Source: Candidatus Gemmiger excrementavium (lineage in GTDB: Bacteria > Bacillota > Clostridia > Oscillospirales > Ruminococcaceae). Taken from it: a DNA stretch of 33,573 nucleotides. Numbering within the stretch: the stretch's first letter is position 1; each line of letters begins with the position of its first letter. Below are positions 1 through 33,573 of the stretch, one piece after another. Location: assembly GCA_019116485.1 (NCBI GenBank), contig DXBO01000076.1, positions 1 through 33,573 on the forward strand. The letters are read 5' to 3'. The position numbers and the translations under genes were made by a program. Below the pieces are notes generated by a model. It was given only the letters and a program-made list of their open reading frames with translations. It had not been told where the DNA came from and made no database searches.

Positions 1-228
1 TCTACCAAGAACGGCCGTGATTCCGAGTCCAAGCGCCTCGGCGTCAAGCGCGGCGACGGTCAGTACGTTCTGGCCGGCAACATTCTGGTCCGCCAGCGCG
101 GCACCCACATCCATCCGGGTGAGGGCGTCGGTATCGGCAGCGACGACACCCTGTTCGCTCTCGTGGACGGCCGCGTTCATTTCGAGCGCATGGGCCGCGA
201 CCGCAAGCGCTGCACGGTCAAGCAGTAA
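1..228 (+). CDS. rpmA: 50S ribosomal protein L27, C-terminal part (5' end cut by window)
   Basis: The reading frame is open from base 1 to the TAA at 226-228 and encodes 75 residues with no start in the window, so the N terminus lies upstream. The protein reads [20 protein letters not shown], followed by the L27 hallmark around [23 protein letters not shown] and a short basic C terminus. L27 is a large-subunit protein at the peptidyl-transferase centre. In Bacillota it is usually encoded after rplU and a cysteine-protease gene and before obgE, and obgE does follow here. The missing part is about 15-20 residues, including the N-terminal extension that Firmicutes cleave. The family assignment is secure. 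Confidence 0.96.
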
Positions 229-237
229 AAAACCAGA

Positions 238-269
238 CGGGCGGGCCTTTTTCGGCCTGCCCGATTTTT
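238..269 (+). terminator. Rho-independent terminator after rpmA
   Basis: A 10-bp stem (CGGGCGGGCC at 238-247, GGCCTGCCCG at 254-263, one G-U pair) with a 6-nt loop is followed by A and five T at 265-269. It starts 9 nt after the rpmA stop and precedes obgE by 33 nt. No good promoter lies between it and obgE, so obgE probably depends on partial read-through. Confidence 0.85.
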
Positions 270-302
270 ATTAACGGTGCCCGGCACCGCGCGAGGTATA
301 CT

Positions 303-1586
303 ATGGCAACCAGCAACTTTATCGATACCGCGACTATCTGGCTCCATGCGGGCAAGGGCGGCGACGGCGCCGTGACCTTCCACCGGGAAAAATATGTGGC
401 GGCGGGCGGCCCGGACGGCGGCGACGGCGGACGGGGCGGCGACATCATCTTTGTGGCCGACGATAACCTGTCCACCCTGATGGACTTCCGCTACAAGCGC
501 AAATATGCCGCCCCCGACGGCGAAAATGGCCGCGCCAAGCGCCAGAGCGGCGCCGACGCCGACGACCTGGTGATCCGGGTGCCCCGGGGAACCGTGCTGA
601 AAGAAGCCGAGACCGGCCTGGTCATCGCCGACCTGTCCGGCTCTGAGCCTGTGGTGGTGGCCAAAGGTGGTCGTGGCGGTTGGGGCAACTCCCATTTCGC
701 CACCCCTACCCGGCAGATTCCCAAGTTCGCCAAACCCGGCCTGCCCGGGGAGGACCTGCATGTCAAGCTGGAACTGAAAGTCATCGCGGACGTGGGTCTG
801 ATCGGCTTCCCCAACGTGGGCAAGTCCACCCTCATCAGCATCATTTCGGCGGCCCGGCCCAAAATCGCCAACTACCACTTCACCACCCTGACCCCGGTGC
901 TGGGTGTCGTGCGGGTGGGCCCGGAACAGAGCTTTGTCTGTGCCGATATCCCCGGTCTTATTGAAGGTGCGGCGGAAGGCGTGGGCCTGGGCCATGATTT
1001 CCTGCGCCATGTGGAGCGCTGCCGTTTGCTGCTGCATGTGGTGGATGTTTCCGGCTGCGAGGGCCGGGACCCCAAGGCGGACTTTGAGCAGATCAACCAC
1101 GAACTGGCCGGTTTCAGTGCGGAACTGTCCCAGCGCCCCCAGATCGTATTGGGCAACAAGTGCGACATCGCCACCCCCGAACAGGTGGAGGAGTTCAAGC
1201 AGTTTGTGGAGGCCCAGGGCCTGACCTTTCTGCCCATCTCGGCGGCGACCCGCCAGGGGGTGGACGGTCTGCCCGCCCTGGTCTATCACCGCCTGCAGGA
1301 CCTGCCGCCCATCAAGGTCTACGAGCCGGAGTACAAGCGTCCCGACAAGAGCGCCGAGCCCACCCGGCCCTTCACCATTGAGCAGACGGGCGACCACGAA
1401 TTTTCCATCGACGCGCCCTGGCTGGAACGCATCCTGGCCGGCACCAATGTGGAGGACTACGAGAGCCTGCAGTACTTCCAGACCCAGCTGGGGGATTCCG
1501 GCATTCTGGACAAGCTGGTGGAGATGGGTGTCGAGGAAGAAGATACCATCAAGATCGGCGAATACGAGTTTGATTATCTGTATTGA
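303..1586 (+). CDS. obgE: GTPase Obg (ribosome assembly / stress GTPase)
   Basis: A 427-residue Obg-family GTPase, which acts in 50S subunit maturation and growth control. The glycine-rich Obg fold occupies about residues 1-160 (GKGGDG, GGPDGGDGGRGGD). The G domain follows with G1 GFPNVGKST at 168-176, G2 TTLTP at 194-198, G3 DIPG at 215-218, G4 NKCD at 285-288 and G5 SAA at 313-315. Residues ~350-427 form the C-terminal OCT domain seen in Gram-positive Obg proteins. The length is normal. The ATG at 303 is preceded by a weak GCGAGG ribosome site. The rpmA-obgE order is widely conserved. The stop codon overlaps the start region of the next gene, which suggests translational coupling. Confidence 0.97.
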   Translation: MATSNFIDTATIWLHAGKGGDGAVTFHREKYVAAGGPDGGDGGRGGDIIFVADDNLSTLMDFRYKRKYAAPDGENGRAKRQSGADADDLVIRVPRGTVLKEAETGLVIADLSGSEPVVVAKGGRGGWGNSHFATPTRQIPKFAKPGLPGEDLHVKLELKVIADVGLIGFPNVGKSTLISIISAARPKIANYHFTTLTPVLGVVRVGPEQSFVCADIPGLIEGAAEGVGLGHDFLRHVERCRLLLHVVDVSGCEGRDPKADFEQINHELAGFSAELSQRPQIVLGNKCDIATPEQVEEFKQFVEAQGLTFLPISAATRQGVDGLPALVYHRLQDLPPIKVYEPEYKRPDKSAEPTRPFTIEQTGDHEFSIDAPWLERILAGTNVEDYESLQYFQTQLGDSGILDKLVEMGVEEEDTIKIGEYEFDYLY

Positions 1587-1588
1587 GT

Positions 1589-1993
1589 ATGCTGTTTGAA
1601 ACAAAATCGGAAGTGGATATCCACGAAATGTCCCCCCTGGCACTGGCCTTTGTGGGGGACGCGGTGCTGGAACTGTTGGTGCGCGCCCGTCTGGTGGGCA
1701 CCACCCGCATGCAGCCCAACCGGCTGCACACCGTAGCTACCCATTATGTAAGCGCCCATGCCCAGAGCCGGGAACTGGAGATTCTGGAACCCCTGCTTAC
1801 CGAGGCCGAGGCCAGCGTGCTGCGCCGTGGCAAGAACGCCAGCAAGGCCAGCGTGGCCAAGCATGCCACCGTGCAGGAATACCGGGCCTCCACCGGGCTG
1901 GAATGTCTGTTGGGGTGGCTCTACCTGCAGGGCCAGACCCAGCGGGTACAGGAACTGTTCGAAGCCCTGTGGGCCGGGTATCAGCCTGAATAA
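1589..1993 (+). CDS. mrnC: Mini-ribonuclease III (23S rRNA 3'-end maturation)
   Basis: A 134-residue RNase III catalytic domain without a dsRNA-binding domain, the Mini-III architecture. It matures the ends of 23S rRNA precursors. The signature helix LALAFVGDAVLELLVR (residues ~18-32) supplies the catalytic acid D24. The second motif YRASTGLECLLGWLYL (~98-113) supplies E105. The ATG at 1589 lies 2 nt after the obgE stop; a TTG at 1583 in the same frame would add two residues and overlap obgE, and I consider it less likely. The tight spacing argues for coupling with obgE. In Bacillus the gene sits beside cysS, so linkage to obgE is a lineage-specific arrangement. Confidence 0.9.
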   Translation: MLFETKSEVDIHEMSPLALAFVGDAVLELLVRARLVGTTRMQPNRLHTVATHYVSAHAQSRELEILEPLLTEAEASVLRRGKNASKASVAKHATVQEYRASTGLECLLGWLYLQGQTQRVQELFEALWAGYQPE

Positions 1994-1998
1994 GCAAG

Positions 1999-2043
1999 CA
2001 ACGCCGCAGACGCTGCCCCCAAAGGCGGCGGTTTGCGGCGTTG
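1999..2043. terminator. Hairpin between convergent mrnC and small S/T-rich gene
   Basis: A perfect 10-bp inverted repeat (CAACGCCGCA at 1999-2008, TGCGGCGTTG at 2034-2043) encloses an inner CGCTGCC/GGCGGCG stem. It lies between two convergent genes, 6 nt after the mrnC stop. Neither strand has a clear T tract, so this is a probable bidirectional transcription end or 3' stabiliser, not a canonical terminator. Confidence 0.5.
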
Positions 2044-2096
2044 CCGGGCCTTATGGCCCGCTGTATGTACCGCGCCCCATGGCGCGGCGGAAAAGA

Positions 2097-2240
2097 TCAC
2101 TTGCAGTTTTTGCTGTCGGTGCTCTGGGTGGTGCTGGTGGTGCGGCTGGTGGTGCGCTGCTGCGCGCCGCCGGTCTTTTTCTGCGTGCTGCTGGTGGAGT
2201 GGTTCGTGCTGTTGGTGCTGTTGTTCTGATTCTTGGCCAT
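2097..2240 (-). CDS. Small low-complexity Ser/Thr/Asn/Gln-rich protein
   Basis: A 47-residue reading frame on the minus strand, beginning MAKNQNNSTNSTNHSTSS and ending DSKNCK. Twelve Thr, nine Ser, six Asn and five Gln make up 32 of 47 residues, with scattered Lys/Arg and one Cys near the end. A strong AAAGGAG site lies 8-9 nt upstream of the ATG at 2240, which is the main reason to accept it as a gene. It is convergent with mrnC and divergent from the RsmF-like gene. There is no signal peptide or membrane segment. I do not recognise a family. Its size and hydrophilic, disordered composition recall small acid-soluble spore-type proteins, but no SASP motif is present, so function is unknown. 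Confidence 0.6.
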   Translation of the reverse strand: MAKNQNNSTNSTNHSTSSTQKKTGGAQQRTTSRTTSTTQSTDSKNCK

Positions 2241-2340
2241 GGTTGAATACTCCTTTCGCAAGTAAAAAAGCGATTTGCGGTGTTGTGCCGCACTGGTAGT
2301 TTGCCCGCTGTCAGACTGTTTATGCAAGGAAGGTGCCGCA

Positions 2341-3708
2341 ATGAATTTTCCCGCTGAATTTGCCGCCCGGGAGCGTGCTTTGCTAGGAAACCGGTTCGAC
2401 GAACTGTACACCTACGCCACACCGGAGCCTGCCCGGGGCGTCACCGTGAACACGCTGCGCTGCGCGCCGGAATGGTTTGCTGCTCAGGCGGATTTTGCCC
2501 TGCAGCCCTCGCCTTTTTGTCCGGCGGCTTTCACCACACTGCCGGACTGGCGCCCTGGCCGGCACCCCTGGCACCATGCAGGGGTGTTCTACGCCCAGGA
2601 ACCCAGCGCATCCGCCCCGGCTGCCCTGCTGGATGTGCGCCCCGGTATGCGGGTGGCGGACCTGTGCGCTGCCCCGGGGGGCAAGACCAGCCAGTTGGCG
2701 GCAGCCTTACAGGGGCAGGGGCTGCTGCTGGCCAACGAATATGTGGCTGCCCGGGCGGAAATTTTGCGCCAGAACCTGGAGCGCATGGGTGTTACCAATG
2801 CGGTGGTCACCAACATGGACACCGCTGCCCTGGCCGCCGCTCTGCCCGGCCGGTTTGACCGGGTGCTGGTAGACGCCCCCTGCTCCGGGGAGGGAATGTT
2901 CCGCAAAGAGGCTGCCGCCGCAGCCCAGCACAGTGTGACCCTGGTGGACCACTGCGCCGCTCTGGGCGCACAGATTCTGGAAAACGCCGCGGCGCTGCTG
3001 GCCCCTGGCGGTGTGCTGGTATTTTCTACCTGCACCTTTGCCCCGGAAGAGGACGAAGGGCAGATCGCGGCGTTTCTGGCCCGCCACCCGGAATTTTCCC
3101 TCTGCGATCTGTCGGGTTGCGGCTTTGGCCGCCCCGGCGAGACGAACCGGGCCCCGGCGTCTTTTGCCGCGGGACGATGCCGCCGCATCTGGCCCGCCGA
3201 TGGGGGAGAGGGCCACTTTATGGCCCGGCTGCAAAAAGCCGGGGATGTCCCGGCAGCCGCGCCTGGCCGCGCCAGACCGGCCCGCCCCCTCAAGGTCCCG
3301 GCGGAGTGGACGGCCTTTGTGCAGGACTATTTCCCGCAACTGTCGGACCATCCCCTGGCGCTGGCAGGGGATTGGCTGGCGTTGCCCCCACAGACAGCCG
3401 AGACCCTGGCAGGCGTCAGACTGCGGACCTTGCGCAGCGGCGTGCTGGCGGGCACTGTACTGAAAAAGCGGTTCCAGCCTGCCCACGCCTTGTTTATGGC
3501 TTATGGCCGGGATTGCACCAACCGGGAAGAACTGACCCGGCAGGACCCCCGCGCTGCCGCCTGGCTGCGGGGTGAGGAGATCGAGGCGGTTACCGCCCAA
3601 AATGGCTGGTGCGCTGTGCTGGTGGATGGATTCCCTGTAGGGGGCGGCAAGGTCAGCGGCGGGCGTATAAAAAATCATTACCCCAAGGGATTGCGTAATC
3701 TTGGTTAA
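2341..3708 (+). CDS. rsmF: RsmF-like rRNA (cytosine-C5)-methyltransferase
   Basis: A 455-residue NOL1/NOP2/Sun-family RNA m5C methyltransferase. Residues 1-100 are the N-terminal RNA-binding part. The SAM-binding motif VADLCAAPGGKTSQLA starts at about 105. VDAPCSGEGMFRK holds C181 and STCTF holds C231, the two-cysteine catalytic pair. The C-terminal ~130 residues match the extra domain of RsmF-type enzymes (PUA-like end: ING-free, GFPVGGGKVSGGRIKNHYPKGLR). The start at 2341 follows AGGAAGG at normal spacing; an upstream in-frame extension to 2275 has no ribosome site. Likely substrate is cytosine in 16S rRNA, but the exact position is inferred from family only. It appears to be a single-gene unit ending at a bulged hairpin. 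Confidence 0.9.
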   Translation: MNFPAEFAARERALLGNRFDELYTYATPEPARGVTVNTLRCAPEWFAAQADFALQPSPFCPAAFTTLPDWRPGRHPWHHAGVFYAQEPSASAPAALLDVRPGMRVADLCAAPGGKTSQLAAALQGQGLLLANEYVAARAEILRQNLERMGVTNAVVTNMDTAALAAALPGRFDRVLVDAPCSGEGMFRKEAAAAAQHSVTLVDHCAALGAQILENAAALLAPGGVLVFSTCTFAPEEDEGQIAAFLARHPEFSLCDLSGCGFGRPGETNRAPASFAAGRCRRIWPADGGEGHFMARLQKAGDVPAAAPGRARPARPLKVPAEWTAFVQDYFPQLSDHPLALAGDWLALPPQTAETLAGVRLRTLRSGVLAGTVLKKRFQPAHALFMAYGRDCTNREELTRQDPRAAAWLRGEEIEAVTAQNGWCAVLVDGFPVGGGKVSGGRIKNHYPKGLRNLG

Positions 3709-3712
3709 AATA

Positions 3713-3744
3713 GAACGCAGCATCGTGATTGCTGCTGCGCGTTC
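3713..3744 (+). terminator. Bulged hairpin after rsmF
   Basis: GAACGCAGCA (3713-3722) pairs with TGCTGCGCGTTC (3733-3744) with a 2-nt bulge. It begins 4 nt after the rsmF stop. Only a weak T-rich stretch follows, so termination strength is uncertain. Confidence 0.45.
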
Positions 3745-3779
3745 CCAGAATTTTCACCTTTCGGCACGGGGTAAATCAC

Positions 3780-3808
3780 TTGACCGGACGCCCGGGGCAT
3801 GGTATCTT
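3780..3808 (+). promoter_or_regulatory. Sigma-A type promoter for the ftsEX operon
   Basis: TTGACC (3780-3785), a 17-nt spacer and TATCTT (3803-3808), followed by an AT-rich start region. It lies ~60 nt upstream of the ftsE ATG and is the only strong promoter-like site before the ftsE-ftsX-M23-S41 block. Confidence 0.7.
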
Positions 3809-3866
3809 TATATATGTATGACTGTAACCAAAATTGGGACGTACCAGGGCGACAGGAGTTAAGCAA

Positions 3867-4667
3867 ATGATCGATTTTCAGCATGTTTCCAAAACCTATG
3901 AGACCCACAACGACGAAAATGTGGCGCTCGAGGATATCAATATCCATATTGATGAAGGGGAGTTCGTCTTTATCCTGGGCCATTCCGGCGCGGGTAAATC
4001 CACCTTCCTCAAGCTGATCCAAATGGAGGAAAAACCCACCAAAGGCAAGGTGTTTATCAACGGCCAGGACCTTACCAAGATGAAGCGCCGCAAGGTGCCC
4101 TACCTGCGCCGCCAGATGGGCGTGGTGTTCCAGGACTTCCGCCTGATCCCCACCATGACCGTCTACGAGAATGTGGCCTTTGCCATGCGGGTAACCAATA
4201 TCTCCACCAAGAAGATCAAGGCCCGTGTACCCTACGCGCTTTCTCTGGTGGGCCTGGGGGACAAGATGCAGCGCCTGCCGGACGAACTTTCCGGTGGTGA
4301 GCAGCAGCGTGTGGCGGTGGCCCGTGCCCTGGCTCACGGCCCCAAGATCATCATCGCGGACGAGCCCACCGGTAACATCGACCCCGAGATGTCGATGGAC
4401 ATCATGCAGCTGTTTGAGGCTATCAATAAGGTGAACATCACAGTGGTGGTGGTCACCCACGAGCACGAGCTGGTCCATCAGCTGGCCTCCAAGTACAACA
4501 ACCGCGTTATCACCCTGTCGGACGGCATGGTGGCCTCTGACACGGCCCACCCCGAGGTGGCCCGCCGCTACGCCGCCAAGATGGCTGCCCGCCAGCGGGA
4601 AGAATACGACGGGGACGATGAGTACGACGAGGAATACGATGAGGACGAAGCCTACATCGACGACTGA
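3867..4667 (+). CDS. ftsE: Cell-division ABC ATPase FtsE
   Basis: A 266-residue cytoplasmic ATPase that pairs with FtsX to turn on peptidoglycan hydrolysis at the septum or side wall. Visible motifs are Walker A GHSGAGKST (38-46), Q-loop VVFQDFRLIP (~87-95), signature LSGGEQQRVAVARAL (141-155), Walker B IIIADEPTGN (161-170) and the switch histidine H198. The start at 3867 follows CAGGAG; an upstream TTG extension is unlikely. Residues 245-266 form an unusually acidic tail (REEYDGDDEYDEEYDEDEA) beyond the ~225-residue norm of FtsE. ftsX begins 17 nt downstream. Confidence 0.96.
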   Translation: MIDFQHVSKTYETHNDENVALEDINIHIDEGEFVFILGHSGAGKSTFLKLIQMEEKPTKGKVFINGQDLTKMKRRKVPYLRRQMGVVFQDFRLIPTMTVYENVAFAMRVTNISTKKIKARVPYALSLVGLGDKMQRLPDELSGGEQQRVAVARALAHGPKIIIADEPTGNIDPEMSMDIMQLFEAINKVNITVVVVTHEHELVHQLASKYNNRVITLSDGMVASDTAHPEVARRYAAKMAARQREEYDGDDEYDEEYDEDEAYIDD

Positions 4668-4683
4668 TTGAAGAGGGGATACC

Positions 4684-5589
4684 ATGCGCTTTTCCAGCTT
4701 TACTTATCTGGTCGGGCAGGGCCTGCACAATCTGCGGGCCAACCGGCTCATGACCTTTGCCTCCATGGGCGTACTGACCGTCTGCATGCTGCTCATCGGC
4801 TGTGCTTACCTGCTGGGCGTCAACATCGACGCCATGGTGGAGTACATCGGTGACCAGAACGAAACCATCGTTTACATGCGCGAGGACGCCACCGAGGATC
4901 AGATCGCCGCTGCGGATGCCGCCATCCGCAACACCGAGCATGTGGTGGGGGTGACCTATGTCTCACCCCAGGAAGTACTCTCCATCTATGACGGCATGCT
5001 GGAGGATTATATCGATCTGGAGGCTGCCTTCTCCAGTGATAATCCGTTTTTGCCCAACTACCGCGTGGTGATGGACAGTCCCGACAACATCCCGGCGGTG
5101 TCCACCCAGCTGGAGCAGATCGACGGCGTGGACAAAGTCCGGGCGCCTATTGAGCTGTCCAGCACCTTTATGTCGCTGCAGCAGGCCATTACCTATGCCT
5201 GTTATGCGGTGGTGGCGGTGCTGGCCATCGTCAGTATCGTGGTCATCAACAACACCATCAAGATCACCGTCTTCAACCGCCGCAAGGAGATCGGCATTAT
5301 GAAACTGGTGGGCGCCACCAACGGCTTCATCCGCTTCCCCTTCTTTGTGGAGGGTGTCACCTCCGGCCTTATCGCTGCGGCTATTTCCTCCGGCGTGGTC
5401 TGCGGCGCTTACTATGCCCTGACCGTCTGGTATGCCGAAAACCCCAGCAACCTTTCCCAGCTGTTGGGGGGCCAGCTGGTGCCGCTGATCGATGTGTGGT
5501 ATTACCTGGTGGGCGGCTTTGTGCTGCTGGGCTTTGTGCTGTGCGGTATCGGCACCGCCACCAGCATCCGCAAGCATCTGAATGTGTAA
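4684..5589 (+). CDS. ftsX: Cell-division permease-like protein FtsX
   Basis: A 301-residue FtsX. An N-terminal cytoplasmic stretch is followed by a first membrane helix at ~22-42. A large extracellular loop covers ~43-165 and starts NIDAMVEYIGDQNETIVYMRED. Three further helices come at ~170-192, ~220-245 and ~270-293. The cytoplasmic segment NRRKEIGIMKLVGATNGFIRFPFFVEG (~198-224) is the family signature. FtsX does not transport. It transmits FtsE ATP cycling to an extracellular coiled-coil hydrolase, encoded immediately downstream here. A GAGGGG ribosome site precedes the ATG, and the stop overlaps an alternative upstream start of the next gene. Confidence 0.96.
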   Translation: MRFSSFTYLVGQGLHNLRANRLMTFASMGVLTVCMLLIGCAYLLGVNIDAMVEYIGDQNETIVYMREDATEDQIAAADAAIRNTEHVVGVTYVSPQEVLSIYDGMLEDYIDLEAAFSSDNPFLPNYRVVMDSPDNIPAVSTQLEQIDGVDKVRAPIELSSTFMSLQQAITYACYAVVAVLAIVSIVVINNTIKITVFNRRKEIGIMKLVGATNGFIRFPFFVEGVTSGLIAAAISSGVVCGAYYALTVWYAENPSNLSQLLGGQLVPLIDVWYYLVGGFVLLGFVLCGIGTATSIRKHLNV

Positions 5590-5608
5590 AAGAACGGGTA
5601 ACAGGAAC

Positions 5609-6823
5609 ATGAAAATTTCGCCTACCATCAAAAAAATCATTTCCATGGTACTGGCCGTGTCCATGGCGGTGACGCTGACTGTCTCCACCAGCACAGCCAC
5701 CCTGGCTGACGACAAGAAAAGCGAACTGCAGGCCCAGAAAGAGCAGGCTCAGCAGCAGCTGGACGCCATCCAGGAAAAGATCAAGCAGAACCAGGCCAAC
5801 AAAGAAAATGCCGAGGACCTGAAAGAGCAGTACGAAGCCCAGACCGAAGTGGTCAAGGAAAAGATCAGCATCGTACAGCAGTACATCGCCCAGGTCCAGC
5901 AGGACATCGTCACCAAGGAACAGGAAATCGAGCAAAAGCAGAAAGAAGTGGACCAGAAGCAGGCCGAGTATGACGAGCGCTGGGCCGGCTTCAAGGAGCG
6001 TCTGCGGGCCATGCAGATGCTCAACGACGGCGGTTCTATCGCCCTGCTTTCCAGCGCGACCAACCTTTACCAGCTGCTGACCTTTGCCGATACCCTGGAA
6101 CAGATCTCCAGCAAGGACGAGGAAATCTGCCGCGAGATCGAGGCTGAGCGCGTGGCGCTGGAACAGCAGCGCACCGAACTGGAAAACGCCAAGGCGGAAC
6201 TGGAGGCCAACCAGGCGGAACTGGAAGCCCAGAACGCCGAGCTGGATGGCCTGCGCTCCGATCTGGCCGCCAGCATCCAGCAGCAGGACGCTACCATCTC
6301 GGCTGCGGATGCCCAGGCTGAGGCCCTGGCAGCCGAGGAAGAGGAAGCCCGCAAGAACCTGGATAAGGCTGCCGCCGAACTGGATGCCTACCTCAACGCC
6401 CAGGTGGACAAGTACAGCGACGCAGCCCTGACCTGTTCGCTGAATTTCGGTCCGGCCTTGCCCAGCTACAAGTACATTTCCTGTGTGTTCGGCACCGGCG
6501 GGCATCGCGGCACCGATTTTGCGGCGCCCGGCGGCACGGCCATCTACGCCGTGGCGGACGGCATCGTCACCGACGCCACCTACCATTACAGCTGGGGCAA
6601 CTATGTGCAGATCTATCACGGCAAAGATGATGAAGGAAATACCTATTCTACTTTGTATGCCCATATGGTCAGCGCGCCTTCTGTCAGTGCAGGGCAGAAC
6701 GTCACTAAGGGGCAGGTCATTGGCTATGTGGGTAATACCGGGTATTCCTTCGGTAACCACCTGCATCTGGAAATGAAGATCAACGGCGTGCTGGTCAACG
6801 CCGCCAACTGGATTCCGCACTGA
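5609..6823 (+). CDS. Secreted coiled-coil M23 peptidoglycan hydrolase, FtsEX partner
   Basis: A 404-residue exported protein. The signal peptide is residues 1-33 (MKISPTIKK, hydrophobic core, cleavage near TLA-DD). A long Gln/Glu/Lys-rich coiled coil with heptad-like repeats runs over ~35-275. A C-terminal M23/LytM domain follows at ~280-404. Zinc ligands and catalytic residues are intact: HRGTD gives H299 and D303, and HLHLEM gives H384 and H386. This matches the EnvC/PcsB/CwlO architectural class that docks on FtsX. Unlike EnvC, which lacks the ligands, this protein should itself cleave stem-peptide cross-bridges. The ATG at 5609 is chosen because it gives a clean signal peptide; an ATG at 5582 overlaps the ftsX stop. 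Confidence 0.9.
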   Translation: MKISPTIKKIISMVLAVSMAVTLTVSTSTATLADDKKSELQAQKEQAQQQLDAIQEKIKQNQANKENAEDLKEQYEAQTEVVKEKISIVQQYIAQVQQDIVTKEQEIEQKQKEVDQKQAEYDERWAGFKERLRAMQMLNDGGSIALLSSATNLYQLLTFADTLEQISSKDEEICREIEAERVALEQQRTELENAKAELEANQAELEAQNAELDGLRSDLAASIQQQDATISAADAQAEALAAEEEEARKNLDKAAAELDAYLNAQVDKYSDAALTCSLNFGPALPSYKYISCVFGTGGHRGTDFAAPGGTAIYAVADGIVTDATYHYSWGNYVQIYHGKDDEGNTYSTLYAHMVSAPSVSAGQNVTKGQVIGYVGNTGYSFGNHLHLEMKINGVLVNAANWIPH

Positions 6824-6843
6824 GCGCGGGGGAGGGAGACCCT

Positions 6844-6951
6844 ATGAAAAACCATAAAACCGCTGTGCGCATCTTCTGCCTTGTGTTTGCAGCCATGATG
6901 GTGCTGAGCCTGTTCAGCACGCTGATCTTCGCCCTGTCTTACGCCGCGTAA
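6844..6951 (+). CDS. 35-residue single-span membrane protein
   Basis: A short frame beginning MKNHKTAVRIF, with one hydrophobic segment from about residue 10 to 34 and a basic N terminus. This predicts a single-pass membrane peptide with a cytoplasmic N terminus, or an uncleaved signal anchor. The ribosome site GGGGGAGGGAG lies 6-10 nt upstream of the ATG. It sits 20 nt after the M23 hydrolase and 33 nt before the S41 homologue, on the same strand, so it is almost certainly in the ftsEX operon. No family is recognised. Position suggests a small accessory of the FtsEX-hydrolase complex, which is inference only. Confidence 0.7.
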   Translation: MKNHKTAVRIFCLVFAAMMVLSLFSTLIFALSYAA

Positions 6952-6984
6952 CAGGGCCACAAAACCGTAAGGAGCCACAGACCC

Positions 6985-8199
6985 ATGAGCAAAAAAATCA
7001 GTCTTGGCGTAGCCGCCACTATCGCGCTGATCGCTATGGCGGTCACCTTTTCGTTGACCATGGTCATCTCTATGAACATGTTCAACTCCACCGTGTCCAG
7101 CGTAAAAAACCGGGAACGGCAGTACAACAAACTGGCCGAGATAGACCGCTTCGTGCGCGGCAATGAATACTTTACCATCAACGAGGACACTCTCAGTGAT
7201 ACCATTGCCGCGGGCTACATGCTGGGCATCAGCGACAAATATGCCAAATACTACACCGCCAAGGCTTACAGCGAACTGCAGGCGGTGGAATCCGGCAAGC
7301 TGACCGGTATTGGCGTGGCCGTGGTCAACGATGCATCCTCCGGTTATGCGCGAATCATCCGCGTGTACGACAATTCCCCGGCCAGCGAGGCCGGCCTCCA
7401 GGTGGGCGGCTTTATCACCGCCATCGGCCAGGTGTCCACCAAGACCCTGGGCGATACCGCCTCCATTACTTCGGCGCTGCTGGGGGAGGAAGGCACCACT
7501 ACCACCATTACCTACCTGACCCCTGACCGGCAGGAACAAACGCTGGACCTGGTGCACTCCAACTACCGCACGCCTTCCCTTTCTTATGAGATGACAGCGG
7601 GCAGCTGCGGTTACATTCGCATTGATGCTTTCACTGCCACCACTGGCACCGAATTCAAGACGGCGGTAGATAGCTTGCTCAAGCAGGAGGCTTCCTGCCT
7701 GGTCTTTGACCTGCGGGACAACAGCGGCGACAACCTGAACGCTGCGCTGGTGGCGGCAGACTACTGCCTGCCCGCGGGCTTGATCGCCCAGCAGGAGGAT
7801 AAGGATGGCAACATCACCGACCTGCGTATGTCTGACGAAACAGCCATCGGCGTGCCCATGGTGTGTCTGGTCAACGGCAGCACGGCGGGTGGCGCAGAAC
7901 TGTTTGCCAACGCACTGCGCAAAATGGGCGGCGCCACGCTGGTGGGCACCACCACCGCAGGCAAGGGCGTGGTCATGAGCGAAGCCCAGAGTTTCTCGGA
8001 TGGTTCGGCGGCCTATATCACCATTGGCCTGCTGCTGGATAACGAGGGCCAGACCTGGAACGACGTGGGACTGACCCCTGACCAGGATGCAGCCCTGAGC
8101 GCCGACGAACAGAGTGCTTACTATGACTTTACCATCGAGACCGACCCCCAGATCAGCAAGGCGGTCAACGCGGCCATGTCGTTGGCCGGCCAGAGCTGA
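6985..8199 (+). CDS. Membrane-anchored S41 (CtpA/Prc) protease homologue, probably inactive
   Basis: A 404-residue C-terminal-processing-peptidase homologue. One N-terminal membrane helix (~5-30) is followed by the cap region EYFTINEDTL...KYAKYYTAKAY (~61-95), a PDZ domain (~105-180, GIGVAVV, NSPASEAGL) and the S41 core (~195-360, LVFDLRDNSGD, MVCLVNGSTAGGAELFANAL, VGTTTAGKGVV). In active members the serine lies three residues before the conserved Glu of this motif and 25 residues before the lysine (Prc S430/K455, CtpB S309/K334/Q338). Here these positions are G302 (GGT at 7888-7890), K327 and M331. Only the lysine remains, so this looks like a PDZ-bearing pseudoprotease. It is the fifth gene of the ftsEX block. 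Confidence 0.88.
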   Translation: MSKKISLGVAATIALIAMAVTFSLTMVISMNMFNSTVSSVKNRERQYNKLAEIDRFVRGNEYFTINEDTLSDTIAAGYMLGISDKYAKYYTAKAYSELQAVESGKLTGIGVAVVNDASSGYARIIRVYDNSPASEAGLQVGGFITAIGQVSTKTLGDTASITSALLGEEGTTTTITYLTPDRQEQTLDLVHSNYRTPSLSYEMTAGSCGYIRIDAFTATTGTEFKTAVDSLLKQEASCLVFDLRDNSGDNLNAALVAADYCLPAGLIAQQEDKDGNITDLRMSDETAIGVPMVCLVNGSTAGGAELFANALRKMGGATLVGTTTAGKGVVMSEAQSFSDGSAAYITIGLLLDNEGQTWNDVGLTPDQDAALSADEQSAYYDFTIETDPQISKAVNAAMSLAGQS

Positions 8200-8222
8200 C
8201 TTGCCGGGAAAGGAAGACAACT

Positions 8223-9098
8223 GTGCCCACACTGACTGACCTGTCCACCATCCGCGATTTGTGCGCGCGGTATGATTTTTCCCTGTCCAAGGGATTCGGA
8301 CAGAATTTTATCATCAATCCGGGCATTTGCCCCCGTATCGCCGAAGCCTCCGGCCTCGGTCCCGGCTGGGGCGCCCTGGAGATTGGTCCCGGCATCGGGG
8401 TACTCACCGAGCAGCTCTGCCGCCGTGCCGACAAGGTGGTTTCCATCGAAGTGGACCATCGTCTGCCCCCGCTGCTGGCCGAGACTATGGCCGGATATGA
8501 CAATTTCAAGCTGGTGCTTAATGATGTACTCAAGGTGGACCTGAAAGGCCTGCTGGCCCAGGAATTTGGCGATAAACCAGTGGCGGTTTGCGCCAACCTG
8601 CCCTATTACATCACCAGCCCCATCCTGATGCGCCTGCTGGAGGAAAAACTGCCCATCCAGAACATCACGGTCATGGTGCAGAAAGAAGCCGCCCAGCGGC
8701 TGTGCGCAGCCCCCGGCACCCGGGAAGCGGGCGCTATCAGTTATGCGGTGGCCTATTATGCCCAACCCAAGTTGTTGTTTACTGTGCAGCCGGGCAGCTT
8801 TTACCCGGCCCCCAGCGTAACCAGTGCGGTGATCCGGCTGGATGTACGGCCTCAGCCGCCGGTACAACTGCCGCCGGAACAGGAAAAGGCGTTTTTTGCG
8901 CTGATCCGAGCGGCTTTTTCCCAGCGGCGCAAGACGGCTGCCAACGCCATTGCCAATGGGCTAAGCCTGCCCAAAGCAAAGGTACTGGCGGCGTTGGAAG
9001 CCGCGGGCCTGGACCAGCGTGCCCGCCCCGAACAGCTGACGCTGGAGCAATATGCCGCTTTGCAAAGGGCGTTGCAATCCATTGACAACAGGACCTGA
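8223..9098 (+). CDS. rsmA: 16S rRNA (adenine1518/1519-N6)-dimethyltransferase KsgA/RsmA
   Basis: A 291-residue Rossmann methyltransferase that dimethylates two adjacent adenosines in the 3' hairpin of 16S rRNA late in 30S assembly. The N-terminal FSLSKGFGQNFIIN (~19-32), SAM motif I LEIGPGIGVLTEQL (~52-65), and the N6-adenine catalytic motif NLPYYITSP (125-133) are all typical. The C-terminal helical domain includes SFYPAPSVTSAVIRL. The start is GTG at 8223, preceded by GGAAAGGAAG at good spacing. It follows the S41 gene by 23 nt and ends 25 nt before the tRNA; a promoter for the tRNA is embedded in its last codons. Confidence 0.96.
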   Translation: MPTLTDLSTIRDLCARYDFSLSKGFGQNFIINPGICPRIAEASGLGPGWGALEIGPGIGVLTEQLCRRADKVVSIEVDHRLPPLLAETMAGYDNFKLVLNDVLKVDLKGLLAQEFGDKPVAVCANLPYYITSPILMRLLEEKLPIQNITVMVQKEAAQRLCAAPGTREAGAISYAVAYYAQPKLLFTVQPGSFYPAPSVTSAVIRLDVRPQPPVQLPPEQEKAFFALIRAAFSQRRKTAANAIANGLSLPKAKVLAALEAAGLDQRARPEQLTLEQYAALQRALQSIDNRT

Positions 9099-9111
9099 AA
9101 TATGCTACACT
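9082..9111 (+). promoter_or_regulatory. Promoter of tRNA-Thr, inside the 3' end of rsmA
   Basis: TTGACA (9082-9087), an 18-nt spacer and TACACT (9106-9111) with a TG extended -10. The predicted start is a few bases before the tRNA. It overlaps the last five codons and stop of rsmA. Confidence 0.75.
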
Positions 9112-9122
9112 AGTTTTGTTCC

Positions 9123-9198
9123 GCTAGTATAGCACAATTGGCAGTGCAGCTGATTTGTAATCAGCAGGTTGCAGGTTCGATTCCTGTTACTAGCTCCA
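9123..9198 (+). tRNA. tRNA-Thr (anticodon TGT)
   Basis: A 76-nt tRNA folds completely. Acceptor GCTAGTA (9123-9129) pairs with TACTAGC (9188-9194). A GCAC/GTGC D stem, a GCTGA/TCAGC anticodon stem around loop TTTGTAA (anticodon TGT) and a GCAGG/CCTGT T stem with TTCGATT loop follow. Discriminator T and encoded CCA lie at 9195-9198. The anticodon reads ACA and, by wobble, other ACN threonine codons. It is a solitary tRNA gene with its own promoter and terminator. Confidence 0.96.
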
Positions 9199-9202
9199 CA
9201 AC

Positions 9203-9246
9203 AAAACCGCGCGAGTAAGGAATTTTCCTTTCTCGCGCGGTTTTTA
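9203..9246. terminator. Bidirectional terminator between tRNA-Thr and asnA
   Basis: CCGCGCGAG (9207-9215) and CTCGCGCGG (9232-9240) form a perfect 9-bp stem, extended by an inner AAGGA/TCCTT pairing. Plus-strand T5 follows at 9241-9245; AAAA at 9203-9206 provides T4 on the minus strand. It can end both the tRNA transcript and the convergent asnA operon. Confidence 0.88.
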
Positions 9247-9330
9247 TTCTTTCTATTCAGAAGAAGTCATGAATCAGGGCTGTCCAAGGAAGGCTTTTTA
9301 TCGTCAAAGTATCGTCAGCCCATAATCCAG

Positions 9331-10341
9331 TTACAGCAGTTCCAGTCCGGCGGTACGGCAGGCGGCCAGGGTGTCGTCGTCCCACAGGCTGACCTGTACC
9401 TCACCCACATGGGCTTTGCCCAGCAGCAGCATGCACAGGCGGCTCTGGCCGATACCGCCCCCCATGGTCAGGGGAAGTGTGCCGTCCAGCAGCATTTTGT
9501 GGAAGGGCAGTTCCGCCCGTTCCGGGCAGCCAGCGGCCTCCAGCTGGCTGCGCATGGCGTCAGCGTCCACCCGGATGCCCATGCTGGACAATTCCAACGC
9601 ACAGCCCAGGGGCTTATGCCAGAACAGAATATCACAGTTCAGTGTCCAGTCATCGTAGTCGGGGGCACGGCCGTCATGGGGCTTGCCGCTGCGCAGTTTG
9701 CCGCCGATCTGCATAATGCAGACAGTGCCGTGGGCCTTGGCATAGGCGTTCTCCCGCTCTTTGGGGGTCAGGGTGGGGTAGGCGTCCTCCAGTTCCTGGG
9801 TGGTGATGAAAGCCACATCCCGGCTCAGGTGGATTTTTTTCAGGGCCGGGAACTTCCAGCGCAGCTCATCCGAGGTGGCGCATACCGCATCCACGATATC
9901 CCGCACGGTATCCTGCAGGAAGGGAATCGTGCGCTGGCGGGCGGTGATGACCCTTTCCCAGTCCCACTGGTCCACATAGATGCTGTGCAGGTTGTCCAGC
10001 TCCTCGTCCCGGCGCACGGCGTTCATGTCGGTGACCAGGCCCTGGCCGGGGCGGAACCCGTACTTGTACAGGGCATAGCGCTTCCACTTGGCCAGACTGT
10101 GTACGATTTCAGCCTGTCCGTCCAGACAGGGCACATCGAAGGCCACAGGCCGTTCCACACCATTCAGGTCGTCGTTCAGGCCGCTGCCATGCAGTACAAA
10201 CAGCGGTGCCGTTACGCGCTTAAGGTGCAGTGCCATGCAAAGTTTTTCCTGAAAGATGGTCTTGATCAGGCCGATGGCTTTCTGGGTATCGTACAAACCC
10301 AGCAGGCTTTTGTAGTTTTCGGGAATGCGGATAGAACTCAT
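9331..10341 (-). CDS. asnA: Aspartate--ammonia ligase (asparagine synthetase A)
   Basis: A 336-residue AsnA, which makes asparagine from aspartate, ammonia and ATP through an aspartyl-AMP intermediate. It has the class II aminoacyl-tRNA-synthetase-like fold and is close to the usual ~330 residues. Recognisable blocks are APLFVLHGSGLNDDLNGVERPV, EIVHSLAKWKRYAL, the YVDQWDWE block, and the C-terminal MGGGIGQSRLCMLLL ATP-binding motif 3. The ATG at 10341 is preceded by AAAGGAGAG at ideal spacing; a TTG 18 nt upstream lies in the ribosome site itself and is rejected. It follows the second ABC exporter gene by 27 nt with no visible promoter between, so it probably shares the promoter at 13917-13945. 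Confidence 0.96.
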   Translation of the reverse strand: MSSIRIPENYKSLLGLYDTQKAIGLIKTIFQEKLCMALHLKRVTAPLFVLHGSGLNDDLNGVERPVAFDVPCLDGQAEIVHSLAKWKRYALYKYGFRPGQGLVTDMNAVRRDEELDNLHSIYVDQWDWERVITARQRTIPFLQDTVRDIVDAVCATSDELRWKFPALKKIHLSRDVAFITTQELEDAYPTLTPKERENAYAKAHGTVCIMQIGGKLRSGKPHDGRAPDYDDWTLNCDILFWHKPLGCALELSSMGIRVDADAMRSQLEAAGCPERAELPFHKMLLDGTLPLTMGGGIGQSRLCMLLLGKAHVGEVQVSLWDDDTLAACRTAGLELL

Positions 10342-10368
10342 AATATACTCTCCTTTCAAAAAGCCCCC

Positions 10369-12132
10369 TCAGGCTTTGGCAAACTGACTTTCGTACAGCT
10401 GGGTATAGAACCCGCCCCGGGCCAGCAATTCCTCGTGGGTGCCGCGCTCGATGATGTTGCCGGCTTTCATCACCAGAATCTGGTCCGCGTTTTTGATGGT
10501 GGACAGGCGGTGGGCCACAATAAAGCTGGTGCGGCCTTTCATCAGTTCCTCAAAGGCGTCCTGTACCAGTACTTCGGTACGGGTGTCGATGGAGGAGGTG
10601 GCCTCGTCCAAAATCAGGATGGGCGGGCGGCGCAGCATGACACGGGCGATGCAGAGCAGCTGCCGCTGGCCCTGACTGATGTTGCCGCCGTCTTCGGCCA
10701 CCACGGTGTCGTAGCCCTGGGGCAGACGGCAAATAAAGCTGTGGGCCCGGGCACGCTTGGCGGCTTCGATGATTTCCTCCCGGGTGGCATCCGGCTTGCC
10801 GTAGGCGATGTTGTCGGCAACGGTCCCGGCTTTCAGCCAGGTTTCCTGCAGTACCATGCCCAGGTTGGCCCGCAGGCTGTCCCGGGTAACGGTGTCGATG
10901 GAATGGCCGTCCACCTTCAGGCAGCCGCCATTGATCTCATAAAACCGCATCAACAGGTTGACCAGGGTGGTCTTGCCGCATCCGGTGGGGCCTACCAGCG
11001 CAATGCGCTGGCCCGGCCAGACCCGCAGGTTCATATCCTCGATCAAGGGTACATCGGGGGTGTAGCGGAACTTGACATGTTCGAACTCCACGCTGCCGGC
11101 CCCCAGGGGCAGTACGGCGGCATCGGGGGCGTCCGGCACGATGGGGGTCTCGTCGATCAGGTCGAAGACCCGCTGGGCACAGGCCAGAGCGTTCTGCAGC
11201 TCGGTCATGACGTCGGAAATATCGTTGAAAGGCTTGGTGTACTGGTTGGCGTAGTTCAGAAAAACCGTCAGTTCACCTACCGTAATGCCGCCGGCGATGG
11301 CTGCAAAGGCACCCAGCACGCCTACCGCCGCATAGACCAGGGCATTGACGAAGCGGGTACAGGGATTGGTCAGGGAAGAGAAGAATACCGCCCGCACGCC
11401 GCAGCGCTGCAGGTCCAGGTTGACGGTGTCAAAGCGGTTTTCGGCGCGGCTCTCGTAGCCGAAAGCCCGTACCAGGTGGGCGTTGCCCACCAGTTCTTCT
11501 ACCAGACTGGTCAGTTCGGCTCGGGTCTCGCTCTGCACTTTGAACATGGAGTAGGTATGGGTGGCGATGAACCGGGCCACAAAGATGGACAGCGGCGTCA
11601 GGGCTACCACCACCAAGGCGATGCGCCAGTCGATGTACAGCATGACCCCCAGGGTGCCCAGGATGGTCAGTATGCCGGTGAACAGCTGGGTAAAGCCCAT
11701 CAGCAAACCATCGCTGAACTGCTCCACGTCGGTGGTGATACGGCTGATGGCGTCACCGGGGCGGTGCGCGTCCATATATTTGAGGGGCAGCACTTCCAGC
11801 TGAGCGAAGGCTCTGACCCGGATATCCCGCACGACCTGGAAAGTGATGCGGTTGTTGACCACGTTCATCAGCCATTGGGCCAGCGCCGTGCAGGCGATGG
11901 TAGCGGCGATAGCCACAGCCAGTTTGGCAATACCGGCAAAATCCACCTGACCGGGTCCTACGATCAGGTCCACGGCCCGGCCGGTGAGTACTGGTGCCAG
12001 CAAGGTGGTGGCCACCGTGATGGCGGCAAAAGTCAGCGTCAGGGCTACCAGCGGGGTATACGGACGGATCAGCGCCAACACCCGGCGCACCGTGCGGCTG
12101 TCCAGTTTTGCTTTTTGGGATTTCTGGCTCAT
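10369..12132 (-). CDS. ABC exporter half-transporter, catalytically competent subunit
   Basis: A 587-residue fused permease-ATPase with six membrane helices over ~35-325 and an ATPase domain over ~350-587. The ATPase shows Walker A GPTGCGKTT, Walker B ILILDEATSSID with the catalytic Glu, and switch histidine VAHRLST. Its signature is ISQGQRQLL instead of LSGGQ. The partner upstream has a canonical signature but a degenerate Walker B. This reciprocal pattern is the hallmark of heterodimeric type IV exporters (BmrCD/TM287-288 class). The ATG at 12132 overlaps the partner's TGA (ATGA), so the two are translationally coupled. Substrates in this class are drugs, lipids or peptides; none can be assigned here. 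Confidence 0.92.
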   Translation of the reverse strand: MSQKSQKAKLDSRTVRRVLALIRPYTPLVALTLTFAAITVATTLLAPVLTGRAVDLIVGPGQVDFAGIAKLAVAIAATIACTALAQWLMNVVNNRITFQVVRDIRVRAFAQLEVLPLKYMDAHRPGDAISRITTDVEQFSDGLLMGFTQLFTGILTILGTLGVMLYIDWRIALVVVALTPLSIFVARFIATHTYSMFKVQSETRAELTSLVEELVGNAHLVRAFGYESRAENRFDTVNLDLQRCGVRAVFFSSLTNPCTRFVNALVYAAVGVLGAFAAIAGGITVGELTVFLNYANQYTKPFNDISDVMTELQNALACAQRVFDLIDETPIVPDAPDAAVLPLGAGSVEFEHVKFRYTPDVPLIEDMNLRVWPGQRIALVGPTGCGKTTLVNLLMRFYEINGGCLKVDGHSIDTVTRDSLRANLGMVLQETWLKAGTVADNIAYGKPDATREEIIEAAKRARAHSFICRLPQGYDTVVAEDGGNISQGQRQLLCIARVMLRRPPILILDEATSSIDTRTEVLVQDAFEELMKGRTSFIVAHRLSTIKNADQILVMKAGNIIERGTHEELLARGGFYTQLYESQFAKA

Positions 12133-13868
12133 AGGGTCTTGGCCACCTCCTCCTTGCTCAGCTGGCTCAGGCAAATCTCTTTGTAGACCGGGCAGGTCCG
12201 CAGCAGCGTGGCGTGGTCGGCATCGCCTGCCAGAGCGCCGTCGTCCAGTACCAGAATATGATCGGCACGCTGTACGCTGGCGGCCCGCTGGGACACGATA
12301 AACACGGTCATCCCTGCGGTCTGTTCTTTGAGGGCCTTGCGCAGCGCAGCGTCGGTGGCAAAATCCAGGGCCGAAGCGCTGTCGTCCAGAATCAGAATGC
12401 GGGGGCGGGGCACCAGTGCCCGGGCAATGGTCAGGCGCTGGCGCTGTCCGCCGGAAAAGTTGCGCCCGGCGGTTTCCACGGGCGCGTCCAGCTGGCCGGG
12501 TTTGCCGCGCACAAAGTCGGCGGCCTGGGCTATCTCCAGGGCGGCCCAGATTTCCTCGTCGGTGGCATCGGGGGCGGCCCAGCGCATGTTGTCCCGGATG
12601 GTGCCGGTGAACAGCACGGCCTGCTGGGGGACAATGCCGATCATCCGGCGCAGCTGGCCGAAAGCGTAGCTGCGGATATCCTGGCCGAAAAGCTGTACCG
12701 CGCCCTGTTCAGGGTCATAGAACCGGGCGACAAGGTCGATAAGGGTGGTCTTGCCGCTGCCAGTGCCGCCGATCACACCTACCGTCTCGCCGGGCTGTGC
12801 CGCAAAGGAAATATCGGTCAGGCTGGGGGCGCCGGCGCCCCGGTAGGTGAAGGTCACGTCCCGGAAGTCCACCGCGGGCGCGCCCGCCACAGCGGGCAGT
12901 TCGGCGGCAGCCGGGTCGGGCATAGTGGTCCGGGTGTTGAGAATCTCGTTCAGCCGCACGCCGCTGGCCAGGGCCCGGGTGATGGAGATGACCAGATCGG
13001 CCAGGCGCAGCAGACTCAGCAGGATCTGGCTCATATAATTGATGAGGGCGATAACTTCTCCCTGGGTCAGTGTACCGGTACTCACATCCTTGCCGCCGGC
13101 CAGCAGCAGGGCAATGACCGCCAGGTTCACCACCAGATAGGTCAGCGGATTCATCAGGGCTGAGATGCGCCCGGCAGAGAACTGGATTTTTTTCAGGTGA
13201 TCGTTGGTCTGTACAAAAGCGTCCAGTTCGTCAGCCTGGCGGGCAAAGGCACGAACCACCCGGGCCCCCACGTAATTCTCCCGGGTCAGCAGCGTAACCC
13301 GGTCCAGCGTGGTCTGTGCCTCATGGTAGATGGGCACGGTGGCCCGCATGATGCCCCAGATAATCAGCGAGATCACTGCGGTGGCGCCCAGGAACAGCAG
13401 CGTCAGATGGGGGCTGATGGAACAGGCCATAATCAGCGCACCGATAACGATGAAAGGGGAACGAAGCAGCAGGCGCAGCGTCAGATTGACGCCGTTCTGT
13501 ACCTGGTTGATATCGCTGGTCATCCGGGTGACCAGGGTAGGGGTACCGATGCCGTCCAGTTCGCTGTAACTCAGGGTGTTGATGTGGCGGAACAGGTCTT
13601 TTCGCAGCGCGGTGCCGAACCCCAGGGCTGCCTGGGCCGAAAAATACTGGGCGGTCAGGCTGCAGATCAGCCCCACGACTGCCAGCAGCACCAGCAGGCC
13701 GCAGCGCTGCCAGATGTATACGCTGTCCGCATTTTTGATGCCGGTGTCGATGATGCTGGCCACTACCAGCGGTACAAACAACTCAAAACAGGCTTCCAGC
13801 ATCTTGAACAGCGGCGCCAGCAGGGCTTGCTTTTCGTAGCCCCTGATGTAGCGCATCAATTTGTGCAT
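12129..13868 (-). CDS. ABC exporter half-transporter, degenerate-site subunit
   Basis: A 579-residue permease-ATPase fusion. Six membrane helices lie in ~15-300 and the ATPase domain in ~330-579. Walker A is GGTGSGKTT and the signature is FSGGQRQRL, both canonical. Walker B reads ILILDDSASALD with Asp replacing the catalytic Glu, and the switch motif reads VSQRAAS with Gln replacing His. Its own ATP site is therefore non-hydrolytic, as expected for one half of a heterodimer. The ATG at 13868 has AAGGTGG at proper spacing; the ATG two codons earlier (13874) is too close to it. It is the first gene of the operon, behind the promoter at 13917-13945. Confidence 0.92.
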   Translation of the reverse strand: MHKLMRYIRGYEKQALLAPLFKMLEACFELFVPLVVASIIDTGIKNADSVYIWQRCGLLVLLAVVGLICSLTAQYFSAQAALGFGTALRKDLFRHINTLSYSELDGIGTPTLVTRMTSDINQVQNGVNLTLRLLLRSPFIVIGALIMACSISPHLTLLFLGATAVISLIIWGIMRATVPIYHEAQTTLDRVTLLTRENYVGARVVRAFARQADELDAFVQTNDHLKKIQFSAGRISALMNPLTYLVVNLAVIALLLAGGKDVSTGTLTQGEVIALINYMSQILLSLLRLADLVISITRALASGVRLNEILNTRTTMPDPAAAELPAVAGAPAVDFRDVTFTYRGAGAPSLTDISFAAQPGETVGVIGGTGSGKTTLIDLVARFYDPEQGAVQLFGQDIRSYAFGQLRRMIGIVPQQAVLFTGTIRDNMRWAAPDATDEEIWAALEIAQAADFVRGKPGQLDAPVETAGRNFSGGQRQRLTIARALVPRPRILILDDSASALDFATDAALRKALKEQTAGMTVFIVSQRAASVQRADHILVLDDGALAGDADHATLLRTCPVYKEICLSQLSKEEVAKTL

Positions 13869-13893
13869 AGACATACCACCTTACGGGCAGAAT

Positions 13894-13908
13894 TGGCTGT
13901 TACAGCCA
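13894..13908. promoter_or_regulatory. 15-bp palindrome just downstream of the ABC exporter start site
   Basis: TGGCTGT-T-ACAGCCA is a perfect 7+1+7 inverted repeat. It begins ~9 nt after the minus-strand -10 box and lies between transcription start and the ribosome site, a classical repressor position. The cognate regulator is not identifiable in the window. Confidence 0.5.
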
Positions 13909-13916
13909 TACAGTTT

Positions 13917-13945
13917 AGTATAGCACAGTACGCTTTATTTGTCAT
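13917..13945 (-). promoter_or_regulatory. Promoter of the ABC exporter-asnA operon
   Basis: Read on the minus strand: ATGACA (13945-13940), a 17-nt spacer and TATACT (13922-13917). It is ~50 nt upstream of the first ABC gene. Confidence 0.75.
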
Positions 13946-14026
13946 TGCAGGATTTGCCCGGATTCGAGGATTATTTGCGCCGCTTTCGCCTATACTTGCT
14001 GTAAGATCATCTGGGGAGGCACAAGG

Positions 14027-16306
14027 ATGCTGTTTCATTGTTATAAAGGTTTTTCCCGCGGGGCTGCCCGCACGCTGCACACAGCGGTCCTGCTGGCTGG
14101 CCGGCAGGGCTGCACCGCCGCCGATACCGGCCATCTGCTGCTGGCCATGCTGCAGACCGCCCAGGGCCCGGCGGCGGATTTTCTGCGCCGTAAACGGGTG
14201 ACCGAAACGGCGCTGGATTCCTGCGCTCGTACCCGCAGCTGCAGCGGCCAGCCCCACAGCCTGCACAAAAACGATCTGGCGCCGGAAATGCGCAAAACCA
14301 TGGAATTTGCCGTGTTGGGGGCCCACGCAGCCAGCGTGGCCCGGGCGGAAAACGAACACCTGCTCTGTGCCATGCTGGAAGATTCCGCCTGCACCGCCAG
14401 CATCTGGCTGGCCTCGTTGGGGATCGAGGTGCCCCAGGCCGCCCGGGAATGCCGCCAGCTTTCCGGGCAGCTGGTGCTGCCGGCCCAGCCCCGCATGGCG
14501 GCGGCCCGGGGCGGAAAACCCAGCGAAAAGTATGGCCGTGACCTGACCCGCCTGGCTCAGGAGGGGCGCCTGGACCCGGTGCTGTGCCGGGACGCCGAAC
14601 TGGAACGCATGATCGAAATTCTGTGCCGCCGCCAGAAAAACAATCCCTGCCTGTTGGGGGAACCCGGCGTGGGAAAAAGCGCTCTGGCTGAAGCACTGGC
14701 CCAACGTATCGCCTCGGGCCAGGTCACGCCATCGCTGCGCAACAAACGGGTGTTGGCGCTGGATATGGCATCTATGGTGGCAGGCACCAAATACCGTGGC
14801 GATTTTGAGGAGCGATTCAAAAATCTGCTGGAGGAATTGTACCGCGACAATACCACCATCCTGTTCATTGATGAAATCCATGTGATCGCGGGGGCCGGCG
14901 CGGCAGAAGGGGCCATCGACGCCGCCAACATCCTCAAACCGCTGCTGGCCCGGGGCGAGATTCAGCTCATCGGCGCTACTACGGTGGAAGAATACCGCAA
15001 GACCATCCAAAAAGATTCAGCGCTGGAACGCCGTTTCGGTAAAGTCCTGGTGGAAGAACCTGCCCCTGCCGACGCGGAGGCCATTCTGCGGGGGCTTATG
15101 CCCCGGTATGAGCGCTATCACGGCGTTACCATTCCGCAAGAGGCCATCCACGCGGCAGTGGAGCTGAGTGTGCGTTATCTGCCGGGGCGTTTTTTGCCGG
15201 ATAAAGCCATTGACCTGCTGGACGAAGCAGCGGCCTCGCTTCGTATTGCCAGCGATGACTCCAACGGCGGAAAAAAAGTGCTGGCCCCTGCCGATATTGC
15301 CCGGGTGGTCAGCAAGGCCAGCGGCGTACCGGTGGAGCGGGTGGGAGAGGCTGAAAGGGAGCGGTTGGCCCATCTGGAGGACCGCCTGGCGGCGGAAGTG
15401 GTTGGCCAGCCCCGGGCGGTGGCCGCGGTGGCAGCCGCCATCCGCCGCAGCCGCACCGGCCTGCGGGAGAGCGGACGCCCCATCGGCGCCATGCTGTTTC
15501 TGGGGCCCACCGGTGTGGGTAAGACCCAGTTGGCCCGCACGCTGGCCAAGTGCTGGTTCGGCAGCGAAAAAGCCCTGCTGCGCTTTGACATGTCGGAGTA
15601 TATGGAGCGCCATACAGTGGCCCGGCTGCTGGGGGCGCCCCCGGGCTATGTGGGCCACGACGAGGGCGGCCAGCTGACCGAAGCAGTGCGCCGCCGACCC
15701 TACAGCGTGGTGTTGTTTGATGAGATCGAGAAAGCCCACGGTGACATTCAGAACCTGCTGCTCCAAATTCTGGAGGATGGCAGCCTCACCGACGCCCAGG
15801 GCAGAAAAGCGGATTTTTCCAACACCATCATTCTGCTTACCTCCAATCTGGGGGCGCGCTGCCTCAGCGGGCAGACAGCTCCCATGGGGTTTGGTGCGGC
15901 GGGGGCCGAGACCGAGCGCCGGGGCAAGCAGGCAATCCAGGAGGCGCGGGATTATTTTCGCCCCGAACTTATGGGCCGCCTGGATGAGACAGTACTCTTT
16001 GAACCCCTGGGCCCGGCCCAGCTGGCCGCTATTGCGGACCGGCTGCTTGGGGAACTGGAGGAACGAGCCGCCCGGCAGGGGTATACGCTGCAGCACACCC
16101 AGGCGGCGGCCCGCCGCCTGGCTGGGGACAAAGTGCCGCCCTACGGCGCCCGGGAACTGCGGCGCACGGTAAGCCGGGCGGTGGAACAGGCACTGGCAGA
16201 CCGTATCGCCGCGGGCACGGCACGGGCCGGAGCGGTGTATGTCGCCGATGCTGCGCCGGACGGCGGCATTGTATTGCGGGAAAACGACCTGGCCGCCTGT
16301 GTATAA
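14027..16306 (+). CDS. Clp-family AAA+ unfoldase (ClpA/ClpC-like) lacking the middle domain
   Basis: A 759-residue double-AAA+ unfoldase expected to feed ClpP. The N domain has two Clp repeats (~8-45 and ~88-122). D1 has Walker A GEPGVGKS (211-218), pore loop KYRG (255-258), Walker B ILFIDEIH (278-285) and ALERRF. D2 has Walker A GPTGVGKT (493-500), pore loop GYVG (540-543) and Walker B VVLFDEIE (561-568). MGF at 620-622 occupies the ClpP-docking loop position. Between D1 and D2 only about a dozen residues (~408-419) replace the coiled-coil M domain/UVR motif of ClpC and ClpB, so it resembles ClpA in architecture. Upstream a TATACT at 13991-13996 may be its -10, with no good -35; no CtsR box was seen. 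GGGGAGG precedes the ATG. Confidence 0.93.
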   Translation: MLFHCYKGFSRGAARTLHTAVLLAGRQGCTAADTGHLLLAMLQTAQGPAADFLRRKRVTETALDSCARTRSCSGQPHSLHKNDLAPEMRKTMEFAVLGAHAASVARAENEHLLCAMLEDSACTASIWLASLGIEVPQAARECRQLSGQLVLPAQPRMAAARGGKPSEKYGRDLTRLAQEGRLDPVLCRDAELERMIEILCRRQKNNPCLLGEPGVGKSALAEALAQRIASGQVTPSLRNKRVLALDMASMVAGTKYRGDFEERFKNLLEELYRDNTTILFIDEIHVIAGAGAAEGAIDAANILKPLLARGEIQLIGATTVEEYRKTIQKDSALERRFGKVLVEEPAPADAEAILRGLMPRYERYHGVTIPQEAIHAAVELSVRYLPGRFLPDKAIDLLDEAAASLRIASDDSNGGKKVLAPADIARVVSKASGVPVERVGEAERERLAHLEDRLAAEVVGQPRAVAAVAAAIRRSRTGLRESGRPIGAMLFLGPTGVGKTQLARTLAKCWFGSEKALLRFDMSEYMERHTVARLLGAPPGYVGHDEGGQLTEAVRRRPYSVVLFDEIEKAHGDIQNLLLQILEDGSLTDAQGRKADFSNTIILLTSNLGARCLSGQTAPMGFGAAGAETERRGKQAIQEARDYFRPELMGRLDETVLFEPLGPAQLAAIADRLLGELEERAARQGYTLQHTQAAARRLAGDKVPPYGARELRRTVSRAVEQALADRIAAGTARAGAVYVADAAPDGGIVLRENDLAACV

Positions 16307-16312
16307 GCGCGG

Positions 16313-16347
16313 CAAACGGCGCCCCCCGACCAGGGGGGCGCCGTTTG
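16313..16347. terminator. Strong hairpin between convergent clp-like gene and hydrogenase operon
   Basis: A perfect 15-bp GC-rich stem (16313-16327 with 16333-16347) with loop GACCA. It begins 7 nt after the Clp stop and ends 11 nt before the hydrogenase stop, so it probably serves both convergent transcripts. T tracts are weak on both sides. Confidence 0.75.
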
Positions 16348-16357
16348 GTGTGTAAGT

Positions 16358-18112
16358 TTATTCGCTGCGGGGCATCTGCCAGCCGTGGTGGTCGGTGTGC
16401 AGCCAGGCTTCCGCCTCCTCGCTGCCCGGTGCGCCCAGGGCGTCCCGGTACAGCGTCTGCACCTCGGGGTTCTCGTGGCTGAAGCGCAGCATGCTGCACT
16501 TGTCCAGGGCATACAACCGCTGGCCGCGTACAGCGGCCCGTTCCTCGTCATCCCGGTTCTGGGGCTGGCCGCCGCCGCCCGCGCAGCCGCCGGGACAGGC
16601 CATCACTTCCACAAAATCGTAATGGGCCCGGCCTGCGGCAATGGCGTCCAGCAGGCGGCGGGTGTTGCCCAGCCCGCTGACCACAGCGGTACGTACCGTG
16701 GCACCGCCCAGGTCAAAGTTGGCCTCGGTCCATCCCTGGGCACCGGTGGCGTCGCCGCGCACGGCGGTAAACGCTTCGGCTGGGGGATTTTTGCCGTTGA
16801 CCAGGTAGTAGGCGGTACGCAGGGCGGCTTCCATTACGCCGCCGGTAGCGCCGAAGATGACCCCCGCGCCGGTGTAAGTGCCCAGAGGGGAGTCAAAGGC
16901 TTCCTCAGGCAGGGTCTCGGGGTGCAGCCGCTCGGCGCGGATCATCCGCACCAGTTCCCGGGTGGTCAGCACCAGGTCCACATCTTTGCCTGCCTCGGTG
17001 TGCATGGTGGGCAGGTCGCATTCCTGCTTTTTGGCAATGCAGGGCATGATGGACACACAGTACAGCTTTTCCGGGGCAACACCCAGCTTTTGGGCAAAGT
17101 AGTTTTTCGTCACCGCGCCGAACATCTGCTGGGGGCTCTTGGCAGTGGAAAGCCTGTCGGTCCACTGAGGGTAGTGGCTCTTGAGATAGCGCACCCAGCC
17201 CGGGCAGCAGCTGGTGAACATGGGCAGGTCTTTGGTTTCCCCGGCCTGATAGCGGCGCAGGAACTCGCTGCCTTCTTCCATGATGGTCAGATCGGCGCTG
17301 AACGAGGTATCGAACACATAGTCGAAGCCCAGCCGCCGCAGTGCTGCCGCCATGCGGTGTACGGTGGCCTGCTCGGGGGTAAGGCCCAGGGTTTCCCCCC
17401 AGGCAGTGCGCACAGCCGGGGCAATCTGCACCACGGTGATTTTGTCGGGGTCGGCAATGGCGTCAAAGGCTTTCTGGGTGTCGTTGCGCTCCCGCAAGGC
17501 ACCGGTGGGGCAGTGGGTGATGCACTGGCCGCACAGGGCACAGTCGCTCTCCTTGATGCGTCGGTTGCCGCTTACATCAACGCGGGTGCGGCTGCCTGTA
17601 CCGGACAGGTCCCACACATGGACGCCCTGCATCTTGTCACAAACCTGGATGCAGCGCATGCACTTGATGCATTTGTTGGTGTCCCGGTAGAGGGGAAAGT
17701 CCCGGGGCCACAGGGCCCGCACGCCGGTGACCAGGTCGGCAGGGTAGGGATTCTCCAGGATGCCCAAATCGTTGGCCACGTTCTGCAAATGGCAGTTGCC
17801 GCTGCGCAGGCAGGTGGCGCAGTGGCAGTCGTGCTGGCTCAGAATCAGTTCCACATTGATGCGGCGGGTACGACGCACCCGGTCAGTGTTGGTGCGAATG
17901 GTCATCCCTTCAAACACCGGGTTGTTGCAGCTGGGCACCAGGTTGCGCTCGCTTTCGATCTCCACACAGCAGACCCGGCAGGCGCCGATCTCGTTGAGTT
18001 CTTTCAGGTAGCACAGGTGGGGGATGTCCACCCCGGCGGCTTTGGCGGCGTTCAGGATGGTGGTGCCCTCCGGCACCTGTACGGCAATGCCGTTGACCGT
18101 TACGTTTACCAT
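16358..18112 (-). CDS. hydA: [FeFe] hydrogenase, CpI-like multi-cluster catalytic subunit
   Basis: A 584-residue cytoplasmic hydrogenase that interconverts protons plus electrons and H2. From the N terminus: a [2Fe-2S] ferredoxin-like domain (C34, C45, C48, C62), a His-Cys3 [4Fe-4S] site (H94, C98, C101, C107), two [4Fe-4S] clusters (C148, C151, C154, C158 and C191, C194, C197, C201) and the H-cluster domain. H-cluster motifs are L1 TSCCPGW (300-306), L2 MPCIAKKQE (356-364) and L3 MACPGGCAGGGGQP, all canonical for group A enzymes. The cysteine ladder matches clostridial CpI almost residue for residue. AAAGGAGGG precedes the ATG. It overlaps the upstream NuoF/GltD fusion gene by 7 nt, so the two are coupled. 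Confidence 0.95.
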   Translation of the reverse strand: MVNVTVNGIAVQVPEGTTILNAAKAAGVDIPHLCYLKELNEIGACRVCCVEIESERNLVPSCNNPVFEGMTIRTNTDRVRRTRRINVELILSQHDCHCATCLRSGNCHLQNVANDLGILENPYPADLVTGVRALWPRDFPLYRDTNKCIKCMRCIQVCDKMQGVHVWDLSGTGSRTRVDVSGNRRIKESDCALCGQCITHCPTGALRERNDTQKAFDAIADPDKITVVQIAPAVRTAWGETLGLTPEQATVHRMAAALRRLGFDYVFDTSFSADLTIMEEGSEFLRRYQAGETKDLPMFTSCCPGWVRYLKSHYPQWTDRLSTAKSPQQMFGAVTKNYFAQKLGVAPEKLYCVSIMPCIAKKQECDLPTMHTEAGKDVDLVLTTRELVRMIRAERLHPETLPEEAFDSPLGTYTGAGVIFGATGGVMEAALRTAYYLVNGKNPPAEAFTAVRGDATGAQGWTEANFDLGGATVRTAVVSGLGNTRRLLDAIAAGRAHYDFVEVMACPGGCAGGGGQPQNRDDEERAAVRGQRLYALDKCSMLRFSHENPEVQTLYRDALGAPGSEEAEAWLHTDHHGWQMPRSE

Positions 18113-19941
18113 TGGGTCGTCCTCCCTCCTTTAAAGATGCCGTAACCGAAGTGGTCGCACCGCAGGCAACGGCTGGCCTCCTGCATGGCTTCCTCCTCGG
18201 TCATGCCGCAGCTGGCCAGTTCAAAATCACAGCGGGCCTCCAGCGGGTTGCGGCTCTTAAGCTGAATACGCCCGCAGGGCGGCGTGTTGGACAACTTGGC
18301 CGGTGGAATTTTGACGGCGGTGCCGATGGTGTGGTCATATCCCAGGAAGCTGTCGATGTTGGCGGCGCTGACCTTGCCGGCTGCCACCGCCCGGATGACG
18401 GTGGCGGGCCCGGTAACGGCGTCGCCGCCGGCAAACACGTTGGGCGTGCCCGGCACATAACCGGACAGGTCGGCCTTGAGGGCACCGCGGCTGGTGCCGA
18501 TGCCGCCCTTTTCAAACTCGTCGGACTCGATGCGCTGCCCGATGGCAATGATGAGGTAATCGCAGGGGATGCGGAACTCTTTCTGCTTGGCATCCCGGGG
18601 GCCGGGGCGTCCGTCGCGGCCATAGCCGCCGATGATCTGGGGACGGGTCCACAGGGCGCAGACTTCGCCGTCCTCGTTGGCTTCAATACGGGCGGGGGCC
18701 TGCAGGGGCAAAATCTGGCAGCCTTCCGCCAGGGCGTCTTCGATTTCCTCGGGCAGGGCGGTCATGTCGTCCACCCGGCGGCGATAGACGCAGGTGACAC
18801 TCTCGGCACCTAAGCGGATGGCCGTGCGGGTGGCGTCCATGCTCACGTTGCCGCCGCCGATGACCACCACGCGCTTGCCGGTAAAGTCCAGGGCGTGGCC
18901 TTCGCCGCAGTTGCGCAAAAATTCCACGGCGGACAGCACATTTTTGCTGTCCTCGCCCTCCAGGCCCAGTTTCTTGTCGGCGTGGGCGCCGATGGCGATG
19001 TACAGCGCATCATATTCCCGCTGCAGGTCGGGCAGCTGTACGTCTTTGCCCACGCAGACGCCGGTGTGGACCTCAATGCCGGTGGCCAGGATGTAGTCCA
19101 GGTCCCGCTGCAGCACATCGGGGGGCAGACGGTAGTCGGGGATGCCGTAGCGCAGCATGCCGCCCAGCTTTTCCCGCTGTTCAAATACCGTAATGTTGTG
19201 GCCCATCAGCCGCAGATAATAGGCGGCAGTCAGGCCGCTGGGGCCGCCGCCGATGATTGCCACCCGCTTGCCGGTAGATTCGGCGGGTTCCGGCGGCAGA
19301 GAAGGCGCAGCGTGGTCTGCGGCATAGCGTTTGAGGCCGCAGATGTTCACGGCGTCATCCACCAGGCGGCGACGGCACTGGCGCTCGCAGGGGTGTTCGC
19401 ATACATAGGCACAGGCATGGGGGAAGGGGTTGTCCTTGCGGATCAGGTCCAGGGCGTCGTTGAACTGTCCTTCCCGTACCAGGGCAATATACCCAGGAAT
19501 GTCCACATGGGCAGGGCACACCGTTACGCAGGGCACCGGCTGTTTCAGGGAGCAGATGCACCGGCCGTAATGGGCGTGTTCCTCATAATCTTCGCGGAAA
19601 CCCCGCACGCCCTGCAGCACCATGGCGGCTGCCTCATAGCCGATGGCGCAGTCGGCGGAATCCACAATGGCAGCGGCGGTCTGTTCGATCAGATCAATGG
19701 TGCCGTCGGGTGCGGTCTGGTCCAATACACTTTCCAGCAGCGTTTCCAGCTGGGAAAGCCCGATGCGGCAGGGAACGCACTTGCCGCAAGTCTGTGCATG
19801 ACACAGGCGCAGAAAGTTCAGGGCCATATCCACCGGGCAGAGGCCCGGCGGGTTGGCGGCGATGCGGTGCCCCATATCGCGGCACAGGTCCTGCACGACC
19901 TGCTGGGCGCGGTCCGGGGTCTCGATAGAGAGTCGTATCAT
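18106..19941 (-). CDS. NuoF-tail/GltD fusion: Fe-S FAD NAD(P)H oxidoreductase, hydrogenase partner
   Basis: A 611-residue electron-transfer flavoprotein. Residues ~35-115 match the C-terminal [4Fe-4S] domain of NuoF/HydB (CGKCVPCR with C52, C55, C58, and C98), without the FMN/NADH-binding part. Residues ~125-600 are GltD/NfnB-like: Fe-S cysteines C138, C142, C177, C181, C185, C189; FAD motif GGGPSG (231-236); and a second dinucleotide fold GGGNVSMDATRTA followed by VYRRR, typical of NADP(H) use. A C-terminal CLRCD pair may bind another cluster or partner. It is the promoter-proximal gene, overlapping hydA. The pair resembles glutamate-synthase-associated group A2 [FeFe] hydrogenases, so it probably links H2 to the NAD(P)H pool. 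Confidence 0.88.
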   Translation of the reverse strand: MIRLSIETPDRAQQVVQDLCRDMGHRIAANPPGLCPVDMALNFLRLCHAQTCGKCVPCRIGLSQLETLLESVLDQTAPDGTIDLIEQTAAAIVDSADCAIGYEAAAMVLQGVRGFREDYEEHAHYGRCICSLKQPVPCVTVCPAHVDIPGYIALVREGQFNDALDLIRKDNPFPHACAYVCEHPCERQCRRRLVDDAVNICGLKRYAADHAAPSLPPEPAESTGKRVAIIGGGPSGLTAAYYLRLMGHNITVFEQREKLGGMLRYGIPDYRLPPDVLQRDLDYILATGIEVHTGVCVGKDVQLPDLQREYDALYIAIGAHADKKLGLEGEDSKNVLSAVEFLRNCGEGHALDFTGKRVVVIGGGNVSMDATRTAIRLGAESVTCVYRRRVDDMTALPEEIEDALAEGCQILPLQAPARIEANEDGEVCALWTRPQIIGGYGRDGRPGPRDAKQKEFRIPCDYLIIAIGQRIESDEFEKGGIGTSRGALKADLSGYVPGTPNVFAGGDAVTGPATVIRAVAAGKVSAANIDSFLGYDHTIGTAVKIPPAKLSNTPPCGRIQLKSRNPLEARCDFELASCGMTEEEAMQEASRCLRCDHFGYGIFKGGRTTQW

Positions 19942-19984
19942 AGATGTTTGGTCCTCCGTTTTGCAGTGGGTTCGGTTGTTCTTT

Positions 19985-20013
19985 ATTATACGATATCAAG
20001 AATGATAAATCAA
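19985..20013 (-). promoter_or_regulatory. Promoter of the hydrogenase operon
   Basis: On the minus strand: TTGATT (20013-20008), a 17-nt spacer and TATAAT (19990-19985), in a locally AT-rich stretch ~45 nt upstream of the first ATG. No Rex-type operator was recognised. Confidence 0.8.
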
Positions 20014-20070
20014 TAATAAATTCAAAAATCGTGGAAGATAACTGTGCAAAATGACGAAATTTTTGCGAAC

Positions 20071-20098
20071 AAAAATGCGCCGGCAAACACCGGCGCAT
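20071..20098 (-). terminator. Terminator of pyrBI
   Basis: ATGCGCCGG (20075-20083) and CCGGCGCAT (20090-20098) form a perfect 9-bp stem with a 6-nt loop. On the minus strand it is followed by TTTT(T)G, 18 nt after the pyrI stop. Confidence 0.88.
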
Positions 20099-20116
20099 AG
20101 ATGTGACACAAATAAG

Positions 20117-20545
20117 TTACGGCTTTACGCGGAATTCCTGCTCGCAGTAGATACAGCGGTATCGACCGCTGGGGGTGAGGGTGAAAATGTGATCGCAGCT
20201 TTCCTCAATGGAAGTGACACAGCGGGGATTGGTGCATTTGATCACGTTGACCAGCCGCTGAGGCTGCTGGGGGCGGATCTTTTTGACAATATGCCCGTTT
20301 TCAATGACGGTAATGGTGATCTTGGGGTCCAGATATCCCAGAATATCAAAATTCAAGCGGCTTACATCGCCTTCGATCTTGATGATGTCCTTTTTGCCGC
20401 TTTTCTGGCTGCGCACGTTCTGCAGCAGCGCTACGCTGGCATCGTGCAGCTTTTCCAGCTCCATCATATGGTACAGGCCCAGGCCGGTACCGGCGGTAAT
20501 GTGGTCAATGACCACGCCGTTGAGAATTTCATCAACCGTTAACAT
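20117..20545 (-). CDS. pyrI: Aspartate carbamoyltransferase regulatory chain
   Basis: A 142-residue PyrI. The N-terminal allosteric nucleotide-binding domain (~1-97) is followed by a zinc domain with C104, C109, C131 and C134, which contacts the catalytic trimer. In the E. coli holoenzyme this subunit confers CTP/UTP inhibition and ATP activation. The ATG at 20545 lies behind GGGGAGG and overlaps the end of pyrB by 14 nt; upstream TTG codons in frame are rejected. Presence of pyrI implies a PyrB6-PyrI6 type enzyme, not the lone catalytic trimer of Bacillus. Confidence 0.96.
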
Positions 20546-21485
20546 CAAAAGCAACCTCCCCGGTTTTGGGGTCCTTGAGACCCAGCAGCGTCATAATCAA
20601 AGCCATGCGCATATACACGCCGTTTTGCGCCTGCTCAAAGTAGGCGGCACGGGGGTCATCGTCTACATCCAGCGTGATCTCATTGACCCGGGGCAGGGGG
20701 TGCAGCACGGCCATTTCGGCGGGGGCCAGGGCCAGCTTGTCTTTGGTGAGTACATAGCTGTTTTTCAGCCGGATGTAGTCTTCTTCGTTAAAGAAACGTT
20801 CCCGCTGGACCCGGGTCATATACAGGATGTCCAGTTCAGGCAGGGCTTCCTCCAGGCTGCGGGTCTCCACATAGTCGATACCGTTGGGGGCCAGCACTTC
20901 GCTGATGATATAGTCCGGCACCCGCAGTTCTTCCGGGGAGATCAGCACAAACCGCATGCCCGGCAGACGGGACAAGCTTTTGATAAGGCTGTGCACCGTG
21001 CGGCCAAATTTCAGGTCGCCGCAAAACCCGATGGTCAGGTTGTCCAGGCGGCCCTTGCGGCGGCGGATGGTCATCATATCCAGCAGGGTCTGGGTGGGGT
21101 GGCTGTGGCCGCCGTCGCCGGCGTTGATCACCGGGATGCGGCTGTAGCGGGCGGCCCGCAGGGGGGCGCCTTCCTTGGGGTGGCGCATGGCGGCGATGTC
21201 GGCATAGCAGCTGATGATGCGGATGGTGTCTGCTACGGTCTCTCCCTTGGAGGCGCTGGACACCCCTGCGTCGGGAAAGCCCAGCACCTGGCCGCCCAGG
21301 TTGAGCATGGCCGCCTCAAAGGAGAGGCGGGTGCGGGTGCTGGGTTCGTAGAACAGGGTGGCCAACCGTTTGCGGAACGCCACGTCCTTGTAGGCGGTAG
21401 GATCGTCGTGAATACGGTCCGCCAGGTCCATCAGGCGCAGGGTTTCTTCCAGCGTAAAATCCGCCGGGTCGATCAAATGTCTCAT
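20532..21485 (-). CDS. pyrB: Aspartate carbamoyltransferase catalytic chain
   Basis: A 317-residue transcarbamylase, catalysing carbamoyl phosphate plus L-aspartate to N-carbamoyl-L-aspartate, the committed step of pyrimidine synthesis. The carbamoyl-phosphate motif [15 protein letters not shown] is at ~46-60. HPTQTLLDM, the HSLIKSLS stretch and HPLPRVNEI in the C-terminal half are the aspartate and hinge motifs. The ATG at 21485 has AAAGGGG at proper spacing; an ATG 6 nt earlier is too close. It is followed by pyrI with a 14-nt overlap. No PyrR-type or UTP attenuator was recognised in the 76 nt upstream. Confidence 0.97.
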
Positions 21486-21561
21486 ATACATTCCCCTTTG
21501 TTTTCTCTATAAAAACGGAGCACGACAGATCGCCGCACTTCGCCCTACGGCAGTATATCGG

Positions 21562-22314
21562 TTACAGCAGCTTGCGCACAATGGCAAAGTTGAAAAAGTC
21601 GGTATAGCAAGTCTGGCAGCACAGCACCGGCTGGCACAGGCGGGAATAGCAGGTCTCTTCCAGCTGCATCAGGGCCTGGTCGGGGCGCAGTCCCAGCTGA
21701 CGCCGGATGGCCGGGGTGCCGGTCACAGCGTGAAGGTGCGCCAGGGTCTTGGTTACTTCGGTGTGGCAGTGTTCGGCCACAATGTCAAAGATCGGGCGGC
21801 TGAAATCAATGGTGTCCAGCCGCTTGCCGTCGAACAGCGCCAACGGAAGGATATCGGTGGAATAGAGTACCGGCGTGTCGTCGGCCAGCACCCTGCGCCG
21901 CACAAACACCAGGGTGGGGGCAGGGTCGTCAGACAGGCCCAGGCGCCGGGCCAAAGCCGGGGAGGCAGTCTCCCGGGTGACCAGCAGGTTGTCGCTGCGG
22001 GGGTCCCGGCCGGCGTCCCGGATCATACGGTAAAACTCCAGCTTTTGGTCCATGCGGTTTTCCACCTGTACCACGTCCCGGTTCACCAGTGTGCCGATGC
22101 CCCGCACCCGTTCCAGGTAACCTTCCCGTTCCAGGATGCTCAGGGCATCCCGCACTACAGTGCGGCTAACCCCCAGCGCGGCGGACAGTTCCACTTCACT
22201 GGGCAGCTGAGCCGTCCCGGCGTACCGTCCGTTCCGCAATTCGCCCAGCAGGTCTTCGGCGGTGCGCTGGCTGCGCAGGGCACCGCCCAGCGGTGTATCA
22301 GTTGTGTTTTGCAT
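21562..22314 (-). CDS. GntR-family (UTRA/HutC-type) transcription regulator with Cys cluster
   Basis: A 250-residue regulator. The winged helix is at ~18-78 (LPSEVELSAALGVSRTVVRDALSILEREGYLERVRGIGTLV is typical GntR). A UTRA effector domain follows at ~95-245 (LVFVRRRVLADDTPVLYSTDILP). Near the C terminus, C222, C227, C232, C233 and C236 cluster where UTRA proteins normally have Tyr/Ser residues, with C183 elsewhere. This may make it responsive to thiols or metal, which is inference. The ATG at 22314 overlaps the nth stop by 17 nt, with AAAGGAAAC upstream. It is transcribed with nth and lies 76 nt before pyrB. The effector and targets are unknown. Confidence 0.85.
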   Translation of the reverse strand: MQNTTDTPLGGALRSQRTAEDLLGELRNGRYAGTAQLPSEVELSAALGVSRTVVRDALSILEREGYLERVRGIGTLVNRDVVQVENRMDQKLEFYRMIRDAGRDPRSDNLLVTRETASPALARRLGLSDDPAPTLVFVRRRVLADDTPVLYSTDILPLALFDGKRLDTIDFSRPIFDIVAEHCHTEVTKTLAHLHAVTGTPAIRRQLGLRPDQALMQLEETCYSRLCQPVLCCQTCYTDFFNFAIVRKLL

Positions 22315-22954
22315 CCATCGTTTCCTTTCCGGTCCGGCATATGTCGGCCAGACAGCATTGGGCGCACAGCGGTTTGGTGCGGGCGGTACAGACGGCCCGG
22401 CCATGGTAGACCAGCCGGTGGCAGAAGTCGCTGCCCTCCTCGGGCGGGATGATCTTCCACAGTTCCCGTTCTACCTTGGCGGGTTCTTTGATGTTGTCCA
22501 CCAGGCCGATGCGGTTGCTCAGCCGGATGCAGTGGGTGTCGGTGACGATGGCCGGTTTGCCGAACACATCCCCCATGATGAGGTTGGCGCTTTTGCGCCC
22601 CACACCGGGCAGTGCCAACAGGGCGTCAAAGTCGTCGGGCACTTTGCCGCCGTACTGGTCCCGCAACATGCGCATGCAGGCGGAAATATCCCGCGCTTTG
22701 CTGCGGCCCAGGCCGCAAGGCTTTACGATGGCCTCGATCTCTTCGGGGGTGGCGTCGGCCAGGGCTTCCACGCTGGGGTAGCGGGCAAACAGGTCCTGCA
22801 CCACCACATTGACCCGGGCATCGGTACACTGGGCGGCCAGCCGCACCTCCACCAGCAACTGCCAGGCGTGGTCGTAATCCAGCGTACAGTCGGCCAGCGG
22901 ATATTCGGCTTTCAGCCGGTCAATACAGGTGCGGGCCAGTTCCTTCTTTGTCAC
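22298..22954 (-). CDS. nth: Endonuclease III (DNA glycosylase/AP lyase)
   Basis: A 218-residue base-excision repair enzyme that removes oxidised pyrimidines and nicks AP sites. The helix-hairpin-helix LPGVGRKSAN contains catalytic K121, and VTDTHCIRLSNRIG contains catalytic D139. The C-terminal Fe-S loop has C189, C197, C200 and C206: the spacing is C-X7-C-X2-C-X5-C, one residue longer in the first gap than the usual C-X6-C-X2-C-X5-C. The start is GTG at 22954 with GGAG 9 nt upstream. It is the first gene of the minus-strand unit, facing rarA across interleaved promoters. Confidence 0.95.
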   Translation of the reverse strand: MTKKELARTCIDRLKAEYPLADCTLDYDHAWQLLVEVRLAAQCTDARVNVVVQDLFARYPSVEALADATPEEIEAIVKPCGLGRSKARDISACMRMLRDQYGGKVPDDFDALLALPGVGRKSANLIMGDVFGKPAIVTDTHCIRLSNRIGLVDNIKEPAKVERELWKIIPPEEGSDFCHRLVYHGRAVCTARTKPLCAQCCLADICRTGKETMDAKHN

Positions 22955-22983
22955 AGCATTCGCTCCATTTCACGTTCTTTCCC

Positions 22984-23012
22984 TTGATTCTACCACGGCG
23001 ATACCTTATAAT
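22984..23012 (+). promoter_or_regulatory. rarA promoter (interleaved with the nth promoter)
   Basis: TTGATT (22984-22989), a 17-nt spacer and TATAAT (23007-23012), leading to an ~80-nt leader that holds a small CCCCC/GGGGG hairpin (23025-23039) before rarA. Confidence 0.78.
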
Positions 23013-23015
23013 CAA
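22987..23015 (-). promoter_or_regulatory. nth promoter (interleaved with the rarA promoter)
   Basis: On the minus strand: TTGATT (23015-23010), a 17-nt spacer and TAGAAT (22992-22987). Its -35 overlaps the rarA -10, and its -10 overlaps the rarA -35. Confidence 0.7.
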
Positions 23016-23096
23016 GAGGAAGAACCCCCTGCCCGGGGGGCACACCCTTAAACAAGTAAAAAAAGCAGACATGGCATACATGAGGAGGAAAACGGC

Positions 23097-24359
23097 ATGG
23101 AACCCTTGGCACAACGGCTGCGGCCCCGCACCCTGGACGAGGTGTGCGGCCAGCAGCATCTTCTGGGCAAAAATCAGGTGTTCCGCCGTACGGTGGAAAG
23201 CGGCCGTATCCCCAACATGATCTTCTACGGCCCGTCCGGCGTGGGCAAAACCACGGTGGCCAGCATCATTGCGGCGGGCAGCGGTATGCAGCTGCACAAG
23301 CTTAATGGCACCACGGCCTCCACCAGCGATATCAAGTCGGTATTGGCGGATATCGGCACTTTGGGGGCCTCCGGGGGCATCCTGCTCTATCTGGACGAGA
23401 TCCAGTACTTCAACAAGCGCCAGCAGCAAAGCCTGCTGGAATGTGTGGAACAGGGCACCGTCACTCTCATTGCTTCCACCACCGAAAACCCCTACTTTTA
23501 TGTATACAACGCCCTGCTGTCCCGCTGCACGGTGTTTGAATTCAAATCCCTCACGGCGGAGGATATACGCCGGGGCGTACAGAACGCTGCGGCCCGCCTG
23601 GGCGCGGAGGACCAGACCCCCATCCTGATCCCGGAAGATGCGCTTGACTACCTGGCCCAAAGCGCCGGGGGCGATATGCGCAAAGCTTTGGGCAATCTGG
23701 AATTTGCCGTTACCGCCGCCCCGGTGGAAAATGGCCGCCGCACCGTCACGCTGGATATGGTGCAGCAGGTGGCGGTACGCACCGCCATGCGGTATGACAA
23801 AATGGGAGACGACCACTACGACATCGTTTCCGCTTACCAGAAATCCATGCGCGGTTCAGACCCCGACGCAGCGCTGCACTACCTGGCCCGCCTGCTGGAA
23901 GCGGGGGACCTGCCCAGCGCCTGCCGCCGCCTGATGGTTTGTGCCTGTGAGGATGTGGGACTGGCCTGGCCCCAGATTATCCCCATCGTCAAAGCGGCGG
24001 TGGATATTGCCAACGCCGTGGGCCTGCCCGAAGCCCGGCTGCCCCTGGCCGATGCGGTGGTATTGGTAGCTACAGCCCCAAAATCCAACTCTGCCCACGA
24101 CGGCATCAACGCCGCCATGGCCGATGTGCGGGCCGGGCGTACCGGGCCCATCCCCCGGCAGCTGCAGAACAAGCACTATGACGGTGCCGACGCCAAGGTG
24201 CGGGGGCAGAATTACCTGTACCCCCACAGTTTCCCTCATCACTGGGTGGAACAGCAGTATCTGCCCGATGCGATCAAAGACCGCCGCTACTATGAGCCCG
24301 GCGACAACAAAAACGAACAGGCCTTTGCCCAGTACTGGAAAAAGATCAAAGGCGAATGA
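23097..24359 (+). CDS. rarA: Replication-associated recombination protein A (RarA/MgsA)
   Basis: A 420-residue AAA+ ATPase of the clamp-loader clade that acts at stalled replication forks. The N-terminal [18 protein letters not shown] (~7-24), Walker [11 protein letters not shown] (44-53), Walker B LLYLDEIQ (96-103), sensor 1 [10 protein letters not shown] and arginine finger ALLSRC are as in RarA. The C-terminal tetramerisation part includes [22 protein letters not shown] and the [12 protein letters not shown] segment. GAGGAGGAAAA precedes the ATG. It is followed after 9 nt by an alpha/beta hydrolase, so the two are co-transcribed. Confidence 0.96.
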
Positions 24360-24368
24360 GGTACACCC

Positions 24369-25301
24369 ATGTCAGAATTGATTTGCCGCAGTATGAACTT
24401 TCCTTCCTCGGACGGCGCCCACACTTGCGCCGCCGTGGTCTACACTATGCCGGACAAGCCGGTACGGGCTGTTTTGCAGCTCAGTCACGGCATGTGCGAG
24501 TATGTGCGCCGTTACGAACCCATGGCCCGGTTTTACGCTGAACATGGCATTGCGCTGGCGGGCAACGATCACCTGGGCCACGGCGGCACTGCCGACCCGG
24601 AAGAACGGGGGCATTACGGGGAACCGGGAGGCCGGTTCTATCTTTTGCAGGACCTGCACACCATGAATACGCTGCTGCACCAGGCGTTTCCCGATGTGCC
24701 GGTGATCTTGTACGGCCACAGCATGGGCAGCTTTTATGCCCGCTGGTATGCCGAAAAATGGCCTGAGAGCATCCGGGCCCTGATTTTGTCCGGCACGGCG
24801 GGGCCCAGTCTGCTCAACCGGTTGGGCCAGCCCGTTGCGGCACTGGTGGCGGCGCTGCGCGGCCCGCGCCGGGTCTCGCCGCTGCTGGTCAAGCTCAATT
24901 TCGGCAGTTATTGCAAACGTATTTCTGATGCAGTCGCGCCCGCCGCCTGGATCACCCGGGACAAAGAAATCGTCCGGCGCTACAGCGCCGACCCGTTGTG
25001 CAACTTCTATTTTACGGCGGGCACTTATCGGGAAATGCTGGCCACGCTGAACCATGTAAGCAGCAAAAAGTGGGCCCGGGCCATGAACAAGGACCTGCCG
25101 GTGCTGCTGATTGCCGGGGACGGCGACCCGGTGGGGGACTATGGCGCCGGGGTGCGTAAGGTGTGGGCCATGCTGGGGGATGCCGGGGTCAAGGACCTGA
25201 CCTGTCAGATTTGGGAGGAGGCCCGCCACGAGCTGCACAATGAACTGAATAAAGAAGAAGTCTTTGACTATGTGCTGACCTGGATCGAAGATCATATATA
25301 A
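24369..25301 (+). CDS. Alpha/beta hydrolase, monoacylglycerol lipase/lysophospholipase-like
   Basis: A 310-residue serine hydrolase of the Hydrolase_4 (monoglyceride lipase-like) group. The oxyanion HGMCEY (~40-45), nucleophile elbow GHSMGS (S118), acid D253 in GDGDPVGD and base H287 in ARHELHNE form a complete catalytic set. There is no signal peptide, so it is cytoplasmic. Likely substrates are acylglycerols or lysophospholipids, but the substrate is not fixed by sequence. GAGGT lies before the ATG at 24369. It is co-transcribed with rarA and closed by a strong terminator. Confidence 0.9.
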   Translation: MSELICRSMNFPSSDGAHTCAAVVYTMPDKPVRAVLQLSHGMCEYVRRYEPMARFYAEHGIALAGNDHLGHGGTADPEERGHYGEPGGRFYLLQDLHTMNTLLHQAFPDVPVILYGHSMGSFYARWYAEKWPESIRALILSGTAGPSLLNRLGQPVAALVAALRGPRRVSPLLVKLNFGSYCKRISDAVAPAAWITRDKEIVRRYSADPLCNFYFTAGTYREMLATLNHVSSKKWARAMNKDLPVLLIAGDGDPVGDYGAGVRKVWAMLGDAGVKDLTCQIWEEARHELHNELNKEEVFDYVLTWIEDHI

Positions 25302-25317
25302 ATAAGAAAACGCTTTC

Positions 25318-25345
25318 CGCACGGTTTTTCGCCGTGCGTTTTTTT
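25318..25345 (+). terminator. Terminator after the hydrolase gene
   Basis: CGCACGG (25318-25324) pairs with CCGTGCG (25332-25338), followed by seven T at 25339-25345. Confidence 0.93.
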
Positions 25346-25356
25346 GTGTCGCCCTC

Positions 25357-25384
25357 TTGACTTTTGGAAAAAATGGTGTATTAT
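25357..25384 (+). promoter_or_regulatory. Promoter of the YtrA-like operon
   Basis: TTGACT (25357-25362), a 16-nt spacer and TATTAT (25379-25384). The -10 box lies inside the left arm of the palindromic operator. Confidence 0.8.
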
Positions 25385-25411
25385 TGTATTAAGCACTTAA
25401 TACAATAATAC
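25378..25411. promoter_or_regulatory. 34-bp perfect palindrome: operator for the YtrA-like repressor
   Basis: Left arm GTATTATTGTATTAAG (25378-25393), centre CA, right arm CTTAATACAATAATAC (25396-25411). All 16 bp of each arm match. It covers the -10 and start region and ends 18 nt before the regulator's ATG. Position and symmetry fit autorepression by the dimeric GntR regulator encoded next. Confidence 0.85.
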
Positions 25412-25428
25412 AGAGAGGAGAGCAGCCC

Positions 25429-25794
25429 ATGGAATGGAACATCACGGGTGGGCGGCCTGTCTATCTGCAGCTGGTGGAACAACTGGAACTGGCGCTGGTA
25501 AACGGGACCTTTCCGCCCGGGGCACGTATCCCGCCGGTGCGGGAACTGGCTGCCGAAGCAGAAGTTAACCCCAACACCATGCAGCGTGCCCTGCAGGAAC
25601 TGGAAACCAGGGGGCTTTTGCAAGCCCAGCGCACGGCGGGGCGCACCGTCACGGCGGATGCCGCGGTGCTGCAGACATTGCGCCATAAACGGGCCCAGGC
25701 GTTGGCTGCGGATTTTCTGCGGCAGATGCAGGCCCTGGGGTTGACCCGAACCGAGACCGAAGAGTTGCTGCGCACCGCCGCAGAGAAGGAGTAA
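25429..25794 (+). CDS. GntR-family regulator, YtrA subfamily
   Basis: A 121-residue short GntR protein. The winged helix (~10-75: PVYLQLVEQLELALVNGTFPPGARIPPVRELAAEAEVNPNT, QELETRGLL) is followed by only ~45 residues of helical dimerisation region, the YtrA layout. YtrA proteins usually repress adjacent ABC transporter genes, sometimes in response to cell-envelope antibiotics. The ribosome site GAGAGGAGAG is close upstream. The next gene begins 3 nt after the stop, so regulator and transporter form one operon under the palindromic operator. Confidence 0.93.
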   Translation: MEWNITGGRPVYLQLVEQLELALVNGTFPPGARIPPVRELAAEAEVNPNTMQRALQELETRGLLQAQRTAGRTVTADAAVLQTLRHKRAQALAADFLRQMQALGLTRTETEELLRTAAEKE

Positions 25795-25797
25795 AGG

Positions 25798-26496
25798 ATG
25801 GAAACGATTTACGAAGCCCGCGGCCTGTGTAAATGGTACGGCCGCAAACCGGCGCTGAACCGGGCAGAGTTTGCCGTGACCGGCGGCAAACTGGTGGGGT
25901 TGCTGGGCCCCAACGGAAGCGGAAAGACCACGCTGCTGAAAATTTCAGCCGGGCTGCTCACGGCCAGTGCCGGAGAGGTGCTGATTGATGGCCAGCACCC
26001 CGGCGTGAAGAGCAAGGAGATCACCAGCTATCTGCCGGACCGCATGGCACTGCCCACCGAACTCCGCGCAGCTGACGCGGTGGACCTGTACGCAGACTTT
26101 TTTGCCGACTTTGACGCTGCCAAAGCCCGCGCTATGCTCAAGGATTTGCACATTGAAGCGGGGGACCGCATCGGTGCCATGAGCAAGGGCACCCAGGAGA
26201 AAATGCAGCTCTGCCTGACCATGAGCCGTGCCGCCAAACTCTATTTGCTGGATGAACCTCTGGGAGGCGTGGACCCGGCGGCCAGGGATTACATTTTGCA
26301 GACCATCCTGCGCAATTACAGCGAAAACGCGGCCCTGGTGCTGTCCACCCACCTGATCGGGGACATCGAGAAGGTGTTGGATGAAGTGATCTTCCTCAAG
26401 GACGGTGCGGTGTTCCGGCAGGTGGGCGTGGACGCCCTGCGGGAAGAGACCGGCCAAAGTGTGGATGCCTATTTCCGGGAGGTATACAAATGCTGA
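25798..26496 (+). CDS. ABC transporter ATPase (YtrB-like)
   Basis: A 232-residue cytoplasmic ATPase. Walker A is GPNGSGKTT (37-45), the signature is the divergent MSKGTQEKMQL (128-138), Walker B is LYLLDEPLGGVD (148-159) with catalytic Glu, and the switch is STHL. The MSKGxxxK signature is common in ABC-2-type exporters and in YtrB/BcrA-like ATPases. It overlaps the permease gene by 7 nt. Substrate unknown. Confidence 0.93.
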   Translation: METIYEARGLCKWYGRKPALNRAEFAVTGGKLVGLLGPNGSGKTTLLKISAGLLTASAGEVLIDGQHPGVKSKEITSYLPDRMALPTELRAADAVDLYADFFADFDAAKARAMLKDLHIEAGDRIGAMSKGTQEKMQLCLTMSRAAKLYLLDEPLGGVDPAARDYILQTILRNYSENAALVLSTHLIGDIEKVLDEVIFLKDGAVFRQVGVDALREETGQSVDAYFREVYKC

Positions 26497-27284
26497 TGAA
26501 ACTGTTGAAATATGAATGGAAAACCACTGCCCGGGTGTTGCTGCCTGTGGGTGCCGGTGTGTTGGGATTCAGCCTGTTGACCGGGCTGATGAACCTGCTG
26601 CTGGACTATCCAAAATTGCCCGAGGTGGTGGGCTGGCTGAAAGACACGGTGAGTGTCCTGGCAGTGCTGGCGCTGATTTTTGTGGCAGGAGCCGTTGTCT
26701 TTGTCAACGTCCAGCGCTTCTATCGGCTGCTGGGGGAACAGGGCTACCTGATGTTCTCTCTGCCGGTGCCCGTTTGGCAGCACATTGCCGCCAAACTGCT
26801 CTGCGCCTGTGTGTGGGCGGTACTCTGTGTGCCCTATCTGATTGTGTGTTCCTCTCTGCTCAACATGGATTTTACCTGGCTCTGGTCCGGCTGGAGCGGC
26901 CTCACCTGGAACCCTTGGGGCGTCGCGATTGTCCTGCAGGTAAGTCTGGTGTTGTTGGCAGCGGTCTGCTGCGGGTATCTGCACATGTATCTGTGCTGTG
27001 CCATTGGCGCCCAGTTCGGCCAGCAGCGTCTGCTGGCCAGCATCGTTAGCTACTTTGTGCTGGGCTTTGTGGAGCAGATCGCGGGAACCCTGCTGATGAT
27101 CCTGTTGGCGGTATCCATGGTGCAGAGCAATGCCTGGCAGGTATGGAGCCAGGCGCTGTCCCAAAACGCGGCCCTGTCCTCCAACCTGATTCTGCTGGTG
27201 CTGTTGGTGGGAATGATGCTGTTCAGTGCTGTACTGTGGGCAGTTACCCAGTGGCTCATGACCCGGCGGCTGAATCTTGTGTGA
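26490..27284 (+). CDS. ABC transporter permease, six-helix ABC-2-like
   Basis: A 264-residue membrane protein with about six hydrophobic spans: ~18-40, ~55-75, ~100-125, ~143-170, ~180-208 and ~232-256. The cytoplasmic stretch VQRFYRLLGEQGYLMFSLPVPVWQHIAAKLL (~74-104) resembles the coupling segment of ABC-2 permeases, and the N terminus MLMKLLKYEWK is typical. The ATG at 26490 follows GGGAGG with 7-nt spacing and overlaps the ATPase stop. It is the membrane partner of the upstream ATPase. Function, export or signalling, is unknown. Confidence 0.88.
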   Translation: MLMKLLKYEWKTTARVLLPVGAGVLGFSLLTGLMNLLLDYPKLPEVVGWLKDTVSVLAVLALIFVAGAVVFVNVQRFYRLLGEQGYLMFSLPVPVWQHIAAKLLCACVWAVLCVPYLIVCSSLLNMDFTWLWSGWSGLTWNPWGVAIVLQVSLVLLAAVCCGYLHMYLCCAIGAQFGQQRLLASIVSYFVLGFVEQIAGTLLMILLAVSMVQSNAWQVWSQALSQNAALSSNLILLVLLVGMMLFSAVLWAVTQWLMTRRLNLV

Positions 27285-27311
27285 TTTCTGTTTCCAGAAA
27301 GGAGTTCAATG

Positions 27312-27524
27312 ATGGAAAAACGTCAATACATCTGCCCCAAGTGTGGCTGTATGGAATACGAGGCCGACCGCCTGCAGGCCACGGGCGGAAACTTTGCCAA
27401 GCTGTTCGATGTCCAGAACAAAAAGTTCGTCACCGTCAGTTGCTGCCAGTGCGGTTACACCGAACTGTACAAGCAGCAGGGCGGCGACGGCTGGGATGTA
27501 CTGGACTTCTTTATGGGCGGCTGA
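27312..27524 (+). CDS. Small zinc-ribbon protein
   Basis: A 70-residue protein with two knuckles, CPKCG (near residue 9) and CCQCGYTELYK (near residue 46), the layout of nucleic-acid-binding-type zinc ribbons. The ATG at 27312 has AAAGGAG 7 nt upstream; the adjacent ATG at 27309 is too close. It lies 27 nt after the permease, so probably the fourth gene of the YtrA operon. A role in the transporter's function is not evident. Confidence 0.82.
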   Translation: MEKRQYICPKCGCMEYEADRLQATGGNFAKLFDVQNKKFVTVSCCQCGYTELYKQQGGDGWDVLDFFMGG

Positions 27525-27546
27525 TGCCGGAAAGGGGAGAGCGTTC

Positions 27547-28104
27547 ATGAAAAAAATGGTGGCGTTGCTGCTGGCAACGTTGTTCACCGCGCTTTTGCTG
27601 TGCGGCTGCAGCCAGTATGATGGTCGGTACGACGATGAGGAATTCCTGACCGACGGAATGAACCACTACGCCGCCACCATGTGGTCGGGCAATACCCGGG
27701 CGGATGGTTCCTATGCCCTGCATGCGGGGAGCTTTTCCGGCGTGCACGGGCTGCGTTCCTTCACTGTGGAAGAAAACGATACTCTGTGTGAAGTGACTTC
27801 CACCCTGACCTGCACCAAAGGCGAAGCAAAATTGTTGCTGGTGGATACCGACAAAAAGACGCTGGCCGCCCAATGGCCGCTGGACGGGGAAACTACGATG
27901 TCCGTTACTCTGCCGGCGGGCAGCTATGATCTGCGCATTGCCGGCAAAAGCGCCGGGTTTGACGGGCAGATCAGCCTGACGCTGAACGGCCAGGCAGTGG
28001 ACTGGGACGGCGTGCTGGAGAGCATGGCCGAAACGCTGCAGGATGTGCTGGGCGCGGGCGGAACGCTGGAAACCTCGCTGCGCGCGCTGCAGGACGCCGC
28101 CTGA
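27547..28104 (+). CDS. Putative lipoprotein
   Basis: A 185-residue exported protein. A basic start MKK, a hydrophobic core and lipobox LCGC put the lipidated cysteine at C21. The mature part is rich in beta-strand-like segments and includes VTLPAGSYDLRIAGKSAGFDGQ, suggesting a small beta-sandwich. The C terminus (~155-185) looks helical. AAAGGGGAG precedes the ATG. It follows the zinc-ribbon gene by 22 nt and is likely the last gene of the YtrA operon. No recognised family. Confidence 0.8.
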   Translation: MKKMVALLLATLFTALLLCGCSQYDGRYDDEEFLTDGMNHYAATMWSGNTRADGSYALHAGSFSGVHGLRSFTVEENDTLCEVTSTLTCTKGEAKLLLVDTDKKTLAAQWPLDGETTMSVTLPAGSYDLRIAGKSAGFDGQISLTLNGQAVDWDGVLESMAETLQDVLGAGGTLETSLRALQDAA

Positions 28105-28169
28105 GCCGGAAATTCCCTGTATTTTACCCAAATTGTGACAACGCTTTACCGCAATGCAAATTGTGGCGG

Positions 28170-28197
28170 TTGACAAACACCCCCTGGGACGTATAAT
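28170..28197 (+). promoter_or_regulatory. Consensus promoter of potABCD
   Basis: TTGACA (28170-28175), a 16-nt spacer and TATAAT (28192-28197), both boxes perfect. The predicted start near 28204 leaves a ~195-nt leader before potA. Confidence 0.9.
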
Positions 28198-28226
28198 AAA
28201 ATTGTGTGCATCTGTGGGTAAATCTT

Positions 28227-28386
28227 TGTCATGTCCTGACACATGGGCGTTGGATCTGCTGCTTGCAGCGGCTTTCCCGGCGGGAAAGACCGTGTAACAA
28301 ACCTTTGCGGGGCGGCATACGGGACGCCGACCCGCCGGGGCTGCTGCCAGCCTGCGTTCCCACGGCGGGAAATTCCGCAAAGGGGG
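28227..28386 (+). ncRNA. Structured 5' leader of potABCD (candidate cis-regulatory RNA)
   Basis: Visible pairings in order: TGTCA/TGACA (28227-28241); CTTTCCC/GGGAAAG (28272-28278 with 28282-28288); a long-range 9-bp stem CCTTTGCGG (28302-28310) with CCGCAAAGG (28375-28383). Inside this last stem are GGCGG/CCGCC (28311-28336), GGCTG/CAGCC (28339-28352) and TTCCC/GGGAA (28357-28371). The 3' strand of the long stem contains the AAAGG part of the potA Shine-Dalgarno (AAAGGGGG, 28379-28386), so folding would mask it. The TTCCC/GGGAA arms of 28272-28288 and 28357-28371 can swap partners, allowing two alternative folds. I do not recognise a known riboswitch class. Confidence 0.55.
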
Positions 28387-28397
28387 ATGCAGTAAAA

Positions 28398-29444
28398 ATG
28401 AATGAAAACATCATCGTATCGCTGAAAGACATTGTAGTCGATTTTGACGGGCAGAAAGTCCTGGACGGGCTTTCCCTGGACATTCACGACAAAGAGTTTG
28501 TGACCTTCCTCGGCCCTTCTGGCTGCGGCAAGACCACGACGCTGCGCGTGATCGCCGGGTTCATCACCCCAAAATCGGGCAATGTCTTTTTTGATGGCAA
28601 GGACATCGCCGACCTGCCGCCTTACAAGCGCCCGGTCAACACGGTGTTCCAGAAATACGCCCTGTTCCCGCACCTCAATGTGTTCGAAAACGTGGCCTTT
28701 GGTCTGCGGCTGAAAAAGCTGCCCGAAGAGGAAATTCGCCCCAAAGTGCTGGAAATGCTGGAGATCGTGGGCCTCAAAGGGTATGAGCGCCGCAGCATCC
28801 ATCAGCTTTCGGGCGGGCAGCAGCAGCGGGTTGCCATTGCCCGCAGCCTGGTCAACCAGCCCCGGGTTCTGCTGCTGGACGAACCCCTGGGCGCCCTGGA
28901 CCTGAAACTGCGCAAGGAGATGCAGCTGGAACTCAAGCGTCTGCAGCGGGAGATGAACATCACTTTCGTCTACGTCACCCACGACCAGGAGGAAGCCCTG
29001 ACCATGTCGGATACCGTGGTGGTCATGTCCGGCGGCAATATCCAGCAGATCGGTTCCCCGCAGGACATCTACAACGAACCCCGCAATGCCTTTGTGGCCC
29101 GGTTCATCGGGGATTCCAACATTGTGGACGGCCTTATGATCAAGGACTTCCTGGTCAGCTTTGGCGGCCACGACTTCACCTGTGTGGACCGCGGCTTCAA
29201 GCCCAATGAGCCGGTGCAGGTGGTCATCCGGCCTGAGGATGTGCAGATCGTGCCGCCTTCTGTGGGCATGCTCACCGGTCTGGTGCGGGAAGTGATTTTC
29301 AAGGGTGTGCATTTTGAGATGCATGTGGACGTCGAAGGCTACGAGTGGCTCATCCACTCCACCCAGGCCAGCCAGCCCGGGGAAATCATCGGCATGAACA
29401 TCGGCCCCGATGAAATCCACATCATGGCCCGCACGGAGGTGTAA
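28398..29444 (+). CDS. potA: Spermidine/putrescine ABC transporter ATPase PotA
   Basis: A 348-residue importer ATPase. Walker [10 protein letters not shown] (39-47), signature [15 protein letters not shown] (137-151), Walker [13 protein letters not shown] (157-168) and H195 are canonical. A C-terminal TOBE domain (~270-348) holds [13 protein letters not shown]. It energises polyamine uptake by PotBCD. The ATG at 28398 is 11 nt after AAAGGGGG, part of which lies in the leader's closing stem. potB starts 3 nt after its stop. Confidence 0.96.
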
Positions 29445-29447
29445 GCG

Positions 29448-30269
29448 ATGCTCAAATCCAAAGCCTCCCGCTGGCTGGCCGGGCCTTATCTGGTCTGGAT
29501 GGCTCTGTTTATTGTGGTGCCGCTGTTCATTGTTATCTGGTACGCCATGACAACCGCCGACGGCCAGTTCACGCTGGACAATCTTACCCAGATAGGCCGG
29601 TATTCCAGCGTGTTTGCCCGCAGTCTGATCCTGGCAGCGGTATCCACCGTTATCTGCCTGGTGCTGGCGTTCCCGGTGGGGTATTTTCTCTCCCGCCTGC
29701 GGGCCAACAAGCAGCACATCATGCTCATGCTGGTCATGCTGCCCATGTGGATGAACTTTCTGCTGCGCACCTACGCCTGGATGACATTGCTCGAGAAAAA
29801 CGGCCTTATCAACCGCTTTTTCGGGCTGTTTGGCTTGGGCCCCTTCAACATGATTAACACCTCCGGTGCCGTGGTACTGGGCATGGTGTATAACTATCTG
29901 CCCTTTATGATTTTGCCCATCTACACCGCCATGACGAAAATCGACGATTCCATTATCGAGGCGGCCCAGGACCTGGGCTGCAACGTCTGGCAGATCTTGT
30001 GGCGGGTATTGGTGCCGCTCACCGGGCCGGGCATTGCCACCGGCATCACCCAGGTATTCGTGCCGTCGGTGTCCACCTTCATCATCAGCCGCATGCTGGG
30101 CGGTGGTTCCAACCTGCTCATCGGCGACCTGATCGAACTGCAGTTCCTGGGCAACTCCTACAACCTGAATCTGGGTTCCGCCATGAGCCTGGTACTCATG
30201 GTCATCGTGCTGCTGTGCATGAGCTTTACCTCCAGCTTCGATGAATCCGAGATGGAAGGGGTGATGTGA
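29448..30269 (+). CDS. potB: Spermidine/putrescine ABC permease PotB
   Basis: A 273-residue permease with six membrane helices. The EAA coupling loop EAAQDLGCNVWQILWRVLVP at ~181-200 contacts PotA. The first helix LAGPYLVWMALFIVVPLFIV and the RTYAWMTLLEKNGLIN segment are typical of PotB. It starts 3 nt after potA and ends 1 nt before potC, all in one operon. Confidence 0.95.
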   Translation: MLKSKASRWLAGPYLVWMALFIVVPLFIVIWYAMTTADGQFTLDNLTQIGRYSSVFARSLILAAVSTVICLVLAFPVGYFLSRLRANKQHIMLMLVMLPMWMNFLLRTYAWMTLLEKNGLINRFFGLFGLGPFNMINTSGAVVLGMVYNYLPFMILPIYTAMTKIDDSIIEAAQDLGCNVWQILWRVLVPLTGPGIATGITQVFVPSVSTFIISRMLGGGSNLLIGDLIELQFLGNSYNLNLGSAMSLVLMVIVLLCMSFTSSFDESEMEGVM

Positions 30270-30270
30270 C

Positions 30271-31122
30271 ATGAACAAAAAGCAGTCGGTGCTCCTGCAG
30301 CGCACCTATATCATCCTGATTTTCTGCTTCATGTACCTGCCCATCGCCGTGATGATCGCGTTCAGCTTCAACGAGAGCAAATCCCGCGCCAACTTTACCG
30401 GCTTCACGCTGGACTGGTACAAAAGCCTGTTCCACAACGAGATGATCCTCTCGGCCCTGGGCCTCAGCCTGATACTGGCCCTGGTCTCCAGCGTACTGGC
30501 CACCGTGCTGGGCACGCTGGCCACCATCGGCATCCACTCCATGAGCCGCCGTACCCAGCTTATCGTCAACAACATCAGCTATGTGCCGGTGGTCAACCCT
30601 GAGATCATCACCGGCGTATCTCTGATGCTGCTCTTTGTCATGGCCCAGAACTTCGGCCTGGGCGGGGACAGCGGGCTGTTCGGCTGGCCTACGCTGCTGG
30701 TGGCGCATATTACTTTCAATGTGCCCTACGTGATCTTCAACGTGGGCCCCAAGCTGCGCCAGCTGGACCCCAGCCTTTATAATGCTGCCCTGGACCTGGG
30801 CTGTACGCCCCGGCAGGCCTTTTTCAAGGTGATTTTACCCCAGCTTTCCCCGGCGATTCTGTCGGCGTTCCTCATCTGCCTGACCTATTCCATCGACGAT
30901 TTCATGATCTCCTATTTCAACTCCGGCACCATGCAGACGCTGCCCATCGCCATCTACTCCATGACCCGCAAAAAGGTCAGCCCCGAGATCAACGCCCTGT
31001 CGGCGGTGATGTTCTGCGTGATCCTGGCCATTATTCTGGTTTCCAACGCGGCGGATTCCCGCGCGTACCGCAAAAACCAGAATGCCATCCGCAAAGCTAT
31101 GCAGGAGGAGGGCGCCCGATGA
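30271..31122 (+). CDS. potC: Spermidine/putrescine ABC permease PotC
   Basis: A 283-residue permease with six membrane helices. N-terminal FMYLPIAVMIAFSFNESKS and the EAA-type loop NAALDLGCTPRQAFFKVILP (~172-191) are PotC hallmarks, as is SIDDFMISYFNSG (~212-224). It pairs with PotB in the membrane. Its stop overlaps the potD ATG (ATGA), indicating translational coupling. Confidence 0.95.
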   Translation: MNKKQSVLLQRTYIILIFCFMYLPIAVMIAFSFNESKSRANFTGFTLDWYKSLFHNEMILSALGLSLILALVSSVLATVLGTLATIGIHSMSRRTQLIVNNISYVPVVNPEIITGVSLMLLFVMAQNFGLGGDSGLFGWPTLLVAHITFNVPYVIFNVGPKLRQLDPSLYNAALDLGCTPRQAFFKVILPQLSPAILSAFLICLTYSIDDFMISYFNSGTMQTLPIAIYSMTRKKVSPEINALSAVMFCVILAIILVSNAADSRAYRKNQNAIRKAMQEEGAR

Positions 31123-32366
31123 AACACTGTGTACGCAAAAGCGCTGCGCTGCTGGCGGTGCTGGCCCTGGCATTGACCGGCGCCCCTGGTGTGCTGGCCG
31201 AAGGGGAACAGATTCAGGTCAGCGAAGACATCTCTGTCTCCGCCGATTACGACTGGACCCGTTTTGCCGATGACGGCATTACGCTGAATGTCTACAACTG
31301 GGGCCTGTATATATCGGATGGTTCCGATGACAGTGTGAATGTGCTTTCGGCCTTTGAGGACCTTACCGGCATCAAGGTCAACTACACCACCTTTGACTCC
31401 AACGAGAGCCTGTACGCCAAGCTGAAATCCGGCGGCGCCACCTACGATGTGATTGTGCCCTCCGACTATATGGTGGGCAAAATGGCGGCGGAGGGGATGC
31501 TGGCCCCGTTGGACTTTGCCAACATCCCCAACTTTGCGGGCGTTGGCGAGGAATACCTGGGCTGGGACTTTGACCCCGACAACACCTACAGTGTGCCCTA
31601 CACCTGGGGCACCACGGGGTTGATTTACAACACCACCCTGGTGGACGAAGCCCCCACCAGCTGGGCAGCGCTGTGGGATGTACAGTATGCCAACAACGTG
31701 CTGATGTTCAACAACTCCCGGGATGCCTACGCCATTGCGGCCAAAAAGCTGGGGTATTCCCTGAACCCTGCCTCGGTGGAGGAAGTGGATATCATCATGG
31801 AGGAACTGAAAGCCCAGAAAAGCGTGGTCCAGGCCTACGTTATGGACGAAATCTTTGACAAAATGGAAGGCGGCGAAGCCGCCATGGCTCCCTACTACGC
31901 GGGGGATGCCCTGACCATGATCGACGAAAATCCTGACCTGGCCTTTGTGCACCCCAGCGAAGGTGTCAACTTTTTTGTGGACAGCATGTGCGTGCCGGCC
32001 AACTCCAAAAACAAGGAAGCTGCCGAACTGTTTATCAACTATATGTGCGAACCTTCGGTGGGCCTGGCCAACTGCGACTATATCGGCTACTCCACCCCCA
32101 TCACTGCCGTGTGGGAACAGCTGGACGACGACCTGAAATACAGCGAGATCGCCTACCCCGGTGAGGAGGTCATGGCTAAGGCGGAAGTGTTTTCCACCTT
32201 GCCTGACGAGGTAAATGCTGCGATGGACGCCCAGTGGAGCGAAATGAAGAGCTACGAGGAAGGCGGCAGCGGCTGGATGGTCGTGGTCATGCTGCTGCTG
32301 GCCATTGCCGTTTCTTTCTTCAATATCTGGCGCAAACTGCGCAAAAAGGCCCGCGACAATTACTGA
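31119..32366 (+). CDS. potD: Polyamine-binding protein PotD with C-terminal membrane anchor
   Basis: A 415-residue extracellular polyamine receptor. A Sec signal peptide covers ~1-27 (MKHCVRKSAALLAV, cleavage near VLA-EG); the only early cysteine precedes the hydrophobic core, so there is no lipobox. The binding domain starts LNVYNWGLYISDGS, and PYTWGTTGLIYN, MAPYYAGDA and EGVNFFVDSMCVP match PotD ligand-pocket segments. Residues ~385-403 (GWMVVVMLLLAIAVSFFNIW) form a hydrophobic helix followed by RKLRKKAR, a stop-transfer. The receptor is therefore tethered by its C terminus instead of by lipid, unusual for Gram-positive PotD. Last gene of the operon, followed by a terminator. Confidence 0.94.
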   Translation: MKHCVRKSAALLAVLALALTGAPGVLAEGEQIQVSEDISVSADYDWTRFADDGITLNVYNWGLYISDGSDDSVNVLSAFEDLTGIKVNYTTFDSNESLYAKLKSGGATYDVIVPSDYMVGKMAAEGMLAPLDFANIPNFAGVGEEYLGWDFDPDNTYSVPYTWGTTGLIYNTTLVDEAPTSWAALWDVQYANNVLMFNNSRDAYAIAAKKLGYSLNPASVEEVDIIMEELKAQKSVVQAYVMDEIFDKMEGGEAAMAPYYAGDALTMIDENPDLAFVHPSEGVNFFVDSMCVPANSKNKEAAELFINYMCEPSVGLANCDYIGYSTPITAVWEQLDDDLKYSEIAYPGEEVMAKAEVFSTLPDEVNAAMDAQWSEMKSYEEGGSGWMVVVMLLLAIAVSFFNIWRKLRKKARDNY

Positions 32367-32372
32367 TTGCCG

Positions 32373-32407
32373 GCTGCGGCGGCCCCAAAGGGGAAGCCGC
32401 GGCTTTT
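32373..32407 (+). terminator. Terminator of potABCD
   Basis: GCTGCGGC (32373-32380) pairs with GCCGCGGC (32396-32403) with one G-U, plus an inner CCCC/GGGG, followed by TTTT at 32404-32407. Its T tract overlaps the -35 of the next promoter. Confidence 0.85.
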
Positions 32408-32434
32408 GCATTTCCCGGGGCAACGTGGTATAAT
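32406..32434 (+). promoter_or_regulatory. Promoter of the thioesterase gene
   Basis: TTGCAT (32406-32411), a 17-nt spacer and a perfect TATAAT (32429-32434) with a TG extended -10. Confidence 0.75.
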
Positions 32435-32479
32435 GGTCCAATCGACTGATTTTTATCTGTTTCACCAAAGGAGCAACCC

Positions 32480-33220
32480 ATGTCTGAAGCACCCGCTACC
32501 TGGACCGAATCCTTTATCGTCTACCGTCACGACGGCGACCACCACGGCAACGCCAAACCCGGCGCGCTGCTGCGCTACGGTCAGCAGATCGCCACCACCC
32601 ATGCCGAAGCGGTAGGTCTCAATGACGAACTGTATGCTGCCACCCACACGGCCTATGTGCTGGCCAAGCTGGCCCTGCACGTTGTCCGCACCCCCCATGT
32701 GGACGAAAAACTGACCCTGGTGACCCAGCCGGAACGTTGTAAGCGGGCGGTCAACAAGCGCATCACCCGTTACTACGATGCCGCCGGGCAGGAGGTGGCC
32801 GTGCTGGACAGTCGTTGGGTGCTGATCGACACCGACAAACGGCTGATCCTGCGCAAACATCCCGAGCAGTTCAACGATCAGTGGGCCGAGGATGTGCCCT
32901 TTGAACTGCCCATGCGCATGACCAAGGCTGACCCTGGAGACTGCCGCCCGGTGGGGGAGTTTACCGCTACCTACTCCCGCTGCGATATGAATGGCCATAT
33001 GAACAACACCCGTTATGCCGACGTGCTGTGTGATGCGCTGCCCTGGGAAGTGTGGGATAAAGGGGAAGTCCGCGATCTGATGATCTATTACCACTGGGAA
33101 ATTCCCCAGGGAGGGCGTTGTGCCCTGTACACTGCCCGGACGGGGGAGAGTACCTACTATTTTTACGGTGAGCGGGAGGGCAAGTCCGCTTTTGAAGCCA
33201 GTCTGACTTTTGGAGAATAA
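32480..33220 (+). CDS. Acyl-ACP thioesterase (FatA/FatB-like)
   Basis: A 246-residue tandem hot-dog-fold thioesterase that releases fatty acids from acyl carrier protein. The second hot-dog domain begins near residue 160 and carries the catalytic-type motif DMNGHMNNTRYADVL (Asp, Asn and His as in plant Fat enzymes). The first domain includes KPGALLRYGQQIATTHAEAVG (~26-46) and the acyl-binding helix. It is cytoplasmic and monocistronic, with AAAGGAG before the ATG. In anaerobic Bacillota such enzymes supply free fatty acids, whose fate here is unknown. Confidence 0.92.
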   Translation: MSEAPATWTESFIVYRHDGDHHGNAKPGALLRYGQQIATTHAEAVGLNDELYAATHTAYVLAKLALHVVRTPHVDEKLTLVTQPERCKRAVNKRITRYYDAAGQEVAVLDSRWVLIDTDKRLILRKHPEQFNDQWAEDVPFELPMRMTKADPGDCRPVGEFTATYSRCDMNGHMNNTRYADVLCDALPWEVWDKGEVRDLMIYYHWEIPQGGRCALYTARTGESTYYFYGEREGKSAFEASLTFGE

Positions 33221-33238
33221 AAATAACAGAATCGTTAC

Positions 33239-33280
33239 AGCCCCGTGCCGCGCGAAGCGGTATGGGGCTTGTCGCTTTTT
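33239..33280 (+). terminator. Terminator after the thioesterase gene
   Basis: A 13-bp stem (33239-33251 with 33257-33269, including G-U pairs) with a 5-nt loop, followed by TGTCGCTTTTT to 33280. Confidence 0.82.
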
Positions 33281-33396
33281 CGGGGAAAATCGGGGCGAAA
33301 GATCACAGGAGCCTTTTTTTGAGTAAAAATAAATGACGAAAAAGCGATAAAATGTGTACACCGGCGCGTCAAAGGCACAGAAAGGAGAAGGCAAAT

Positions 33397-33441
33397 ATGA
33401 ACAAAATGATAAATTACAAAACATTTACAAATTCCTATTGA
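33397..33441 (+). CDS. Possible 14-residue peptide (MNKMINYKTFTNSY)
   Basis: An ATG with a strong AAAGGAG site 9-10 nt upstream starts a 14-codon frame ending TGA at 33439-33441. It is too short to judge by composition. The stop overlaps the -35 of the following promoter. It could be a leader-type or toxin-like peptide, or a chance frame in an AT-rich gap. Confidence 0.3.
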   Translation: MNKMINYKTFTNSY

Positions 33442-33466
33442 CAAACGGTGACAAAACAGTTACAAT
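33438..33466 (+). promoter_or_regulatory. Strong promoter reading out of the window
   Basis: TTGACA (33438-33443), a 17-nt spacer and TACAAT (33461-33466). The ~100 nt downstream contain no start codon with a good ribosome site, so the gene it drives is beyond the end. Confidence 0.75.
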
Positions 33467-33573
33467 TTAGTTGCAAGCTAAGCAACACCCCAAGTTGCAA
33501 AGCCCCAACCCCCAATTTGTTATTCTCATATTTTTCATGTGTTCTTCTCCTCCTTTCTTTGGAACCCCCGCCC

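Follow-up and report, generated by a model that had tools for sequence, protein, structure and literature searches.

What could keep a protease gene intact in an operon once its catalytic serine has been replaced? The window, by which we mean the whole stretch of 33,573 nucleotides analysed here (Candidatus Gemmiger excrementavium, contig DXBO01000076.1), raises this question with a gene of the S41 family of C-terminal processing peptidases (CTPs), located at 6985..8199 behind ftsE, ftsX and the gene of an M23 peptidoglycan hydrolase. All features of the window described below lie on the forward strand.

The S41 frame starts with an ATG at 6985, stops at 8199 and encodes 404 residues with zero internal stops, so that the undamaged frame over 404 codons described in the first-pass annotation is borne out by translation. 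The encoded protein begins with a helix, which is followed by a PDZ domain and by a complete S41 core. Profile searches gave 117 bits for Peptidase_S41 (PF03572; cut-off 24), and the PDZ domain (residues about 104-192; 7294..7560) was recognised by PDZ_2 at residues 108-183 and by PDZ_6 at residues 124-171, the latter with 27.4 bits, barely above its cut-off of 27. The score obtained with TIGR00225 (prc, C-terminal processing peptidase) was 163.4 bits, below the curated cut-off of 218.6. The AlphaFold model (pLDDT 87.8, 68 sequences) has the CTP fold with a single N-terminal helix at residues 7-60, and a Foldseek search with this model placed CtpA (E 5.5e-29) and CtpB (E 2.0e-27) among the best matches. 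By its fold the protein belongs to S41; by its active site it is predicted to be no active CTP. It is the single PF03572 match in its genome, which is 94% complete, and its nearest named relative is found in Gemmiger formicilis An723 (88% identity), so that the first-pass annotation was correct in looking for relatives among the Oscillospiraceae.

Residue 302, Lys327 and Met331 align without gaps to Pseudomonas aeruginosa CtpA (7rqh, 7rpq) and to the algal D1 protease (1fc6), and Gly302 (codon GGT, 7888..7890) therefore occupies the nucleophile column, with Lys327 (7963..7965) retained at the general-base column and Met331 (7975..7977) at the Gln column. The column spacing of 25/29 is that of the triad S302/K327/Q331 of P. 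aeruginosa CtpA, as given in excerpts of PMC11021448, and also matches S300/K325/Q329 of Helicobacter pylori CtpA, as given in a PDB title. Spacing and ungapped alignments thus confirm where the first-pass annotation had placed the three residues. A further replacement affects the conserved NPGG turn, the second Gly of which is Asp249 in the window protein (7729..7731); the first turn Gly (G248) and the G110 loop are retained in Gemmiger S41. According to the same excerpts (PMC11021448), P. aeruginosa CtpA becomes inactive in vivo with either S302A or K327A, whereas Q331A impairs the processing of one substrate slightly and that of another more clearly. The losses of Ser and of Gln had initially been given equal weight; in view of these effects, it is the loss of Ser that carries the argument for a pseudoprotease. 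S299 was considered as a substitute nucleophile and rejected, its column being variable, with Ser in 47% of 30 sequences. To judge from the sequence, Ser-Lys catalysis is almost certainly lost in the window protein.

Ser is replaced throughout the clade of the window, to which the name Gemmiger refers in all our counts; database records bearing that name form more than one group. PF03572 matches were obtained in 32 of the 35 genomes of the genus, two of the matching genomes having no locus assigned, and all 30 loci read lack Ser at the nucleophile column, which is Gly in 27, Ala in 2 and Gln in 1; their Gln column is occupied by Leu or Met. Ser is likewise absent from the 31 distinct sequences of the clade, which group together in the tree with a support of 100; the Lys column is kept in 25 of them and replaced in 6, and Gln is found in none (0/31). 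This uniformity, over 30/30 loci and 31/31 clade sequences, excludes chance or assembly error and supports the pseudoprotease proposed at first, with some doubt on full inactivity because Lys327 is retained in those 25 sequences. Next to this clade stand a small clade with Gln in place of Lys (support 86) and then Faecalibacterium, nearly all members of which encode Ser-Lys-Gln. The first-pass annotation had allowed that orthologues with the Ser might reveal the copy in the window as a sporadic mutant: sister genera do have the Ser, but its loss is clade-wide and recurrent. Five loci named Gemmiger (L187, L190, L192, L194 and L195) fall outside the clade of the window and encode Ser-Lys-Gln; L189, which also bears the name and likewise falls outside, belongs with L188 to a sister clade of Gemmiger with Ser retained and Gln at the Lys column, a state that may represent a step towards inactivity.

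We also looked for another active CTP in Gemmiger and found none in the window's genome, which has no second PF03572 match. Extra S41 proteins are encoded in 7 other genomes of the genus; 5 of them align well, with Ala at the Lys column, 1 is a weak match and 1 gave no match. The second, larger S41 proteins of some Gemmiger genomes (L281, L283-L286; frames of 602-1716 residues) combine Ser with Ala at the position of the CTP Lys and represent another S41 type.

How often Ser was replaced was then read across the family, the order and the class. The family set comprises 297 genomes, of which 259 have a match and 38 have none; S41 was read in 96 of the 259 (30 + 80 loci, 14 overlapping), to which we added the best 80 of 265 named relatives, partly repeating the 96 and reaching down to matches of about E 1e-66. 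The order sample (40 loci of 133 matching genomes; 48 S41 frames, 37 with Ser and 11 without) and the class sample (20 loci of 181 matching genomes, from 16 families) were taken higher-scoring first, which biases their frequencies. The 152 distinct sequences of the family set divide into 96 with Ser and 56 without, 4 of the latter having Cys. Of the 220 aligned rows, 63 lack both Ser and Cys at the nucleophile column and are referred to here as dead. Parsimony requires 15 changes of Ser state on the 152-row family tree and 17 on a 197-row tree that omits 23 near-duplicate rows and takes its root from the 20 genes sampled outside the order, both trees being quick IQ-TREE runs with active-site columns excluded and with SH-aLRT support only. 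Counting Cys as active gives 14 changes on the full tree, and collapsing weak branches at thresholds of 50, 80, 90 and 95 leaves minima of 16, 15, 14 and 9. Parsimony has no power to separate gain from loss of Ser, but loss is the natural direction because Ser-Lys-Gln is encoded by all 20 S41 genes read outside the order, which come from 16 families and of which 15 have ftsX-M23 upstream. Ser has therefore been lost many separate times in the operon S41, with about 14-17 changes and at least 9 after strict collapsing; dead examples include Ruthenibacterium, Pygmaiobacter, a Fournierella and one Faecalibacterium. That catalysis seems to have been lost about a dozen times or more and the gene kept argues that the main job of the operon S41 is not cutting, and suggests a protein that holds or steers its partners.

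In simple counts, Lys is kept in 38 of the 63 dead rows versus 150 of the 153 Ser rows, and the second turn Gly in 26/63 versus 149/153 (26 of the 32 dead rows outside Gemmiger). Joint loss of Lys or of the second Gly with Ser was non-significant on independent tree pairs, so these counts give at most a hint of co-loss. Two loci (L235, L256) keep Ser and Lys and have Ile at the Gln column. An S41-like match in a genome of the same class (G608:C1:144026-144982) lies within an open frame of 13850 residues.

The gene order indicates in which context the protein may act. ftsE (3867..4667), encoding the ABC ATPase of the FtsEX complex, scored 278.2 bits with TIGR02673 FtsE (cut-off 264.85) on a translation starting at 3873, its start having been picked by eye in the open reading frame 3834-4667. 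It is followed by ftsX (4684..5589), encoding the permease-like subunit with an extracellular domain (NF038347 FtsX_Gpos, 227.4 bits for a cut-off of 225; FtsX_ECD and FtsX), and by the M23 (LytM) hydrolase gene (5582..6823; Peptidase_M23, 94.3 bits), which overlaps the ftsX stop and whose product begins with a long N-terminal part that looks by eye like a signal peptide and a coiled coil. Its active-site residues are H308, D312, H361, H393 and H395, and all five are intact in the 140 rows with an M23 match (the window being counted twice; 13 further rows have no match), so that none of these rows couples loss of the M23 active site to loss of the S41 Ser. Downstream of the S41 gene and outside the module, a gene kept in part of the loci (8223..9098) is, as we presume from its translation, rsmA/ksgA.

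Between the M23 and S41 genes, a 35-residue single-pass membrane microprotein is encoded at 6844..6951, with zero matches in Pfam or NCBIfam and with a similar small open reading frame at the same place in relatives. Microproteins of about 33-37 residues occur in the Gemmiger, Faecalibacterium and Fournierella loci with a readable gap, be the S41 protein dead or active, whereas the loci of Ruthenibacterium and Pygmaiobacter showed none. Their consensus was built from 75 loosely picked sequences, and a loose scan, which includes M23 tails of other groups, found a small membrane open reading frame in 82 of 151 family loci.

Of the 52 non-Ser rows, 45 have the complete series ftsE-ftsX-M23-S41, as do 82 of the 95 Ser rows; the remainder are mostly cut by contig ends, with 4 Ser rows in which S41 stands alone. 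In this comparison an M23 match is absent from 2 non-Ser and 5 Ser rows. Four loci whose region is complete have no M23 frame between ftsX and S41, and S41 directly follows ftsX: L163 (a dead Gemmiger locus), L088 (also dead), and L200 and L218, both with Ser. S41 thus remains behind ftsX where M23 is missing, and FtsX, more than M23, appears to be the constant companion; as the direct partner of the S41 protein, FtsX is more likely than M23. The binding of the M23 tail envisaged in the first-pass annotation is not favoured, since the C-terminal residues of M23, compared by eye, differ between clades and have no common end, and since the intervening M23 gene is missing from two dead loci, L163 and L088. 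FtsX was present in all 13 genomes tested among the 38 family genomes without an S41 match (one FtsX match being partial at a contig edge), so that FtsEX can do without the S41 protein in those genomes.

If the S41 protein docks on a membrane partner, its N-terminal helix is the candidate surface. The putative transmembrane part of this helix (residues about 7-33; 7003..7083), assigned to the membrane by eye within the AlphaFold helix, contains the motif AMxVTFSxTM. In the dead family rows outside Gemmiger, the 11-residue segment from residue 16 (IAMTVTFSxTM) is the most conserved stretch of the protein, ranking 1 of 391 segments and again first in three subsamples (about 366 segments). The same segment ranks 11 of 391 in Gemmiger. 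In the family's 96 rows with Ser it ranks 41 of 391, and the cytoplasmic stub that precedes the helix ranks 4th to 15th there. Among the 20 genes sampled outside the order it is poorly conserved, with a rank of 370 of 391, the best segment of the whole N-terminus ranking 318 of 366 and the overall conservation being similar to that of the other sets (0.53 versus 0.56-0.61). A bare anchor would be expected to drift, and we therefore read the conserved helix as a putative binding surface that would have been present before the losses of Ser. The pattern is confined to the family of the window: in the 11 dead rows from other families of the order, the helix ranks 153 of 391.

Taking these observations together, we incline, with slightly better than even confidence, to the view that the window S41 is a dead CTP which, no longer catalytic, has been kept as a partner of the FtsEX-M23 hydrolase module on the outer side of the membrane in which it is anchored, a role suggested by gene order and conservation. 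The scaffold or substrate-capture function first proposed is compatible with the data and could now be narrowed to that of an FtsEX partner acting through the conserved membrane helix. The proposed course would begin in Clostridia with a CTP often encoded right behind ftsE-ftsX-M23, as gene order and intact triads indicate; because P. aeruginosa CTPs degrade cell-wall hydrolases (the case of CtpA in excerpts of PMC11021448 and PMC8764530), such an active CTP may be a regulator of the hydrolase encoded next to it, which it would presumably trim or degrade. In the window's family, the N-terminal stub and transmembrane helix would then have become the conserved surface seen in our rankings, to which FtsX, the 35-residue microprotein or another membrane partner may bind. 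Finally, the protein might use its CTP fold and PDZ domain as a scaffold or regulator on FtsEX, proteolysis becoming dispensable and Ser being lost repeatedly, with Gln and the second turn Gly also lost in Gemmiger. Our confidence in this FtsEX partnership is lowered by the unconserved helix in dead rows of other families and by the two dead loci without M23; the variability of M23 in Gemmiger, the persistence of FtsX where S41 is missing, the non-significant joint loss of Lys with Ser and the fact that gene order is the sole tie also count against it. Were the FtsEX part true, the protein would represent a new way in which gut bacteria regulate cell-wall hydrolysis, and one would have to ask whether a structural role of active CTPs elsewhere has been overlooked.

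A dead copy together with an active one is seen in one family (f10), in which 9 genomes were searched and 8 gave a match. All 8 carry two S41 genes in line, placed behind M23 in the 7 genomes whose contig extends there. The first copy is dead in 8/8 (Gly or Asp for Ser, with Lys lost in 7/8) and the second encodes Ser-Lys-Gln in 8/8. The dead copies cluster with the order's operon S41 (support 99) and the active copies form a separate deep clade (support 100); these two clades indicate one pairing kept across the family and not eight events. We also advance a broader and more tentative proposal, to which we give somewhat less than even credence: that the CTP gene of the clostridial FtsEX-M23 operon repeatedly became a non-catalytic, helix-docked component of the hydrolase machine, a counterpart of SweC/SweD made from a dead protease, and that one family kept a dead copy as scaffold alongside an active copy as protease. 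Dead and active members form many independent pairs, which would allow scaffold and protease roles to be separated directly.

The side-by-side copies of f10 also agree with a substrate-capturing or dominant-negative subunit, the PDZ domain and tunnel of which would bind C-terminal tails and protect or present them, whether the subunit acts by itself or joins an active S41 in mixed rings; in Gemmiger, the PDZ domain, the G110 loop and G248 are indeed kept. The window's genome, however, has one PF03572 match, and the 5 well-aligned extra S41 proteins of the genus have Ala at the Lys column, which makes mixed rings unlikely in Gemmiger, and the M23 C-terminal ends vary between clades. We regard such a subunit as rather unlikely.

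It is less likely still, and in our opinion improbable, that the fold has been reused for ligand binding unrelated to FtsEX. The model for such reuse is IRBP (retinol binding protein 3, RBP3), a soluble vertebrate retinoid carrier in which S41 repeats serve without proteolysis. IRBP matches the window protein by sequence (9frx, E 5.5e-22), and its non-enzymatic role is a precedent for S41 binding proteins; it has no known link to FtsEX, unlike the window S41 with its ftsEX gene order. The position behind ftsX, common to dead and active members alike, and the conserved transmembrane helix argue against this explanation. The partnership with FtsEX that we prefer has parallels of its own. iRhoms and the CspC/CspA proteins of Clostridioides difficile, of the rhomboid and subtilisin-like families respectively and thus of other protease families than S41, are dead proteases kept as regulators or signal receivers. 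The SweC/SweD proteins of Bacillus (PMC6705773) and the FtsEX-RipC co-factors of Corynebacterineae (PMC6705760) are membrane proteins serving FtsEX-hydrolase complexes, and the passages of these two articles that describe them make no mention of an S41 domain. For SweCD, a membrane complex with FtsX is shown in the same passages (PMC6705773), whereas for the window S41 such a complex would be predicted from gene order and conservation. With P. aeruginosa CtpA (which acts with LbcA), Bacillus subtilis CtpB and H. pylori CtpA, the window protein has the fold, the PDZ domain, the Lys column and the triad spacing in common; it differs from CtpA and CtpB by the replacement of Ser, Gln and the second turn Gly, by the conserved membrane helix and ftsEX-M23 gene order, and by its sub-cut-off TIGR00225 score. 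Judged by titles, the literature searched gave no link between FtsEX and a CTP. Dead proteases as regulators and non-proteolytic S41 folds (IRBP) are known already.

Proteolysis through another nucleophile, T300 in the window protein or Cys in a few relatives, is very improbable. The column of T300 is Thr in 62 of the 63 dead rows, K327 is kept, and four relatives (L085, L127, L130 and L137) have Cys at the Ser column. Yet the column of T300 also has a hydroxyl residue in every one of the 153 Ser-bearing rows (Thr in 108, Ser in 45) and so looks structural, which disfavours T300 as the nucleophile; the residues replacing Ser among relatives are diverse (Gly, Ala, Asp, Asn, Arg, Gln, Phe, Tyr), and the S302A replacement in P. 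aeruginosa CtpA (excerpts of PMC11021448) leaves no activity in vivo. L085 also has His at the Lys column, and a change into a cysteine-type enzyme is conceivable there.

That the gene is a relic under relaxed selection, heading for loss, as the 38 of 297 family genomes without a match might suggest, is scarcely credible, since the median dN/dS of Gemmiger S41 (0.267 over 322 pairs, identity 0.697, from pairs with dS 0.1-1.2 only) is not above that of Ser-bearing Faecalibacterium (0.318, identity 0.704) and the frames are long clade-wide. The dead Gemmiger S41 has stayed under purifying selection, and the initial description of a maintained gene is well supported. For comparison, dN/dS of Gemmiger FtsX is 0.288. 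The conservation of M23 is lower in Gemmiger (0.516) than in Faecalibacterium (0.641). The S41 frames comprise at least 401 residues in all members of the clade but one, which is cut by a contig end.
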